DNA of 64,000 nucleotides from positions 1 to 64,000 of the forward strand of contig NZ_VJZZ01000019.1 in NCBI RefSeq assembly GCF_009659535.1, in the 5' to 3' direction. Below the pieces are notes generated by a model that saw only the letters and a program-made list of their open reading frames with translations, had not been told where the DNA came from and did no database searches. Below are positions 1 through 64,000 of this stretch, one piece after another; the first letter of the stretch is position 1, and each line of letters opens with the position of its first letter. A program made the translations under genes and the position numbers. The DNA is from Aggregicoccus sp. 17bor-14. Its GTDB lineage: Bacteria; Myxococcota; Myxococcia; Myxococcales; Myxococcaceae.

Positions 1-78
1 CAGCCGCGCCCCCGCGTACTCCACCCCCACCGCGACGGCCTCCTCCTCGGCTTCTCTCACCACGAGCGCTGGCGCCAT
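1..78 (-). CDS. N-terminus of an unidentified protein, cut by the window edge
   Basis: On the minus strand an ATG at 76-78 opens 26 codons that run without a stop to base 1. The start is preceded by an AGGA-like ribosome binding site. The visible N-terminus (MAPALVVREAEEEAVAVGVE) is acidic, with no signal peptide. Too little is present for a family assignment. The divergent arrangement with the gene at 341 and the good reading frame make it plausible but unproven. Confidence 0.4.
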   Translation of the reverse strand, partial: MAPALVVREAEEEAVAVGVEYAGARL

Positions 79-340
79 GCCGCCCGTCCTACCGCGCTGC
101 CGAGATGTGTTGGATCTTGAGAAACGTTCCGTCCACCGACTGTCCGCCCCCGGAGCGCCCCGCTGGGCACTGCCCCTCCGCGCTGGGCAGGCGCGACGGA
201 GCACCGTCCCGCCTGGCGCTCCCCGGAGCCCCTGCACGTGCCCTTCGTCCGCCGCCCGACAGCCCGCGCGTTCTGCCGAAAGAACCGGTTGCCTGCAGGG
301 CTTGCTGCCAGGCGTGGCGCTGCCCAGCTTCCCTGGCACC

Positions 341-610
341 ATGGCCCTTCGACTCCAGCTCTCTCCGCGTGCGGCCCGGGCGCTCTCCCTCTGCCCTCCC
401 GCGCTGCGCGAGCGCCTCGAGCGCGAGCTCGCGCAGCTGCTGTGTGGACGTGCCCTGGCGCTGCCTCCGGTGAGCGCGGGAGACCCGGTACTGCTCGGCG
501 CGGGCATCCGCCTGCGCTACCGGCTGGACCGGGCCGCCGGCCGGCTGCACCTGCTGGAGCTGGGCGGACCGTGGCTCTCGGCCGAGCCCACCGCGCAGCT
601 TCACGCCTGA
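341..610 (+). CDS. small hypothetical protein, 89 aa
   Basis: An 89-residue protein beginning MALRLQLSPRAARAL. It has an Arg/Leu-rich helical first half (residues 8-40) and a beta-like second half containing GAGIRLRYRLDRAAGRLHLL. The pattern of a helical hairpin followed by a strand-rich end is loosely like RelE/ParE-type toxins, but no antitoxin is adjacent and I would not name it. No clear ribosome binding site precedes the ATG; a GTG at 314 is an in-frame alternative start. Its 3' end overlaps the convergent response regulator by 10 bases. The 262 bases between 79 and 340 hold nothing recognisable. Confidence 0.45.
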   Translation: MALRLQLSPRAARALSLCPPALRERLERELAQLLCGRALALPPVSAGDPVLLGAGIRLRYRLDRAAGRLHLLELGGPWLSAEPTAQLHA

Positions 611-1005
611 GGCGGCGCGAGCTGCAGCGCGCCCAGCGTGGCCACCAGCGCGTCCAGGTCCAGGGGTTTGGGCAGCGCGGCGCGGATGCCCTGAGGCAGG
701 GGCCGGCTCGGTCCCGCGCCCGACACCACCACCACCGCGAGCTGCTGGCACGCGAGCACGGGCTCGTCCCGCACGTGCTCCATCAGCTCCCAGCCGGTGA
801 GCCGCGGCATCATCAGGTCCAGCAGCACCACGTCCGGGCGAGGCCCCGCGCGCAGCCGGGCGAGCGCTTCCAGCCCGTGCAGGGCGACGTCCACCGCGTA
901 GCCCTGCATCTCGAGGAAGTCGACGAGCAGCTCGCGGCTGTCGGCGTGGTCCTCGACCACCAGGACCCGCAGGGTCCCGTCACTGCGCGGGCTGTCCACG
1001 TCCAT
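601..1005 (-). CDS. single-domain response regulator (receiver only)
   Basis: A 134-residue stand-alone CheY-like receiver. The acidic pair lies in LVVEDHADSRE, the phospho-acceptor Asp in VVLLDLMMPRLTG, a Ser replaces the usual Thr in VVVSGAG, and the conserved Lys is in LPKPLDLD. There is no output domain, so signalling must be by protein-protein contact or phosphotransfer. The ATG at 1005 was chosen because AGGAGG lies just upstream; the frame stays open further upstream but without receiver sequence. It is divergent from the TonB-dependent receptor and has no adjacent partner on its own strand. Two similar stand-alone receivers lie at 14708 and 56170. Confidence 0.9.
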   Translation of the reverse strand: MDVDSPRSDGTLRVLVVEDHADSRELLVDFLEMQGYAVDVALHGLEALARLRAGPRPDVVLLDLMMPRLTGWELMEHVRDEPVLACQQLAVVVVSGAGPSRPLPQGIRAALPKPLDLDALVATLGALQLAPPQA

Positions 1006-1259
1006 CGCCTCCTCTGCCTCCCTGCACTGCGCGTCCGCCCCATGCGGCCCCGCGCCGCGGTGACGTTGCCCGTGCGTCACCCGCTCTCCTCCGAGGTGGG
1101 GACGCGACCGGGCGCTGGGGAGCGACAGTGGGCAGAGCGAGTGTTTGCCTGTTCGCCCTCGCGTGGTTCGGCGGGCAGGGGGGCTTGTGCCCGGGGGGGC
1201 CCGCAGCCTCTCAATGCGGGGGGCGAGGCGCGGGGCGTCCGCGAGGGGGAGCGCCGCAC

Positions 1260-4200
1260 ATGAGCCGCACACGCTCGATGGGGAAGACGGGGGGGGCTCC
1301 GGCGCTGCCCTGCGGCGTCCTGCTGGCCGTCCTACTTGCCGCTGCGCCGCGGGCCGCGCTCGCCCAGGCCACGGTGGACGGGAACAGCTCCACCGTCGAG
1401 CCGCCCGCGCAGGCTGCAGGAGGCAGCAGCGGCGCCACCGCCGGGCTGTCGCCGCAGGACGCCGCGGACGCGGGCGGTGCTGCTGCCGAGCTGCCGCCGC
1501 AGAGCGCCGCGGACGCGGGCAGCGCCACCGTCGAGCTGCCCCTGCAGGCCGCGCCGGACGGGGGCACGGAGCTCGGCGTGGCGGCAGCGGACGGCGGCTC
1601 GGGTCCCGTCGTGGTGCCGCCCGCGCTGCTGCAGGACAGCCCGGCGCACTACCCGCCCGAGCTCGCGGCCCAGGGCGCGAGCGGCGTGGTGCAGCTGGAG
1701 CTGCTGGTGAATGCGCAGGGCGAGGTGGCCGAGGCCAAGGTCGCGCAGCCCGTGCAGCCGCTGCTGGACGAGGCCGCGCTGCAGGCCGCCACGGGCCTGC
1801 GCTTCAGCCCCGCCACGGTGGACGGCGTGCCCAGCCCGGTGCGCCTCACCTTCGAGTACCGCTTCGTCGCGCCGCAGCCCGCGCCCGAGGGCTCCGGCAC
1901 CCTGAGCGCCGCGGAGGCCCCGCGCCCCGTGAGCCTCAGCGGCCAGGTGCGCGCCAAGGGCAACCGCCGCCCGCTCGCCGGCGCGGTGATCGTCGAGGTC
2001 CCCATCGAGGTTTCCAAGGAGCCGCCCGCCGCGGAGCAGCTGCTGGGGGAGTCCGGCGCGGACGGGCACTTCGAGGTGCGGCTCGCCCCCGGCGAGCACA
2101 CCCTGCGCGTGACGGCGCCCGGCTACCGCCCCGGCGTCTTCCAGGAGCGCGTGCGCTCGGGCGAGGTGCTGCAGGTGCTCTACGCGCTCGAGCCGCTCGT
2201 GGTGAACCCCTACGAGACGGTGGTGCGCGCGGAGCGGCCGCGCACCGAGGTGAGCCGCGTCACGCTGCACGACCAGGAGCTGCGCGAGGTGCCCGGCACC
2301 ATGGGCGACCCCTTCCGCGTGGTGATGCTGATGCCCGGCGTGGGCAGCATGCTGTCCGGCGTGGCCTACCCGGTGGTGCGCGGCGGGCAGCCCTCGAGCA
2401 CGGGCTACTTCCTGGACGGCATCCGCGTCCCGCTCCTCTTCCACCTCTTCCTCGGTCCGGCCATCCTCCACCCGGACTTCATCGACACCATCGACTTCTA
2501 CGCGGGCAACCCCCCGGCCCAGTACGGCCGGCAGATGGGCGGCGCCATCGACGGGCGCCTGAGCCGCCCGCACGACGACCGCGTGCACGGCAGCGCCTAC
2601 GCGGACCTCATCAACGCGGGGCTCTTCATCGAGTACCCCTTCCAGTCCACCGGCACCAACGTCTCGCTCGCCGGGCGCTTCTCGTACACGCCCTGGCTGG
2701 TGGGGCTCGCCGCCACGAAGATGCAGGCGGCGCCCCCGCCGGGCCAGCTGCCGCAGAAGGTGGTGCTGGACTTCTACGACTACCAGGCGCGCGTGGAGCA
2801 GCGCATCCGCGGCGGCGGGCGCCTGCGCCTCTTCGCCTTCGGCTCCTCGGACGCAGTGGGGCTGAAGGCCCAGGACGCGCTGAGCGACACCGCGATGCAG
2901 ACGGTGCTCTTCCACCGCGTGGACCTGCGCCACACGCAGCCCGTGGGCCGGGGCGAGCTCGAGCTGGGCGTCACCTGGGGCCTGGACCGCTTCGGCATCG
3001 ACAACATCCGCCGCAGCGAGGCGCCGGACGCGGGCGACGCCATGGGCTCGCAGTTCGCGGTGGACCAGTACACCTACGCGGCGCGCCTCGGCTTCACGCA
3101 CCCGCTCGCCCAGCGCCTCTCCCTGCGCAGCGGAGCGGACGTGGAGCAGCGGCGCGCCGCCGTCTCGCTCGACACGCTGGTGTCCACCGGCACGGGACGC
3201 GAGCCGCGCCGCGTGTCGGAGGAGCAGCCTCGCGAGCTCGCCACCTTCTCGGGCGTGTGGAGCGAACTGCTGTGGGAGCCCACCGCGCGCCTCACCCTCA
3301 CCCCGGGCCTGCGCCTGGACAACTACCACCTGGTGAGCCACGGCGGCCTGAACGCGCTCGCGGTGGAGCCGCGCCTCAGCGCGCGCCTGCGCGCGAGCGA
3401 CACCGTCACGCTCAAGGCGGGCGCGGGCATCTATCACCAGACGCCCACCACCCTCATCAGCCTGCCGGTGGTGGACCTCGCGGGGCTGCCGCAGGGCCTG
3501 CAGCGCGCGCTGCAGCTCTCCGGCGGCGTCGAGTACACGGGCTGGCGCCTCCTCAACCTCAGCGTGGACGCGTACGTGAACCCGCTGGTGCGCACCGTGG
3601 AGATGACGCCCTTCGCGGACGAGACGCTGCAGGACCGCGTGGACCGGCCCGACCCCGGCGACGGCCGGCCCAACGACATCCCGGAGCTGCCGGACCTCTC
3701 CTCGCACGGGCTCGCCTACGGCGTGGAGCTGATGCTGCGCCACCCGCTGGGCGGCAACTGGTTTGGCTGGCTCAGCTACTCGCTCAGCCGCAGCACCCGC
3801 TTCACCCGCTTCTACCGCTACGACGCGCGCGGCCGCGTGGTGGGCGAGGCGAGCGAGGACCTGCCCTTCGCCTTCGACCAGACGCACATCCTCAACCTCG
3901 TGCTCAGCCGCAAGTTCGCCCACAGCTTCACCCTGGGCGGCGTGTTCCACTTCAACACCGGGCGCCCGGAGAACGGCCTGCTCGGCGCCGGCCCCAGCCA
4001 GCCCGGCTTCGACTCGGAGGGCAGCCCCGAGTGGGTGCCGCTGGACCGCGACCGCGCCGAGCGCCTGCCCGGCTTCGTCCGCCTCGACGTGCGCATCGCC
4101 AAGAGCTGGGCCTACGACGCCTTCACGCTCGAGGCCTACCTGGACATGCTCAACGTCACGCTGAGCCGCGAGGTGACCGGCTTCGACTACAGCGTGAACG

Positions 4201-4280
4201 CGCTCACCGGGCAGTACTCGAAGCGCCCCTCGGCCATCCCCGTGGCCATCCCCATCCTCGGGGTGAAGGGGCGCTACTAG
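1260..4280 (+). CDS. TonB-dependent outer-membrane receptor with an N-terminal TonB-C-like domain
   Basis: A 1006-residue protein. Residues 1-36 form a signal peptide ending in AAPRAALAQ. An Ala/Pro/Asp-rich linker with repeated DAGG/DAGS units follows to about residue 120. Residues about 125-205 look like a TonB C-terminal domain (YPPELAAQGASGVVQLELLV, then RLTFEYRF). A carboxypeptidase-regulatory beta-sandwich lies at about 220-310, the plug at about 320-450 (VVRAERPRTEVSRVTL), and the barrel from there to LGVKGRY at the end. Such receptors import or export large ligands across the outer membrane using TonB-ExbB-ExbD energy. The fused TonB-like domain is unusual. The start at 1260 follows GAGGGGGAG; the substrate is unknown. 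A sensor kinase gene follows 122 bases downstream. Confidence 0.88.
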   Translation: MSRTRSMGKTGGAPALPCGVLLAVLLAAAPRAALAQATVDGNSSTVEPPAQAAGGSSGATAGLSPQDAADAGGAAAELPPQSAADAGSATVELPLQAAPDGGTELGVAAADGGSGPVVVPPALLQDSPAHYPPELAAQGASGVVQLELLVNAQGEVAEAKVAQPVQPLLDEAALQAATGLRFSPATVDGVPSPVRLTFEYRFVAPQPAPEGSGTLSAAEAPRPVSLSGQVRAKGNRRPLAGAVIVEVPIEVSKEPPAAEQLLGESGADGHFEVRLAPGEHTLRVTAPGYRPGVFQERVRSGEVLQVLYALEPLVVNPYETVVRAERPRTEVSRVTLHDQELREVPGTMGDPFRVVMLMPGVGSMLSGVAYPVVRGGQPSSTGYFLDGIRVPLLFHLFLGPAILHPDFIDTIDFYAGNPPAQYGRQMGGAIDGRLSRPHDDRVHGSAYADLINAGLFIEYPFQSTGTNVSLAGRFSYTPWLVGLAATKMQAAPPPGQLPQKVVLDFYDYQARVEQRIRGGGRLRLFAFGSSDAVGLKAQDALSDTAMQTVLFHRVDLRHTQPVGRGELELGVTWGLDRFGIDNIRRSEAPDAGDAMGSQFAVDQYTYAARLGFTHPLAQRLSLRSGADVEQRRAAVSLDTLVSTGTGREPRRVSEEQPRELATFSGVWSELLWEPTARLTLTPGLRLDNYHLVSHGGLNALAVEPRLSARLRASDTVTLKAGAGIYHQTPTTLISLPVVDLAGLPQGLQRALQLSGGVEYTGWRLLNLSVDAYVNPLVRTVEMTPFADETLQDRVDRPDPGDGRPNDIPELPDLSSHGLAYGVELMLRHPLGGNWFGWLSYSLSRSTRFTRFYRYDARGRVVGEASEDLPFAFDQTHILNLVLSRKFAHSFTLGGVFHFNTGRPENGLLGAGPSQPGFDSEGSPEWVPLDRDRAERLPGFVRLDVRIAKSWAYDAFTLEAYLDMLNVTLSREVTGFDYSVNALTGQYSKRPSAIPVAIPILGVKGRY

Positions 4281-4402
4281 CCGCCGCGCGACTGGGCACG
4301 AGTGGACACGCGCGGCCCGCGCGCGGGGGCAGCGCTGTTGCCCCCGCGTCAGTCCCTGCCCCCCGCCGGCGCGCGCCCCTGCACGTGCTGCTATGGCGAG
4401 GC

Positions 4403-6103
4403 ATGCGCTCGCTGCCGAGCTCCCCCCTCCACGGCTCCCTCCCGCCCCTCGCCGCGCCTGCGTCACCGGCCGCGGAGGCGCGGCTGCGCAGCCTGCTGGA
4501 GGCCACCACCGCGCTGGTGTGGACGGCGGATGCGCAGGGGGCGCTCGTCGCGGACAACCCGGGCTGGGCCCGCTTCACCGGCCAGGGGCGCGCGGCGTAC
4601 GAGGGCTGGGGCTGGCTGGAGGCCGTCCACCCCGAGGACCGCGCCCAGGTGACCCACGCCTGGGCGCAGGCGCTGCAGCAGGGCGCCCCCTTCGGCTGCG
4701 AGTACCGGCTGCGGCGCGCGGACGGCGCCTGGCGCTGGCTGAGCGCGCGCGCGGTGCCGGTGCTGGAGCCGGACGGGCGCGTGCGCGAGTGGGTGGGCGC
4801 GAACACGGACGTCACCGCGCACCGGCGCGCCACCTCCGTGCTCGCCTTCCTCGCCGAGGCGAACGCCGCCCTCTCGGCCTCCTTGCGCGTGGACGCCACG
4901 CTCGCGGCGCTGGTGCGCACCGCGGTGCCCTTCTTCGCGGACTGGTGCCACATCTTCGTGCGCAGCGAGGAGGGCCCGGCGCGCCTGGTGGCCGTGCACC
5001 ACAAGGACCCCGAGGGCCGCGCCCTGCTCGAGGAGCTGCACCAGCGCTTCCCCTTCCCGGAGGACTGCCCCGCCGGCTACCCCGTGGTGCTGCGCACCGG
5101 CCAGTCCCGCCTCGCGCAGGCGCTCTCCGAGGAGCAGCTGGGCGCGATGGCGAGCGGCGGCGAGGAGCACCTCGCGCTGCTGCGCCGGCTCTCGCCGTGC
5201 TCCGCCCTCTTCGTGCCGCTCTTCATCGGCGGCCGGCCGGAGGGCGTGGTCACCTTCGGGCTGATGGACGGCGCGCGCCACTACACGCCCGAGGACCTGC
5301 TCGTCGCCGAGGAGGTGGCGCGCCGCGCGGCCACCGCGCTCGAGCACGCGCGCCTCTACGAGCTCGCCCAGGCGGAGCGCCGCCGCGCCGAGGAGGCCAA
5401 CCGCGCGAAGGACGAGTTCCTCGCCACGCTGAGCCACGAGCTGCGCACGCCGCTCACGGCGATCCTCGGCTGGACCCAGATGCTGCGCAGCGGGGTGCTC
5501 GGCCCCGCGAAGCAGGCGCGCGCGCTGGAGACGGTGGAGCGCAACGCGCGCGCGCAGACCCAGCTCATCGAGGACCTGCTGGACGTGAGCCGCATCATCA
5601 CCGGCAAGATGCGCCTGCAGCTGCAGCCGGTGGCGCTCGCGCGCGTGGTGGACGCGGCGCTGGAGAGCGTGCGCCCCACCGCGGACGCGCGCGACATCGA
5701 GCTGGTGGCGGCGCTCGATGGGCTGGAGGACCAGGAGGCCCAGGTGAGCGGGGACGCGGACCGCCTGCAGCAGGTGACGTGGAACCTGCTCTCCAACGCG
5801 CTCAAGTTCACCCCGCCCGGCGGCCGCGTGGAGGTCTCCCTTTGCGAGGAGGAGGACGGCACGCGCTGTCTGCAGGTGAAGGACAGCGGCCAGGGCATCC
5901 GCGCGGACTTCCTCCCCTACGTCTTCGACCGCTTCCGCCAGCAGGACGGCGCCGCCACGCGCGCGCACGGCGGCCTGGGGCTGGGGCTCGCCATCGTGCG
6001 CCACCTGGTGGAGCTGCACGGCGGCAGCGTGGCGGTGCACAGCGCGGGCGAGGGGCAGGGCGCCACCTTCACCGTGCGCCTGCCCGCGCCCCCGCGCCCC
6101 TAG
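4403..6103 (+). CDS. PAS-GAF sensor histidine kinase
   Basis: A 566-residue soluble histidine kinase. Residues about 25-140 form a PAS domain with a PAC tail ([13 protein letters not shown]), about 150-320 a GAF domain, then a coiled region ([20 protein letters not shown]), HisKA with the phospho-acceptor His near residue 345 in [15 protein letters not shown], and HATPase with the N box [15 protein letters not shown]1 box DSGQGI and G2 box GLGLGLAIV. No membrane segment is seen, so it probably senses a cytoplasmic ligand. No response regulator is adjacent, which is common for orphan kinases in myxobacteria. Co-transcription with the receptor gene just upstream is possible. Confidence 0.9.
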
Positions 6104-6253
6104 TCCTTCGTGCGCCGCGGTCCGCCCCGACCCGGGCGGGGCGCGGCGGACCACGCCCGCCGGCCAGGCAGGCCGCGCGCGACGCGTGGGGGCCGGAGCG
6201 TTACACTGCGACGTGTCGCGGGTCGGGCCGGTCCCGCCGCAGGGGAAGCGTAC

Positions 6254-6823
6254 GTGAGCGGAGCCGCAGAAGACTCGAGGGTGACGGGCAGCCTCTTTCG
6301 CAGCTACGTCGCGGGGCTGGACGCGATGGGCCTGCGCGCGCCGGTGCGCGCCGCCGTCTCGGCGCGCGTGCAGGCGCTGATGGACACGCCGCCCACGCAC
6401 CGCGAGTGGCTCGGGGGCAACGAGCTGGCGGAGATCTTCCGCGCGGTGGTGGGCCAGCGCGGCATCGAGGGCATCCGGCAGCTCGGCTACGAGGCCACGC
6501 GCCTGTCCACGCTGCAGCACCTGCGGCCCATGATCCAGGCCACCGCGGCGCTGCACGGCAACACGCCGGACGTGCTGTTCAGCCACCTGGACGCGCTCTG
6601 CAAGCCCTTCTTCCGCGGGCTGCGCTTCGAGTACGCCGCGGAGGGCCCGCGCACGGGCACCCTCACCATGCGCTCCACCTACCCCATGGGGGTGGTGCAG
6701 TTCGCCGCGTGGGAGGGCGCGCTGCGCCACATCTTCGAGGAGCTGAAGGTGAAGAGCGGCGTGCTCGAGCCCGCGCGCGTCGCGCCGGACGGCCACAGCG
6801 GCACCATGCGCGTGCGCTGGTAA
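6254..6823 (+). CDS. hypothetical protein coupled to the SIR2-like gene
   Basis: A 189-residue soluble protein starting at GTG 6254, preceded by GGGGAAGC. It has a helical N-terminal half (VTGSLFRSYVAGLDAMGL) and a C-terminal half with strands and a helix (YPMGVVQFAAWEGALRHIFE) ending in a basic MRVRW. Size and layout resemble the roughly 200-residue paralogous families of myxobacteria, such as DUF2378/TIGR02265, but I cannot confirm membership. Its stop codon overlaps the ATG of the SIR2-like gene by one base (TAATG), so the two are probably translated together. That coupling suggests a shared function, for example as sensor or regulator of the NAD-binding protein. Confidence 0.75.
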   Translation: MSGAAEDSRVTGSLFRSYVAGLDAMGLRAPVRAAVSARVQALMDTPPTHREWLGGNELAEIFRAVVGQRGIEGIRQLGYEATRLSTLQHLRPMIQATAALHGNTPDVLFSHLDALCKPFFRGLRFEYAAEGPRTGTLTMRSTYPMGVVQFAAWEGALRHIFEELKVKSGVLEPARVAPDGHSGTMRVRW

Positions 6824-7845
6824 TGACCGCGCGCCGCTCCGCACGTCAGGCCCTCGTCCAGGAGGCGCGCAAGGGCGGCCTCACCCTGGTGCTGGGTGCC
6901 GGGGTGAGCCTCGCGCAGGGCGTGCCCAGCTGGCCCGCGCTCGTCGCGAGCCTCTGGCAGGACACCTTCCCCCGCGAGCCCCTGCCGGACGCCCACGCGC
7001 TGCCCAACCTGCTGCCGCTCGCGCTGGAGCGGGTGGCGCGCGCGCGCGGGCAGGAGGACTTCACCCGGGCGCTGCGCGCGCGCCTCTACCGCGACGTGCG
7101 CCTGCCCTCGCCCGCGGCGCTGCGCGGGGGAGGCGGCGGCACGCTGGGGGCGCTCGCGCGCGCGCTGGTGCAGGAGCACGGGCGCGGGAGCCTGCGGCGC
7201 GTGGTGCGCGCGGTGAGCTTCAACGTGGACGACCTGCTCGAGCAGGCGGTGCGCGCGCTGCAGCCCGCGGGAAGCGCCCCGGCCGTGAAGCCCCTGGTGC
7301 GCGCGAGCCACCACCCCGAGCGCGGCCTGGGCGAGCAGCCGCTCCCGCTCTACCACCTGCACGGCTTCCTGCCCTCGGGCCCGGGCATGCGCGAGCGGCG
7401 CGGCGCGCGCACGCCCCGCTGGCACGAGGAGGCGCCGGACGCGCTCGTCTTCACGGACGCGCAGTACTGGGCCAGCGTCGCCGAGCCGATGAGCTTCGCC
7501 AACCGGGTGATGTCCTTCGTGCTGCACGACAGCCGCTGCGTCTTCGTCGGGCTGTCCATGACGGACCTCAACCTGCTGCGCTGGCTCGCGCTGCGCGCGA
7601 ACGAGGTGGAGGCGGACAAGGCGGCGCAGTTCGCGCGCGCCCGCGCCTCCGGGCCCCGCGTGCTGCGCGCCCAGCGCCAGGCGCTGTGCCGCCACTTCTG
7701 GGTGCGCGCGCCGCCCGCGCCCGGTGAGGACGCCACCGCCTTCCTCGCGCGCTACCTGGACCTGCGCGGCGTGCGCAGCGTGGAGCTGCCCGGGGGCTGG
7801 GCCGAGCTGCCCGCGCTGCTGCACGAGCTGCTGCCCGCTGTCTAG
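6823..7845 (+). CDS. SIR2-like NAD-binding domain protein
   Basis: A 340-residue protein with the SIR2-like core of the type found in bacterial defence proteins. The NAD-binding loop is LVLGAGVSLAQGVPSW at residues 22-37, the Asn/Asp motif is SFNVDDLLE at 132-140 (the place of TNND in relatives), and the His is in YHLHGF at 177-182. A later strand SRCVFVGLSMTDLNLLRWL fits the conserved GxSxxD..L segment of SIR2-2-type domains. Such domains often hydrolyse NAD+ in anti-phage systems; others are deacylases. No second effector or sensor domain is fused. The upstream unknown gene overlaps by one base, and a hairpin terminator follows. Function in defence is inference. Confidence 0.85.
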   Translation: MTARRSARQALVQEARKGGLTLVLGAGVSLAQGVPSWPALVASLWQDTFPREPLPDAHALPNLLPLALERVARARGQEDFTRALRARLYRDVRLPSPAALRGGGGGTLGALARALVQEHGRGSLRRVVRAVSFNVDDLLEQAVRALQPAGSAPAVKPLVRASHHPERGLGEQPLPLYHLHGFLPSGPGMRERRGARTPRWHEEAPDALVFTDAQYWASVAEPMSFANRVMSFVLHDSRCVFVGLSMTDLNLLRWLALRANEVEADKAAQFARARASGPRVLRAQRQALCRHFWVRAPPAPGEDATAFLARYLDLRGVRSVELPGGWAELPALLHELLPAV

Positions 7846-7870
7846 CCACCCCCCGGTCCAGGAGCCCGTC

Positions 7871-7901
7871 CCACCCCTGTCCCGCGGGGCAGGGTGGGGG
7901 G
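7871..7901 (+). terminator. hairpin after the SIR2-like gene
   Basis: Arms CCCACCC and GGGTGGG enclose a further paired TG/CA step and a CCC/GGG core, giving a long GC stem 25 bases after the SIR2-like stop. There is no U-run, as is common in GC-rich genomes. It separates the SIR2 pair from the next kinase gene. Confidence 0.5.
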
Positions 7902-7969
7902 GCTTCCCTTGGAGCGCAAAGGGAGGGCAGGCTTGGAGGCGGGTGCACGCGCAGAGGGGGAAGCGCAGC

Positions 7970-10321
7970 ATGAGTCTGTCCAGGGTGCCAGGGCCCGGGC
8001 CGAGCCTGGCCCGGAGCCTACACGTGGAGCGCGCCGCGCCCTGCCTGCACTTCGAGGCCGTGCGCAGCGAGGACGGGCTGCTGCGGGACTTCGCCGGCAC
8101 CCACCTCAACGCCGCCGCCGAGGCGCTGGTGCGCGACTTCCGCCTCGGGCGCCTGCACCCGCTGTGGTCCACCCCCGAGGCCGCCGAGCGCGGGGCGCCC
8201 CCGGGACTGCTCGACTTCCACGCGCTCGCACGGGTGGTGGACACGGGCGAGCCCTACTCGCGCGACCTGCGGCTGCGCGCCCCGGGCTCGGGCGCGGGCT
8301 CGGGAGACGCGTGGTACCGCGCCACGGCGGTGAAGCACGAGGACGGCTTCGCGCTGTGGCTCGCCGCCGCCCCGCCGGTGCGCGAGACGGAAGGGGCGCT
8401 GCTCGAGGCGCTCGCCGAGGAGCGCGAGGCGCGCAAGGCCGCGGAGGGGGCGCTGCAGGTGTACGACGCGCTGCTCGCGGACGCGCCGGTGGGCATGGGC
8501 CTGCTCGACCTGGACCTGCAGCACACGCTGGTGAACCCCGCGCTCGCGCACATGGAGGGGCTGCAGGAGGGCGAGGCGCTGGGGGCGCAGCTCGCTCCGC
8601 ACCTGCAGCCGGTGCTGGTGCCCCTGTGCCGGCTCGCGCTCGAGGTGGGCGGCCCCGTGGTGGCGGAGCTCACCCCGGAGACGTGGAGCGGGGTGCCGGT
8701 GGGCGGCGACTGGCAGGTGGTGGCCTTCCCGGTGGGGCGCCACGGGCCGGGCAGCCCCGCGCAGGGCGTGGGCCTCAGCCTCACGGACATCAGCGAGCGC
8801 AAGCGCGCCGAGCGCGTGCTCAGCGCGCGCGAGGAGCACCTGCGGCTCGCGCTGCAGACGGCCAACATGGTCGCCTGGGAGTGGACCTACGAGCACAAGC
8901 GGGTGACCTGGAGCCCGCGCGCCGAGGCCTTCTTCGGCCTGGAGCCCGGCGGGCTCGGCGACAGCCTGCAGCAGTTCCTCAGCTGCGTGCACCCGGAGGA
9001 CGAGGAGATGGTGCGCGAGGCCATCTCGCGCGGGCAGGAGGCGCAGGGCGCGTACGCGTTCCGCTTCCGCGGCGTGTGGCCCAGCGGCCGGGTGCGCACC
9101 TACGAGACCACCGGGCAGACCTTCCACGACGAGGACGGGCGCCCCGCGCGCATGGTGGGCGTGGTGCTCGACTGCACCGAGCGCGAGCGCGCCGAGGAGG
9201 CGATGCGCGCGGCCGCCGAGCGCTACCGGCTCGCCTCCAGCGCCACCCACGACGTGCTCTGGGAGCTCAACCTCGCCACCGGCAACGTGTACTGGGGCGA
9301 GGCCGGCTCGGACGTGTTCGGCTACCGCGTGGAGCAGGTGGGCCACGACCTGGGCTGGTGGCGCCAGCAGGTGCACCCGGAGGACCGCGAGCGCGCGGCG
9401 GCGAGCCTCGAGAACCTCATCGCGAGCCGCTCGGACACCTGGCGCGAGGAGTACCGCTTCCGGCGCGCGGACGGCGAGTACATCGACGTGCTCGACCGCG
9501 GCACCGTGGTGCGCGACGAGCAGGGCAATCCCTTGCGCGTCATCGGCACCATGATGGACATCACCGAGCGCAAGCGCGCGCTCGAGCACATGGCGCAGGA
9601 GGCGGAGTTCCGCGAGCGCTTCATCGGCATCCTCGGCCACGACCTGAGAAACCCCCTCAACGCCATCAGCCTCTCGGCGAAGACGCTCGCGCGGCGCGCG
9701 GGGCTGCCGGCGAGCGAGCTGCGGCTCGCGCAGCGCATCGACGCGAGCGCGCACCGCATGGGGCAGATGATCTCGGACATCCTGGACCTCACCCGCGCGC
9801 GGCTCGCGGGCGGCATCCCGCTGCACCTCGCGCCGGTGGAGCTTCACCCGGTGTGCAAGCAGGTGGCGGAGGAGCTGGCCACGGTGCACCCGCAGCGCCG
9901 CATCCACCTGCAGCTGGAGGGGGACGGGCAGGGGGTGTGGGACGGCTCGCGCTTGAGCCAGCTGCTGAGCAACCTGCTGGGCAACGCGCTCGAGCACAGC
10001 GGCCCGGACGCCGAGGTCACCGTGCGCTGCGGCGAGAGCGAGGGCGGGCAGGTGCTGCTCCAGGTCCACAACCCGGGGCCGCCCATCCCCAACGAGCTGC
10101 TGCCCAGCATCTTCGACCCCTTCCGCCAGGCTCCCAGCCTGCGCGAGACGGGCACGCGCAGCAGCGGCCTGGGGCTGGGGCTCTTCGTGGTGCGCGAGAT
10201 TGCGCGCGCCCACGGCGGCAGCGTGGAGGTGCACTCCACGCGCGAGCACGGCACCACCTTCCGCGTGCGCCTGCCGAGAGATGCACGCCGGCCGAGCAGC
10301 GACTCCGTGCTCGACGCCTAG
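7970..10321 (+). CDS. multi-PAS sensor histidine kinase
   Basis: A 783-residue soluble kinase. An N-terminal PAS-like region (about 15-145), a second PAS (about 160-270, ending VGLSLTDISERKRA), a third (about 285-405, ending VVLDCTERERA) and a fourth (about 415-540, ending GTMMDITERKRA) precede HisKA, with the phospho-acceptor His at about 557 in LGHDLRNPLNAIS. HATPase has NLLGNALEHSG, NPGPPI and GLGLGLFVV. The PAC signatures repeat cleanly, which supports the domain count. The ATG at 7970 follows GAGGGGGAAG. No transmembrane segment and no adjacent response regulator are seen. Its stop shares the palindrome CTAG with the stop of the convergent phosphoesterase gene. Confidence 0.9.
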   Translation: MSLSRVPGPGPSLARSLHVERAAPCLHFEAVRSEDGLLRDFAGTHLNAAAEALVRDFRLGRLHPLWSTPEAAERGAPPGLLDFHALARVVDTGEPYSRDLRLRAPGSGAGSGDAWYRATAVKHEDGFALWLAAAPPVRETEGALLEALAEEREARKAAEGALQVYDALLADAPVGMGLLDLDLQHTLVNPALAHMEGLQEGEALGAQLAPHLQPVLVPLCRLALEVGGPVVAELTPETWSGVPVGGDWQVVAFPVGRHGPGSPAQGVGLSLTDISERKRAERVLSAREEHLRLALQTANMVAWEWTYEHKRVTWSPRAEAFFGLEPGGLGDSLQQFLSCVHPEDEEMVREAISRGQEAQGAYAFRFRGVWPSGRVRTYETTGQTFHDEDGRPARMVGVVLDCTERERAEEAMRAAAERYRLASSATHDVLWELNLATGNVYWGEAGSDVFGYRVEQVGHDLGWWRQQVHPEDRERAAASLENLIASRSDTWREEYRFRRADGEYIDVLDRGTVVRDEQGNPLRVIGTMMDITERKRALEHMAQEAEFRERFIGILGHDLRNPLNAISLSAKTLARRAGLPASELRLAQRIDASAHRMGQMISDILDLTRARLAGGIPLHLAPVELHPVCKQVAEELATVHPQRRIHLQLEGDGQGVWDGSRLSQLLSNLLGNALEHSGPDAEVTVRCGESEGGQVLLQVHNPGPPIPNELLPSIFDPFRQAPSLRETGTRSSGLGLGLFVVREIARAHGGSVEVHSTREHGTTFRVRLPRDARRPSSDSVLDA

Positions 10322-11292
10322 ACCATGTCGGCCGCGCGCACCGCGGGCCGCAGCGTGAAGAACGCCACCTCGGGCTCGCTGCCGCGGCGCAGGTAGGGCC
10401 CGCCGAACCCGAAGCCGAGGCCGCGGTTCACGTAGAGCTGGTTGCCGCGCACCGCGTAGTGGCCGCGGATGTAGGGCTGGCCTGCGCGCTTGAAGATGGC
10501 CTCGGTGAGGCCGCGCACGACGAACTGGCCGCCGTGGGTGTGGCCGCTGAACTGCACGAGGCCCTCGTGGGGCGGGAGCTTCTCGATGGTGGGCGGGGTG
10601 TGCGCGAGCACGAGCCGGGTGCCGCTCGTGGGCGCGCCGCGGAAGGTGGCCTCCACGTCGTCGCGGCCGGTGAGCCCGTCGTCGATGCCCAGCACGCACG
10701 CGGGCGCGCCGCGCACGTGCACCACGCGGTGCTCGTTCTGCAGCACGGTGTAGCCCACGCCCTCGAGGCCGCGGCGCAGGGTGTGCGGGTCCACCCAGTG
10801 GTCGTGGTTGCCGAGCACCACGAACACGGGGCCCTTGAGCCCCTGCAGCAGCACGGGCACGCGCGGGATGGGCTTGGGGCTGTGGGTGACGTAGTCGCCG
10901 GTGAGGAAGACGAGGTCCGGCTGGCGGGCGTTGATCTCCAGCACCGCGCGGCGGATGCGCATGTCCGGCGTCGCCTGGCCGATGTGGATGTCCGAGATCT
11001 GCGCGATGCGCAGGCCGTCGTGCGCGGGGTGCAGCCCGGGCACGTGCAGCTCGTTCTCGGTGAGGGTGAAGCCGTGGCGCTTGCGCAGCCGCGGGGGCAG
11101 CTCGGTGAGGAAGGGGTCCGGCTTGTCGTCCAGCGCCCTGTCCAGCGCCTCATTGCGGCGCCGCAGGAGGTTCAGCGCCCCGCGGCGGGCCTCGTTGCGT
11201 CCATTCAGTCCGTCACCGTGTCGGCCTTCATCCGTGACTGCCTGGGCAGTCATTCCGGCGACGAAGGGGAGGCGGGAGGGCTTGAGCGGCAT
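10318..11292 (-). CDS. metallophosphoesterase (calcineurin-like, YkuE type)
   Basis: A 324-residue dinuclear metal hydrolase. All five motifs are present: SDIHIG (Asp101, His103), TGDYV (Asp133), GNHDHW (Asn162, His163), LVLAHTP (His231) and SGHTHGGQ (His251, His253). The GHTHGGQ form is typical of the YkuE/membrane-associated phosphodiesterase branch, whose members act on phosphorylated lipids or UDP-diacylglucosamine-like substrates; the true substrate cannot be read from sequence. The N-terminal 90 residues are basic and weakly conserved. The ATG at 11292 follows GGAGACC; the frame extends upstream into low-quality sequence. It ends convergently with the kinase gene in a shared CTAG. Confidence 0.88.
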   Translation of the reverse strand: MPLKPSRLPFVAGMTAQAVTDEGRHGDGLNGRNEARRGALNLLRRRNEALDRALDDKPDPFLTELPPRLRKRHGFTLTENELHVPGLHPAHDGLRIAQISDIHIGQATPDMRIRRAVLEINARQPDLVFLTGDYVTHSPKPIPRVPVLLQGLKGPVFVVLGNHDHWVDPHTLRRGLEGVGYTVLQNEHRVVHVRGAPACVLGIDDGLTGRDDVEATFRGAPTSGTRLVLAHTPPTIEKLPPHEGLVQFSGHTHGGQFVVRGLTEAIFKRAGQPYIRGHYAVRGNQLYVNRGLGFGFGGPYLRRGSEPEVAFFTLRPAVRAADMV

Positions 11293-11513
11293 GCGGGGAG
11301 GTCTCCTGGGAGAGCGACGGGGAGGGCGCGGAGGGGCACGCACGCCGCCCTCCTGGGCAGCCGGCCTTGCGTGCCCCGGCTCGACGTGAGCCGGGGACAC
11401 TCAGAAGGCAGGCTGCGCGCGCGAAATTCCCGTGCCTTCCAGCCCGCACCGGAGCAGAGCTGCGCCGGATGTGCGTGCCGCGCTGCGCTGCGCGGCCGGG
11501 AGGAGCGGACGCC

Positions 11514-12299
11514 ATGCGACCTGACCCGGAGCGGGGAGCGAAACGGGCCTCGAAGGTGGCCTCGGTGCGGCTGTGCCGGAGCGCAGCCCTGAGCCTCACG
11601 CTGCTGCTGCCCGGGAGCGGGCGCGCCCAGGAGCCCGCGGCCCCTTCGGCGGCTGAGACCCCACCGGTGCCTGCCTCCGAGCTGCGCTTCCGCCACGAGC
11701 TGTTTCGCGACGCGCGCGTCACGGCCTACCGCGTGGACCTGCCGCCCGGCAGCGCCACGCGGCTGCACCGCCACGATCGGGACCTGCTGCTGGTCTTCCT
11801 CGACGAGGGCCGCGTGGTCGGCGGCATCGTCGGAGGCATGCCCCTGACCGAGGTGCTCTCCCCAGGAGACGTGCGCTACCACCGCGCGGGCTTCACCCAC
11901 TCCAACCGCAACACCGACACGCGGCTCCTGCGCACGGTGGTGCTGGAGTTCGCCGAGCCGCAGGGAGACGAGCTGCCCGAGCCGGAAGGACAGCCCGTGC
12001 ACAGCTGCAACCCGGGCACCGCGGCCGCCTGCGTGGACGAGGAGCCCCTGCTGTGCACCCGCGGCTTCTGCGTGCACGACGTGCAGCTGGCGCCCAGCGC
12101 CGTGCGCACCCAGCCACAGAGTCGCGGGCAGCTGCTGGTCGCCGTGAACGACGCCGCGCTCGAGGTCGCGCCGGAGGGGTCGGGTGCTGCGCCCGAGCCG
12201 CTCAGGCTCGCGGCCGGCGAGGTCGCGCCGGTGAAGGGCACGCGCTGGAGGAACGCGGGCGAGGAGACCGCGCACCTCGTGCTCGTCATCTTCCGCTGA
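11514..12299 (+). CDS. secreted bicupin-like protein
   Basis: A 261-residue protein with a signal peptide (ALSLTLLLPGSGRAQ, residues 25-39) and a cupin fold. The first cupin motif fits G-X5-H-X-H: PPGSATRLHRHDRD, with metal-ligand candidates His85 and His87, followed by a strand VFLDEGRVVGGIVGG. A second cupin-like half ends with TAHLVLVIFR. Four cysteines in CNPGTAAACVDEEPLLC may form disulfides, which suits an exported protein. Cupins include sugar-binding and dioxygenase proteins, and no specific reaction can be given. The ATG follows GGGAGGAGC. The neighbour upstream is divergent, and a strong terminator follows. Confidence 0.7.
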   Translation: MRPDPERGAKRASKVASVRLCRSAALSLTLLLPGSGRAQEPAAPSAAETPPVPASELRFRHELFRDARVTAYRVDLPPGSATRLHRHDRDLLLVFLDEGRVVGGIVGGMPLTEVLSPGDVRYHRAGFTHSNRNTDTRLLRTVVLEFAEPQGDELPEPEGQPVHSCNPGTAAACVDEEPLLCTRGFCVHDVQLAPSAVRTQPQSRGQLLVAVNDAALEVAPEGSGAAPEPLRLAAGEVAPVKGTRWRNAGEETAHLVLVIFR

Positions 12300-12321
12300 G
12301 GCACTGCCAGAACGCCAAGAA

Positions 12322-12362
12322 GGGCACGCAGTGGGGAGGGAGTGTGGCCCCACTGCGTGCCC
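12322..12362. terminator. strong hairpin between two convergent genes
   Basis: A perfect 15-bp inverted repeat: GGGCACGCAGTGGGG at 12322-12336 and its complement at 12348-12362, with an 11-base loop. It sits between the convergent cupin and lipoprotein genes and could terminate transcription from both sides. Confidence 0.75.
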
Positions 12363-12428
12363 CGGGCTTGGCGACGGCAAGGTACTGCGGGTTGGGCGCC
12401 GCGCGCGGTGAGTGCGCGGCGCGGAGTG

Positions 12429-12447
12429 CCGCGGCTAGTAGCCGCGG
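12429..12447. repeat. inverted repeat spanning a stop codon
   Basis: Nine-base perfect arms, CCGCGGCTA and TAGCCGCGG, around a single central base. The repeat contains the last two sense codons and the TAG stop of the minus-strand lipoprotein gene. The one-base centre means any RNA hairpin would open to a loop of at least three bases. Confidence 0.55.
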
Positions 12448-13931
12448 AGGACGTAGAGCGTGCCGCCCGAGAGCACGAGGAGCATGGAGGGCGTCACGGT
12501 CGGGTCGTAGACGAGGCGCTTGATGTCGCCGCCGAGGCCGGACACGCGGGTGATCTGCTTGTTCGCGTCCATCCGGTAGAGGCCGTCGCCGGCGCCGATG
12601 AAGAGCGAGCCGTCATCGGTGGCCGCGAGCGACTGGATGTTGCTGGGCGCGCCGGGGATGCGCTCGCCGTGGGCATCCGCGAGCCGGGCACCGTCAGACG
12701 CGTCCTTGAGCCGCCAGAGGCCGTAGTCCTTGCTGCCCAGGTAGTAGCGGCCATCCTTCGTCTGTTCGAAGCCGCGCCAGAAGTCGAAGTCCTCCTGGCT
12801 GTTCAGCTCGAGCACCTGGCGGTTCTTGATCTTCTCCGGGTTGAGCGTGGCGTCCGCCTCGCGGTCCCAGGTCTTCAGGTCGCCGATGGGGCTGACGGTC
12901 CCCACGCTCCAGTCGGTGGCCATCAGCACGTCGCCGTCCTGCGCGATGCCGATGCCGTACGCGTAGCCGGCGCGCTGAGACTTGTCCGCCGTGTACCAGA
13001 TGGGGTGGCGGTGGCTGTTGTAGACGAGCCCGGAGATGCGCGTGTAGCCGTGGTTCGTGCCGATGAACACGTCGCCCTTGGCCGGGCCGCGCATCGCGCG
13101 CACACAGGAGTAGACCGAGCGGTCCTCGTCGAAGTGGTGGTCGTTCGTGTTGCGCAGCCCCGTGGCCTGCTTGAAGGGGTTGTTCGTCACGTTGCGCCAG
13201 ATGTGCTCCTCGAGCTTCGGCGCGTTGTCCGTGCCCATGCGCACGATGTCGAGGTCGCCCTGCTGGTACTCCTGGAAGCGCTCGGCGCTGTAGCGGCTCG
13301 GGTCGCAGTTGGTGTAGCCGCCCTCGAAGTCGCAGCCATCCGGGCTGTAGATGAACTGGCCGCCGGGGATGTCGTTGTAGCTGGCGGCGTAGCCCACGTA
13401 CGCGCGGCCGGGAGCGCCACCGCAGATGACCGTGGAACTGAAGCCGCGGCCCGCCTGGCCGAGCCCGCTCACCCAGTTGGGGCGCGTGTCGCCGGGGCGC
13501 AGCACGCCGACGCTGCCGCCGTTGAGCAGCCAGATGTTGTAGCCCTCGTCGATGCCCACGTCGCGCACCGTGCCGAGGCCGAACTTCTGCGTGTAGTTCA
13601 CCTGCGCTTCGGTGGGCCACAGGCTGGGGTCGCCCACGCCCGTGGCGAAGCCACCGTCGGTGCCCGCATCGGTGCCACCGCCGGTCCCGCCGTCCGTGCC
13701 GGCATCCGTGCCGCCGTCGGTGCCCGCGTCCGTCCCACCGTCCGTGCCGGCGTCGGTGCCTGCATCGATACCCGCATCGACGCCTGCGTCCGTGCCCGCA
13801 TCGACGCCCGCATCGAAGCCAGGCTGGGGCTGGATGGGCGTCGGGGTCTGGTCCACCCCGTCATCGCCACAGCCCCATGCCGCGCCTACGAGCACCGCCG
13901 CCGCCACCGCTCCCACCAGTCGTCGCGTCAC
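12435..13931 (-). CDS. secreted lipoprotein with propeller-like repeats
   Basis: A 498-residue protein starting at GTG 13931 after GGGAGGAC. Residues 1-21 form a signal ending AAVLVGAAWGC, a probable lipobox although Trp before Gly is unusual. A spacer of DAGT/DGGT units covers residues 40-94, as in many myxobacterial surface lipoproteins. The mature part holds strands and short repeats with the flavour of ligand-binding or two-component-regulator propeller blades (GDVFIGTNHGYTRISGLVYN, GRYYLGSKDYGLWRLKD, GSLFIGAGDGLYRMD). These blades occur in surface-exposed sensors and glycan-binding proteins. No catalytic residues can be named. An inverted repeat overlaps its stop codon. Confidence 0.8.
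   Translation of the reverse strand: MTRRLVGAVAAAVLVGAAWGCGDDGVDQTPTPIQPQPGFDAGVDAGTDAGVDAGIDAGTDAGTDGGTDAGTDGGTDAGTDGGTGGGTDAGTDGGFATGVGDPSLWPTEAQVNYTQKFGLGTVRDVGIDEGYNIWLLNGGSVGVLRPGDTRPNWVSGLGQAGRGFSSTVICGGAPGRAYVGYAASYNDIPGGQFIYSPDGCDFEGGYTNCDPSRYSAERFQEYQQGDLDIVRMGTDNAPKLEEHIWRNVTNNPFKQATGLRNTNDHHFDEDRSVYSCVRAMRGPAKGDVFIGTNHGYTRISGLVYNSHRHPIWYTADKSQRAGYAYGIGIAQDGDVLMATDWSVGTVSPIGDLKTWDREADATLNPEKIKNRQVLELNSQEDFDFWRGFEQTKDGRYYLGSKDYGLWRLKDASDGARLADAHGERIPGAPSNIQSLAATDDGSLFIGAGDGLYRMDANKQITRVSGLGGDIKRLVYDPTVTPSMLLVLSGGTLYVLRGY
13650..13814 (-). repeat. 12-bp-period coding repeat (Asp-Ala-Gly/Asp-Gly-Gly spacer)
   Basis: About thirteen imperfect tandem units of four codons encode residues 40-94 of the lipoprotein. 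The units vary in the third and fourth codon (DAGV, DAGT, DAGI, DGGT). This is a flexible linker between lipid anchor and globular domain, and a likely site of length variation. Confidence 0.85.
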
Positions 13932-14108
13932 CGCTGTCCTCCCTTGGGCGCTGAGGCGTGAGCAAGGGACGTACCCACACCGCAGTGGTCAGAAGGGGAC
14001 AGCGCAGGGGGAGGAGTGGAAGAGGGTTTCCCACCTGCGGACAACGCGAGGGCACGGCAGCGCAAAAGCGCGCCGGACCTGGGAAGCAATGGCGCTCAGG
14101 AGAGGCCG

Positions 14109-14603
14109 CTAGGGCGCGCTGCCGCCCGCGTCCGCCTTGCCCGCGCTCGACTCCGGGGCCTTCTTGACGGCCTTGGCCTCGATGCGCAGCGCCACCGGCT
14201 CCTCGCCCTCGAGCTGGAACTTGGCGCGCACCTCGGCGCCCTCGGGCAGGTCCTTCACGTCCACCGGCTTACCGTCGAGCGTGACCTGGGTGCGGTCGCG
14301 CACGCTGAGGCTCGCCGCCGGGAGCCCCTCGCGCTGCACCGTGAGGAAGGCCGCGCTCGGGCTCTTCACCGTGCCCTTGAGGTCGAAGGCCTGCGAGAGC
14401 TCCTTGTCGCTCGGCGCCCCCTGGGCGCTGGCGCTGCCCCCGTCGGTGCCGCGCACCTTGCGCTCCAGCTCCTGGATCTTGTGCGTCCCGGTGTGCAGCG
14501 CCGCGCCGAGGTCCGTGCCCCCGTCGCTCTTCTTCGTCCCGCCGTCCTGCGCCAGCGCACCGGCGGACATGCCCAGCACCAGCGCCATCACGAGCTTCCT
14601 CAT
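14109..14603 (-). CDS. small secreted protein with charged linker
   Basis: A 164-residue protein with a signal peptide (MRKLVMALVLGMSAGALAQ), then a hydrophilic Asp/Gly/Lys segment, a helix around HKIQELERKVRG, and a C-terminal beta-rich part (RTQVTLDGKPVDVKDLPEG). The part from residue about 80 to 140 resembles the small OB-like domains of bacterial exported proteins that bind surfaces or metal, but no family is certain. The ATG at 14603 follows AGGAGGAA. The Ala/Asp/Gly-rich C-terminus is low complexity. It lies alone between the lipoprotein and a response regulator on the same strand. Confidence 0.7.
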   Translation of the reverse strand: MRKLVMALVLGMSAGALAQDGGTKKSDGGTDLGAALHTGTHKIQELERKVRGTDGGSASAQGAPSDKELSQAFDLKGTVKSPSAAFLTVQREGLPAASLSVRDRTQVTLDGKPVDVKDLPEGAEVRAKFQLEGEEPVALRIEAKAVKKAPESSAGKADAGGSAP

Positions 14604-14707
14604 GGCCCCATTCCTCCTTGCAGGGTCATGAGTGAGGCGCGGGGCGGCCGGGTGCCAGCAGCGCCCGCGCCCTCGCCCGAGCTGCGTGCGACCGGCAGGC
14701 GGGCAGC

Positions 14708-15106
14708 TCAGGCCGAGGCGTGCGTCAGCCCCTGCGCGCCGCACAGCCGGTCCACCGTGCCCAGCAGGTCGTCCAGGTCCAGGGGCTTGCGCAGGTAGCC
14801 CGCCACCCCGAGCGAGCGCGCCGCCTGCGGCAGCGCCGGGTCCGCGCTCGCCAGGAGCACCGGGATGCTGCTCAGCGGCGGCTCGCGCCGCTGCACGTCC
14901 CGGAACTCGAAGCCGTTCATCCGCGGCATCATCAGGTCCAGCAGGATGAGGTTCGGGCACCAGCCCTCGCGCAGCTGCTCCAGCGCCTCCTGCCCGTCGG
15001 CCGCGAGGCGCACGCAGTAGCCCGCCTCCTCCAGCACGTCCTGGAGGGCGTCACGGATGTCGAGGTCGTCGTCGACGACGAGCAGCGTGCACTGAGGTTG
15101 CGCCAA
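14708..15106 (-). CDS. single-domain response regulator with probable TTG start
   Basis: A 132-residue stand-alone receiver: LLVVDDDLDIRD, phospho-acceptor Asp in LILLDLMMPRMNG, LLASADP in place of the Thr/Ser switch region, and Lys in YLRKPLDLDDL. A TTG at 15106 lies six bases after GGAGGGG, an excellent ribosome binding site. The frame also opens at a GTG at 15169 without such a site, which would add 21 residues lacking receiver sequence. I prefer the TTG. No output domain or adjacent kinase is present. The 246 bases upstream (15107-15352) hold no gene. Confidence 0.88.
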   Translation of the reverse strand: MAQPQCTLLVVDDDLDIRDALQDVLEEAGYCVRLAADGQEALEQLREGWCPNLILLDLMMPRMNGFEFRDVQRREPPLSSIPVLLASADPALPQAARSLGVAGYLRKPLDLDDLLGTVDRLCGAQGLTHASA

Positions 15107-15352
15107 GGTGTTCCCCTCCGCCGACTCCAGAGGCCGGTCGTCTCTCGCTGCCCCGTCCGGACCCGACACCCGAGCGCGCTGCTGGCGAGAGCCGCGCCGT
15201 TGTCGCCCAAGGGCGTTTTCCGGATCAACGGTGCACGCCCCCCTGCTCGTTCCCCGCGTCGCTGCCCGGACACCGGATTGGTACCGGGGGGATCCCGTAC
15301 AGGGTTTGCCGAACCAGTAGTGGACAGTGAGGGCGGGCGGGGAGGCGAGGGC

Positions 15353-16087
15353 TCAGTGGTTGAGCAGGCGGGCGAGGAACTCGCGGGCGCGCGGATGCTG
15401 CGGCGCCCTGAGCACCTGCGAGGGCGGGCCCTCCTCCAGCACGCGGCCGCCGTCCATGAAGAGCACCCGGTGCGCCACGTCCGCGGCGAAGGCCATCTCG
15501 TGCGTCACCACGCACATGGTCATCCCGTCGCGCGCGAGCTCGCGCATCACCTCGAGCACCTCGCCCACCAGCTCCGGGTCCAGCGCGCTCGTCGGCTCGT
15601 CGAAGAGCATCAGCTCGGGGCGCATCGCGAGCGCCCGCGCAATCGCCACGCGCTGCTGCTGCCCGCCGCTGAGCTGCTGCGGGTACGCGTCCGCCTTCGC
15701 CCCCAGGTGCACGCGCTCGAGCAGCTCGCGCCCCGCGGCTTCCGCCTCCTTCGGGCTCTGCCCCAGCACCTGCACCGGCGCGAGCATCACGTTCTGCAGC
15801 GCCGTGAGGTGCGGGAAGAGGTGGAAGCGCTGGAACACCATCCCCACGCGCCGGCGCAGCGCCTGCAGCGCCTTGGGGTCCGGCAGCACCGGCAGCCCGC
15901 CCACCGTGACGCTGCCGGAGGTGGGCAGCTCGAGGCCGTTGAGGCAGCGCAGGAGCGTGCTCTTGCCGCAGCCCGAGGGGCCCACCAGCACCACCACCTC
16001 GCCCGCGTTCACGGTGAGGGAGAGCCCCTGCAGCACCTCGAGGGTGCCGAAGCGCTTGTGCAGGTCCTTCACTTCGACGAGTGACAT
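15353..16087 (-). CDS. polar amino-acid ABC transporter ATPase (GlnQ/HisP type)
   Basis: A 244-residue nucleotide-binding subunit that powers import of a polar amino acid. Walker A is GPSGCGKST (residues 37-45), the Q loop lies in VGMVFQRFHLFPHLT, the signature is LSGGQQQRVAIARAL, Walker B is LMLFDEPTSALDPE, and the switch His is in VVTHEM. Length and the QxFHLFPHLT segment are typical of the GlnQ/HisP/ArtP group. It begins 11 bases after the stop of the fused binding-protein/permease gene, so the two form an operon that encodes a complete importer. Confidence 0.93.
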   Translation of the reverse strand: MSLVEVKDLHKRFGTLEVLQGLSLTVNAGEVVVLVGPSGCGKSTLLRCLNGLELPTSGSVTVGGLPVLPDPKALQALRRRVGMVFQRFHLFPHLTALQNVMLAPVQVLGQSPKEAEAAGRELLERVHLGAKADAYPQQLSGGQQQRVAIARALAMRPELMLFDEPTSALDPELVGEVLEVMRELARDGMTMCVVTHEMAFAADVAHRVLFMDGGRVLEEGPPSQVLRAPQHPRAREFLARLLNH

Positions 16088-16098
16088 GGGAGCGTGCC

Positions 16099-17544
16099 TC
16101 AGTGCTGGATGCGCAGGCGGCGCTCGAGCCCGCCGGCGAGCCGGGTGAGGGGGAAGGTGACCAGCAGGTAGAAGAGCGCGACAGCGGGCCACACCGCGAG
16201 CGGCGCGGCGAGCTGGCTCGCGAGCTCCTGGCCCGAGCGCGTGAGCTCCGCCATGCCGATGATGGACACGAGCGAGGAGTCCTTGAGCAGCGCGATGGCC
16301 TCGTTGGTGAGCGGCGGCAGCGCGTGGCGGAAGGCCTGCGGCAGCACCACGTGGCGCATCCCCTGCCAGCGGCTCAGGCCCAGCGCCTGCGCGGCCTCGA
16401 GCTGCCCCGCGTCCACCGCGCCGATGCCCGCGCGGAAGATCTCCGCCACGTACGCCGCGCAGTTGAGCGTGAGCGCGAGCACCGCGGCCGCGAAGGGCGC
16501 GAGGTCCAGCCCCACCAGCTGCGGCAGCGCGTAGTACACGAAGATGATCTGCACGAGCAGCGGCGTGCCGCGAAACAGCTCCACGTAGCTGCTCGCGACC
16601 GCGCGGATCCACCCGCGGCGGCTGAGGCGCGCGAGCGCGAGCGCGAGCCCCAGCGGCAGCCCCAGCACCAGCGAGAGGAGGGTGAGCGCCACCGTGAGCA
16701 CGAGCCCGCGCAAGAGCGTGCGCGCCATGCGCGCCCAGGGCAGCTGCGCCGCTCCCTGCGCCTGGGCGGCCTCCGCGGCGGCCGCCTTGCCGAAGTACTT
16801 CTCCTCGAGCGCCGCGAACTTGCCGTTCGCGCGCAGCCGCGCGAGCGCCGCGTTCACCTCCTTGTGGAGGTCCGTGCGGCGCGGGTCCATGGCGATGCCG
16901 TAGTGCTCCTCGGTGAGCAGCGCGCCCACGGTGGAGAGCCGCCCGAAGCCGTGCGCGATGAAGTAGCGCAGCGTGGGCGCGTCGCCGACCACCGCGGCGA
17001 GGTTGCCGTTGGCCAGGTCCTGCAGCGCGAGGTCGATGGTGGGGTACTGCCGCACGGTGACGGCCGGGTGCTTCTGCAGCACGAGCGAGGCCGTGGTGTT
17101 GATCTGGATGCCGGCCGTCTTGCCGTCCAGGTCGTCGATGCTCTTGACCTGCTGCTCGCCCTCGCGCACCGCCACCACCTGGCCCGCGGTGTAGTAGGGC
17201 TCGGAGAAGGCGAGGCGCGCGCGGCGCTCGTCGGTGATGGTGACGGCGCTCATCACCAGGTCGAACTTGCCGCCCAGCAGCGCGGGGAAGACGCCGTCGA
17301 AGCTGGTGTTCACGAACTCCGCCCGCCCGCCCATCTCCTCGGCGAGCGCGCGGCCCAGCTCCACGTCGAAGCCGGTGAACTGCCCGTCCTGCACGGACTC
17401 GAAGGGCGGGTAGGTCGCATCCACGCCGATGCGCACCGTGCGCCCGGTGTCCTTCGCCCCGCCACAGCCAGGCAGGAGGACGGCGGCGAGAAGCGACAGC
17501 AGCAGGGCGAGGATGGCGGGACGGCGGACGGCGGGTGAGGCCAC
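16099..17544 (-). CDS. amino-acid ABC transporter: binding protein fused to permease
   Basis: A 481-residue fusion. Residues 1-27 are a lipoprotein-like signal (LLPGC). Residues about 35-255 form a type 3 solute-binding domain (RIGVDATYPPFE, then FDLVMSAVTITDERR). From about 270 a permease follows with several membrane segments, the EAA loop (EAAQALGLSRWQGMRHVVL) and the end LERRLRIQH. Such fusions tether the binding domain to the membrane beside its channel. The GTG at 17544 follows GGAGGAGCA; an ATG at 17604 is the longer alternative. Specificity is probably for a polar amino acid such as glutamine, histidine or arginine, but cannot be settled by eye. The ATPase gene follows. Confidence 0.9.
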   Translation of the reverse strand: MASPAVRRPAILALLLSLLAAVLLPGCGGAKDTGRTVRIGVDATYPPFESVQDGQFTGFDVELGRALAEEMGGRAEFVNTSFDGVFPALLGGKFDLVMSAVTITDERRARLAFSEPYYTAGQVVAVREGEQQVKSIDDLDGKTAGIQINTTASLVLQKHPAVTVRQYPTIDLALQDLANGNLAAVVGDAPTLRYFIAHGFGRLSTVGALLTEEHYGIAMDPRRTDLHKEVNAALARLRANGKFAALEEKYFGKAAAAEAAQAQGAAQLPWARMARTLLRGLVLTVALTLLSLVLGLPLGLALALARLSRRGWIRAVASSYVELFRGTPLLVQIIFVYYALPQLVGLDLAPFAAAVLALTLNCAAYVAEIFRAGIGAVDAGQLEAAQALGLSRWQGMRHVVLPQAFRHALPPLTNEAIALLKDSSLVSIIGMAELTRSGQELASQLAAPLAVWPAVALFYLLVTFPLTRLAGGLERRLRIQH

Positions 17545-17717
17545 TGCTCCTCCAGAGCCCCCGCTGCGGGACGCAGCGTACAGGCAGAGCCCCCGCTGCA
17601 GCACCGCGCGGGGCGGCGCACCCTACTGGATGCGGGAGCCCGCAGGCGCGTGCTTTTCACAGGGCCCGGTGCCTCCGGGGCTGCAACCCGGCGCCCGGCT
17701 GGGCATCCTCAGGCCAC

Positions 17718-19343
17718 ATGGGCGCGAGCGAGCAGGCAGCGAGGAGCACAGTGGAGCACGTGGTCGTCGTGGGCGCGGGGCCCGGGGGGCTCGCCGCGGC
17801 GGTCAACCTGGCGGGGCGCGGCCTGCGGGTCACCGTGGTGGAGAAGGACCCGGTGCCGGGCGGGCGCATGAAGGGCCTGAGCCTCGGGGAGAAGGGCGAG
17901 TACCGGGTGGACACCGGGCCCTCCATCCTCCAGCTGCCCGGGGTGCTGGAGAAGATCTTCAGCCGGGCCGGCAAGCGGCTCGAGGACTACGTCACCCTCA
18001 CCCCCGTGCACCCCAACACCCGGGTGCACTTCTGGGACGGCACCCACCTGGACACCCACCGCGATCCGGAGGCCCTGGCGCGCGAGCTCGCGCGCTTCGG
18101 AGCGGACAAGCCCGAGGCCATGCGCCGCTGGTTCGCGGAAGGCCAGGAGAAGTACGCCATCGCGTACGAGAAGTTCATCGCCACGAGTGCGGGGAGCCTC
18201 GGCTACTACAACCCGGTGCGGCTCGCGCCCACGCTGCGCTTCAAGCCCTGGCAGACGCTGTACCGGCAGCTCGACAGCCACTTCCACGACGACCGCATCA
18301 CTTACGCGCTCGCCTATCCGTCGAAGTACCTGGGGCTACACCCCACCACCTGCTCCTCCGTCTTCAGCGTCATCCCCTTCATCGAGCTCGCCTTCGGCGT
18401 GTGGCACGTGCAGGGGGGCTTTCGCGAGCTCGCGCGCGGGATGCAGCGCTGCGCCGAGGACCTGGGGGCGACGTTCCGGCTCGGCACGCCCGTGGAGCAG
18501 GTGTGGGTGGAGGCGGGAAGGGTGCGCGGGGTGAGGCTCGCCGGAGGAGAGCGGCTCGAGGCGGACGCCGTCGTGGTGAACGCGGACCTCGCCTACGCGG
18601 CGACGAAGCTGGTGCCCGCCGAGGCCCGCGAGGGCAGCCGCCTCACCGACCGCGCCCTGGAGAAGGCGAAGTACTCGTGCAGCACCTTCATGGCCTACTA
18701 CGGCCTGGCCCGCTCCTACGCGGAGCTGCCCCACCACCTCATCTACCTGTCCGAGGGCGCGCGGCGCACCGACCGCGACGCGCTCGAGGACCGCACGGTG
18801 GACCTGGACGACCCGCCCTTCTACGTGTGCAACCCGGGCGCCTCGGACCCCTCGGGTGCGCCCGCGGGCCACAGCACCCTCTACGTGCTGGTGCCCACCC
18901 CGAACACGGCGGCGGATGTGGACTGGAAGGCCACCGAGGCCGCCCTGCGCGAGCGCATCCCGAAGATGCTGGAGAAGGTCGGCCTGAAGGGGGTGCGCGA
19001 GCACGTGCGCGCCGAGCGCTACTTCACCGCCGAGACCTGGCGCGACGACTTCAACGTGTTCCGCGGCGCCGTCTTCAACCTGAGCCACACCTGGGCCCAG
19101 CTGGGGCCCCTGCGCCCCAAGGTGAAGAGCCGCGAGGTGGAGGGGCTCTACTTCGTGGGGGGCGGGACGCACCCGGGCAGCGGGCTGCTCACCATCATGG
19201 AGAGCGCGAACATCGCCGCCGACTACCTCTCCCGGGAGGCAGGCAAGGGGGCGCTGCCCGAGTGGCCGTACGTCCCGCCGCTGGAGGGAGCGCAGGCGCC
19301 CGCCGGCATGCAGGCGGGCAGGCGCAGCGCGCACGGAGCGTGA
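17718..19343 (+). CDS. crtI: CrtI-type phytoene desaturase
   Basis: A 541-residue flavoprotein of the carotenoid desaturase family. The Rossmann motif is VVVVGAGPGGLAAAVNLAGR near residue 15, with GGRM next, and the C-terminal signature is EGLYFVGGGTHPGSG followed by a flavin-contacting helix (MESANIAADYL). These enzymes dehydrogenate or isomerise phytoene towards lycopene and neurosporene at the membrane. Myxococcus has two CrtI paralogues with different steps; sequence alone does not tell me which this is. No other carotenoid gene is visible in the window. The ATG at 17718 lacks a strong ribosome binding site. A RIO-kinase gene follows 16 bases later. Confidence 0.88.
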   Translation: MGASEQAARSTVEHVVVVGAGPGGLAAAVNLAGRGLRVTVVEKDPVPGGRMKGLSLGEKGEYRVDTGPSILQLPGVLEKIFSRAGKRLEDYVTLTPVHPNTRVHFWDGTHLDTHRDPEALARELARFGADKPEAMRRWFAEGQEKYAIAYEKFIATSAGSLGYYNPVRLAPTLRFKPWQTLYRQLDSHFHDDRITYALAYPSKYLGLHPTTCSSVFSVIPFIELAFGVWHVQGGFRELARGMQRCAEDLGATFRLGTPVEQVWVEAGRVRGVRLAGGERLEADAVVVNADLAYAATKLVPAEAREGSRLTDRALEKAKYSCSTFMAYYGLARSYAELPHHLIYLSEGARRTDRDALEDRTVDLDDPPFYVCNPGASDPSGAPAGHSTLYVLVPTPNTAADVDWKATEAALRERIPKMLEKVGLKGVREHVRAERYFTAETWRDDFNVFRGAVFNLSHTWAQLGPLRPKVKSREVEGLYFVGGGTHPGSGLLTIMESANIAADYLSREAGKGALPEWPYVPPLEGAQAPAGMQAGRRSAHGA

Positions 19344-19359
19344 TACACCCCGCCGCCGA

Positions 19360-21078
19360 ATGCACGAAGCACTCGAGCTCCTCCTCGCCGATGGCGTGAT
19401 CGAAGAAGTCGTCGCCCGCCTCAAGAGCGGCAAGGAGGCGGACGTGTACATCGTCAGCCACGGCGGCCAGCTGGTGGCGGCGAAGATCTACAAGGAGCGC
19501 AACCAGCGCAACTTCAAGAACAACGCCGGCTACAAGGAGGGCCGCACGGTGCGCAACAGCCGCACCGCGCGCGCCATCGCCAAGGGCAGCAAGTTCGGTC
19601 AGGCCGCGGCGGAGGATGCCTGGAAGGCCACCGAGTCCGAGGCCCTGAGCAAGCTGCACGCGGCCGGCGTGCGCGTGCCCGCGCCGGTGATGTTCTACGA
19701 GGGCGTGCTGCTGATGCAGCTCGTCACCGACGGCGCGGGCCAGCCCGCCGCCCGCATCGTGGATGCGCTGCTGGACGAGGCGAGCGCCGGCGCGCTCTAC
19801 AAGGACCTGCGCGCCCAGGTCGTGAAGATGCTGTGCTGCGACATCATCCACGGCGACCTGAGCGCCTACAACATCCTGCTCAGCGACAACGGCCCCACGG
19901 TCATCGACTTCCCGCAGATCGTGGCCGCCGCGGCCAACAGCCAGGCCGAGTTCTTCTTCCGCCGCGACCTGGACAACCTGCGCCTCTTCTTCGCGGGCTA
20001 CGACCGCAGCCTCCTCGCGCGCGAGGGTGACGCTGCGGAGATCTGGCGCGCGTACACGCGCCGCGAGCTCGCCCCGGACTTCGAGCCCAGCGGCCGCGGC
20101 GTGCCCGGCGGCGGCGGACGCGCAGCGCACACGCGCGGGCCCGGCCGCACGCAGCGGCCCCCGCAGGACGTGCAGCACCCCGCGCCCGTGCGCGAGGCGG
20201 AGCCTGCGCCGGCCGTCGAGGAGGACGAGTTCGCCATTCTTCGCCAGGGCGGCGGCGAGCGCCCCAAGGTGGCGCTGATGAAGCAGCAGCCGCAGGGGCG
20301 CGGCCCTCGCCGCGGCCCCGGTGGTGGCGGCGGCAGGAGTGGCGGCGGCTTCGGCGGTGGCAGGCCGGGCGGTCCGCCGAGGGGCCCTCAGCAGCAGCAA
20401 GGGGGAGGCCGTCCCGCGGGGGGCCCGCAGCAGGGGCACGGAGGCGCTCGCGCGCAGCCCGCGCACGGCGGCCAACCGCAGCAGCACGCAGGGCCTCGCG
20501 CGCAGCCCGCGCGTGGCGGTGGGCCGCAGCAGCAGTCGCACGGCGGGCCGCCCTCGTCACAGCAGGCTGCGCACGGGGGTCGGTCCTCCCATCCGCAACA
20601 GGCGCAGGGCGGTCGCCCTCCGCAGCAGCAGCACGGAGGCGCTCGCGCGCAGTCCACGCACGCAGGCGGCAGGCCGCCGCAGTCCTCTGCGCACGCAGAC
20701 GCCCGGCCGCACGGCGCCCCGCAGCACGCGGGCTCCCACGGGCGGAACGGGGCCGGTGGCGCGCACCCGCCGCGCAGCGAGCCGCATGCCGCCACCCACG
20801 CGGCGAGCATGCACGCGCCCGGGCATGCGCCGCGTCACCCGCGCGCCGAGGGCGGAGCGCGCACTTCCGACTCTGCACCGCGCGGTGGGGGGCGCCCGCA
20901 GCAGGGCCCTCGCGCAGGCGGCCACGCGCCCCACGAGCGCCAGGGTCCCGCACGCCACGACGCCCGCGGTGAGCGGCCTCGAGGCGGCGCGCCGCGCGGG
21001 CAGCGACCGGCCGCCCCCGCGGTCTCCTACGTCGCACGCGCCGTGACGCCCTCGGGCTCGTCCTCCGACGAGAGCTGA
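19360..21078 (+). CDS. RIO-family serine kinase with a long disordered tail
   Basis: A 572-residue protein. Residues 1-245 form a RIO1-like kinase: the nucleotide loop region LKSGKEADVYIV, ATP-binding Lys42 in LVAAKIY, the catalytic HGDLSAYNIL (Asp166) and the metal-binding VIDFPQ (Asp183). RIO kinases act in ribosome maturation in archaea and eukaryotes; the bacterial ones are poorly known. Residues 246-572 are low complexity, rich in Gly, Gln, His, Pro, Ala and Arg, with internal repeats such as GGARAQPAHGG, and no fold is expected. The tail is longer than the kinase. The start at 19360 is just after crtI (16-bp gap), so co-transcription is possible. Confidence 0.85.
   Translation: MHEALELLLADGVIEEVVARLKSGKEADVYIVSHGGQLVAAKIYKERNQRNFKNNAGYKEGRTVRNSRTARAIAKGSKFGQAAAEDAWKATESEALSKLHAAGVRVPAPVMFYEGVLLMQLVTDGAGQPAARIVDALLDEASAGALYKDLRAQVVKMLCCDIIHGDLSAYNILLSDNGPTVIDFPQIVAAAANSQAEFFFRRDLDNLRLFFAGYDRSLLAREGDAAEIWRAYTRRELAPDFEPSGRGVPGGGGRAAHTRGPGRTQRPPQDVQHPAPVREAEPAPAVEEDEFAILRQGGGERPKVALMKQQPQGRGPRRGPGGGGGRSGGGFGGGRPGGPPRGPQQQQGGGRPAGGPQQGHGGARAQPAHGGQPQQHAGPRAQPARGGGPQQQSHGGPPSSQQAAHGGRSSHPQQAQGGRPPQQQHGGARAQSTHAGGRPPQSSAHADARPHGAPQHAGSHGRNGAGGAHPPRSEPHAATHAASMHAPGHAPRHPRAEGGARTSDSAPRGGGRPQQGPRAGGHAPHERQGPARHDARGERPRGGAPRGQRPAAPAVSYVARAVTPSGSSSDES
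20436..20652 (+). repeat. direct repeat within the RIO-kinase tail
   Basis: An exact 22-base sequence occurs at 20436-20457 and again at 20631-20652. Between and around them are diverged copies encoding Gln/His/Gly/Pro units. The array shows the tail grew by internal duplication. Confidence 0.8.
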
Positions 21079-21094
21079 GCCGGGCGCCGCCGAG

Positions 21095-21997
21095 CTAGCG
21101 CGCCCCGGGCTTCGCCTTCGCGTCCGGGGCGGCCGGAGGAGGCGGCGGTAGCTCCAGGCGCGCGAGGTGCGCGGCCGTCGCGTCCCCGAGCACGTCGCGC
21201 TGCAGCCGGCGCGGGTCCCCGAAGAAGGCCCTGGCGAGCGCGCGGTCGAAGCGCCGCGCGCCCACCAGCGCGAGTGCCTGGTCCACGTCCGCCACGTTCT
21301 CCGCGAAGGTGACGCGCTCCTCGAGCCCCTCGGGCTCGCCGAGGCGCTTCTGGAAGTACTGCATGCCGAGGCTGCGCTCGCGGGCCTGGTGCGCCCCGGC
21401 CACCACCACCTGCAGCGCGGCGCGCTCCTTCGGCGTCATCCCGGCGAGCAGCTCCTCCACCTGCGCGTGCAGGGCCTCCAGCTGCACGCGCGTGGCCTCG
21501 TCCACCAGCCGCAGCAGCGCGGGGCCCGTGGCATGCGCGTAGGCGGCGAGCGCCTCGCGCGACGTGCGCCCTGCCTCCAGCACCCGGTCGGTCTCGGCCC
21601 GCGTGGCCTCGAGGAGCGCGCGCAGCGGCCCGGCCGCGGAGGCCTCCGGCGCATCCCGCTCCACCTTGCCGAGAGACGCATCCACCTGCCCGCGCAGGCG
21701 CGCGAGGCGCTCGCAGACGGACGAATCGAGCGGCCCGTCCCCCACGCCGTGCAGAAGCGAGAAGAGGGCCACGGGCGCGTGCGCACCCGACTTGAGCGCA
21801 TGGTGCACGGGCGGGGTGAAGGGATGCTCCGAGCGCCGTCCTGCGCGGTCCACCACCAGCACGTCCCCGAGCAGCACGAGCACCGGGGCGCGCTCCTCCG
21901 CGCTGCTGCGCGCACCGTCGTAGGCCTCGTGGAAGGCGGCGTTGACGTCGTCCAGCGGGCTCCCGATCTGCGGCCAGGGAGGGGTTTCGTCGGGCAT
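21095..21997 (-). CDS. hypothetical cytoplasmic protein, 300 aa
   Basis: A 300-residue protein starting MPDETPPWPQIGSPLDDVNA. After an N-terminal strand-rich part containing VLVLLGDVLVVDRAG it is a set of long amphipathic helices (LLEATRAETDRVLEAGRTS, ALHAQVEELLAGMTPKERAA), ending in a Pro-rich tail PPPPPAAPDAKAK. No membrane segment, signal or catalytic motif is seen, and I do not recognise a family. The start is the only ATG near the divergent ArsR promoter. It is convergent with the RIO-kinase gene with only 16 bases between the stops. Confidence 0.7.
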   Translation of the reverse strand: MPDETPPWPQIGSPLDDVNAAFHEAYDGARSSAEERAPVLVLLGDVLVVDRAGRRSEHPFTPPVHHALKSGAHAPVALFSLLHGVGDGPLDSSVCERLARLRGQVDASLGKVERDAPEASAAGPLRALLEATRAETDRVLEAGRTSREALAAYAHATGPALLRLVDEATRVQLEALHAQVEELLAGMTPKERAALQVVVAGAHQARERSLGMQYFQKRLGEPEGLEERVTFAENVADVDQALALVGARRFDRALARAFFGDPRRLQRDVLGDATAAHLARLELPPPPPAAPDAKAKPGAR

Positions 21998-22044
21998 GCG
22001 GAAACGCCTATCACGCGCCCGGGGGCTTGCGAGCCTCACTTGAA

Positions 22045-22078
22045 GTTCGACGGATATCGAATTAGACAAGCGTCGAAC
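22045..22078. promoter_or_regulatory. inverted repeat upstream of the ArsR-type regulator
   Basis: GTTCGACG at 22045-22052 and its exact complement CGTCGAAC at 22071-22078 flank a relatively AT-rich core that also holds TTCGA-N6-TCGAA. The second arm ends immediately before the regulator's ATG. It is a good candidate operator for autorepression. A TTGAAG at 22040 could be a -35 element, with a weak -10. Confidence 0.55.
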
Positions 22079-22399
22079 ATGAGCAAGGGACCTTTCGAAG
22101 CGCTCGCCGACCCCACCCGCCGCGCCATCCTGCGCCGGCTGCGCCGCGGCGCGCTCGCCGCGGGCGAGGTGGGCGAGGCATTCCACCTGAGCAAGCCCAC
22201 GCTCAGCCACCACCTCCGGGTGCTGCGGCTCGCGGGGCTGGTGCGGGCCGAGAAGCAGGGAACGCGCGTGGTGTACACGCTGCAGACGGGCGCGCTGGAG
22301 GACGTGGCGAGCGAGCTGCTCGAGTGGGCGCAGGGCGTGCGCGAGGTGGCGCGCGGGACGGGGCGGCGGAGCACGGCGGCGCGGCGAGGTGGGTCGTGA
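22079..22399 (+). CDS. ArsR-family autorepressor (SdpR-like)
   Basis: A 106-residue winged-helix regulator. The fold is seen in FEALADPTRRAILRRLRRGA, the recognition helix in LSKPTLSHHLRVLRLAGLV and the wing in AEKQGTRVVYTLQ. There are no cysteine metal-binding motifs, which points to the SdpR branch of ArsR proteins rather than to metal sensors. In Bacillus, SdpR represses sdpRI until the toxin SdpC is sensed by SdpI. Here too the next gene is SdpI-like, and they overlap by four bases. An inverted repeat lies just upstream. The start is unambiguous. Confidence 0.88.
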   Translation: MSKGPFEALADPTRRAILRRLRRGALAAGEVGEAFHLSKPTLSHHLRVLRLAGLVRAEKQGTRVVYTLQTGALEDVASELLEWAQGVREVARGTGRRSTAARRGGS

Positions 22400-23022
22400 G
22401 CGCGCGCGGCGGGGGCGGGTGGGACCGCGCGGCGCTGGGCGTGTGGACGGCGTCCTTCGCGCTGCTGCTCGCGCTGTGGGGCCGGCTGCCCGAGCGGGTG
22501 CCGGTGCACTTCCGGCTCGACGGGACGCCGGACCGGCTGGGCGCGCGCGCCGAGCTGCTCGTCGTGCCTGCGGTGGCGCTCCTCTGCTGGGTGCTGGTGC
22601 GCTTCGCGGCGCGCGGGCGGCTGGGTTTGGGGCGCGCAAACGTGGGCCCGGCGCTCGGCTTCACGGTCATGGTGGCGCTCGCCGCCGTGCAGGTGCTCAC
22701 CCTGCGCGCGGCGCTCGGCGACGGGCGCGTGCCGCCCGGCTGGACGTCGACGCTCGTCGGACTGCTGCTGGTGGCGTTCGGCCAGCTGCTGCCGCGCACC
22801 CGGCGCAACGCGTGGGTGGGGCTGCGGCTGCCCTGGACGCTCGCCTCCGATGCGGCGTGGGCGCGCACCCACCGCTGCGCATCGTGGTCGTTCACGCTCG
22901 GAGGCCTGGGCGCGGTGGTGCTCGGGCCGCTGTGGAGCGCGGGGGCCGCCGCCGCGCTCGCGCTCGCGCTCCTCGTGCCCGTGGCGGTGTCGCTCCGGGC
23001 GACCGCGGATGCGCGGCCCTGA
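22396..23022 (+). CDS. SdpI-family membrane protein
   Basis: A 208-residue polytopic protein. The N-terminal part has the DUF1648 signature LPERVPVHFRLDGTPDRLG after the first membrane helix. The C-terminal part has the SdpI signature, RRNAWVGLRLPWTLASDAAW followed by THR. About six membrane segments are visible. In Bacillus, SdpI gives immunity to the SdpC killing factor and acts as receptor in signalling to SdpR. The start is GTG 22396, within GTGA that overlaps the regulator's stop, preceded by GAGGTGGG; this implies translational coupling. No SdpC-like toxin is visible nearby. Confidence 0.88.
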   Translation: MSARGGGGWDRAALGVWTASFALLLALWGRLPERVPVHFRLDGTPDRLGARAELLVVPAVALLCWVLVRFAARGRLGLGRANVGPALGFTVMVALAAVQVLTLRAALGDGRVPPGWTSTLVGLLLVAFGQLLPRTRRNAWVGLRLPWTLASDAAWARTHRCASWSFTLGGLGAVVLGPLWSAGAAAALALALLVPVAVSLRATADARP

Positions 23023-23050
23023 GCATCCTTCGAACTCTGGAGGTCCTGAC

Positions 23051-24016
23051 GTGACGACGACTCCCCCTGCGACTCCCCCCCTCGCCGAGCTCGAGCGCCC
23101 CGGGCGCGGCCTGGGTACCTTCCTCGCGGTGAGCTTCGGGCTCGCCTGGGCCGCGGCCGCGCTGCTGTGGGTGCGGGGCGTGCGCCTGGACACCACGGCG
23201 GGGCGCCTCGCGCTGGGCGCGACCATGTTCACCCCTGCGCTGGGCGCGCTCGCGGTGCTCGGGCACCTGCGCCCCTTCCGGGCGCTCGCGCGCGCGAGCG
23301 GACTCGGCTTCGGAGGCGCTCGCGGCGCGCGCTACGCCGCGCTCGCGTGGCTCGTGACGCCGGTGCTGGTGTTCGCCTCCATCGCGCTCGCGGTGGTGCT
23401 GGGGCGCTTCCCGCTCGACTGGCCGGGCGTGAGCGCCTTCCGCGCGATGCTGGAGGCGGCGCCCGGCGGGAAGGTGGCGCTCGCCCGGATGTCGCCCGCG
23501 ACGCTGGTGGCGCTGCAGGTGGCGGTGGGCGTGGTGGCGGGGCCGGTGCTCAACGCGGTCGTGGCCCTCGGTGAGGAGTGGGGCTGGCGCGGCTACCTGC
23601 TGCCCCGCCTGCTGCCGTGGGGGACGTGGCGCGCGCTGCTCGCGCACGGCGCGCTCTGGGGGCTGTGGCACGCGCCGGTGGTGCTGCAGGGCTACAACTA
23701 CCCGCAGCACCCGGTCGCGGGCGTGGGCTTCATGGTGGTGAGCTGCGTGCTGCTGGGCGTGCTCTTTGGCTGGCTGCGGCTGGCGAGCGGCAGTGTGTGG
23801 CCGTGCGTCATCGCCCACGGCTCGCTCAACGCGCTCGCGCCGGCGGTGATGCTGCTGCCGCGCGCGGGCGCGGCGTGGGACACCGCCGAGGTGGGCGTGC
23901 TCGGCTGGCCCGGCTGGCTGCTGATGGCCGCGGGCGTGTGCGCGCTGGTGCTCACGCGCCGGCTGCCCTCGCCCTTCGCGCGCCCCACGCAATCGCGCGC
24001 ACACCCGGTGGTATAG
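23051..24016 (+). CDS. CPBP-family intramembrane metalloprotease
   Basis: A 321-residue multi-pass membrane protein of the CAAX protease and bacteriocin-processing (CPBP, Abi) family. Motif 1 is GEEWGWRGYLLPRL (Glu175, Glu176, Arg180), motif 2 is LWGLWHAP (His207), and motif 3 is VIAHGSLNAL (His256). These are the expected active-site residues, so it should be active. Relatives process prenylated proteins or peptides and can give self-immunity to bacteriocins. The GTG at 23051 follows GGAGGTC. It lies 28 bases after the SdpI-like gene and probably belongs to that operon. Confidence 0.9.
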   Translation: MTTTPPATPPLAELERPGRGLGTFLAVSFGLAWAAAALLWVRGVRLDTTAGRLALGATMFTPALGALAVLGHLRPFRALARASGLGFGGARGARYAALAWLVTPVLVFASIALAVVLGRFPLDWPGVSAFRAMLEAAPGGKVALARMSPATLVALQVAVGVVAGPVLNAVVALGEEWGWRGYLLPRLLPWGTWRALLAHGALWGLWHAPVVLQGYNYPQHPVAGVGFMVVSCVLLGVLFGWLRLASGSVWPCVIAHGSLNALAPAVMLLPRAGAAWDTAEVGVLGWPGWLLMAAGVCALVLTRRLPSPFARPTQSRAHPVV

Positions 24017-24042
24017 GGCAGGGAAGGAGGGCCCTCCCGCCC

Positions 24043-24600
24043 ATGGACGCTCCGCTCACCCCGGCGCCGCTGCGCCAGCTCCCCGTCACGCTGCGGCCGG
24101 ACCCGAAGCTGCTCAAGTACTACTTCTTCACCGCGCTGCTCGCCGGCCCCGCCTTCCCGGTGGCGATGCTGGTGCTCTACTTCCGCTACCACACGCTGCG
24201 CTACGACGTGGACGCGGAGGGCCTCACCATGCGCTGGGGCATCCTCTTCCGGCGCGAGGTGTCGCTCACCTACGCGCGCCTGCAGGACATCCACCTCACC
24301 AGCAACGTGGTCGAGCGCTACCTGGGGCTCGCCAAGGTGCAGCTGCAGACGGCCTCCAGCAGCGCGCAGGCGGAGATGAACATCGAGGGGCTCACCTTCT
24401 TCGAGCCGATGCGCGACTTCCTCTACGCCCGCATGCGCGGGGCGCGCGAGGAGCACGGGCCGCACGCTCCTCCCGGTGCACCCGCGCTGCCCGCCGCGGT
24501 GCAGGAGGCACCGCTCGCGCAGGTGCTGCGCGAGGTGGCCGCCGAGGTGCGCAGCTTGCGCGCCGAGCTCGCAGAGGTCCGGAGGCGCGGCGATGCTTGA
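24043..24600 (+). CDS. PH-domain membrane protein (YdbS/bPH2 type), first of a pair
   Basis: A 185-residue protein with one or two membrane segments (residues about 28-48, YYFFTALLAGPAFPVAMLVL) followed by a bacterial PH (DUF304) domain, seen in YDVDAEGLTMRWGILFRREV and YARLQDIHLTSNVVERYLG. The C-terminus is a helix rich in Glu/Ala/Arg. Such proteins occur as adjacent pairs of unclear envelope function. The ATG follows GGAAGGAGG. The gene overlaps the next PH gene by eight bases, so the two are coupled. Confidence 0.85.
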   Translation: MDAPLTPAPLRQLPVTLRPDPKLLKYYFFTALLAGPAFPVAMLVLYFRYHTLRYDVDAEGLTMRWGILFRREVSLTYARLQDIHLTSNVVERYLGLAKVQLQTASSSAQAEMNIEGLTFFEPMRDFLYARMRGAREEHGPHAPPGAPALPAAVQEAPLAQVLREVAAEVRSLRAELAEVRRRGDA

Positions 24601-25372
24601 GTCCCTCGTGCTGCGCGTGCTGCGTGTGCCGCCGGAGCCCTCGCCTCCCGCGGGTGAGGCAGGCAGCCTGCGCGTCTTTCGCGCCTCTCCGCGCTACCTG
24701 CGCTACCGCCAGGCGGGCTGGGTGCTCAAGCAGCTGGGCGCGCTCGTGGCGCTGCTCTTCGGTCTCTTCTTCCTCGAGATGCTCGCGCCCGGGCTGAGGA
24801 GACAGGTCGTGCCGGGCTCGATGCAGCGCGCCGCGGAGGTCGTCACCTGGAGCGTGGAGGGGCTCGTCTGGGCCTTCTACGTGGTGCAGCTGCCCTTCAG
24901 CTACGCGGTGATGCAACTGGACTACCGCTTGCGCTGGTACATGGTCACCGACCGCAGCCTGCGCGTGCGCGAGGGCATCCTGTCCCTGCGCGAGAAGACG
25001 ATGACCTTCGCCAACGTGCAGCAGCTCTCCGTGCAGCAGGGGCCGCTGCAGCGGCTGCTGGGCATCGCGGACGTGCACCTGCAGTCGGCGGGCGGCGGCG
25101 GCGCGGGGCAGTCTGCGAACAAGGGCGAGGCGGGGCTCGGCGAGAGCCCGCACGAGGCGCGCTTTCGCGGCGTGGACAACGCCGCCCAGCTGCGCGACCT
25201 CGTGCGCGAGCGCGTGCGGCGCTACCGCGACGCGGGGCTCGGAGACCACGGGGACCCGGCGCCGGTGGCCCTGCACCTGGCCGCGTCCCAGGAGCCTGCG
25301 CTCGCGGCGGCCCGCGAGCTGCTCACGGAGGTGCAGGGACTGCGCGCGGCGCTGGCTCCGTCGCGCACCTAG
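24593..25372 (+). CDS. PH-domain membrane protein (bPH2 type), second of a pair
   Basis: A 259-residue partner of the preceding gene. Two hydrophobic segments (LGALVALLFGLFFLEMLAPG and VEGLVWAFYVVQLPFSYAVM) are followed by the PH domain (WYMVTDRSLRVREGILSL, then MTFANVQQLSVQQGPLQRLL). The PH domain is interrupted at about residue 165 by a Gly-rich loop. A charged helix closes the protein. The start was placed at ATG 24593 inside the end of the upstream gene. A YdbS/YdbT-like pair in Bacillus is a rough analogue. Function is unknown. Confidence 0.85.
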   Translation: MLESLVLRVLRVPPEPSPPAGEAGSLRVFRASPRYLRYRQAGWVLKQLGALVALLFGLFFLEMLAPGLRRQVVPGSMQRAAEVVTWSVEGLVWAFYVVQLPFSYAVMQLDYRLRWYMVTDRSLRVREGILSLREKTMTFANVQQLSVQQGPLQRLLGIADVHLQSAGGGGAGQSANKGEAGLGESPHEARFRGVDNAAQLRDLVRERVRRYRDAGLGDHGDPAPVALHLAASQEPALAAARELLTEVQGLRAALAPSRT

Positions 25373-25492
25373 GGCTCCCCGCGCTTCAGAGCAGGCGAGC
25401 AGGCTCGGGCCCTGTGCGTCCCGGCACCCACCTCGCGCGCGGCGCCGCGGCCTGTCACACTGGCACGTCCCTTCCGGACTGCGAGGTGCCCC

Positions 25493-26377
25493 ATGCCCTT
25501 CTTCCTTCCTGCACTGGCGCTCACGGCGCTGGGCCTGGGCGTGAAGCACGCCCTGGACGGAGACCTCGCCTTCGCGCCCTCGGACCTGCGCTGGCGGAGG
25601 GCCTGGCTCGAGCACCGCGAGGCCGTGCGGCGGCTGCGCGAGGCGCGCGGCCAGCTGCGCACCGAGGCGCTCGCGCTCGCCGAGCTGCAGCGGCGCGCGG
25701 TGGACGAGACGGCGCGCCCCTTCCTCGAGCTGATGGAGCGTCTCGAGCGCTGGGAGTGTCTCGCGCCTGCCGAGCGGCTCCCGCGCGACGTGCACGCGAT
25801 GCTCGAGCAGCTCTCGCACGAGCCGCCCCCCGACCGCCGCGACCTGCAGGTGGGCGCGGCGCTCCGCGGCGCGGGCGGTGCGCTGCCGCCCGCGCTCACG
25901 CCGCTGCTCACCTGGCTCGAGCGGGGCTGGGTGCACGTGGAGGCCCCCGTGAGGGTCGCGGGCGTGAGCGTGTTCGAGGCGGTGGCCTGCGGCGACGTGG
26001 CGCCGCCTGCCCAGGAGGCGGGCACACACGCGGTGCAGCTCGAGGGCGCGCGCGCCGAGCTCGCCCGCGTGCACGCGTACGTGGAGGCGCTCACCGCGCG
26101 GCTGCGCGCGAGCGCCGCGGCGCTCGCGGACGTGCACGGCTGTGCGAGCGCGCAGCTGGCGTACCTCGACCCGCAGAGCTTCGAGCCCGGCTGTGTGGAG
26201 GCGGGCTCGGACGACCTGCCGCGCGCCCGCCTGCGCCGGCTCGGGGTGCTGGTGGCCGCGCTCGCACGCGCGCTGCAGCGGCCGCTGCTGGAGGGCGACG
26301 GCACGTTGCTGCCGGCAGGGAGCCTCGCCGAGCAGGCCCTCGCCGTGCAGCCGTGCGAGCAAGCGCTCGACACGTGA
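25493..26377 (+). CDS. hypothetical protein with N-terminal hydrophobic segment
   Basis: A 294-residue protein with a short hydrophobic start (FFLPALALTALGLGV) that is either a membrane anchor or a poor signal, followed by coiled-coil-like helices (LEHREAVRRLREARGQLRT, ALALAELQRRAVDE). The middle has strands and a Pro-rich turn, and the C-terminal half holds another long helix (ARAELARVHAYVEALTARL). It reminds me of the chaperone-like scaffold proteins around membranes, but I cannot assign it. The ATG is preceded by GCGAGGTG. A CsbD-like gene follows after 67 bases. Confidence 0.65.
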   Translation: MPFFLPALALTALGLGVKHALDGDLAFAPSDLRWRRAWLEHREAVRRLREARGQLRTEALALAELQRRAVDETARPFLELMERLERWECLAPAERLPRDVHAMLEQLSHEPPPDRRDLQVGAALRGAGGALPPALTPLLTWLERGWVHVEAPVRVAGVSVFEAVACGDVAPPAQEAGTHAVQLEGARAELARVHAYVEALTARLRASAAALADVHGCASAQLAYLDPQSFEPGCVEAGSDDLPRARLRRLGVLVAALARALQRPLLEGDGTLLPAGSLAEQALAVQPCEQALDT

Positions 26378-26444
26378 AGTCCCCCGCTGCGGTGACCAGA
26401 TTGACCTCCAACAAGCCGCACCAACCCGTACCAAGGAGGCTCAA

Positions 26445-26633
26445 ATGGGTGAGTGGACCGACAAGGCCAAGGGCAAGGTGAAGGAGACGGTGGGCACCGC
26501 GACGGGCGACCGCTCGCTCGAGGCCGAGGGCAAGACGGACACGGCCAAGGGCAACATCAAGGGCGCCTTCGAGGATGCGAAGCACGCCGTGAAGGACGCG
26601 CTCGACGGCGACAAGAACCCCGACCGCCGCTAG
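26445..26633 (+). CDS. CsbD-family stress protein
   Basis: A 62-residue charged protein of the CsbD type: GEWTDKAKGKVKETVGTATG then SLEAEGKTDTAKGNIKG. These small helical proteins are typically induced by general stress and are of unknown biochemical role. A textbook ribosome binding site, AAGGAGG at 26433-26439, precedes the ATG. A long hairpin terminator follows 20 bases after the stop. It is probably monocistronic. Confidence 0.93.
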   Translation: MGEWTDKAKGKVKETVGTATGDRSLEAEGKTDTAKGNIKGAFEDAKHAVKDALDGDKNPDRR

Positions 26634-26653
26634 CACCGGCCCCGGAAACACCG

Positions 26654-26689
26654 AAGGCCGCCCGGGCACCCCGTGCCCGCGGCGGCCTT
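26654..26689. terminator. long hairpin between csbD-like and small convergent gene
   Basis: Arms AAGGCCGCC-CGGGCAC (26654-26669) and GTGCCCG-C-GGCGGCCTT (26673-26689) form a 16-bp stem with one bulged C and a three-base loop. It can terminate transcription of the CsbD-like gene and of the convergent 52-residue gene. Confidence 0.8.
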
Positions 26690-26714
26690 GCCGTCTTCGA
26701 AGCGCTCCGGGTCG

Positions 26715-26873
26715 CTAGCGCGGGTTGCGCTCGCAGCAGGCCACCTCGAGGAAGGTGGTGCTCTTGCCGCTCGCCAGCACCCAGAGGCAACGCACGAGGC
26801 AGCTCGCACCGAACTCCCGGTAGATGAGCCCCAGGTGGCCGAGCACCTCGCGCCCCGTGATCACTCCCCGCAT
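26715..26873 (-). CDS. 52-residue hypothetical protein
   Basis: A small protein starting MRGVITGREVLGHLG with a hydrophobic, Cys-containing middle (ASCLVRCLWVLASG) and a basic C-terminus ending CERNPR. The ATG at 26873 has GGGAGGAC immediately upstream, which is the main evidence it is real. The three cysteines suggest a metal site or a membrane-associated peptide. The 283 bases from here to the ABC exporter at 27157 contain no gene or clear promoter. Confidence 0.55.
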   Translation of the reverse strand: MRGVITGREVLGHLGLIYREFGASCLVRCLWVLASGKSTTFLEVACCERNPR

Positions 26874-27156
26874 CGCCCGTCCTCCCGCCCGTGTCCGCGC
26901 GGCCGCCGCGCGGCCTCGCCTCTGAGGGCGCTCCACTGCAAGCGCCTTGCCGGGGATGCGCTCCGCCCGGAGCACTCTGCGGTGTCCGCCAGCGCACGCG
27001 CCAAGGGCGCGAGACGGCAGGGACTCCGGCTGCCCGCACGGGCGGTGTCGAGGGAGCGCGGCCGGAGGCCCGTTGGAGCGGAACCGGAAAATCTACAGCA
27101 GGCCTGGGGGCGAGCGCCCTGCGGGCTGGGCCTGCCCGCGTTAGACGTCTCTCTCC

Positions 27157-29013
27157 GTGTCCCCACCGCCCCTCCCCAAGACGCCGCCCCTCACCCTGCG
27201 CCAGCGCCTCGCGAGCGCGGGCAGCCTGGTGCGCCAGCTGCCCGGCACCTTCCGCCTCTTCTGGGCCGCCTCGCCGCGCGGCGCGGTGGTGCTCGGGCTG
27301 CTCACGCTGGTGGCGGCGGTGCTGCCGGCGGCCATCGCATACGTGGGCAAGCTCATCGTGGACGGGGTGGTGCAGGCGGCGCGCACGGGGGACCCGGCGC
27401 TGCAGGCGGGCGTGGCGCGCCTGGTGGGGCTGGAGTTCGCGCTGATGGCGGTGTCGGCCGCGGTGGAGCGGGGGCTCTCGCTCACGCGCGAGCTGCTGCG
27501 CGCGAACCTGGGCAACCTCATCAACCTGCGCATCCTCGAGAAGGCGATGGCGCTGGAGCTGCGCCACTTCGAGGACTCGGACCTCTACGACAAGATGCAG
27601 AACGCGCGGCGCGAGGCGAGCAGCCGGCCGCTCTCGCTGGTGCTGGACGCGTTCAGCATCCTGCGCAACCTCATCACCCTCTCCACCTACGCGGCGCTGC
27701 TGGTGTCCCTCAGCCCGTGGAGCGTGGGGGTGCTGGTGCTCGCCTCCATCCCGGCCTTCATCGCCGAGGCGCGGCTCGCGGCCGCCGGCTTCCGGCTCAA
27801 CACCTGGCGCGCGCCGGAGGGGCGCAAGCTCAACTACCTGGAGTGGATCCTCACGCGCGACAGCCACGTGAAGGAGGTGAAGCTCTTCGGCCTCGGGCCG
27901 CTCATCCTCGGCCGCTACAAGGAGCTGTTCCAGAAGTTCTACGCCGAGGACCGCCGGCTCGCGCTGCGGCGCATGGTGTGGGGGCTCGTGCTGGGGATGC
28001 TCAGCCTCGCGGCCTTCTACGGCTGCTACTGGATGGTGGCCGGAAGGGCCGCGAGCGGGCGCATCAGCGTGGGCGACATGGTGCTCTACCTCTCCGTGTT
28101 CCGGCAGGGGCAGGCGGCCTTCCAGGGCATCCTCGGCAGCGTGGGCACCATGTACGAGAGCGCCCTCTTCATGACCAACCTCTTCGCCTACCTGGACGTG
28201 CCCACGGGCGCGGAGGCGCCGCGGGTGCTGCCGGCGCGCACGGCGCCGCGCGGGCGGGGCAACGCGCTCGAGCTGCGCCACGTGTCCTTCCGCTACCCGG
28301 GGCGCGACGCGTGGGCGCTGAAGGACGTGTCCCTCACCCTGCGGCCCGGCGAGAAGCTGGGGCTGGTGGGGGAGAACGGCGCGGGCAAGAGCACGCTGGT
28401 GAAGCTGCTGCTGCGCCTCTACGAGCCGACGGAGGGGGAGATCCTCTACGGCGGCGTGAACCTGAAGGACATGGACCCCGAGGAGCTGCGCAGCCGCTTC
28501 GGCGCCGTGTTCCAGGACTTCGTGCGCTACCAGTTCAGCGCGGCGGAGAACATCGGGCTCGGCCACGTGCCGGCGCTGGAGGACCGGCAGCGCGTGCGCC
28601 AGGCCGCGGAGGAGGGCGGGGCGAGCGCGGTGGTGGAGGCGCTGCCGCAGGGTTACGACACCATGCTCGGCGGCTGGTTCGAGAAGGGCCAGGAGCTCAG
28701 CGCGGGGCAGTGGCAGAAGCTCGGCGTCGCGCGCGCCTTCATGCGGGATGCGGAGGTGCTCATCCTGGACGAGCCCACCGCGAGCATCGACGCGGAGGCC
28801 GAGCACGCCCTCTTCGAGCGCTTCCAGCGCCTCGCGGCCGACCGCATCGCCATCGTCATCAGCCACCGCTTCAGCACCGTGCGCATGGCGGACCGCATCG
28901 CGGTGCTGCACGACGGGCGCCTGCTGGAGCTCGGCAGCCACGAGGAGCTGATGCGCCAGGACGGGCGCTACGCGCACCTCTTCCGCCTGCAGGCGCGCGG
29001 CTACCTGGACTGA
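27157..29013 (+). CDS. ABC exporter, fused permease and ATPase
   Basis: A 618-residue half-transporter that works as a homodimer or with an unseen partner. Six membrane helices cover residues about 40-340. The ATPase domain follows, with Walker A GENGAGKST near residue 405, an unusual signature LSAGQWQ (usually LSGGQ) near 512, Walker B LILDEPTASID near 535, and the switch His in VISHRFSTV. Relatives export lipids, peptides or drugs, and the substrate is unknown. The start is GTG 27157; no strong ribosome binding site is seen. The 3' gap to the convergent gene is filled by a REP-like repeat. Confidence 0.9.
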   Translation: MSPPPLPKTPPLTLRQRLASAGSLVRQLPGTFRLFWAASPRGAVVLGLLTLVAAVLPAAIAYVGKLIVDGVVQAARTGDPALQAGVARLVGLEFALMAVSAAVERGLSLTRELLRANLGNLINLRILEKAMALELRHFEDSDLYDKMQNARREASSRPLSLVLDAFSILRNLITLSTYAALLVSLSPWSVGVLVLASIPAFIAEARLAAAGFRLNTWRAPEGRKLNYLEWILTRDSHVKEVKLFGLGPLILGRYKELFQKFYAEDRRLALRRMVWGLVLGMLSLAAFYGCYWMVAGRAASGRISVGDMVLYLSVFRQGQAAFQGILGSVGTMYESALFMTNLFAYLDVPTGAEAPRVLPARTAPRGRGNALELRHVSFRYPGRDAWALKDVSLTLRPGEKLGLVGENGAGKSTLVKLLLRLYEPTEGEILYGGVNLKDMDPEELRSRFGAVFQDFVRYQFSAAENIGLGHVPALEDRQRVRQAAEEGGASAVVEALPQGYDTMLGGWFEKGQELSAGQWQKLGVARAFMRDAEVLILDEPTASIDAEAEHALFERFQRLAADRIAIVISHRFSTVRMADRIAVLHDGRLLELGSHEELMRQDGRYAHLFRLQARGYLD

Positions 29014-29020
29014 GGCATCC

Positions 29021-29054
29021 TCCCTCTCCCACTGGAAGAGGATCGGGGTGAGGG
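29021..29054. repeat. REP-like hairpin repeat, copy A
   Basis: The sequence matches the dispersed pattern CCCTCTCCC...AGAGG.TCGGGGTGAGGG seen in many proteobacteria. It fills the whole gap between the convergent stops at 29013 and 29056, so it may also act as a terminator. Related copies lie at 35833, 52834 and 52976. Confidence 0.65.
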
Positions 29055-29055
29055 C

Positions 29056-30081
29056 TCAATTCAGGAAACGTGACAGCAGGTCTCCTGTGCTCGCGGCGGG
29101 GGGAACGCGCGGCGCGGGGACGAGCCAGCCCTCCGCCCGCAGCGCGTCCCACGCGGCCTGCAGGCGCCGCCGTGACTCGGCCTGGAGGCGCTCCACGTCC
29201 GCGTAGGTCTGCGGCGCCTCCTCGGGGCCCTGCAGCGCCGCCCAGCGCGCCTCCGCGTCCGGCACTCCCAGGCGCTCCATGAGCAGGTACAGGGCCTGCG
29301 AGACGTCGGAGGCCACCGCGCCCTCCGTGTCTGCGAGGAGCGTCTCCATCACCCCCACGGCGACACGGTCGAAGGCCGGGTGCGGTACGCCGCGCGCGAG
29401 CGTCAGCACGCCCACGTAGGCGTCATCCGTCGTCGGCTCCTGCCGGAAGCCATCCAGGACGGCCCAGCGCTGGGCGCGGGTCAGCTCCGAGTGCTCCGGC
29501 GATTCGTCCAGGGAGCGGGGCGCACTGCCGATGAGCAGCGCCTGCAGGGCGTGGCGGCGCGTCGCCCGGCGCATCGCGCAGCGCACCAGCCACTCGCGCT
29601 CCTCCTCCTTCGAGGCGCCGCGGGCGCGCAGTTGCTGCAGCTCGGCAATGCGGTCGGCGACGACGGAGGTGTCCTGCAGGTTCTCGAGCTCGAGCGTCTC
29701 GGCATCGAGCCTGGGCTCCTCGCCGGCCGGAGCCTTCGCCGACGTGGAGACGATGAAGATGCGGATGACGGGCTCCGGCTCCGGCGTGAAGGCGTGCTCC
29801 TCGTGCGCGGAGTCATCCGCGTAGCGCCGGAAGCGCTCGGGAGCGGAGCCCTTGAGGGGGCGCAGCACGCGCCAGTGCTCGACCCAGAGGTAGTGCGACA
29901 CGCCTTCCCAGTCGACGCAGAGCAGCTCGGTGCTGCGTCCCTCCAGTTGTGCCACGAAGACCGCCTGCGTCGAGCTGACCTGTGCAGCGAGCGAAGTGGG
30001 CGGGCTCACCTCATCCGCCATGGCGCGCCGAACGGGCAGCGCGAGTGACAGGACCAGCAGGCAGCGGAGGGTGTTGCGCAT
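29056..30081 (-). CDS. secreted hypothetical protein, 341 aa
   Basis: A 341-residue protein with a signal peptide (MRNTLRCLLVLSLALPVRR, then AMA). The N-terminal part has strand-rich sequence (STELLCVDWEGVSHYLWVEH). The rest is helical and acidic (DRIAELQQLRARGASKEEER), and Trp and Tyr occur often. A conserved-looking stretch ends in LLSRFLN. No family, catalytic motif or membrane helix beyond the signal is recognised. The start at 30081 is an ATG with GAGGCTAGG upstream at some distance on the coding strand. It is convergent with the ABC exporter. Confidence 0.75.
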   Translation of the reverse strand: MRNTLRCLLVLSLALPVRRAMADEVSPPTSLAAQVSSTQAVFVAQLEGRSTELLCVDWEGVSHYLWVEHWRVLRPLKGSAPERFRRYADDSAHEEHAFTPEPEPVIRIFIVSTSAKAPAGEEPRLDAETLELENLQDTSVVADRIAELQQLRARGASKEEEREWLVRCAMRRATRRHALQALLIGSAPRSLDESPEHSELTRAQRWAVLDGFRQEPTTDDAYVGVLTLARGVPHPAFDRVAVGVMETLLADTEGAVASDVSQALYLLMERLGVPDAEARWAALQGPEEAPQTYADVERLQAESRRRLQAAWDALRAEGWLVPAPRVPPAASTGDLLSRFLN

Positions 30082-30205
30082 GCGTTGGAGGCTAGGTCCG
30101 CCCCTCGGGCGCGGCCTTCAGCCACGCCGCACGACTTCTTCACGGTTCGCGCATGCCGCTACGAGCGGGACGCAATGGTTACCTCGTCCGCATGCGGGCG
30201 CGAGG

Positions 30206-30763
30206 CTACCTGGGATGCGTGCGCCCGCGCTCCCCGGGAGCCGGACGTGCCTGGCGCGCGCGCAGGAGCGCCTGAACGCAGAGCGCGACGAAGCCCAGAA
30301 GCACGAGCCACAGGGAATCCTTCGTCAGGTACTTGCTCCAGAACTCCGCCTCCCATCCGAGCTCCACTGCCAGAGGGGGCTTGCCGTCGAACTCCGGACT
30401 GGCGATGGCGATGCAGACCGCCGTGACACAGAGCACGAGCGCTACGACCGGCACGAGGGAGAGCGCTCCGACGAGCAGCGGTGCGCGCCGCAGGGTGCGC
30501 GCCCACAGCAAGCCCACGAGCAGGGCGAGCACGGCTGTGCCGGCGAGCTCGCGGAGAATCGACGTTGCGAAGATGAGGTGCCCGGCGGCGATGCGCCCTT
30601 CCGTCGTCGTGGGCTGAAGGATGTATCCCCACGGCAGTGAGGTTCCATCTCCGTAGCTGAGATACTCGTCTACGCCGGTGGCGCTGAACTCCGAGCTCAC
30701 GGCGAAGAGGAGCACCATCCCGAGTGCCCACCAGAGCACTCGTCGGCCCTGCAAGAAGCTCAT
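30206..30763 (-). CDS. membrane protein with four hydrophobic segments, 185 aa
   Basis: A 185-residue polytopic protein. The first membrane helix is VLWWALGMVLLFAVSS; a periplasmic loop with EYLSYGDGTSLPWGY follows, and three further helices (for example LAGTAVLALLVGLLWA and VVALVLCVTAVCIAIA) come later. The C-terminus is basic. No family is recognised. The ATG at 30763 was preferred over a GTG at 30781, since neither has a strong ribosome binding site and the ATG begins MSFLQGRR. The gene lies 124 bases after the secreted protein's start, on the same strand. Confidence 0.72.
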   Translation of the reverse strand: MSFLQGRRVLWWALGMVLLFAVSSEFSATGVDEYLSYGDGTSLPWGYILQPTTTEGRIAAGHLIFATSILRELAGTAVLALLVGLLWARTLRRAPLLVGALSLVPVVALVLCVTAVCIAIASPEFDGKPPLAVELGWEAEFWSKYLTKDSLWLVLLGFVALCVQALLRARQARPAPGERGRTHPR

Positions 30764-30859
30764 GACACGGTCGCCGCGCACCGAAGGAGCATGGCAGGTG
30801 CGGCCGCCGCTTTCACCGGCCCGGCCCCGGCTCGCGCCTCCCTGTACTGGCGGAAGCGC

Positions 30860-31432
30860 TCAGCGTATCCGCGCCTCGATGCGCCGGTCCGGCACCAGCC
30901 ACAGCAGCGCCACCGCGAGGTACATCGACCCCGCGAGCCAGGGGCGCACGAAGGCGAGCGCGATGCCCAGCACGTAGCCGGCGATGGACACCTTGCCCTT
31001 GAGGTCGCGGCCCAGCGCGGTGCTCAGGATGGAGTCCCGGCCGTTCACCACCACGATCTGGTGCTGCAGGATGGGCCAGGCGAGCGAGCACGCGAGCAGC
31101 ATCACGCCGTACACCACCACCGGCCAGAGCGCGAAGTGGGTCTCGCCCATCCACGCCGTGGTCGCCGGGACGAGCGAGAGCCAGAAGAGCAGGTGCAGGT
31201 TCGCCCAGAGCACCCCGCCGCTCACCCGCTGCGTGACGTGCAGCATGTGGTGGTGGTTGCTCCAGTAGATGCCCACATAGATGAAGCTGAGCACGTAGCT
31301 GAGCAGCACCGGGAAGAGCGGTCGCAGGTCCTCGAGATGGTCCCCGTGCGGCACCTTCAGCTCCAGCACCATGATGGTGATGATGATGGCGAGCACCCCG
31401 TCGCTGAACGCCTCGAGCCGTCCCTTGCCCAT
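30860..31432 (-). CDS. TMEM175/DUF1211-type potassium channel subunit
   Basis: A 190-residue integral membrane protein. The N-terminal signature GRLEAFSDGVLAIIITIMVL with the FSD triad (residues 9-11) is the pore-lining motif of bacterial TMEM175 proteins, and YWSNHHHM follows in the third helix. Six membrane helices in total are visible. Bacterial TMEM175 proteins form tetrameric, weakly selective K+ channels. The ATG at 31432 follows GGAGGC at good spacing. It lies 39 bases after the stop of the beta-lactamase gene on the same strand, so an operon is possible. Confidence 0.9.
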   Translation of the reverse strand: MGKGRLEAFSDGVLAIIITIMVLELKVPHGDHLEDLRPLFPVLLSYVLSFIYVGIYWSNHHHMLHVTQRVSGGVLWANLHLLFWLSLVPATTAWMGETHFALWPVVVYGVMLLACSLAWPILQHQIVVVNGRDSILSTALGRDLKGKVSIAGYVLGIALAFVRPWLAGSMYLAVALLWLVPDRRIEARIR

Positions 31433-31471
31433 CCGTGCCTCCTGCACGCCTGCGCGCGTGAGGGAGCGAGC

Positions 31472-32329
31472 CTAGCGCTTCAGCGCGCCGTAGCGGGCGA
31501 GCAGCTTCTCCGTGAGCGGACGGCGCAGGGGCGCGAGCCGATCCGTGTTCCCCTTCGCGTCCAGCGTGAGGGTGGCGAACACGTACTGCGCCCCGTCCTG
31601 CTCCACCTCGCCGACGAGCCAGCCCACGGCGCGGCCTTGCTCTCGGCCCAGGCCCGTCTTGCCCCGCAGCGAGAAGCCGGGGCGCTGCTCGAGCACGATG
31701 AGCTGGCGCACCAGCGCCGCGTTCGCGGGCTTCACCGGCAGCGTGCCTGCCTGCAGGCGGCGCAGGAAGGCCACCTGCTCGCGCGGGGTGATGAGCAGGG
31801 GCCCCTCGAGCCAGAAGGTGTCCACATGCTCGCCCACCTGCGCGTTGCCGTAGCCCAGCGCCTGCACCTTCTCGCGCATGCGCTCGAGCCCCACCCGCCG
31901 CGCCACCTCCTGGTAGAACCACACCACCGAGTCGCGCATCGCCGTGGGCAGCGTGTGGTCGCGGTTCCACTGCGGGACGGAGCGCTTCGTGCCGTCCCAC
32001 TTCAGCGCGAAGTCCAGGCCCGGGATGACGCCCGTCTCCAGCCCGACGAGCGTGTTGGGAATCTTGAAGGTGCTGCAGGGCAGGTGCGCGCGTGCCGCCT
32101 CCCCGGGGTTCACCACCGTGAGCACGTTGCGCTGCACGTCCAGCAGTACGAAGGCGCCCTGCACGCCGGCGTCGCGGAAGAGGGCCGCGCCTCCTGCGTC
32201 CACCTCGACGCGTGGGTTACCCGGGATGTCGGAAGCGGTCGAGGGCGCGGGCGGCGCGGCGTGCGCGAGCCCCGCGGCGAGCAGCAGCGGGAAGAGGAGG
32301 CGGACGGAGGGCAGGGGGCAGGGCGTCAT
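31472..32329 (-). CDS. class D beta-lactamase (OXA-type)
   Basis: A 285-residue exported serine beta-lactamase. A signal peptide ends near AGLAHA. All class D motifs are intact: STFK with the active-site Ser86 and Lys89, SVV at 134-136, YGN at 160-162, the Trp-containing loop FWLEGPL, and KTG at 224-226. The length is normal. It hydrolyses penicillins, and other substrates depend on loops that I cannot score. The next gene downstream is a potassium-channel protein; no LysR or BlaI-type regulator is near, so expression is probably constitutive or under unknown control. GC content matches its neighbours, so recent transfer is not indicated. Confidence 0.93.
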   Translation of the reverse strand: MTPCPLPSVRLLFPLLLAAGLAHAAPPAPSTASDIPGNPRVEVDAGGAALFRDAGVQGAFVLLDVQRNVLTVVNPGEAARAHLPCSTFKIPNTLVGLETGVIPGLDFALKWDGTKRSVPQWNRDHTLPTAMRDSVVWFYQEVARRVGLERMREKVQALGYGNAQVGEHVDTFWLEGPLLITPREQVAFLRRLQAGTLPVKPANAALVRQLIVLEQRPGFSLRGKTGLGREQGRAVGWLVGEVEQDGAQYVFATLTLDAKGNTDRLAPLRRPLTEKLLARYGALKR

Positions 32330-32505
32330 GGTGTGCGCGCAGTGTGCAGCAGCCGTGCCGGGCGCGTGCGCCTGGCGGCCGCAGAGAGCCGCCGTGGGTG
32401 CGCGGCGGTGGGGACACAGCTCCTGAGGCCGCAGAGACACGCGGTCGCTCGAGCCTTTCGCCACACGGTCTGGAACGCCTCCGCCGACGTGCCCGAAGCG
32501 AGCCC

Positions 32506-32766
32506 TCAGGGTGCGCCACCATCGGCCGGAATCGGCGCCAATACCCCTGCATCGGGCGGGTCCTCGAGGACGATGTTGAAAGTGTAGGCGACCCGTACAG
32601 GCTTCCCGTCGACGACGACAGGCTCGTGCGCGTCGCGGGTGAGCCGATCCGCCACCTGCGCATCACGTGCCGGGTCACCCGAGGACCGGAGTACGGCGCA
32701 GTCCTCGGCACGTCCGACCTCGGTGAGGGTGCAACCGACCACCAGCCTGCGCTGCGGCTCATGCAT
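32506..32766 (-). CDS. small TonB C-terminal-like protein without anchor
   Basis: An 86-residue protein starting MHEPQRRLVVGCTLTEVGRA. The strand-turn pattern with Cys and the segment VVVDGKPVRVAYTFNIVLED closely resemble the last strands of TonB-like energy-transducer C-terminal domains. No signal peptide or membrane anchor precedes it, so it is either a truncated gene or a cytosolic or captured fragment. The ATG at 32766 follows GGAAGGGAG, so translation is possible. The 176 bases to the beta-lactamase start hold nothing. An orphan antitoxin is 61 bases upstream on the same strand. Confidence 0.55.
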   Translation of the reverse strand: MHEPQRRLVVGCTLTEVGRAEDCAVLRSSGDPARDAQVADRLTRDAHEPVVVDGKPVRVAYTFNIVLEDPPDAGVLAPIPADGGAP

Positions 32767-32827
32767 GCTCCCTTCCTGGAGGAGAAGAGCGAAGTAGCAC
32801 TCCGGGCGGCACCGCGACGCATCCACG

Positions 32828-33058
32828 TCACCTGGCGAGTTTTCGCATCGTGCTCGCGTGGCGGGTCAGGACGGAGTCGATGGCACGCGAAACCTGCTTC
32901 CTGCGTCCTCCCGAGCGCACAGGCTGGATGACGAGGCACTCACCATCGGTGAGCAGCTCCAGCTCCGTTTCCCGGTCGATGCCGAGCAGCTCCAGCAAGG
33001 GCTTGTCGAGCACCAGGCCGAGGCTGTTCCCGATGGGCGTGAGCTTCTTTTTCAGCAT
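32828..33058 (-). CDS. AbrB/MazE-type antitoxin (toxin partner not seen)
   Basis: A 76-residue DNA-binding swapped-hairpin protein. TPIGNSLGLVLDKPLLELLG and the following ELELLTDGECLVIQPV are the AbrB/MazE/SpoVT signature. The C-terminal half is a basic helix that in relatives binds the toxin. In myxobacteria this type is often followed by a death-on-curing (Fic) or MazF gene; here the next gene is TonB-like and no toxin is present. The ATG follows GGAGGCGTT. An 18-bp palindrome lies 25 bases upstream and is a likely autoregulatory site. Confidence 0.85.
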   Translation of the reverse strand: MLKKKLTPIGNSLGLVLDKPLLELLGIDRETELELLTDGECLVIQPVRSGGRRKQVSRAIDSVLTRHASTMRKLAR

Positions 33059-33082
33059 CGCAACGCCTCCTGGCTCGTCATG

Positions 33083-33100
33083 ACGTCGTTATAACGACGT
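33083..33100. promoter_or_regulatory. perfect 18-bp palindrome in front of the antitoxin gene
   Basis: ACGTCGTTATAACGACGT is identical on both strands. On the antitoxin's strand the centre reads TATAAC, which can be a -10 element, so binding of a dimer would block the promoter. The AT-rich centre stands out against the surrounding GC. No good -35 element is seen. Confidence 0.7.
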
Positions 33101-33128
33101 TCCATCGTTGCAGCCAGGCGTTCCAGGC

Positions 33129-33335
33129 TCACGCCACGCGCCGCCGCCCGCCGCCCAGCAGCCGCGCGGGCAGCATCAGCACCGCGCGCAGCAGGCCGAA
33201 CACCGCGTCCACGCTGAGGCCCAGGAGCCGGAAGGGCAGGGCGAGCAGCCAGACGAGGGGGTAGAGCACCAGCGCCATCAGCGCGAGGGGCCAGCACACC
33301 ACCAGCAGGACCAGCCACAGCAGGAAGCCCATCAT
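33129..33335 (-). CDS. small hydrophobic membrane protein, 68 aa
   Basis: A 68-residue protein with two predicted membrane stretches (LLWLVLLVVCWPLALMALVL, then a Leu/Val/Ala-rich amphipathic segment around VDAVFGLLRAVLM) and a basic C-terminus GGGRRRVA. GGAGCGAAC precedes the ATG pair, which supports translation. The layout resembles small stress-associated or holin-like proteins, but no family is claimed. It lies between the antitoxin and a kinase gene, all on the minus strand. Confidence 0.65.
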   Translation of the reverse strand: MMGFLLWLVLLVVCWPLALMALVLYPLVWLLALPFRLLGLSVDAVFGLLRAVLMLPARLLGGGRRRVA

Positions 33336-33438
33336 CGTTCGCTCCGGCGCCCGGGAGAGGAGCAGGGCGCTCCCGGAGTACGCGCGGGGGCAGCGGCGAT
33401 TGCCACCGCCCCGGCACGGCCCGAGCCTACCCGCCCGC

Positions 33439-35013
<1,575 letters not shown>

Positions 35014-35180
35014 GTGCACCAAAGTACCAGCCGCGCCCGGGCACTCGTTTGTGGGCAAAAAACCCCCACGGGGAACACTGCTTCCGGGGTGTAATCGAGA
35101 CAACACCGCAGTGCGCGGCCTCCGGGCGGGACGCACTGCCAGCGACTGCCCGCCCGGACGGAGAGCAGAGGACCCGCACG

Positions 35181-35825
35181 ATGCCGCACACCGCAGGCAC
35201 TCCCCCCGAGGCGAGCGAGGCCGCCGAGCCGCGCCGCTGCCCCTGGGCGGGCAGCGCGCCCGACTACCGCCAGTACCACGACGAGGAATGGGGGCGGCCG
35301 CGGCTCGAGGACACCGAGCTGCTCGAGCGGCTGAGCCTCGAGGCGTTCCAGTCGGGCCTGAGCTGGCTCACCATCCTGCGCAAGCGCGAGGCCTTCCGGA
35401 AGGCCTTCCACGGCTTCGAGCCCGAGCGCGTGGCGCGCTTCGGCCCGCGCGACGTGGAGCGGCTGCTGGGCGATGCGGGCATCGTGCGCAACCGCCAGAA
35501 GATCGAGGCCGCCGTGACGAACGCGCGCGCCACGCTCGCGCTGCAGCGCGGGGGCGGCTCGCTCGCGCAGCTCATCTGGTCCTTCGCACCGGCCCGGCGC
35601 CCCGCGCCGCGCAGCCCCGCGGACGTGCCCGCCTCGACGCCGGAGTCGCGCGCGCTCGCCCAGACGCTCAAGCGCGAGGGCTTCTGCTTCGTGGGGCCCA
35701 CCACCGCGTACGCGCTGTTCCAGGCGGTAGGGGTGGTGAACGATCACCTCGCGGACTGTCACGTGCGCGCCGCCTGCGCGCGCGACCAGGCCGCGGCCCG
35801 TGCGAAGCTGAACCTCAAGGGTTGA
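35181..35825 (+). CDS. tag: DNA-3-methyladenine glycosylase I
   Basis: A 214-residue base-excision repair enzyme that removes 3-methyladenine from DNA. The zinc snap of Tag is intact: Cys20 and His33 are 13 apart, as Cys4 and His17 are in E. coli, and His189 and Cys193 are four apart as His175 and Cys179 are. YHDEEWG and SGLSWLTILRKREAFRKAF are the family signatures. The catalytic segment LVGP/CFVGPTTAYAL is present at 168-179. The start ATG 35181 keeps a normal-length N-terminus. The gene is followed by a REP-like repeat and an oxidase gene. Confidence 0.95.
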   Translation: MPHTAGTPPEASEAAEPRRCPWAGSAPDYRQYHDEEWGRPRLEDTELLERLSLEAFQSGLSWLTILRKREAFRKAFHGFEPERVARFGPRDVERLLGDAGIVRNRQKIEAAVTNARATLALQRGGGSLAQLIWSFAPARRPAPRSPADVPASTPESRALAQTLKREGFCFVGPTTAYALFQAVGVVNDHLADCHVRAACARDQAAARAKLNLKG

Positions 35826-35832
35826 GACGCAC

Positions 35833-35870
35833 GTGAGGGTCCCCTCTTCCTCTGGGAGAGAGAAGAGGGC
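35833..35870. repeat. REP-like hairpin repeat, copy B
   Basis: The sequence after tag matches the reverse of the dispersed repeat: GTGAGGGTCCCCTCTTCC-TCTGGGAGAG followed by AGAGGG. Its complementary halves can fold into a hairpin that may serve as terminator for tag. It is similar to the copies at 29021, 52834 and 52976. Confidence 0.55.
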
Positions 35871-35907
35871 TCCCGCCGCGTCACCCGCAGAGAGCGAGCA
35901 CCCGCGC

Positions 35908-37470
35908 ATGGCGCACACGCCGCTGTTCCGTCACCTCACCCGCGCGCTGCGCCAGGCCCACGCCGCCGAGCGCACGGGCCTGCCCGTGGACGCGCTGCTC
36001 GAGCGCCCCCTCTCGCGCCGCCGCGTGCTGCAGGGCGCGGGGGCTCTCGCGGCCCTCTCCGCGCTCCCGGCCTGCACGCGCGCCTCGCAGCACCCCGCGT
36101 CCGACGACCCCGTGCTCATCGTGGGCGCGGGGCTCGCCGGCCTCACGGCGGCGTGGCGGCTGCGGCAGGCGGGCGTCCCCGTGCGGGTGGTGGATGCACA
36201 GGCGCGGGTGGGCGGGCGCATGCACAGCCTGCGCGGGCACTTCGCGCCCGGGCAGGTGGCGGAGCTGGGCGGCGAGCTCATCGACACCGACCACACGACC
36301 GTGCAGCGGCTCGCGCGCGAGGTGGGCCTCACGCTCGAGGACTACCAGGAGGACGACCCGCGGCTCGCGAAGGACCGCTGGTACTTCGGAGGCCGCCTGC
36401 GCAGCGAGGCCGAGCTGGTGGAGGCCTTCCGCCCGGTAGCGCGCGAGGTGCTGCGCGCGCGCGAGGAGCTGGGCACGGAGGGCTTCGACTACCGTAGCCC
36501 GGGGCGTGCCACGCGGCTGGACCGCCTGCCGCTCGCGCAGTGGCTCGAGGCGTGCGAGGCGGAGGGCTGGGTGCGGCAGCTCCTGGACGTGGCCTACGCC
36601 ACCGAGTACGGCCGGGCCACCTCCGAGCAGAGCGCGCTGAACCTGCTGGTGATGCTCAGCCCGGAGTCGCCGCCCTTCCACCTCTACGGGGACAGCGACG
36701 AGCGCTTCCACCTCCGCGGCGGCAATGATGCGCTGCCGCGCGCGCTCGCCGAGCGGGTGCAGGATGCGCTCGTGCTGGAGACGCGGCTGGAGGCGGTGCG
36801 CGAGGGGAGCGCCGGCGGCTACACGTGCAGCTTCCGGCGCGGCGGCCGCAGCCACACGCTCTCCGCGCGCACGCTGGTGCTGGCGCTGCCCTTCAGCCTG
36901 CTGCGCGACGTGGCGCTGGAGGTGGAGCTGCCGGCGGTGAAGCGGCAGGCGATTGCGCACCTGCGCTACGGCACCAACGCGAAGCTGATGGTGGGCTTCT
37001 CCGCCAGGCCCTGGCGCGCGCAGCACGGCAGCAACGGCAGCACGCTCACCGACCTTGAATACCAGGTCACCTGGGAGACGAGCCGGCTGCAGCCCGGGGC
37101 CGCGGGCATCCTCACCAACTTCACCGGCGCGGCCGCGGGGCTCGCGCTGGGGGAGGGCACGGCCGCGGCGCAGGCGCAGCGCTTCACGGCGGAGCTGGAG
37201 CGGGTCTTCCCCGGCACCGCCGCGCTGCGCACGACGGAGGCGCGCTTCCACTGGCCGAGCCATCCCTTCACGCGCGGCTCCTACTCCTGCTACGGGCCCG
37301 GCGACTGGACGGGCTTCGGCGGCGCGGAGGGCGAGCGCGTGGGAGGCCTGCACTTCGCGGGCGAGCACTGCAGCCGCATCGCCCAGGGCTTCATGGAGGG
37401 CGCGGCCGAGACGGGCGAGGCCGTCGCCCGCGCCATCCTCCAGGAGCGCCAACTTCGCGCGCCAGGTTGA
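35908..37470 (+). CDS. Tat-exported FAD-dependent amine oxidase-like protein
   Basis: A 520-residue flavin oxidase with a Tat signal: SRRRVLQGAGALAALS (Arg37, Arg38, Arg39), then LSALPAC, which also reads as a lipobox at Cys56. The Rossmann motif is IVGAGLAGLTAAWRL, then VGGRMHSLRGH; the C-terminal flavin motif is GGLHFAGEHCSRIAQGFMEG. These fit monoamine-oxidase/amino-acid-oxidase enzymes. Export through Tat fits a folded flavoprotein attached to the outside of the membrane. The substrate is unknown. The ATG at 35908 is preferred; a GTG at 35833 lies in the repeat. It is followed by a convergent gene after six bases. Confidence 0.9.
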   Translation: MAHTPLFRHLTRALRQAHAAERTGLPVDALLERPLSRRRVLQGAGALAALSALPACTRASQHPASDDPVLIVGAGLAGLTAAWRLRQAGVPVRVVDAQARVGGRMHSLRGHFAPGQVAELGGELIDTDHTTVQRLAREVGLTLEDYQEDDPRLAKDRWYFGGRLRSEAELVEAFRPVAREVLRAREELGTEGFDYRSPGRATRLDRLPLAQWLEACEAEGWVRQLLDVAYATEYGRATSEQSALNLLVMLSPESPPFHLYGDSDERFHLRGGNDALPRALAERVQDALVLETRLEAVREGSAGGYTCSFRRGGRSHTLSARTLVLALPFSLLRDVALEVELPAVKRQAIAHLRYGTNAKLMVGFSARPWRAQHGSNGSTLTDLEYQVTWETSRLQPGAAGILTNFTGAAAGLALGEGTAAAQAQRFTAELERVFPGTAALRTTEARFHWPSHPFTRGSYSCYGPGDWTGFGGAEGERVGGLHFAGEHCSRIAQGFMEGAAETGEAVARAILQERQLRAPG

Positions 37471-37476
37471 CGGTCT

Positions 37477-37914
37477 CTACACCGCGGGCCCTGCGACGAC
37501 CGCTGCCGTCCCGAGCTGTGCCTCGCGCAGCCGCCCGCCCGCCCACGCGCACGGCAGCGCGCAGAGGATGTTCGCGAGCGAGTACCAGGCGGGCCCCTTG
37601 TCCCACATGGCGATGGCGCCGGCGGTGGCGAGCACCATGCCCACGCCTCCGAGCACCAGCGCGTGCTTCAGCGGGCGGCGCGGTGCGATGCGCGCTGCGA
37701 CGTAGGCACCGGCCGCGTTGAGCGGCAGGCGGTAGGCGAACGCGAGGACGAAGAGCGGGTCCGACATCCGCACGTCGAAGGGCGGGTAGATGCCGAGCGC
37801 GTGCATCGCCCCGTCCACGGCGGTGGTGACGGCGAAGGTGAAGAGCAGGCCGGCGAAGACGGCGCCGATGCTGCGGCCGGTGCGCGGGGGAGCGGAGGAG
37901 GTCGAGGAGGTCAT
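37477..37914 (-). CDS. membrane protein, 145 aa
   Basis: A 145-residue protein with about four membrane segments (IGAVFAGLLFTFAVTTAVDGA, DPLFVLAFAYRLPLNAAGAYV, ALVLGGVGMVLATAGAIAMW, LANILCALPCAWAGG). The pattern of polar YxxxxxxAxxxA and the short loops fit a small DUF-type permease; no name is possible. GAGGACTCC precedes the ATG at 37914. It begins 20 bases downstream of a VOC-family gene's stop and is probably co-transcribed with it. Its stop lies six bases from the convergent oxidase stop. Confidence 0.75.
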   Translation of the reverse strand: MTSSTSSAPPRTGRSIGAVFAGLLFTFAVTTAVDGAMHALGIYPPFDVRMSDPLFVLAFAYRLPLNAAGAYVAARIAPRRPLKHALVLGGVGMVLATAGAIAMWDKGPAWYSLANILCALPCAWAGGRLREAQLGTAAVVAGPAV

Positions 37915-37934
37915 TGTCGGAGTCCTCGAAGGGC

Positions 37935-38345
37935 CTACTGCTGCGCGTGCACGTGGCTGGGGTCCATCCAGAAGATCTCCCAGTGGTGCCCGTCCAGGTC
38001 CTTGAAGCTGCGCTGGTACATGAAGCCGTGGTCCATGGGGTCCGCGGGCGTGGTGGCGCCGGCCTTCGCGGCCTTGTCGGCGAGCGCGTCGACCTCTGCC
38101 CGGCTGTCCACGCTGAGGGCGATGAGGGACTCGGTCACCTTCGTGGCGTCGGCGATCTCGGTCTTGATGAAGCCCTTGAAGAAGGGCTTCGCCAGCAGCA
38201 TCGCGTAGATGTCCTCGCTGATGACCATGCAGGCCGCGTTCTCGTTGGTGAACTGCTTGTTGAAGCGGTAGCCGAGCTGGCCGAAGAACTCCATGGAGCG
38301 GCTGACGGACTCGACCGGCATGTTGACGAAGATCTTGCTGGGCAT
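37935..38345 (-). CDS. VOC-family protein (glyoxalase/bleomycin-resistance fold)
   Basis: A 136-residue protein of the vicinal oxygen chelate superfamily. The first beta-alpha-beta unit begins MPSKIFVNMPVESVSRSMEF, with the fold repeated later in ALSVDSRAEVDALADKAAKA, DHGFMYQRSFKDLDGHHWEI and the ending FWMDPS. Many of these are PhnB- or YycE-like proteins of unknown substrate, others are drug-binding. His in DGHHWEI is a potential metal ligand. The start at 38345 has GGAGAGTCC upstream. It leads a two-gene operon with the membrane protein at 37477. Confidence 0.85.
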   Translation of the reverse strand: MPSKIFVNMPVESVSRSMEFFGQLGYRFNKQFTNENAACMVISEDIYAMLLAKPFFKGFIKTEIADATKVTESLIALSVDSRAEVDALADKAAKAGATTPADPMDHGFMYQRSFKDLDGHHWEIFWMDPSHVHAQQ

Positions 38346-38471
38346 GGTGCGGACTCTCCTGAAAAGGTGGGGCGGCGCTGCCTCCACTCAGGCGACGCCC
38401 GAGCCTGCGCTGGATCGACACGCGGCACGATTTTTCTGACGCCGGGGCCAGGCCCCCGGCCCTGGAGCCCC

Positions 38472-38900
38472 ATGGCCCGGCTGCACAGCGAGACCTTCAT
38501 CGATGCCCCGCCCGAGCGCGTGTGGCAGGTGCTCACCGACTTCGCGGCGTACCCGGAGTGGAACCCACTGCTCGTGGAGGCGCGCGGAGAGCCGAGGGCC
38601 GGCGCGCGCGTGAAGGTGCGCGCGGCGCTCAAGCCCGGCGCGGGCCCGCGGCTGCGCTTCAGCGCCACGGTGGTGCGCGCGGACGCGGGCGAGGCGCTGG
38701 TGTGGAGGGGCGGCGTGCCGGGGGTGCTCTTCGGCGAGCACTTCTTCCACCTGCGCGCCGAGGGAAGCGGCACGCGCTTCGAGCAGGGAGAGGTCTTCAC
38801 CGGCCTCTTCTCCCTGCTGCTCGGCGCGGGCGTGCGCCGGCGCATGGAGCGCGCGTACGCGGCGATGAACGAGGCGCTCGCGCGGCGCGTGGCCCGCTAG
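38472..38900 (+). CDS. SRPBCC-family (START-like) protein
   Basis: A 142-residue helix-grip protein. The signature is seen in ETFIDAPPERVWQVLTDFAA then YPEWNPLLV, and in the closing helix VRRRMERAYAAMNEALARRV. Such proteins bind a hydrophobic ligand (lipids, polyketides) between a long C-terminal helix and a curved sheet. The ligand cannot be inferred. Its stop TAG and that of the convergent gene share CTAG (38897-38900). The ATG at 38472 is preceded by CTGGAGCCC. Confidence 0.9.
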   Translation: MARLHSETFIDAPPERVWQVLTDFAAYPEWNPLLVEARGEPRAGARVKVRAALKPGAGPRLRFSATVVRADAGEALVWRGGVPGVLFGEHFFHLRAEGSGTRFEQGEVFTGLFSLLLGAGVRRRMERAYAAMNEALARRVAR

Positions 38901-39703
38901 CGCGCCTTCACCAGGGTGAGCGTGGCCGGCACGCCACCCTCGCCATTCGCCGCGCACTCGTAGTGGAGCATGGCGTACTGCGCCCGCTTCTCGGCCTCGT
39001 CGCCCGTGGCGGAGCCCGCGAGCAGGTCCAGCACGTTCGGGTCGCAGCGGCCGTCGTTGCCTCCGCCAAAGCGCGCGGGGGCCTCGTACTCGTTCACCCG
39101 GCGGACCAGGAGGTCCTGGTCCGCGGGGAAGCTCTCGTTGCCGACCACGAGCACCTGGTAGCTCCAGCTGCGCGGGTCGCCGCCGCCCAGCTTCGCGGCG
39201 TCCACGCTGGCCTCGAGGGTGCGCCCCTCGACGCCCAGCTTCGTGGGGAGCACGACGTCCGCCCGCAGCGCTCCCGCCCTGGCCTTCACCTCGTCCTGGA
39301 GGCGCGCAGGCGACTGGGGCGAGAGGATCACCACCTTGTTCCAGCCGGAGCCGGGGGCGAAGCGCACGTTGAGCCCCGGCAGGCCCTCGGTGTGGCCTCC
39401 CTTCGGGCGCGTCTGGATGAAGACGAGCACCATCTGCGTGGAGAAGCCCGAAGCCATGCGCCACGGGTTCGTGAGCGGCGAGCGCAGCTCGACGCGGAGG
39501 GTGACCTTGCCCGCGCTGCGCGCTGCACTGAAGCCGGTGAGGTCGAAGCTGCCGGGCGTGTACGCCGCGTCCGTCGGGTACGTATAGGTGCCGGGGCCAT
39601 TGTCGTCCCCGCTCGGGTCCGTGAAGGTGACCGACTGGGCCGCGGCCGGCAGGGCGAGCAGCGCGGCAGTGAGCGCGACCGCGCCCCGGAAGAAGTGCGC
39701 CAT
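38897..39703 (-). CDS. secreted protein with glucodextranase-C-like domain
   Basis: A 268-residue protein with a signal peptide ending ALPAAAQ. The mature part begins SVTFTDPSGDDNGPGTYTYP and includes GSFDLTGFSA, NPWRMASGFSTQMVLVFIQT and GLPGLNVRFAPGSGW. These are the conserved features of the C-terminal binding module of glucodextranase and some amylopullulanases (SLH-like or DOMON-like fold). Here it stands alone without a catalytic domain. It probably binds a sugar or cofactor in the envelope. ATG 39703 was chosen because the signal starts there. It ends in a shared CTAG with the convergent SRPBCC gene. Confidence 0.78.
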   Translation of the reverse strand: MAHFFRGAVALTAALLALPAAAQSVTFTDPSGDDNGPGTYTYPTDAAYTPGSFDLTGFSAARSAGKVTLRVELRSPLTNPWRMASGFSTQMVLVFIQTRPKGGHTEGLPGLNVRFAPGSGWNKVVILSPQSPARLQDEVKARAGALRADVVLPTKLGVEGRTLEASVDAAKLGGGDPRSWSYQVLVVGNESFPADQDLLVRRVNEYEAPARFGGGNDGRCDPNVLDLLAGSATGDEAEKRAQYAMLHYECAANGEGGVPATLTLVKAR

Positions 39704-39905
39704 CGGTGAGGCCTCTCTCTCGGTGGGGGGACGCCCGACCCTAACACGCCCTCCGAGGTGCCCCGGGTGTCCGCACGTGGGACCGCGGTTCCCGCTTCCG
39801 GTCACCTCGGGCCTGTGCACGGCGGGAAAAGGAGGGAGAGTGGCCCTGGCACGCGCTTCGCTAATGGGCGGGCCCCGCTCACCCCCTCTCTTTGGAGACT
39901 GCCCG

Positions 39906-42296
39906 ATGGAGTCGCTCCTACAGGACCTGCGCTACGCCGGGCGCTCGCTGCGCCGCAGCCCCGGCTTCACCCTGGCGGCGGTGCTCACGCTGGGGCTCGC
40001 GCTGGGGGCGAACACGGTGCTCTTCAGCGCCGTGCACGCGCTGCTCTTCGAGCCGCTGCCCTTCCCGCAGCCGGAGCAGCTGGTGCGCGTGTTCGACGTG
40101 CAGGCGAACGAGCGCGAGGCGAGCGTCTCCGAGGCCGAGGCGCTCGCCTGGATGGAGGACACCACGGCGGTGCAGGCGGTGACGGCCATCACGCGCGGCA
40201 GCGTGAACCGCACCGGCGGCGAGCTGCCCGAGCGCCTCGCGAACGCGCGCGTCACGCCCTCCTTCTTCCGCGCCGTGGGGGCGCCGCTCGCCGCGGGCCG
40301 TGGCTTCGAGCCGGGCGAGGAGCGCGCCGGCGCCGCGCCCGTGGCCGTCATCGCGCACCCGCTCGCCACGCGCCTCTTCGGCTCGCCCGAGGCAGCGGTG
40401 GGCCAGTCGGTGTGGCTGGACGGCGTGCCCACGCGCGTGCTCGGCGTGATGCGCGAGGGCTTCTTCCTCGGCGACTCGGGGCGCGAGGCGCAGGTGTGGC
40501 AGCCGCTCGACCTGAACGCCACGGGCGAGGAGGTGCGCGGCCACCACTACCTCACGGTGCTCGCGCGCCTGAAGCCCGGGGTGAGCGAGGCGCGGGCGCG
40601 CGAGGTGCTCTCCGCGCGCAGCCGCCAGGTGTGGGAGGGACAGCTGTCCGCGGGCGAGCCGATGCACGGCGCCTGGGCCGTGTCCTGGCAGGCCTACGCC
40701 ACGCGCAACGCGCGCCCCGTGCTGCTCTCGCTGTGGGCGGCGAGCGGCTTCGTGCTGCTCATCGCCGCGGCGAACGTGGCGAACCTCCTGCTCGCGCGCG
40801 CGTTGGGCCGGCGGCGCGAGGGCGCGATCCGCGCGGCGCTGGGCGCGAGCCGCCGGCGCCAGGTGCAGGCGGCGCTGGTGGAGAGCGTGCTCCTGAGCGC
40901 GATGGGCGGCGTGCTGGGGCTGCTGCTCGCGCTGTGGGGCACGGACGTGATGCGCGGCGCCCTGAACATGCCGGCGGGCGCGCCCGGCCCCTCGGTGCAG
41001 CTGCCGATCGTGCTCTTCGCGGCCGCGCTCTGCCTCGGGGTGGGGGTGCTCTTCGGGCTCGCCCCCGCGCTGGAGACGACGCGCGGGCCGCTGCTGCCGG
41101 TGCTCGGCGCCTCGGGCACGGGCTACACCGGCGCGCGCCACCCGCTGCGCGCCGCGCTCGTCGTCGTGCAGCTCGCGCTCGCGGTGGTGCTGCTCGCGGG
41201 CACGGGCCTCATGCTGCGCACCCTCTCGGCGCTCGCGGACGTGCGGCTGGGCTTCGAGCCCGAGGGCGCGGTGGCCACGGCGCTGCAGCTGCCCAAGGCG
41301 CGCTACGCGGACGCCGCCTCGCGCCAGGCGGCCTGGGACCGCGTGCTCTCCGCCGCCGCGAGCCTGCCGGGCGTGCAGGCCGCGGGGCTGGTGGAGAGCC
41401 TGCACCTGGGCGGCAGCACCACGCGCACCAGCTTCGGGCTCAACGGCGCGGAGGACGACGGCTCGCGCGTGGCGGAGTACCGCAGCGCGAGCCCGGGCGC
41501 CTTCGCGGCGCTGAAGGTGCCGCTGCGCCAGGGCCGCCTCTTCACGCAGGCGGACCGCGCGGGCAGCCCCCCCGTCGCCGTGGTGAACGAGGCCTTCGTG
41601 CGCAAGTACCTCGCGGGGCAGTCGCCGCTCGGCGCGCGCCTCGCCATCTACGAGGGCGAGCCCCCCCGCGAGGTGGTGGGCGTGGTGGGCGACGTGCGCC
41701 ACGTCTCGCTCACGCAGGAGCCTGCGCCGGCCATCTATGTGCCGGTGCTGCAGACGGGCAACGCGGGGAGCTACCTGCTGCTGCGCGCCGCGCCCGCCCC
41801 CACGCTCGCGCAGGTGCGCGAGGTGCTGCGGCAGGTGGACCCGGAGCTGCCGGTGGAGCGGCTCGAGCCGCTGGGCGACACGGTGGCCCGCGCGCGCAAC
41901 CGCCAGGCGACGATGATGCGGCTGATGGGCGGGCTCTCGGTGCTCGCGCTGGCGCTCGCCACGCTGGGCGTCTGGGGCGTGGTGTCCTACGGGGTGCGCC
42001 AGCGCACGCGCGAGCTGTCCATCCGCCGGGCGCTCGGTGCGCCGAGCGGCGCGGTGGTGCGCCTCGTCGTCGGGGGAGCGGCGCGGCTCGTCGGGCTCGC
42101 GCTGCTCGCGGGGCTGCCCGCGGCGGTGGCGCTCGCGCTCGGGCTGCGCAGCCTCCTGTACGGGGTGAAGCCCCTGGACGTGCCCACGCTGCTCGCCGTC
42201 GCGCTGCTCATGAGCGCGGTGGGGCTCGCGGCCGCGTGGGTGCCCGCGCGCCGGGCGGCCCGCGTGGACCCGGGGCTCGCGCTCAAGGGCGAGTGA
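39906..42296 (+). CDS. MacB/FtsX-type permease (ADOP family), stand-alone
   Basis: A 796-residue permease with two MacB/FtsX halves. The first transmembrane helix follows LLQDLRYAGRSLRRSPGFTL; the N-terminal periplasmic core (ARVTPSFFRAVGAPLAAGRG) follows, then three helices and a second core (VGVVGDVRHVSLTQE) and three more helices ending in PARRAARVDPGLALKGE. This is the duplicated form called ADOP (acidobacterial duplicated orphan permease), common in myxobacteria. No ATPase gene is next to it, so it must recruit one encoded elsewhere or act without one. GGAGACTG precedes the ATG. Confidence 0.88.
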   Translation: MESLLQDLRYAGRSLRRSPGFTLAAVLTLGLALGANTVLFSAVHALLFEPLPFPQPEQLVRVFDVQANEREASVSEAEALAWMEDTTAVQAVTAITRGSVNRTGGELPERLANARVTPSFFRAVGAPLAAGRGFEPGEERAGAAPVAVIAHPLATRLFGSPEAAVGQSVWLDGVPTRVLGVMREGFFLGDSGREAQVWQPLDLNATGEEVRGHHYLTVLARLKPGVSEARAREVLSARSRQVWEGQLSAGEPMHGAWAVSWQAYATRNARPVLLSLWAASGFVLLIAAANVANLLLARALGRRREGAIRAALGASRRRQVQAALVESVLLSAMGGVLGLLLALWGTDVMRGALNMPAGAPGPSVQLPIVLFAAALCLGVGVLFGLAPALETTRGPLLPVLGASGTGYTGARHPLRAALVVVQLALAVVLLAGTGLMLRTLSALADVRLGFEPEGAVATALQLPKARYADAASRQAAWDRVLSAAASLPGVQAAGLVESLHLGGSTTRTSFGLNGAEDDGSRVAEYRSASPGAFAALKVPLRQGRLFTQADRAGSPPVAVVNEAFVRKYLAGQSPLGARLAIYEGEPPREVVGVVGDVRHVSLTQEPAPAIYVPVLQTGNAGSYLLLRAAPAPTLAQVREVLRQVDPELPVERLEPLGDTVARARNRQATMMRLMGGLSVLALALATLGVWGVVSYGVRQRTRELSIRRALGAPSGAVVRLVVGGAARLVGLALLAGLPAAVALALGLRSLLYGVKPLDVPTLLAVALLMSAVGLAAAWVPARRAARVDPGLALKGE

Positions 42297-42426
42297 CGTC
42301 CCTGCCGCCGGCCGGGCGGACGGCGGAGGGCCCGGCCGGGTGCTCGCGTGCTCCTCGCGCCGCCCCCGCATGGCCATGCTCGTGCTGCCCGCGGCTCGAC
42401 TCGCGGAGGCAGGCGAGAGGCGTCAC

Positions 42427-43104
42427 ATGGTCGATGTCGCCGACGAGGTCACCCGAGTCATCCCCGGCTTCCTGCGTGCGCTGGACCTGCTCGGCGTGCT
42501 GGCCAACGCGCTGCTCGGGGGCGTGGTGGCGCGCCAGCACCGCTTCGACGCCGTGGGCTTCGGGACGCTCGCCTTCCTCTCGGGCCTCGGCGGAGGCGTC
42601 ATCCGCGACGTGCTGCTGCAGCAGGGCCCCCCCGTCGCCCTGACCGACCCCGCGTATCTCGCGACCGTGCTCGGGGGCGCGGTGGTCGCCTTCCTCATCC
42701 CCATCGATGGACGGCTCTGGCAGCGCCTCTTCCCGCTCGCGGACGCGCTGGGGCTCGGCTGCTGGGCGGCGGCCGGAACCGAGAAGACGCTGCTGGTGGG
42801 GCTGGGCTGGCTGCCGGCGGTGCTGCTCGGAACGGTGTCCGCCGTGGGGGGCGGGGCGGTGCGCGACGTGGTGCTGCGCCGCGTGCCGGCCGTCTTCGGG
42901 GGCAATACCCTCTATGCGACGTGCGCGCTGGCCGCGAGCAGCCTCCTGGTCCTCCTTCGCGCGTGTGGTGTGACGCGCGGGGGGCCCTTGGTGTCCACGG
43001 TGTTCGGCGCGGCGCTCTACCTGGTGGCGCGCTGGCGCGGATGGACGCTGCCGGCGGAGCTGTCCATCGGCCGCACACGCAGAAACGGACCCGGAGAGGA
43101 GTGA
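42427..43104 (+). CDS. TRIC-type channel (UPF0126) membrane protein
   Basis: A 225-residue protein with seven hydrophobic helices. The two repeats have the TRIC signatures: NALLGGVVARQHRFDAVGFG and the conserved GGGVIRDVLLQQGPP, then GTVSAVGGGAVRDVVLRR. Prokaryotic TRIC proteins are trimeric K+-permeable channels. The start was placed at ATG 42427, with GAGAGG upstream, so the protein does not include the longer arginine-rich N-terminus that the open frame allows. The stop lies two bases from the start of the M20 gene, so the two are coupled. Confidence 0.88.
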   Translation: MVDVADEVTRVIPGFLRALDLLGVLANALLGGVVARQHRFDAVGFGTLAFLSGLGGGVIRDVLLQQGPPVALTDPAYLATVLGGAVVAFLIPIDGRLWQRLFPLADALGLGCWAAAGTEKTLLVGLGWLPAVLLGTVSAVGGGAVRDVVLRRVPAVFGGNTLYATCALAASSLLVLLRACGVTRGGPLVSTVFGAALYLVARWRGWTLPAELSIGRTRRNGPGEE

Positions 43105-43106
43105 CC

Positions 43107-44372
43107 ATGAGCGCTTCCACATCGAAGGTCTCCACCGTGCTCGGAGGGCTGTCGGCGGCGCGCGCGGGCCTCGAGGACGTGTACCGCGACCTCCACCAGC
43201 ACCCGGAGCTCTCCCACCAGGAGCGGCGCACGGCGCAGCGGGTCGCCGAGGGGCTGAAGCGCGAGGGCTACGAGGTGCACGAGGGCGTGGGCGGCACGGG
43301 CGTGGTGGGCGTGCTGCGCAACGGCGAGGGCGCGACGGTGCTGATGCGCGCGGACATGGACGCGCTGCCCGTGCGCGAGGCCACGGGCCTGCCGTACGCG
43401 AGCACCGCCGTGGCCACCGACGGCGCGGGCGCGCAGGTGCCCGTGATGCACGCGTGCGGCCACGACGTGCACGTCACCTGTCTTCTCGGCGCGGCGCAGC
43501 TGCTCGGCCGGGGCCGGCCGCAGTGGCGCGGGACCGCCGTGGCCCTCTTCCAGCCCGCCGAGGAGGCGGGCGACGGAGCGCGCGGCATGGTGGAGGACGG
43601 GCTCGCGAAGCTCATCCCGCGCCCGGACGTGGCGCTCGCGCAGCACGTGCTGCCCTTCCCGGCCGGAGCGGTGGGCATCCACCCGGGCCCCTTCCTCTCC
43701 GCGGCGGACAGCCTGCGCATCACCGTGCACGGGCGGGGCGCCCACGGCTCCATGCCGCAGGCCGCGGTGGACCCGGTGGTGCTGGCCGCGATGATCGTGC
43801 TGCGCCTGCAGACGATCGTCTCGCGGGAGGTGACCCCCGGAGAGTTCGCGGTGCTCACGGTGGGCAGCGTGCAGGCGGGGACGAAGAGCAACGTCATTCC
43901 GGACAAGGCCGTCATCGCGCTCAACATCCGCACCTACGCCGAGAGCACGCGCCAGACGCTGCTCTCCGCCATCAAGCGCATGGTCGTCGCCGAGTGCCAG
44001 GCCTCGGGCTCGCCGAAGGAGCCGGAGTTCGAGCTCTACGACCGCTTCCCGCTGACGACGAACGACGCCGAGGCCACGGAGAGGACCGCCCGCGCTTTCT
44101 CCGCCGTATTCGGCGACAAGGCCCGGACGCTCGACCGCCAGACGGCGAGCGAGGACTTCAGCGACCTCCCCGCTGCGCTCGGCACGCCGTACACGTACTG
44201 GGGCATCGGCGGGATGGACCCTGCGCGCTACGCCGCGGCCGCGAAGGCAGGCCGCATCGCGCAGGACATCCCGGTGAACCACTCGGCCACCTTCGCGCCG
44301 GTGCTGCAGCCCACGCTGGATGTGGGCACCACGGCCATGGTCACCGCCGCCATGGCCTGGCTGTCCGCCTGA
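43107..44372 (+). CDS. M20-family amidohydrolase
   Basis: A 421-residue zinc amidohydrolase of the M20D type (IAA-amino-acid hydrolase, hippurate hydrolase or N-acyl-amino-acid deacylase). The metal-binding regions are VLMRADMDALPV and MHACGHDVH, followed by FQPAEEAGDGARGM with the catalytic Glu pair (152-153), and HSATFAPV near the C-terminus. The lid segment is present between residues about 190-300. It hydrolyses an N-acyl amino acid or similar amide in the cytosol. ATG 43107 is preceded by GGAGAGGAG. A hairpin follows the stop. Confidence 0.92.
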   Translation: MSASTSKVSTVLGGLSAARAGLEDVYRDLHQHPELSHQERRTAQRVAEGLKREGYEVHEGVGGTGVVGVLRNGEGATVLMRADMDALPVREATGLPYASTAVATDGAGAQVPVMHACGHDVHVTCLLGAAQLLGRGRPQWRGTAVALFQPAEEAGDGARGMVEDGLAKLIPRPDVALAQHVLPFPAGAVGIHPGPFLSAADSLRITVHGRGAHGSMPQAAVDPVVLAAMIVLRLQTIVSREVTPGEFAVLTVGSVQAGTKSNVIPDKAVIALNIRTYAESTRQTLLSAIKRMVVAECQASGSPKEPEFELYDRFPLTTNDAEATERTARAFSAVFGDKARTLDRQTASEDFSDLPAALGTPYTYWGIGGMDPARYAAAAKAGRIAQDIPVNHSATFAPVLQPTLDVGTTAMVTAAMAWLSA

Positions 44373-44418
44373 ACGTGCGTCGGAGCGCGAGGGAGGGGGG
44401 CGCCACCCGCCCGGAGCG

Positions 44419-44450
44419 GAGGAGGCGCGGGGGGAGGGGGCTGCCTCCTC
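44419..44450 (+). terminator. hairpin after the amidohydrolase gene
   Basis: GAGGAGGC at 44419-44426 pairs with GCCTCCTC at 44443-44450 around a G-rich loop of 16 bases. It sits 46 bases after the M20 stop and directly before the decayed HYR-like frame. Confidence 0.55.
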
Positions 44451-44759
44451 GTGGCCGACCAGCTGGTGGAGCAGGGCGGGCGCGTGTTCTTCTCCGCCGA
44501 GCAAGGCCGCCAGGGCCGCCAGCTCTGGACGCTTCCCGTCGCGGTGCTCACGGACTTCACCGCGCCCGACCCTCGCTGCCCGGCGGACGTGGTGCTGGAC
44601 TCGCCCGCTGCCGAGGGTGCGGTCGCCACGTACGCGCCGTCGCAGAGCGCGGAGGCGGTGCAGCTGTCCTACAGCCAGGTCTCCGGCTCCCGCTTCGTGG
44701 TGGGGACGACGGCCGCGGAGGTGACGGCCCGCGACCTCAGCGGCAACAGCGCCCGGTGA
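44451..44759 (+). pseudogene. remnant of an ELWxxDGT/HYR-type surface protein
   Basis: An open frame of 102 codons that reads as the end of a larger protein. The start resembles an ELWxxDGT-type strand (GGRVFFSAEQGRQGRQLWTL), followed by a nearly complete HYR domain: CPADVVLDSPAAEGAVATY, later YSQVSGSRFVVGTT and the ending VTARDLSGNSA. HYR domains are repeated in long secreted adhesin-like proteins of myxobacteria. There is no signal peptide and no second domain, and the frame begins right after a terminator-like hairpin, so I read it as a truncated gene remnant. A short functional gene is a less likely reading. Its 3' end overlaps a minus-strand ORF. Confidence 0.6.
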
Positions 44760-44997
44760 GGCGCACGGCGAGGTTCTCCTCGGGGTGGTCCCAGGCCACG
44801 AGCTGCCCCGCGTTCATGGCCGCGACGCGCTTGCGCGTGAGGGACTCGCAGTCCCAGCCCGGCAGGTCCGTCGCGTCCGTGCGCACGTCGACGAGCGCCA
44901 TGTGCGCGGCGTCGTCCGAGATGCGCAGGACGATGTCCTGCGCGAGAGAATCGAGCGGGTCCGCGGGCAGGCTCTTCTTCTTGAACAGGCCGAACAT
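44737..44997 (-). CDS. small hypothetical protein, 86 aa
   Basis: An 86-residue protein starting MFGLFKKKSLPADPLDSLAQ, with a short basic N-terminal helix, then strand-like IVLRISDDAAHMALVDVRTD and the end AVRLTGRCCR. No signal or membrane segment is present. No family is recognised. The ribosome binding site is weak (GGGCGGGC), and the 3' end overlaps the HYR remnant by 23 bases on the other strand, so it may not be expressed as annotated. Confidence 0.45.
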   Translation of the reverse strand: MFGLFKKKSLPADPLDSLAQDIVLRISDDAAHMALVDVRTDATDLPGWDCESLTRKRVAAMNAGQLVAWDHPEENLAVRLTGRCCR

Positions 44998-45029
44998 GCG
45001 CCCGCCCTACCCCGTGCAGGCGCTGCAGC

Positions 45030-47741
45030 TCAGGGCTGCGGCGCGGGAGGCGGGGTGCTGGGCACACTCTCCACGGCGACCCGCAGCTGCGGCAGCTCGG
45101 GGCGGAAGGGATCGTCGAGCACGGGCGTGTCGCCCCGCAGCCGCTTCTTGAGGCGCCGCACCTCCACCTGCTCCTGCTTCGCCTTGGCCACGAGCACGTC
45201 GGCCTCGGCGTTGCGCTTGCGCACCTCGGCCTCGCGGACGCCCTGCAGGTAGGGCTCGCACGCGTCGCAGGGCGAGAGGCGGGTCTGCAGGTGGATGCCG
45301 GGAGTGGGAAGCACCACGTCACTCACGCCACAGGGCGCATCGAGCGCGGTGTTCTGGCCCAGCACGCGCTCGAAGTACTGGCGCAGCGCGGGGGAGAGCG
45401 TGCGCTGCAGCGGGTAGGCGAGCAGCGCGCCCTCGCGGCCCAGCGGCCTCAGCTCGATGCCGGGCAGCTCGTAGCCCCGGCTGCGCAGCAGCTCGCGCTG
45501 CATGGCCAGGGGCATCGCGAGGAACACCCGCATCCGGTAGTACTCGCGGTGCTCGTTGAGGTGCGCGAGCAGCGCCTCCTCGCGCTCGAGCGAGGCCGCC
45601 ACCGTGGTGACCGGGTAGGCCGAGGCGACGGGGTCCTCGGCCGCCTCCTTCGCCGGCGACTGCACCGCGGCCACCAGCTCCTTGAGCGCCGCGGCCAGCC
45701 CCGCGTCCTGGCCGCTGAGGGACCACCAGCTGCGCAGCTGCGAGACGACCGCCGTCTTCCCACCCTGCGGCGCGGGGAAGCCCTCCTGGAGGTAGCGCGA
45801 GAAGATGCGGTCCTCGAGCGGGAGGCGCCACTTGAACACCAGCTTGTCCGGCCGCAGGTCGTCCGGGTTGCTTCCACCCAGCGCGCCCAGGAGGCTGCGC
45901 GTGGCGAGCAGCGTGTCCGAGCGGTCCAGCGTCGCCGGCGAGACGAGAAGCTCGTAGAGCGCACGGGACTCCTCGGCGAGCGCCAGCGTGTACAGCCACC
46001 GCTGCACGTCCGGCGCCAGCTTGGTGGGGTCGAAGACCGTGGCGTTGCTGTTGCCGCCGTGGTTGCCCAGGAGCGCGTCGATCCACGCCAGGGCCGTGCG
46101 GGGGTTGGCGGCGCGCAGGTCTCGCGCCGCGCCCTGCACCTTCGTCAGCGCGTCGGACACCGCGGGCGAGAGGAGCAGGGTCTTCGCGTCGCCGCACAGG
46201 CAGCGCTCGCACGCCACCTGACAGGCGAAGTCGCGTGCGGCGAGCAGCCGCGCCGCCGCGAAGCCCCCCTTCAGGGAGGCGTCCAGCAGCGCGGGTGAGA
46301 GGAGGCTCTCGTACTGCCGCAGCCGCGCCCGGTTGAAGGTCGTGAAGGGCAGCGGCAGCTCGACGAGCACGCAGGGGCGCGCCTCCGCCCGCAGGATGGT
46401 GGTGGTGATGCGGTAGTGGGACAGGACCTCGAAGGAGTCGACCGCCAGGCAGCGGCAGGTGTTGGGGTTGCGCACCCGGCGCGTCACCCGCTCCTCGCTC
46501 CCGATGTCCGAGCCCTCGCTCACCTTCACCTGCCGCGTGGCCTTGAGCTGGGCGGTGGACTTGACCACCACCTCGTGCAGGCCCGTGGTGGTGCTGCGCG
46601 CGGTGTCCGTGACCGAGCCTCCGTCGCTGAGGCCCCCGTTGACCCCCACGGTGAGCCCGTAGCCGGAGTAGCTGAGGTTGCCGCCCAGGTTGTTGCTCAG
46701 CTGGGAGGTGCGCACGAGCTCCTTGAGCACCTCGGTGGTGTCGCGCGAGGTGTCCGTGAACTCGCCGGTCGTCGTGGCCTCGGTGGAGGCGGTGTCCTCC
46801 GCGCTCGTGGTGTGCTTCTCCCAGGAGTGGACCTCGAGCGTCAGCTCCTCCTGGGGCGCGAGCGCCGCGGTGTGCAGCAGGGCGCCGCGGCTGTAGCCCA
46901 GCAGCTCCCACTCCTGCCGGATGGGCACGTAGAGGGCGACGGGGAGCGCGGCGAGCGCGGGCGCGGGGATGCCCTCGCCGGGCGGCGGCCTCGCGCTCCC
47001 GTTGGACTCGGAGACGGGCGCGGGCGTGCTGAGCGCCGCGTACTGGGCGAGCACGGGGCGTGAGGCCACGTCCAGCTCCACCGGCGCTCCGCCCACCTGC
47101 GTGCGCGTGTGCCCGGTGGCGAGCAGCTCGCGCCGCTGCGCCACGCTGAGCTTCACCTCCACGGAGCGACCGCCGCCCAGGCCCAGCACTGGACGCGCCA
47201 GGAAGGCGGGGAGGTCCGCGACGGCGAGTGACAGCGGACCGTCGTCGGCACCCGCCGCGGCCACCACCACCTCCACGTGGCGCTCGTGCCCCGCGCCGTC
47301 CACACCCCGCACCACCGCGGGCTGGCCACCGAGCAGCGCCCGGGCTGCGTCGGCGCTCAGCCGCAGGCGCAGCTGCTCCCCGTCCACCTCCAGGTGCTCC
47401 GAGGCCAGCAGGTCCGCGGCGGAGGCGACCTCCACCCGCGGCACCAGCGGCAGCAGGGACCTGCCGGGGCCGCCCTCGGCCAGGTGCTCCACGCTCACGC
47501 CGCCGCTCGCCGAGGCGTACGAGTGGAGGGTGCCGTCCGCGCGGCGGTGCAGCCCGCGGTCCACGTAGGTCGCCACGGTCGCCTTCGTGCCGCCGAAGGG
47601 GTTGAGCAGCACCGGCACGTCCAGGTCGCCGAGCCGGACGCTGAGCGGGATGAGCTGGCTGAGATCGTACCGGTCGACAATGGTGCCGACGGGCAGCGTG
47701 CGGTCGCACTCGTTGGCGAAGAGCTCGGGAACCAGGGCCAT
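45030..47741 (-). CDS. unassigned 903-residue protein of the accessory module
   Basis: A large soluble-looking protein. It has a strand-rich N-terminal half (for example YVPIRQEWELLGYSRGALLH) and a Ser/Thr-rich stretch at about residues 300-345 whose pattern begins SWEKHTTSAEDTAS. A beta-strand segment follows (NLGGNLSYSGYGLTVGVN), then the Cys-rich sites NTCRCLA (about 425), CQVACERCLCG (about 507) and SPCDACEPY (about 825), which may bind a metal. The C-terminal end has a basic coiled coil (AEADVLVAKAKQEQVEVRRL) and a Pro-rich tail. No signal peptide or catalytic motif is recognised. ATG 47741 follows GGGGAGGTG. It is divergent from the 580-residue gene across 77 bases and I do not know its family. 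Confidence 0.8.
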   Translation of the reverse strand: MALVPELFANECDRTLPVGTIVDRYDLSQLIPLSVRLGDLDVPVLLNPFGGTKATVATYVDRGLHRRADGTLHSYASASGGVSVEHLAEGGPGRSLLPLVPRVEVASAADLLASEHLEVDGEQLRLRLSADAARALLGGQPAVVRGVDGAGHERHVEVVVAAAGADDGPLSLAVADLPAFLARPVLGLGGGRSVEVKLSVAQRRELLATGHTRTQVGGAPVELDVASRPVLAQYAALSTPAPVSESNGSARPPPGEGIPAPALAALPVALYVPIRQEWELLGYSRGALLHTAALAPQEELTLEVHSWEKHTTSAEDTASTEATTTGEFTDTSRDTTEVLKELVRTSQLSNNLGGNLSYSGYGLTVGVNGGLSDGGSVTDTARSTTTGLHEVVVKSTAQLKATRQVKVSEGSDIGSEERVTRRVRNPNTCRCLAVDSFEVLSHYRITTTILRAEARPCVLVELPLPFTTFNRARLRQYESLLSPALLDASLKGGFAAARLLAARDFACQVACERCLCGDAKTLLLSPAVSDALTKVQGAARDLRAANPRTALAWIDALLGNHGGNSNATVFDPTKLAPDVQRWLYTLALAEESRALYELLVSPATLDRSDTLLATRSLLGALGGSNPDDLRPDKLVFKWRLPLEDRIFSRYLQEGFPAPQGGKTAVVSQLRSWWSLSGQDAGLAAALKELVAAVQSPAKEAAEDPVASAYPVTTVAASLEREEALLAHLNEHREYYRMRVFLAMPLAMQRELLRSRGYELPGIELRPLGREGALLAYPLQRTLSPALRQYFERVLGQNTALDAPCGVSDVVLPTPGIHLQTRLSPCDACEPYLQGVREAEVRKRNAEADVLVAKAKQEQVEVRRLKKRLRGDTPVLDDPFRPELPQLRVAVESVPSTPPPAPQP

Positions 47742-47818
47742 GGGCGCACCTCCCCGGGAGTTCACAAGCTAGTACCCGGGCGAAGCTCGCGAAGATTCCT
47801 GCTCTCGAGGGAAGCGCG
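47742..47818. promoter_or_regulatory. shared divergent promoter gap of the unassigned module
   Basis: Seventy-seven bases separate the start codons of the 903-residue (minus) and 580-residue (plus) genes. Both ribosome binding sites lie at its ends (GGGGAGGTG and GAGGGAAG). Each strand must start transcription within or overlapping this gap. No clear -35/-10 pair can be named. Confidence 0.5.
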
Positions 47819-49561
47819 ATGGTGGACCTGCAGGAGCTCGTCGTCGTCGTACCGCCGTCCGAGCCCGGCGCGCTCGACACGGATTCGCTCGACGACGCGA
47901 CCGCCGCGGCGCTCGAGGTGCCGGACCCTGCACTGGAGTCGCAGCCCGCCCCCGGCGAAACGCTCTGGATGGCGCTGCCCGTGGCCGGCACCCCGGTGCG
48001 CCTGGAGGTGCACCCGCTCGCGCTCGAGGGGCTGGTGGTGGACCGCTACTGCGCCGGCGGGTGGCGCGCCGTGAGCGAGCTGCGCGAGGCGGTGACCCAG
48101 GCGCTGCGGGCCGCGGACCCGTTCGAGGGGCGCTCCGAGGGGGAGGTCGAGCGCTCGGTCGCGCACGCCGTCGCCTTCGCGCGCCGGCTCGCAGCGGCGG
48201 TGGAGCTGCTCGAGCAGCTCGTGAAGGAGGCGCTGGTGCGCATCGCGGCGGACGCCCTGGCTGCCGCACGCGCGCGGATGGCGAAGCTCTCGCCCGTCCT
48301 GCAAGCACAGCGAGAGCGCTACGGGCTGGCGCCCGTGGAGGGGGCCGGCGGCGGCGAGGGGCGCTCCGGCAGCGACGCGCTCTACGCAGACAACCCGACC
48401 GTCGTGGTGCTCGGCGACCCCGCCCCGGCAAAGGCGCTCGCCCGCGCCGTGCAGGAGCTGGTGGCCGCCCACCGGGCCATCTACCTGACGCGCGCGGCCG
48501 AGCGCGGCTCGCAGCCGGGAGGCCTCGAGGCGGCGGGCGGAGCGCCGGGGCAGGACACCGCCTCCAAGGTGGACCCGATCGACGCGGCCGCCGAGGCGCG
48601 CATCGCCGAGGTCGAGCGCGCCTTCGTCGAGCTGAGCGGGCGGGTGACGCGGGGGCCGGAGGGCCACCTCCTCGCCCCCGCCGTGTTCGCGCTCGTGCGT
48701 GGGGAGCAGGTCTACGTGCGCGGCGAGGTGAGCGAGCAGGCCATCTGGAGCAAGGCGTACGTGTACCTGCGGGACGTGCCCCGGCTCCTCGACGCGGCCC
48801 TGCCCAAGGAGGATGGCGGCTACCCCTTCGCGGCGCTGCGGGAGCGGCTCGCCATCCCGCTCGCGGCGCTGCAGCTCGAGCGCCCGGCGGGGGCGCTCGA
48901 CTCGCCCGAGCTGCGCGCCTCGCTCTGGGCCTCCGAGCGGCAGCGCGGCTACGCCTACGAGCCGCTGGACGACGAGGCGCTCCTCGTGGCCCTGCACCGC
49001 GAGTACGCGGACCGGATGCTGGCGCGACCACCGCCCCGCGCCGAGGCCTCCCAGGAGGACTCGAGCGGCGAGCTCGAGGGGGCCTTCCGCTACCGCGTGC
49101 TCACCGAGCTGCTCAGGGTCCGCGACACGCGCGACCGCATCCGGGCCCTGCAGGCGGCCGCCGGGCAGAAGGCGCAGGAGACGCTGGACCGGGTCGCCGG
49201 CGTGCTCGGCCTGCTCGGGCTGGCCTTCCCGCCAGCCGAGGCCGCCAGCGCGCTGCTCGGCCTCTACGCCGCCGCCGGCAGTGCGCTCACGGCCATGCGG
49301 GAGATCGACGCGGCGAACCGGGCCATCGACGCGCAGGCAGCGGGGGCCCTGCTGGCCGGCGACAGCGCGCGCTACGCGCTGCTCATCTCCTCGCGGCCCT
49401 CGGTGGCCGGGGTGCTCCTCGAGATGCTCGGAGACCTCGCGGCCTTCCACGCCATCGGCCAGGTGTCGCGGGAGCTGGGCGTGGGGCTGCAGGTGTTCTT
49501 CGACCTCCAGGCGATCGCGCCGAGCCTGGAGGAGGTTCTCGGCACGGGCTCGGAGGGGTGA
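47819..49561 (+). CDS. unassigned 580-residue protein of the accessory module
   Basis: A mainly alpha-helical protein beginning MVDLQELVVVVPPSEPGALD. The strand-rich N-terminus (to about 85) is followed by helices (VERSVAHAVAFARRLAAAVE, LARAVQELVAAHRAIYLTRA). Near residues 455-490 lies a hydrophobic helical hairpin (VLGLLGLAFPPAEAASALLG) that could be membrane-active, followed by charged helices ending LEEVLGTGSEG. No signal peptide is present and I do not recognise the family. GAGGGAAG precedes the ATG. Its stop overlaps the next ATG (TGATG), so the two genes are translationally coupled. Confidence 0.8.
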   Translation: MVDLQELVVVVPPSEPGALDTDSLDDATAAALEVPDPALESQPAPGETLWMALPVAGTPVRLEVHPLALEGLVVDRYCAGGWRAVSELREAVTQALRAADPFEGRSEGEVERSVAHAVAFARRLAAAVELLEQLVKEALVRIAADALAAARARMAKLSPVLQAQRERYGLAPVEGAGGGEGRSGSDALYADNPTVVVLGDPAPAKALARAVQELVAAHRAIYLTRAAERGSQPGGLEAAGGAPGQDTASKVDPIDAAAEARIAEVERAFVELSGRVTRGPEGHLLAPAVFALVRGEQVYVRGEVSEQAIWSKAYVYLRDVPRLLDAALPKEDGGYPFAALRERLAIPLAALQLERPAGALDSPELRASLWASERQRGYAYEPLDDEALLVALHREYADRMLARPPPRAEASQEDSSGELEGAFRYRVLTELLRVRDTRDRIRALQAAAGQKAQETLDRVAGVLGLLGLAFPPAEAASALLGLYAAAGSALTAMREIDAANRAIDAQAAGALLAGDSARYALLISSRPSVAGVLLEMLGDLAAFHAIGQVSRELGVGLQVFFDLQAIAPSLEEVLGTGSEG

Positions 49562-50823
49562 TGGCAGCGAAGGCGCGCAGGAAGCGCATCCTCGATCAGC
49601 AGCAAGCGGAGATCGGCGCAGTGCTCCTGCGCGAGCTGCGCGAGCTTGCGCCGTCCGAGCTGCGCGCGAGCCTCGCCGCCGCGACGAAGCAGGACGTGCG
49701 CGACTTCGACGAGGTGGTGCGCGAGCTGCGCAAGTCCGCGCGGCGGGAGGGCCTCAACCGCGCGCTCGCGCAGCACGTGCTGCAGGACCCGGTGTCGTCG
49801 ATTCTCGGCCGCGTCGAGCGGGAGGGTGCGGCCGGTGCGAAGAGCAAGAGCGCGCGGGAGGCGAGCGCGCTCGCGGGCGCGGCCGAGCTCAAGCCGCGCT
49901 ACGCCGTCGTCTCCCCCGCCACGGTGGCCCGCTTCGTCGAGGTCATCGAGGACAAGCACCCGGACATCGTGCGTGAGCTCAAGCGGCTGGGGCTGCGGAC
50001 GGAGGAGGGGACCGAGCTGCTGCTGCGCATCCTCGACTACTCGAAGGAGCGCCGAGCGGCGGGCTTCAAGCGGCGCGTGCGCGGCCGCGGCGGCATCCTC
50101 TACGAGATGCTGCTGTCCTTCCAGCCGGACGTGGTGGCAAAGGAGCGCGCCGCGGCGAGCGTGAACGCGAGCGAGTGGATCCTGCGTGAGCCGGAGCGCT
50201 TCGGGACGGACAAGAAGGGCGCTCCAGCGCTCGTCGAGCGCGCGCAGGAGCGGCTGCGCGACGCGGAGGGTGCGAAGTCCGGCCTCGGGCGGGGGCTGCT
50301 GCGGGAGGACGGAACGCCCCGCTTCGGGGAGCTCGAGCGGCTCGAGGAGAACCTCTTCCTGCTGCGCCTCACGGACGTGCGGGACGAGAGTGGGCGGCTG
50401 ATGAGCGACCACTTCCGCGTGCTGCTCTCCTTCTCTCGAGACCGCAAGACCCTCGAACTGGTGCCCGTGGGGGTGGGCGAGTCCAAGTTCCAGAGCAAGG
50501 TACGGGAGATCATCCCCCAGCTGATCCGCAACCTCGAGCGCGCGCAGGAGACCCTGCGCGCCTCGAACCTGCCCCACCTGGAGGGGGTCGACATCCAGGT
50601 GCGCTGGGGCAAGGCGCTGGTGGTCGTCGCGCAGTCCGAGAAGGCCGTCTCACCCCGGCAGCTCGCGGGGCTCGAGGACAAGGTGCGCGAGGCCACCGGC
50701 GCGCTGCAGCTGAAGGTGAGCGTGGCGGAGGGCGCCACCGCGAAGCAGGCCCAGGCGTCGAAGGACGTGGTGGATAAGTTCATGCGCCTCGCCGCCCTGA
50801 AGAACCTCGGCGTGGAGGAGTGA
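49561..50823 (+). CDS. unassigned 420-residue protein of the accessory module
   Basis: A basic, mixed helix/strand protein. An N-terminal helical part (AKARRKRILDQQQAEIGAVL) is followed by an alternating part with LKRLGLRTEEGTELLLRILD. The middle has GGILYEMLLSFQPDVVAKER, and later come HFRVLLSFSRDRKTLELVPV, VGVGESKFQSKVREIIPQLI and ALVVVAQSEKAV. The Glu-x-Lys in GESK after a strand vaguely recalls the PD-(D/E)xK nuclease fold, but the preceding Asp is not obvious, so this is only a hint. No signal or membrane segment is present. It overlaps the upstream gene by one base and ends two bases before the convergent receptor's stop. Confidence 0.8.
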   Translation: MAAKARRKRILDQQQAEIGAVLLRELRELAPSELRASLAAATKQDVRDFDEVVRELRKSARREGLNRALAQHVLQDPVSSILGRVEREGAAGAKSKSAREASALAGAAELKPRYAVVSPATVARFVEVIEDKHPDIVRELKRLGLRTEEGTELLLRILDYSKERRAAGFKRRVRGRGGILYEMLLSFQPDVVAKERAAASVNASEWILREPERFGTDKKGAPALVERAQERLRDAEGAKSGLGRGLLREDGTPRFGELERLEENLFLLRLTDVRDESGRLMSDHFRVLLSFSRDRKTLELVPVGVGESKFQSKVREIIPQLIRNLERAQETLRASNLPHLEGVDIQVRWGKALVVVAQSEKAVSPRQLAGLEDKVREATGALQLKVSVAEGATAKQAQASKDVVDKFMRLAALKNLGVEE

Positions 50824-50825
50824 GG

Positions 50826-52961
50826 CTAGCGCCCCGAGCGCCAGCGCAGCCCCAGGCGGAACATCCGCGGCGCGCCCACGGTGTCCACGCCCGCGCGGCC
50901 CACGAGGTACTCGCGGTCGAAGAGGTTCTCCACCGCGCCGAACAGCTCGAGCCCGCGGTAGAGCCTGCGCCCCAGCGACAGGTCCACCAGCGCCACGCCG
51001 CCCATGCCGGACTCGTTGAGGTCGTCCTCGAACTGCGGCCCCGTCACGCGCAGCTGCGCGGTGGCGGTGACGAGGCGCGGGTCGTCGAAGGCGAGCTGCA
51101 GCGTGGCGCGGTGGCGCGGGTCCTGCGGGAGCTCCTTGCCCACCAGCGCCTCGTTGCCCGGTGCCTCCAGCACGCGCGAGTCCACGAAGGTGTACGCGGC
51201 GAGCGCCGTCCACACGCGCAGGAAGCGCGCCTCGGCGCCCAGCTCCACGCCCTGCACGCGCGCGGCCCCCAGGTTCTGGCGCTGGCGCGTGCTGCCGTCC
51301 GGCAGGGGCTCGGCGAGGGTGACGTTGGTGATGGGGTCCTCCAGGCGGTTCCAGAAGCCCGTGGCCCGCAGGGTGAGGAGCGCGAGCGGCTGCAGCTCCG
51401 CGCCCGCCTCCGCGCCGACCAGCCGCTCGGCGCGCAGGGCGTCGTTCGCCGCGGTGAGCACCGTGCCCACCTGGAAGGGACGGTAGAGCTCGTTGAGGGT
51501 GGGCGCGCGGAAGGCTCGGTACGCCGAGGCCCGCAGGCGCAGCGGCTCCGCCACGTGCACCAGCACGCCCACGCGCGGGCTGAGCTGCGACTCGCCGCGG
51601 TCCTCGAAGGCGGTGTGCGCGCTGTCGCCCGCGCGCGTGGTGAGGGTGCGCTCGCCCTGCAGGTTGCGCCAGCTGTCCACCCGCAGCGCGGCGCTCAGCT
51701 GCACGCGCTCGGTGGGCGCGTAGAGGTCCTGTAGGAACACGCCGCCGAAGAGCTGCGTGCCGCCGGCATCGCGCGCCACCGTGGCGTCCGGTGCGCTGCC
51801 CGGCGGCAGCAGCGTCTCCTCGGAGTGGCCCGCGATGCGGCGGAGGTCCAGCCCCGCCGCCACCTCGTGCGTGCCACCCAGCTGCGCTGCGGGCGCCGTC
51901 CACACGAGGCTCACACCCTCGTCGTCCGTGGGCACGCGCTGCTCGGCCGAGAGGCTCTCGCTCGCGCGTCCCGGCGCGAGCCGCGCCCGCTCCTGCTCGA
52001 AGCGCTGCACGTGCCCGAACAGCTGCAGCGCGAGCTGCCCCGCGCCCCCCGTGTCCAACTTCGCCCCCCCACCCCAGGTGCCCACCCGCACGCGCGCGTT
52101 GGTGTACTGCGTGCCGCCGTCCTGGCGCTCCTGGAAGAAGCCCGCGCGCGCATTGAGCGTGAGGGCCTGCGAGGCGGGCGCCTCGAGCTGCGCGTTGAGC
52201 GTGGTGTGGGTGCCGCCCGCGTCCGAGTCCACCGCGCCGCGCTGGGACGGAGCCACCACCGGGTAGCCCTGGCTGGTGAGGCCTTCCGTTTCCACGCCCA
52301 GGCCCACCTTGCCGAGCCTCCCCGTGGCGCGCGCCGCGAGGAAGCCCGTGCCGAAGCGGCCCACGCTCAGCTCGCCGTCGAGCGTGCTCTCGGTGAGGGG
52401 CCGCGAGACGAGCTGTACCACGCCGCCCATCGCGCTGCTCCCGTACAGCGCGGAGCCTCCGCCCGGGGCCACCTCGATGCGCTGCAGGCCGAGCCGCGGC
52501 AGCGCGCGCCAGTACACCCAGCCGCCGAAGGGGTCGTTCACCGGCACGCCGTCCAGCAGCACGAGGCTGCGCGACACGCCCGAGGGGCCGACGCCGCGCA
52601 GGTTCAGCCCCTGCGCGCTCGGGTCCGAGACGAGGCTGCTGTTGCGCCGGAAGGTCGCGACGGAGGGCAGGGTGCGCAGCAGGGCGTCGGTGGTGAGGGT
52701 GGGGCTGCGCTCGAGCTCCTCGCGCGGCAGCACGGTGACGGTGCCCGGCACGTCGCGCGCGGGGCGCGGCAGGCGCGTCGCGGTGACGGTGGTGCCGAGC
52801 GAGGGCTCTGCGTCAGGCGAAGCGCTCGCCGGGTCCTCCCCCTCCCCCTGGGAGCGGGTCGGGGTGAGAGTGCCGGGCGAAGCTGCGTCACCCTCCTGCG
52901 CGTGCGCCTGCGTCGCGCCCAAGAGCGCCAGCACCGCCACGAACCCGCGGCTCCACGTCAC
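50826..52961 (-). CDS. TonB-dependent outer-membrane receptor (BtuB/vitamin-type)
   Basis: A 711-residue receptor. A signal peptide (VAVLALLGATQAHAQ) is followed by a segment encoded partly by a REP-like repeat (LTPTRSQGEGED, near residues 31-43). The TonB box candidate TTVTATRLPR is next, then the plug (ELERSPTLTTDALLRTLPSV, then GVGPSGVSRSLVLLDGVPVN and YGSSAMGGVVQLVSRP). The barrel ends with VGAPRMFRLGLRWRSGR. Transport is energised by TonB; ligand candidates such as cobalamin or iron complexes cannot be told apart here. GTG 52961 follows GGAGGCCTC. A decayed cytochrome gene lies upstream. It is convergent with the unassigned module. Confidence 0.9.
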   Translation of the reverse strand: MTWSRGFVAVLALLGATQAHAQEGDAASPGTLTPTRSQGEGEDPASASPDAEPSLGTTVTATRLPRPARDVPGTVTVLPREELERSPTLTTDALLRTLPSVATFRRNSSLVSDPSAQGLNLRGVGPSGVSRSLVLLDGVPVNDPFGGWVYWRALPRLGLQRIEVAPGGGSALYGSSAMGGVVQLVSRPLTESTLDGELSVGRFGTGFLAARATGRLGKVGLGVETEGLTSQGYPVVAPSQRGAVDSDAGGTHTTLNAQLEAPASQALTLNARAGFFQERQDGGTQYTNARVRVGTWGGGAKLDTGGAGQLALQLFGHVQRFEQERARLAPGRASESLSAEQRVPTDDEGVSLVWTAPAAQLGGTHEVAAGLDLRRIAGHSEETLLPPGSAPDATVARDAGGTQLFGGVFLQDLYAPTERVQLSAALRVDSWRNLQGERTLTTRAGDSAHTAFEDRGESQLSPRVGVLVHVAEPLRLRASAYRAFRAPTLNELYRPFQVGTVLTAANDALRAERLVGAEAGAELQPLALLTLRATGFWNRLEDPITNVTLAEPLPDGSTRQRQNLGAARVQGVELGAEARFLRVWTALAAYTFVDSRVLEAPGNEALVGKELPQDPRHRATLQLAFDDPRLVTATAQLRVTGPQFEDDLNESGMGGVALVDLSLGRRLYRGLELFGAVENLFDREYLVGRAGVDTVGAPRMFRLGLRWRSGR
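52834..52870 (-). repeat. REP-like repeat, copy C, inside a receptor coding sequence
   Basis: A copy of the dispersed sequence, CCTCCCCCTGGGAGCGGGTCGGGG-like, lies within the receptor gene. It keeps the frame and encodes the spacer just after the signal peptide. Two further copies lie in intergenic positions (29021, 35833), and a half-copy lies at 52976. Confidence 0.6.
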
Positions 52962-52975
52962 ACGAGGCCTCCAGC

Positions 52976-52996
52976 TCTTCTCCCAGAGGGAGAGGG
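52976..52996. repeat. REP-like repeat, partial copy D
   Basis: The sequence CTTCTCCCAGAGGGAGAGGG lies just before the receptor gene's start and is half of the dispersed hairpin repeat. Confidence 0.45.
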
Positions 52997-53004
52997 GACA
53001 TTGC

Positions 53005-53240
53005 TCACAGCGTGTACAAATACGCGACGATGTGGCGCGCGTCCTCGTCCGGGAGGTTCATGTCAGGCATGCCACTGTCGGGCACTGCCTCCTGCTTGTG
53101 CTGGCTCCACTGCAGCAGGTTGTCCGGGCTGTTGCTCAGCACCCGCGAGATGGCCGTGCTGCCCGAGCGGGCGGGCGCTCACCCACGAAGCGGGTAAAGA
53201 GTCCCCGGCCCGTCTCGGCATCGCGCACGGTGAGGTCGTC
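53005..53240 (-). pseudogene. frameshifted remnant of a c-type cytochrome
   Basis: On the minus strand, the frame that ends at 53005 reads PDNLLQWSQHKQEAVPDSG then MPDMNLPDEDARHIVAYLY and TL, which is a classic cytochrome c C-terminus with a Met ligand candidate and a final helix. The preceding sequence, reading TVRDAETGRGLFTRFVGERP, lies in a different frame that terminates at about 53136; the join is near 53160. No CxxCH haem-binding site is found. A frameshift and loss of the N-terminal part fit a pseudogene. A sequencing error is the alternative. Confidence 0.5.
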
Positions 53241-53852
53241 GGAGGTCTCGTCGCTCACGTCCACGCGCACGCCGCGCGCCGCCGGGTCGGGTGTAAGCGT
53301 CGCGACCTCCGCATGCAGGGCGTCCGAGAGTGGCGCGAGACCCACGGCATCGAGGAGGAGAGGCCGGGGAGGGGACGGAGCTTCTCGGGGTGGGTAAAGC
53401 CGTCCACTGCCGCGAGACGCCAGTCTCGAAAGGAGATGCCCCTCCCGGGCGCGGACCGGCGCGCGATGCAAAAAGGTAAAATCCTATTTTACGTTTTTGC
53501 GCGCCGCAGCCGTCCGCTCCCGAGGGGGCCCGCACGAAGGGTGAAGCCTCCGCCGGAGCTGGGAGGCCCGCGCGGAGAACTGACGTTTCGTTCCACGCAG
53601 GGACCGGGCTGAAGTGAAGCTTCATTCCAGGCGGGCGTGCGCGGGCGCGGACGCCCGCGTGTCACCCCTGAGCGCTGCGGACCGGCGGTGCCCTCCCGCG
53701 TAGGACCGCAGCGGCTCGTCACCCTTCCGGTCCTGACGCCCCTTCCTGCTGCTGCGGGGTGCACTCCTCGCAGTGCGCACTCGCGTCGAGTAGACGGTAG
53801 GAGGCGGGCGCGCTTCGCGCATCCCTCTCATGACGCGTCATGGAGCCCTCCG
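53241..53852. other. non-coding stretch with decayed sequence and AT-rich island
   Basis: About 610 bases between the cytochrome remnant and the AgmX-like lipoprotein hold no convincing gene. The upstream part reads as low-quality fragments of a secreted protein. The middle has an AT-rich palindrome (53468-53496). A loosely repeated pair, near TGACGTTTCGTTCCACGC and TGAAGCTTCATTCCAGGC, lies at about 53580 and 53616. Nothing else is recognised. Confidence 0.5.
53468..53496. repeat. AT-rich palindrome in a GC-rich region
   Basis: AAAAAGGTAAAAT at 53468-53480 and ATTTTACGTTTTT at 53484-53496 pair in 12 of 13 positions, with loop CCT. The island is about 80 percent AT, very unlike its surroundings. 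It could be a factor-binding site, an integration or recombination site, or part of an inactive promoter/terminator. Confidence 0.7.
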
Positions 53853-54335
53853 GTGCGACGACTGCCTCGCTGGACCTGTGCTGCCGTACTGCTCGTGACC
53901 GCCTGCGTCCGCTCCGCTCCGCGCGAGGAGCGCATGGCGGAGCCGCCAACGGCCGAGTGCGCCGAGCTGCCAGCGGAGAGGGATGTGCCGCACCTGCCCG
54001 ACGGAGGTCTGGATGAGGCGGCGGCGGCCGACGCGGGCTTCGGCTGGATGGACAAGGAGGACATCCGCCGAACGGCTCGCGCCCACCTCGGCGAGGTGCA
54101 CAGCTGCTCCGACCAGCTCGAGGTGCGAGGGACGCCTTTCATCGGACGTATCGCAGTCCGCTTCGTCATCGGCAACGAGGGAGACGTCTGTGCTGCGAGG
54201 ATTGCTGAAGCGAAGCCTTCGCAGCCGCTGCTCGAGCAGTGCCTCGTGCAGGCCGCACGAGGCTGGCGTTTCCCCCGGCCGAATGGGCCAGGCTCCGTGA
54301 CGGTGACCTACCCGTTCGTCTTCGGTGCTCCGTGA
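53853..54335 (+). CDS. AgmX/PglI-type lipoprotein (TonB-C-like)
   Basis: A 160-residue lipoprotein. The start is GTG 53853 and the lipobox is LLVTAC at residues 14-19. After a charged linker rich in Glu, Ala and Asp, the C-terminal domain begins DIRRTARAHLGEVHSCSDQL and includes GRIAVRFVIGNEGDVCAARI and the end RGWRFPRPNGPGSVTVTYPF. This is the AgmX/PglI C-terminal domain, a TonB-like fold found in myxobacterial gliding-motility and polysaccharide-related proteins. Several cysteines (Cys and Cys within SC..., VC...) are conserved in this group. No other motility gene is visible. Confidence 0.85.
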   Translation: MRRLPRWTCAAVLLVTACVRSAPREERMAEPPTAECAELPAERDVPHLPDGGLDEAAAADAGFGWMDKEDIRRTARAHLGEVHSCSDQLEVRGTPFIGRIAVRFVIGNEGDVCAARIAEAKPSQPLLEQCLVQAARGWRFPRPNGPGSVTVTYPFVFGAP

Positions 54336-54374
54336 CCGGGCAGTGCCCGCTGAACCCCTGACACACACCTTGGG

Positions 54375-54455
54375 CTCCGCAGCTTCGAGGCCGTGACGGG
54401 CCCCAAGCCCGAGGGCTGGCTGGTGAAGACGCTGGGCCTGCTCAGCGCGTGGGCG
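54375..54455 (+). pseudogene. short remnant of a membrane protein N-terminus
   Basis: A fragment in the gap reads LRSFEAVTGPKPEGWLVKTL then GLLSAWALT, closely resembling the start of a conserved small membrane protein (EAVTGPK-x-x-WLVKT followed by a hydrophobic helix). It lacks a start codon and continues into the end of the thioredoxin gene on the opposite strand. It is best read as a truncated copy left by rearrangement. Confidence 0.4.
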
Positions 54456-54456
54456 C

Positions 54457-54834
54457 TCACGTCGCGGCGCGCTCGAGCGGTGGGCCCTTCTGCCCGCCCG
54501 GCAGGTGGTCGCGGATGACGCCGAGGAAGTACTCGCGCCCGTAGTACTGGGCCATGCGCCCCAGCTGCTTTCCGTCGCGGAAGAGGAAGAAGGTCGGAAT
54601 CCCGAACAGGCCGAAGCGCCGGGCGAGCTCCTCGTACGCGTAGGCATTCACCTTCACCACCCGCATCGGCGCTCCGTCCAGCTCGGCGAGCAGCGCGGGC
54701 TCGGCGGCGGCGAAGGCCTCGCAGTTGGGGCAGTCGGGTCCCCAGAAGTCCACCAGCACCAGCTCGCCGCGCGGCTCGAGGACGAGCGCGTCGAAGGTCT
54801 CGGGGGTCGCTTCGTAGCTCTTGGGATGCGCCAT
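54457..54834 (-). CDS. thioredoxin-like protein with CPNC active site
   Basis: A 125-residue thioredoxin-fold protein. The active-site segment is FWGPDCPNCEAF with Cys35 and Cys38, an unusual WGPDCPNC instead of WCGPC, so a reductant or oxidant role different from bulk thioredoxin is likely. The cis-Pro is present in FGIPTFFLF. No signal peptide is seen, so it is cytoplasmic. The ATG at 54834 was chosen; the frame extends 46 codons upstream with no thioredoxin features. Its stop is next to a membrane-protein remnant on the other strand. Confidence 0.85.
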   Translation of the reverse strand: MAHPKSYEATPETFDALVLEPRGELVLVDFWGPDCPNCEAFAAAEPALLAELDGAPMRVVKVNAYAYEELARRFGLFGIPTFFLFRDGKQLGRMAQYYGREYFLGVIRDHLPGGQKGPPLERAAT

Positions 54835-55003
54835 GCGCGCTCGGATGCGCGCAGCGCCCGCCCGTCGCACCGCCGCTGCGCTCGCGCGTCCCGCTCCGTC
54901 CGGCAGGGGAGCTGGCAGGCTGTCAGCGGCCCCGGACGGGCGGGGCCGCGGCAGCGCGCGTGGCATTGCCACCCGAGATGCCGCGGCGGCAGCGGCGCTC
55001 CCA

Positions 55004-55279
55004 CTAGCCCTCGGGCAGCTCGTCCGGGCGGATGGGGTGGATGCGCTCGTGGGACTGCACCGTCAGCTCGCGGTCCTCGTCCTCGTCCGAGTCCCCGAAG
55101 GTGAACTCGCGGATCTGGTCCGGGAGGATGTCCCGGAACTCGGGCTCCTCCTCGAGCGGGGGCGTGGCCGCGAGGTCCTGGTCGGTGATGTTGATCTCCT
55201 CCTGCCCGCTCTCCGGGTCCACGTGTCGCCGGCTGGTGGACTCACCGACATCCTCGGAACCCATCTTCCTGAATCGCAT
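55004..55279 (-). CDS. acidic hypothetical protein, 91 aa
   Basis: A 91-residue strongly acidic protein (SDEDEDRELTVQ) starting MRFRKMGSEDVGESTSRRHV and rich in Glu and Asp in the middle. AGGAGGCGC precedes the ATG. It could be a small regulatory or nucleic-acid-mimicking protein, but nothing confirms that. It lies 169 bases from the thioredoxin gene. Confidence 0.65.
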   Translation of the reverse strand: MRFRKMGSEDVGESTSRRHVDPESGQEEINITDQDLAATPPLEEEPEFRDILPDQIREFTFGDSDEDEDRELTVQSHERIHPIRPDELPEG

Positions 55280-55403
55280 GGCGCCTCCTGTGCGCGTGTT
55301 CCCATCCCTGTGAGGACAACAGCCTTCAGGGGTGAGGGTGCGGAGGCAGAGGGGCTGCGGCAAGGAAGAGCCCGGCTGCCTGCCCGGGGGCCGCGCCCAG
55401 CCC

Positions 55404-56081
55404 TCAGCGCCGCTGGGGCGGCGGCGTGCGGCCGGTGGGGAAGGCGGGCTCGGCGTGCAAGAGCACCATGGCGAGCGCGAGCGGGCGGCTGACCAGCTCG
55501 CGCAGCGCGTAGCGGCGCGTGCCCTGGCGCCCCTCGTCCGCCGCGACGCCCCAGGCCTCCACGCCGATGGAGTTGGCGATGAAGAGCGCGCGCGGCAGGT
55601 GGAAGGCCTGCGTCACCAGCAGGGCGCGGCGCACCTCGAAGACGCGGTGGGCGCGCACGCAGCTGTCGTAGGTGGAGAGCCCCGCGAAGTCCGCCTCGAC
55701 GTCCGCCTCGGGCACGCCGCGCGCGCGCACGTACGCCACCATGGCGCGCGTCTCGTCGTGGCGCCGGTCGCTGTTGTCCCCGCTCACCAGCAGCCGCTTC
55801 ACCTTGCCGCTGCGGTACAGCTCCACCGCCTTGTCCAGGCGCTCGGCGAGCACCGGCGAGGGCTCGCGCACGGCGGCCAGCCCCGCGCCGAACACCAGCG
55901 CCACGGGCGCCTCGGGCGCGCGCGCGGCCGGCAGGATGCGCCCGCGGTAGCGCAGGCTCACGTAGAGCGAGGCGCCGAGCGAGAGCACGACGCACAGGAG
56001 CAGCACCCGCACGAGCGCGCGCACGAGCCCGCGCGCCACCCGCCCCGCCACACCCGCCCGCTCACGCCCCTTCACGGCCAC
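55404..56081 (-). CDS. SanA/YdcF-like DUF218 envelope protein
   Basis: A 225-residue protein with one N-terminal membrane helix (ALVRVLLLCVVLSLGASLYV) and a DUF218 domain: VALVFGAGLAAVREPSPVLA, LLVSGDNSDRRHDETRAMV, AGLSTYDSCVRA and TQAFHLPRALF. SanA-like members maintain the envelope barrier against large antibiotics such as vancomycin; YdcF-like ones bind nucleotides. The start is GTG 56081 or the GTG at 56075, two codons later; the choice is open. No close neighbours on the same strand suggest an operon. Confidence 0.88.
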   Translation of the reverse strand: MAVKGRERAGVAGRVARGLVRALVRVLLLCVVLSLGASLYVSLRYRGRILPAARAPEAPVALVFGAGLAAVREPSPVLAERLDKAVELYRSGKVKRLLVSGDNSDRRHDETRAMVAYVRARGVPEADVEADFAGLSTYDSCVRAHRVFEVRRALLVTQAFHLPRALFIANSIGVEAWGVAADEGRQGTRRYALRELVSRPLALAMVLLHAEPAFPTGRTPPPQRR

Positions 56082-56169
56082 CTGCGCTCACCCCTTCGCG
56101 TCTCGCCAGAGGGGGCCATCTTGGCGCGCGCGGGGGCCGCTGAGAACCGTTTCTCCGCCTGCCTGGCTG

Positions 56170-56601
56170 CTACGGATGCGCGGGCTGGGCCTCGGCCGGG
56201 GCGCCCGCGGCCTTGAGCGCGTGGCGCTCGATCATCTCGAGCAGCTGGCGCGGGTCCACCGGCTTCTTGAGGAAGGCCGCGACGCCGTAGTTCGCGCCGT
56301 ACACCGCCAGATCGCGCGCGTTCATCACCGCCATGCCGGCCGAGACGATGACGATGGGCACCTCCTGCAGCGCCTCGCTCGCCTTGCGCACGTTGAGCAG
56401 CTTGTGCCCGTCCATGATCGGCATCGCCATGTCCAGGAGCACCAGCGCGGGGCGCGGCCCGCGGGTGAGCGCGTCGAGCGCCTGCTTGCCGTTCGCCGCG
56501 CAGCTCACGGAGAGCCCCTGCAGCTCGAGGAAGCCGGCGAGCGAGTCGCGGATGTCGGGGTCGTCTTCGACGACGAGGATGGGGCCTGCCAGCGGAGACA
56601 T
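56170..56601 (-). CDS. single-domain response regulator
   Basis: A 143-residue stand-alone receiver: ILVVEDDPDIRD, phospho-acceptor Asp in LVLLDMAMPIMDGHK, VIVSAGM and Lys in FLKKPVDPRQL. GGAGTCCCC precedes the ATG. A divergent atpG promoter lies upstream. There is no output domain, and no kinase lies next to it. Confidence 0.9.
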   Translation of the reverse strand: MSPLAGPILVVEDDPDIRDSLAGFLELQGLSVSCAANGKQALDALTRGPRPALVLLDMAMPIMDGHKLLNVRKASEALQEVPIVIVSAGMAVMNARDLAVYGANYGVAAFLKKPVDPRQLLEMIERHALKAAGAPAEAQPAHP

Positions 56602-56735
56602 GGGGACTCCAGGGCGTCCAGAGAGGTGCATGTAGGCTAGGGTCGCCCCCCGGGCTGCACCACCGCCCCCGCCCGGCGCGCGCGCTGCCTCGGCCCCCTG
56701 CCTGCTGCCCATTAGCAAAGCTGCGAAGGCGCGGG

Positions 56736-56764
56736 TTGACCCCAGCGGGGCCCACCTGTAGAAC
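56736..56764 (+). promoter_or_regulatory. sigma-70-like promoter of atpG
   Basis: TTGACC at 56736-56741 and TAGAAC at 56759-56764 are separated by 17 bases, giving five and four matches to consensus. Transcription would start near 56771, 65 bases before the atpG ATG. It is the clearest housekeeping promoter in the window. Confidence 0.6.
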
Positions 56765-56835
56765 GCGCGCGATTTTGGCAAGCGCGGAAGAAGCCTCAGG
56801 CAAGCCCGCGTTTTCACAGGACCAACGGGGTTCCC

Positions 56836-57753
56836 ATGGCGTCCCTACGCGACATTCGTAAGCGCATCCGCTCGGTGAAGAACACGAAGCAGATCACCAA
56901 GGCGATGAAGATGGTGGCCGCCGCGAAGCTGCGCAAGGCGCAGGACGCGATCATCGCGGCGCGCCCCTACGCGCAGACGCTGGATCAGATCATCGGCGAC
57001 CTGGTGGCCCGCTCGGGCGACGAGGCGCTGGCCCACCCGCTGCTCACCCAGCGCCCCGCGCGCCGCGTGGAGCTGGTGGTGCTCACGAGCGACCGCGGCC
57101 TCGCCGGCGGCTTCAACTCGAACGTGATCCGCCGCACCAGCCGCTTCCTCAACGAGAACGGCCGCGACCTCGAGCGCATCGAGCTCGCCACGGTAGGCCG
57201 CAAGGGCCACGACTTCTTCCGCAACCGCGGCACGCCCATCCGCAAGGACTTCCCGGGCCTCTACGCGAAGCTCAACTACCGGCTCGCCGCGGACATCGCC
57301 GAGGAGTTCAGCGCGAACTTCCTCAACGGCGAGGTGGACGCGGTGTACCTCGTGTACAACCAGTTCGGCTCCGCGATCAGCCAGACGGTGACGCTCGAGC
57401 AGGTGCTGCCGCTGCAGACGCTCGCGGCCCCCGCCGCCGCCCAGGCCGCCACCGCGCCCGGCGCCGCCACGCAGACCGCGCCCGCGCGCAACCTGGTGGA
57501 CTTCAAGTACGAGCCGGACCGCCAGTCCGTGCTCGACCGGCTGGTCCCGCAGGCGGTGGCCATCAAGGTCTACCGCGCGCTGCTGGAGAGCGTGGCGAGC
57601 GAGCACGGCGCGCGCATGAGCGCCATGGAGAACGCGACCACCAACGCCACCGACATGATCAGCTCCCTCACCCTGGTCTACAACCGCACCCGCCAGGCGG
57701 TGATCACCAAGGAGCTGATGGAGATCGTGTCCGGCGCCGAGGCGCTCAAGTAG
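56836..57753 (+). CDS. atpG: ATP synthase gamma subunit
   Basis: A 305-residue F1 gamma chain, the central rotating stalk of ATP synthase. The start [20 protein letters not shown] and the long C-terminal helix ([20 protein letters not shown]) are the hallmark of AtpG. An Ala/Thr/Pro-rich insert covers residues about 197-218, in the variable loop of the globular part. No ATP synthase gene lies upstream in the window: a divergent response regulator precedes it, so atpA and atpH are elsewhere or split off. The beta subunit follows after 65 bases. Confidence 0.97.
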
Positions 57754-57767
57754 TTGACCCTTCTGAA

Positions 57768-59261
<1,494 letters not shown>

Positions 59262-59277
59262 TCGCTCCCGCCTGACC

Positions 59278-59847
59278 GTGCTCACCCGGCTCACGCTCGT
59301 CGCCGCAGTGCTGCTGCTCGCACTGCCCGCCCCGGCCCAGACGGCCGGGGCGGCGCCGCGCGCGAGCCGCGCCCGGGTGAGCGCGAACGGGCTGTACACC
59401 GTGCGCCTGGTGGAGACGGCGCCGGGGCAGTGCCGGCTGGAGGTGGGCAGCGACGCGCCCCAGGGCAGCTGGAGCGTGGAGCGCTGCGTGGGCAGCGCGG
59501 ACGACCTCTACTTCGTGGCCAACGACGGCGCGACGGTGTGGGTGCTGCGGCCGCTCGCGGAGAAGCCGGCGGGCACGGAGCAGCAGCACGTGAAGAAGGG
59601 CAAGGCGCCCGCGTGGGCGGCCGCCCGGGTGGCGTGGGAGGTGGTGCGGCCGGGGGAGCTGCGGCAGGAGCTGCGGCTCTCGGGGCTGGTGCCCACGAAG
59701 AGGCTCTCCGAGGTGCGGCAGTTCCGCGCGCACTTCGGCTGGCTCGAGGGCACGCTGGGCATCCCCGGCAAGGGCCCGCGCCTCACGGACGCGGGCGAGG
59801 TGGAGTTCGAGACGGTGGACGGCAAGACCCACCGCCTGAAGTTCTAG
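59278..59847 (+). CDS. secreted unknown protein inserted in the atp cluster
   Basis: A 189-residue protein starting GTG 59278, 16 bases after the atpD stop. A signal peptide (TLVAAVLLLALPAPAQ) precedes a strand-rich domain (GLYTVRLVETAPGQCRLEVG, SADDLYFVANDGATVWVLRP). The two cysteines could form a disulfide. The final part reads AGEVEFETVDGKTHRLKF. Nothing relates it to ATP synthase. Its location between atpD and atpC is unusual and suggests co-transcription. I do not recognise its family. Confidence 0.8.
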   Translation: MLTRLTLVAAVLLLALPAPAQTAGAAPRASRARVSANGLYTVRLVETAPGQCRLEVGSDAPQGSWSVERCVGSADDLYFVANDGATVWVLRPLAEKPAGTEQQHVKKGKAPAWAAARVAWEVVRPGELRQELRLSGLVPTKRLSEVRQFRAHFGWLEGTLGIPGKGPRLTDAGEVEFETVDGKTHRLKF

Positions 59848-59888
59848 AGACGTTCCCAGAGATTTCGAAGCACGGAAGGAAAGCCGCG

Positions 59889-60293
59889 ATGGCCAAGCTG
59901 ACGGTCGAGATTGTCACCCCCGAGAAGCGCGTGCTGTCCGTGCAGGCGGACGAGGCGGTCGTCCCCGGCGCGCAGGGCCTGTTCGGCGTGCGCCCCGGCC
60001 ACACGCCCTTCCTCAGCCTGATGGAGCCCGGCGTGCTCACCCTCACCGAGAGCGGGCGGCGCGACAGCTACTTCGTCGCCGGCGGCTTCGTGGAGGTGGG
60101 TGACGACCGCGTGCTGGTGCTCGCGGACGCCGCCGAGCAGGTGAGCGGCATCGACGTGGAGGCGGCGCGCCGCCGGATGAGCGACGCGCAGGAGCGGCTC
60201 AAGGGCCTCTCCAGCGACGACGCGCGCTTCCACGTGGAGGCGGCTGCCGTGCGCCGCGAGACCGCGCGCATCGCGGCGGCCGGCACGCGCTAG
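59889..60293 (+). CDS. atpC: ATP synthase epsilon subunit
   Basis: A 134-residue F1 epsilon chain. The start AKLTVEIVTPEKRVLSVQAD and GLFGVRPGHTPFLSLMEPGV are the family signature for the N-terminal beta-sandwich. The C-terminal two-helix part (VEAARRRMSDAQERLKG) is complete. It inhibits and links F1 to the rotor. GGAAGGAAAG precedes the ATG. It lies 41 bases after the unknown secreted gene. Confidence 0.97.
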   Translation: MAKLTVEIVTPEKRVLSVQADEAVVPGAQGLFGVRPGHTPFLSLMEPGVLTLTESGRRDSYFVAGGFVEVGDDRVLVLADAAEQVSGIDVEAARRRMSDAQERLKGLSSDDARFHVEAAAVRRETARIAAAGTR

Positions 60294-60301
60294 GCCTCGC
60301 C

Positions 60302-60559
60302 GTGGCATCGCCCCTCTTCGAGCTCTTCCACCTCATCTCGGATCCGCCGAGCGCGAAGGCCCGCCTGTACGTGGTGGACCACGCGCTCGAGGACCGGGTG
60401 CGCTTCCGCAACCTCACCTATCCCGAGGTGGAGGCGGACTTCCGCGCGCGCGGCGGGCACAGCACGCCCGCGCTGTGGGACGGCACCGAGCTGCACCAGG
60501 GCGCCGAGGCCGTGGTCGCGCGGCTGCAGGCCGCGGTGAACCTCGGCCGCGACGGGTAG
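60302..60559 (+). CDS. glutaredoxin/GST-N-like small protein
   Basis: An 85-residue thioredoxin-fold protein: SPLFELFHLISDPPSAKARL, then LTYPEVEADFRARGGHSTPA, in which the motif TPAL is the cis-Pro loop of the GST/glutaredoxin fold. No CxxC is present, so it resembles the GST N-terminal type without a redox cysteine. GTG 60302 begins eight bases after the atpC stop, so it is probably the last gene of the atp operon. The 278 bases to the next gene hold nothing clear. Confidence 0.75.
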   Translation: MASPLFELFHLISDPPSAKARLYVVDHALEDRVRFRNLTYPEVEADFRARGGHSTPALWDGTELHQGAEAVVARLQAAVNLGRDG

Positions 60560-60837
60560 CGCTCCGGCGCTCGCGCTGCGAGCGGGTGATTCCCGCCCCA
60601 CGCCCTGCGCACCGCGCCGCACGCTGCACGAGCAGCCGCGACGCGCGAACGCAAGCTGTCTTCTCGTCGCAGCGTTTCAACGTCATGCAGCGCGCAACAC
60701 CCGCGCGCGTGGAACGGCACTTCGTCCCGCGCGCAAGGGCTTGCGCAATTTCGCTCCGCGTACCTTCTCTTTCTCGCGCCGAAACGGCATCAGTGCGTTC
60801 CCGCGGGCGCCGCGCCTCGGGTATCTTGAACCTCCCC

Positions 60838-61875
60838 ATGCCGCTGACCCCGCACGAGCGCCAGGACAGGTTCCACGCGGCGTTCCTGGGCCTCGCCATC
60901 GGGGATGCGCTGGGCTTCCCGCTGCGCGGCATCCCGCCGGCGAGCCTCGCGCGGCTGCCGAACCTCGCGGAGGACTTCGCGCCGCGCCCGCGCGGCAAGT
61001 TCGCGAAGGGGCAGTTCTCGGACGACACGCAGCTCCTGCTCGCCGCGGCCGAGAGCGTGATTCGCGAGGGCAAGGTGGACGGGCGCAGCGTCGCGGCGCA
61101 CCTCGCGTGGCTGTGGCAGGAGGGCGTCATCCTGCAGCCGCCGCGCAGCCTCTCGGAGAGCCTCGAGCGGCTCGCGGGCGGCACGCCGTGGATGAGCGCG
61201 GGCGCGCCGGTGGGCGTGAAGTGCCCCTCGGTGCTCAGCCGCGCGCTGGTGGTGGGGCTGCTCGAGAGCGGCGGCCGCGCGCGCCTGCCGCACGACGCGG
61301 GCGTGCTCACCATCGTCACACACAAGGACCCCGCGTGCGCCGCCGCGGCCTCCGCCTTCGCGCAGGCCATTGCGCTGGGCTTCGCCCAGGAGCCGCTCAC
61401 CCCCGCGGACTTCTGCGAGACGCTCGCGCTCGCGGCGAGCGCGCACGACCAGGCGCTGGGCGAGGAGCTGCGCCACCTGCCGCGGCTGCTCACCTGGGAG
61501 CCGGCGCGCGCGCTCGCGGCGCTGCGCAAGGTGGGTGTGCCGGCGAGCCAGCTCAAGGGTGTGGACGGGCTGCCGCAGCACGTGGTGCCCGTGCTGCTCA
61601 CCGCGCTCTACGCCGCGCTGAAGGAGCCGCACGACTTCCGCCGCGCCGTGGCGCTCACCCTGCGCTGTGGCGGTGAGGCGGACGTGGCGGCGGCCCTGTG
61701 CGGCGCGCTGCTCGGCGCGCACCTGGGCAGCGGCGCCCTGCCTGCGCGCCTGCGCAAGCAGGTGCTCTACGCGGACAGCCTCCTGGATACGGCGGAGCGC
61801 CTCTGGCAGGCGCGCCAGGTGCGCGAGACGCTCGCCACCGCGCTCGCCTTTCAGGGCCGCATCGGGCGGCGCTAG
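60838..61875 (+). CDS. ADP-ribosylglycohydrolase-like protein
   Basis: A 345-residue DraG/ARH-type protein that would remove ADP-ribose from arginine or other groups. The N-terminal motif AAFLGLAIGDALGFPLRG and FSDDTQLLLAAAESV (Ser61, Asp62, Asp63, Thr64) supply metal ligands. The C-terminal motif, usually GDTD-x-x-A-x-x-x-G-x-x-x-GA, here reads GGEADVAAALCGALLGAHLG, so one Asp is replaced by Glu. The effect on activity is unclear. No ADP-ribosyltransferase is nearby. Confidence 0.85.
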   Translation: MPLTPHERQDRFHAAFLGLAIGDALGFPLRGIPPASLARLPNLAEDFAPRPRGKFAKGQFSDDTQLLLAAAESVIREGKVDGRSVAAHLAWLWQEGVILQPPRSLSESLERLAGGTPWMSAGAPVGVKCPSVLSRALVVGLLESGGRARLPHDAGVLTIVTHKDPACAAAASAFAQAIALGFAQEPLTPADFCETLALAASAHDQALGEELRHLPRLLTWEPARALAALRKVGVPASQLKGVDGLPQHVVPVLLTALYAALKEPHDFRRAVALTLRCGGEADVAAALCGALLGAHLGSGALPARLRKQVLYADSLLDTAERLWQARQVRETLATALAFQGRIGRR

Positions 61876-62052
61876 CCGCGTTCCCGGCCGGCCCCGCCCG
61901 TCCTCCTGGAGGGCAGCCGGGCGAGCGTGCGCACCCCATGGGACTTTTATCCGGCCTGCGCCGTCCGCACCTTCCCGGGGCAAGGCGGGAGCGCGCATGC
62001 CCCTGACCCTCTCGGGAGGGCGAGCGTGGCCTGCCCATCGGGGAGGCGACCT

Positions 62053-62457
62053 GTGGAACTCGAATCAGAGCGGATGGAGCGAGAGCAGCTGCGGCACTTG
62101 TCCACCGCGGACCTCATCAAACACGCGCTCACGGAGGCGCGCCTGCTGGTCAAGGCGGAGGTCCTCCACGCGAAGAAGGAGCTGAAGGAGGAGGCCAAGG
62201 CGGCGCGCACCAGCGGCATCCTGCTGGGAGCGGCCTTCGTGCTGGTGCTCTGCGCCCTCTCGGCGCTCTTCGTCGCGCTCGGGCTCGCGCTGCCGGTGGG
62301 CCCCGCGCTCGGCGTGCTCATCGTGGGCGTGGCGCTCCTGCTCGTCACCGGGCTGCTCGCCTTCGTCGGCGTGAAGAAGCTGCCGAAGAAGCCGCTGCCC
62401 CACACCCAGGCCCGCCTCCGCACGGACCTCACCCTCACCCGCGAGACCCTGCAATGA
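62053..62457 (+). CDS. phage-holin-family (Hol_X/DUF1469) membrane protein
   Basis: A 134-residue protein: a charged N-terminal helix (TADLIKHALTEARLLVKAEV), two hydrophobic helices (GAAFVLVLCALSALFVALGL and ALGVLIVGVALLLVTGLLAF), then a basic C-terminus. This layout is that of the DUF1469 holin-like proteins of the phage-holin superfamily 3, which are widespread in non-phage contexts. GTG 62053 follows GGGGAGGCGACCT; the ATG at 62074 is a second option. It overlaps the next gene by four bases (ATGA). Confidence 0.78.
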   Translation: MELESERMEREQLRHLSTADLIKHALTEARLLVKAEVLHAKKELKEEAKAARTSGILLGAAFVLVLCALSALFVALGLALPVGPALGVLIVGVALLLVTGLLAFVGVKKLPKKPLPHTQARLRTDLTLTRETLQ

Positions 62458-62921
62458 CCGATCGCGAGCAGACCGAGAAGGCCGCAGACCGCATCCGCGA
62501 GGAGTTCCTGCTCACGCTCCAGGAGCTGGACCGCCGCCGCGACCACGCCTTCGACGTGCGCTACCAGGCCGCGCAGCACAAGGACGCGCTCGTCATCGCC
62601 GGCAGCGCCGTGGCGCTGCTCGCGCTCACCAGCGTGGGCGTGGCCATCTACCGCTCGCGCCACCGCGAGGAGCGGCTCTTCAAGAAGCGCATCGAGGGCG
62701 TGCGCCGCGCCTGGAGCCACCCCGAGCGCCTCGCGACCTCGCGCGAGGAGAAGCCGCTCGCGGTGGAGCTGGGCACCAAGCTGGTGGTCATCTTCGGCAC
62801 CGCCCTGGCCACCGCGCTCGCCAAGCGCTCCGTCAGCTCGCTCGTGCCGCCGCAGGGACAGCGCACCGCCTTCGTGCCGGTGGAGCAGAAGCAGCCGTCC
62901 ACCGCGCCCCACACCCACTAG
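62454..62921 (+). CDS. membrane protein with charged ends, 155 aa
   Basis: A 155-residue protein: an N-terminal charged helix (REQTEKAADRIREEFLLTLQ), one hydrophobic helix at about 45-65 (DALVIAGSAVALLALTSVGVA), a basic segment, and a second amphipathic helix at about 105-125 (LGTKLVVIFGTALATALAKR). It shares the layout of the preceding gene and overlaps it by four bases, so the two probably act as a pair. I do not recognise a named family. Confidence 0.75.
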   Translation: MTDREQTEKAADRIREEFLLTLQELDRRRDHAFDVRYQAAQHKDALVIAGSAVALLALTSVGVAIYRSRHREERLFKKRIEGVRRAWSHPERLATSREEKPLAVELGTKLVVIFGTALATALAKRSVSSLVPPQGQRTAFVPVEQKQPSTAPHTH

Positions 62922-63278
62922 CGCAGGCTCGTCCGTACCGCGGGCGCGCGTGGACCGCTCCCCTCCGGGGGCGGGCCGCCGCGCCCGCGAGCCGTTCGTG
63001 CGGGAGAGCGCCCCCCCCCGTGAGGGCGCCGGGGTCCTGGAAACGCCCCCGAAACCCCCCCCGAAAATCCCCCGGAAAATGCCCCTGTAGGGCGCCGAAA
63101 CACCTTTCCGCAGAGGGGTGCGAAGCTCCTCCGGAAACCCACACATCCCCACGTCTCACATCCCGCAAGCACCCGGAATCACGGCGGCCCACCGCGCCCG
63201 TGAGCCGGGCAGGCAGGGAAGCGCGGCAACGTGCTGGAATATCGATTCTGGCCGCCGCCTTTTTTTGCCCGCTTGCGA
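62922..63278. other. intergenic stretch with G-rich repeats and a run of T
   Basis: Within this 357-base gap the top strand has C-runs repeated at 63046-63085 (G-runs on the bottom strand), listed separately. A second GGCGCC-containing repeat flanks them. A seven-T run lies near 63260, just before the peptidase start. No gene was found. Confidence 0.5.
63046..63085 (-). repeat. possible G-quadruplex made of four G-runs
   Basis: On the minus strand G-runs of 4, 5, 8 and 5 bases lie at 63082-63085, 63069-63073, 63055-63062 and 63046-63050, with spacers of 8, 6 and 4 bases. Each run-plus-spacer is one unit of a degenerate repeat (CCCCC-GAAA on the plus strand). One loop is slightly over the usual seven-base limit. 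Confidence 0.5.
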
Positions 63279-64000
63279 ATGCTCATCCCGATGCTCATGG
63301 TCCTGGGTTCCGCTGCCGCCGCGGCTCCCTCTTCCTCTCCCTCGAGCCCGACCGTTCCGGTGGTCGGCGTCCCCTTCGCCTGTGGCCGCATCTACACGGT
63401 GAGCCAGGGTCACGACACGGGCAGCCACCTCAGCAACGACACCTACGCGTGGGACTTCCGGATGCCGGTGGGCACGCCGGTGGTCGCGGCGCGCGACGGC
63501 GTGGTGCGCATGGCGCGCGGCGACAGCACCCAGGGCGCGTGCGACCCCTCCATGGCGCAGTACGCGAACTACATCATCATCGACCACGGCGACGGGCTGG
63601 AGACGCAGTACCTGCACTTCAGCGCGGTGACGGTGGCGGTGGGCGAGCACGTGAAGCAGGGGCAGCTGATCGGCTTCTCGGGCAACACCGGCTGGAGCTG
63701 CGGCCCGCACCTGCACTTCAAGGTGGCGAAGGCCTCGGGCCCTACCTGGAACAACCCCAGCGTGCCGGCGAGCATCGAGGGCTACGGCGATCCCGTGCGC
63801 GACACGCTCATCGCGGCGCCGCTGTGCAAGGACACGGACCGCGCGATGATGGCGGCGCGCACCGAGACCGCGGACCCCTCGCTCGCGCAGCAGACCTCAC
63901 TGCCCACCGCGGCTGACGGTCAGCAGGCGGCGGGCGGCATCCCGCGCGGGGCGCAGGCCATCGTCGACGGCGTCACCCAGGCGAAGCCCCAGGGCGCCGA
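63279..64000 (+). CDS. M23 (LytM-type) peptidase, 3' end cut by the window
   Basis: A secreted peptidoglycan endopeptidase-like protein, truncated at the right edge: 240 codons are visible without a stop. After a signal peptide (MLIPMLMVLGSAAAAA) comes the LytM core: GSHLSNDTYAWDFRMPVG holds a zinc-ligand His and Asp, NYIIIDHGDGLETQYLHFSA follows, and GNTGWSCGPHLHFKVAK holds the HxH. The start is uncertain: ATG 63279 was used, while a TTG at 63273 would add a charge in front of the signal, and a GTG at 63231 is in frame but lies in AT-rich sequence. Its substrate is the cell-wall peptide. Confidence 0.88.
   Translation, partial: MLIPMLMVLGSAAAAAPSSSPSSPTVPVVGVPFACGRIYTVSQGHDTGSHLSNDTYAWDFRMPVGTPVVAARDGVVRMARGDSTQGACDPSMAQYANYIIIDHGDGLETQYLHFSAVTVAVGEHVKQGQLIGFSGNTGWSCGPHLHFKVAKASGPTWNNPSVPASIEGYGDPVRDTLIAAPLCKDTDRAMMAARTETADPSLAQQTSLPTAADGQQAAGGIPRGAQAIVDGVTQAKPQGA

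What the first reader, a model, noticed from the sequence alone, without database searches (positions are those of the whole stretch)
45030..50823. Three-gene module of unassigned large proteins (903, 580 and 420 aa)
Two plus-strand genes that overlap by one base and a minus-strand gene diverge from a 77-bp gap. None has a motif I can place. The 903-aa protein has a strand-rich core, a Ser/Thr-rich stretch and three Cys clusters; the 580-aa one has a hydrophobic hairpin that could insert into membranes; the 420-aa one has a possible GExK nuclease-like motif. Decayed fragments flank the module. Together they look like a self-contained accessory system, such as a toxin, delivery or defence unit.
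Basis: partly seen in the sequence, partly recalled or inferred. Interest (0 to 1): 0.8.

Follow-up and report, generated by a model that had tools for sequence, protein, structure and literature searches.

The report
Rare three-gene module, probable toxin-like effector
Three adjacent genes of no known protein family travel together in four distantly related bacteria; one belongs to a large family of proteins with swappable enzyme ends, so the set looks like an undescribed toxin-like effector, though no activity has been shown.

Summary
A (903 aa, minus strand), B (580 aa) and C (420 aa, one-base overlap with B) are real genes (third-position GC 94-97%). None matches Pfam, NCBIfam, PHROGs, PADLOC or PDB sequences convincingly. 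All four have a B relative next door; three have a C-position gene, and in the fourth B carries an extra ~440 aa. Among 195 genomes of the window's phylum only this one has full-length A. A's central domain recurs in a larger family without a Pfam/NCBIfam model (44 genes in 41 loci) whose C-terminal ends are swapped: AvrRpt2-like protease, amidase, PETase-like, beta-lactamase-like. B has a conserved N-terminal motif and hydrophobic hairpin; C is hypervariable, with a weak D...ExK-like pattern. Best reading: a three-part polymorphic effector (A carrier, B membrane insertion, C enzyme), confidence about 0.4. No immunity gene or delivery machine was found. In S. mesophilus the trio follows an encapsulin gene in one tight operon, a single but striking case. 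AlphaFold models were unusable.

The parts
45030..47741 (-). Gene A, 903 aa; carrier/scaffold candidate
47067..47438 (-). A residues 102-225: only part of the A model with middling confidence (pLDDT ~45-69), repeating strand-helix-strand units
   Evidence: inference
46242..46958 (-). A residues 262-500: core domain shared with the wider family
45234..45587 (-). A residues 719-836: conserved HLNxHRxYY ... PTPG ... CxxCE region
47742..47818 (.). 77-bp intergenic gap between divergent A and B; no sigma-70 match
47819..49561 (+). Gene B, 580 aa; membrane-insertion candidate
47993..48091 (+). B residues 59-91: conserved N-terminal motif with GGWRAV
49202..49459 (+). B residues 462-547: hydrophobic hairpin region
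49561..50823 (+). Gene C, 420 aa; variable enzyme candidate
50407..50487 (+). C residues D283...E307-S-K309: weak nuclease-like pattern
   Evidence: by eye

Best explanation
A, B and C are one horizontally spread gene module that most likely makes a three-part, polymorphic-toxin-like effector. A would be the carrier or scaffold, built on the same core as a wide family in which that core is followed by different hydrolase domains. In this module the enzyme end is not fused to A but supplied by the separate genes B and C. B would dock to A or C through its conserved N-terminal motif and put its hydrophobic hairpin into the target membrane. C, the most variable gene, would be the enzyme, possibly a nuclease. 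Shown: real genes, co-location in four distant genomes, the shared A core with varied C-terminal enzymes, hydrophobic segments in B. Inferred: a physical complex, membrane insertion, enzymatic activity, and that the target is another cell.
For: Co-location in four genomes of distant lineages. B relatives are each other's top matches against 250 real genes. A core in 44 genes of 41 loci with varied C-terminal enzymes: Peptidase_C70, Amidase_6, PETase-like, Beta-lactamase2. C sequence is not conserved although its place is, as expected of a swapped effector. Sporadic distribution: 1 of 195 genomes of the phylum, 2 of 395 genomes of the class of G195; a megaplasmid and a Tn3 transposase nearby in G327 suggest mobility.
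Against: No immunity gene, signal peptide, known trafficking domain or secretion machine was found beside the trio. No enzyme domain is demonstrated in C. The trio's own A lacks the C-terminal enzyme seen in the wider family. Folding failed.
Confidence: 0.4

Rival explanations
1. Intracellular phage-defence module: A senses infection, B acts on the membrane and C on nucleic acid, killing or arresting the infected cell.
For: Sparse, mobile distribution; no immunity gene or signal peptide needed; membrane segment plus a possible nuclease is a common defence layout (general knowledge).
Against: No PADLOC hit of weight; no known defence genes recognised beside the four loci; A's relatives carry protease, amidase and PETase-like ends, which fit an outward-acting effector better.
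Confidence: 0.2
2. Encapsulin-associated system: A, B and/or C are cargo or partners of a capsid-like protein shell.
For: In S. mesophilus a family-1 encapsulin gene lies 3 bases upstream of A in one operon with B and C. The window genome also encodes an encapsulin, on another contig.
Against: No encapsulin in G327 or on the Miltoncostaea plasmid; none near other A-core loci examined; no targeting-peptide-like motif at the ends of S. mesophilus A, B or C.
Confidence: 0.12
3. Non-toxic structural or developmental system: A, B and C form a large complex with a membrane anchor and no killing role.
For: No toxin activity is shown; no immunity gene is present; A-core proteins are frequent in Streptomyces (30 of 395 genomes), a developing genus.
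Against: Hypervariable C and swapped enzyme ends on A-core proteins suggest diversifying conflict; very sporadic presence.
Confidence: 0.2
4. No system: three unrelated orphan genes that happen to be neighbours.
For: A is divergent from B and C in the window; B and C had no detectable relatives in 144 related genomes by single-sequence search.
Against: A+B recur together in four distant genomes, with the C position kept in three and an extended B in the fourth.
Confidence: 0.05

Closest known systems
Polymorphic toxin systems (review PMC3482391, listed; not read in full)
   Same: Constant core with interchangeable C-terminal enzyme domains in A's wider family; variable effector position; hydrophobic pre-effector segment.
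   Different: Enzyme is in separate genes here; no immunity gene, no known trafficking or pre-toxin domain, no Pfam match.
Family-1 encapsulin operons (PMC8346489)
   Same: S. mesophilus trio sits directly behind an encapsulin gene.
   Different: Window, G327 and Miltoncostaea loci lack it; no targeting peptide; none of the cargo classes named in the passages read resembles A, B or C.
Extracellular contractile injection system cargo
   Same: S. mesophilus has sheath-like genes elsewhere in its genome; the own genome has one eCIS_core protein.
   Different: No sheath match in the own genome or G327; the module is not known to lie near such genes.
Anti-phage defence systems (PADLOC)
   Same: Sporadic, mobile, multi-gene, with a membrane component.
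   Different: No matching model and no defence-gene neighbourhood recognised.

Membership tests
Polymorphic toxin system | Conserved N-terminal region with diverse, exchangeable C-terminal toxin domains | tested here: inconclusive
   Met for the wider A-core family; for the trio itself the variable part is a separate gene (C)
Polymorphic toxin system | Immunity gene directly downstream | tested here: not met
   C runs into a convergent TonB receptor; A is followed by a truncated ORF whose intact relative lies elsewhere
Polymorphic toxin system | Known trafficking or pre-toxin domain | tested here: not met
   No Pfam or NCBIfam domain in A, B or C
Polymorphic toxin system | Toxic activity | not testable with these tools
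   Needs an experiment
Encapsulin cargo system | Encapsulin shell gene in the same operon | tested here: inconclusive
   Present in S. mesophilus, absent from the window locus; none in G327 or the Miltoncostaea plasmid
Encapsulin cargo system | Targeting peptide at a cargo terminus | tested here: not met
   No such motif at the termini of S. mesophilus A, B or C (simple pattern only)
PD-(D/E)XK nuclease (gene C) | Restriction-endonuclease fold with D...ExK | tested here: inconclusive
   D283...E307-x-K309 present; homology across C not significant; model unusable
Known anti-phage defence system | Match to a described defence protein | tested here: not met
   PADLOC, best E 0.64
Known anti-phage defence system | Protection against phage | not testable with these tools
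   Needs an experiment

The most novel reading that the evidence does not exclude
A capsid-derived shell (encapsulin) and a three-part effector (A, B, C) form one system in which a protein nanocompartment stores, assembles or delivers a toxin-like enzyme; the window's copy has lost the linked shell gene or uses the genome's other encapsulin.
Probability: 0.1. Interest if true: 0.9.

Novelty: new variant of a known kind. Interest (0 to 1): 0.55.

Why it matters
It defines three protein families with no entry in the four family libraries searched, and links one of them to a large family, also without a Pfam or NCBIfam model, of proteins with swappable enzyme ends in Streptomyces, Nostoc, Burkholderiales and the window's phylum. 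If the effector reading is right, standard annotation misses this class of weapon or defence entirely, and the S. mesophilus encapsulin operon offers a direct way to test whether capsid-like shells handle effectors.

Tried and rejected
Chance ORFs: rejected by codon-position GC. Phage origin: no match to A or C in phage records, no relative of A in viral contigs. B and C in 144 related genomes and in plasmids by single-sequence search: nothing. AlphaFold of A with one relative (pLDDT 34) and of C alone (pLDDT 39): unusable; Foldseek best E-values 0.025 and 0.17 with low TM-scores. Homology of C between loci: ranks 5-32 of 251, not significant. Cargo of a contractile injection system: no sheath match in the own genome. 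A sliding-window search for internal repeats in A was spoiled by overlapping windows and is not used. Immunity role for the 86-aa neighbour: set aside, its relative is a 180-aa protein in a different setting.

Full report
What is there. The window holds three genes as described: A (45030-47741, minus, 903 aa), B (47819-49561, plus, 580 aa) and C (49561-50823, plus, 420 aa). Third-position GC of 94-97% with second-position GC of 44-51% marks all three as coding; the rival ORFs in other frames do not show it. A and B diverge from a 77-bp gap; B and C overlap by one base. Composition is even across the region and no tRNA was found in the window, so there is no compositional sign of a recent island. 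On the left lie a truncated 86-aa ORF that matches an intact 180-aa protein in genome G025 and a 102-aa ORF with a weak HYR remnant; beyond is an M20 peptidase. On the right is a TonB-dependent receptor.

Known families. None of the three proteins has a meaningful match in Pfam, PHROGs, NCBIfam or PADLOC, and sequence searches of solved structures found nothing convincing.

Relatives of A. A search of 144 related genomes found no other full-length A, only a shared central region (residues ~273-492), mostly in proteins of 1200-1800 aa. A profile search of 195 genomes of the phylum gave the same answer. Outside it, full-length relatives were found on a Miltoncostaea oceani megaplasmid (27-31% identity in aligned stretches), in Streptomyces mesophilus and in genome G327, drawn from the class of the S. 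mesophilus genome.

The trio recurs. In S. mesophilus the order on one strand is A, B (604 aa), C (418 aa), with a one-base A-B overlap and a four-base B-C overlap. In G327 it is A, B (478 aa), C (549 aa), B and C sharing one base as in the window. In Miltoncostaea A is followed by one 947-aa protein, about the length of B plus C. B of the window and of S. mesophilus share a 33-residue stretch with 16 identities (z = 7 against shuffles). To guard against the Ala-rich composition, each B was compared with 250 real neighbouring genes: window-S. mesophilus and window-Miltoncostaea are mutual first ranks, and G327-Miltoncostaea ranks 1 and 2. All four B proteins carry hydrophobic stretches in or near their B-like C-terminal part. 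The C proteins cannot be shown to be related (ranks 5-32 of 251). By eye, the three C sequences share an Asp followed 19-26 residues later by ESK, ESR or QFK; this is a lead, not a result.

The wider A family. The A core, usually with a downstream HLNxxxxYY...PTxGVFAEA...CNxCE region, was found in 44 genes of 41 loci examined: in Streptomyces (30 of 395 genomes of the S. mesophilus family), other actinomycetes, the window's phylum, Caballeronia, Paraburkholderia and Nostoc. The C-terminal ends differ: AvrRpt2-like peptidase C70, Amidase_6, PETase-like, Beta-lactamase2; others carry tectonin or leucine-rich repeats. Outside the trio their neighbourhoods share little. Swapped enzyme ends on a constant core are a hallmark of polymorphic effectors; this is the main ground for the proposed mechanism.

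The encapsulin link. The gene directly upstream of A in S. mesophilus encodes a divergent family-1 encapsulin (PF04454, E = 3.9e-23; about 28% identical to plasmid-borne encapsulins); three bases separate its stop codon from the A start. The window's genome has an encapsulin on another contig; G327 and the Miltoncostaea plasmid have none. No targeting-peptide-like motif was found at the ends of S. mesophilus A, B or C. A survey of encapsulins (PMC8346489) leaves 90 family-1 systems unassigned to an operon type; no operon of this kind is described in the passages read. One case is not enough to make it part of the system.

Mechanism. Shown: the genes, the recurring module, the shared core, the hydrophobic segments. 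Inferred: A is the carrier, B inserts into a membrane, C is the enzyme. Missing for a formal polymorphic toxin: immunity gene, trafficking domain, activity. Hence 'works like' is proposed at about 0.4 and 'is a member' is not claimed. Defence, encapsulin cargo and a structural role remain open.

Limits. Structure prediction failed for lack of alignment depth and fold searches were empty. Genome searches covered a sample (at most 1789 genome look-ups, with repeats), so more copies of the module surely exist; only four are known here.

Noticed in passing
L023:8672-9535 (+): Divergent family-1 encapsulin gene of S. mesophilus directly upstream of the A-B-C genes; possible new encapsulin operon type.
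   Followed up: partly
L059:8671-18560, L061:1469-11221, L102:6627-16454, L060:7749-13366: Two A-core genes in tandem in four actinomycete-class genomes; in L059 the second carries an AvrRpt2-like protease domain.
   Followed up: no
window A residues C429 and C828; alignment A6 of the A-core family: Cysteine at the core NxNxCH site mostly goes with the CNxCE site in the C-terminal region, and is mostly lost with it (tectonin group has NHMH with no CxxC; S. mesophilus A is an exception); possible disulfide or metal link between the two regions.
   Followed up: partly
L109-L115, A-core genes, C-terminal ~200 aa: A conserved end (IEWENVVTFLYSYFWD ... YDDRNYPGIPPANP ... WNEYTPTSGTDI) shared by ~900-1050 aa A-core proteins, also seen in L064; no Pfam model found.
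   Followed up: no
L058:1033-4095 (+): Tn3-family transposase about 2.4 kb upstream of the trio in G327, a hint of mobility.
   Followed up: no
window 44737-44997 (-): 86-aa ORF just downstream of A, truncated against a 180-aa relative in G025; family unknown.
   Followed up: partly
G000:C21:1943-2152 (L128): An eCIS_core (PF13699) protein in a genome where no contractile sheath (PF04984) match was found.
   Followed up: no
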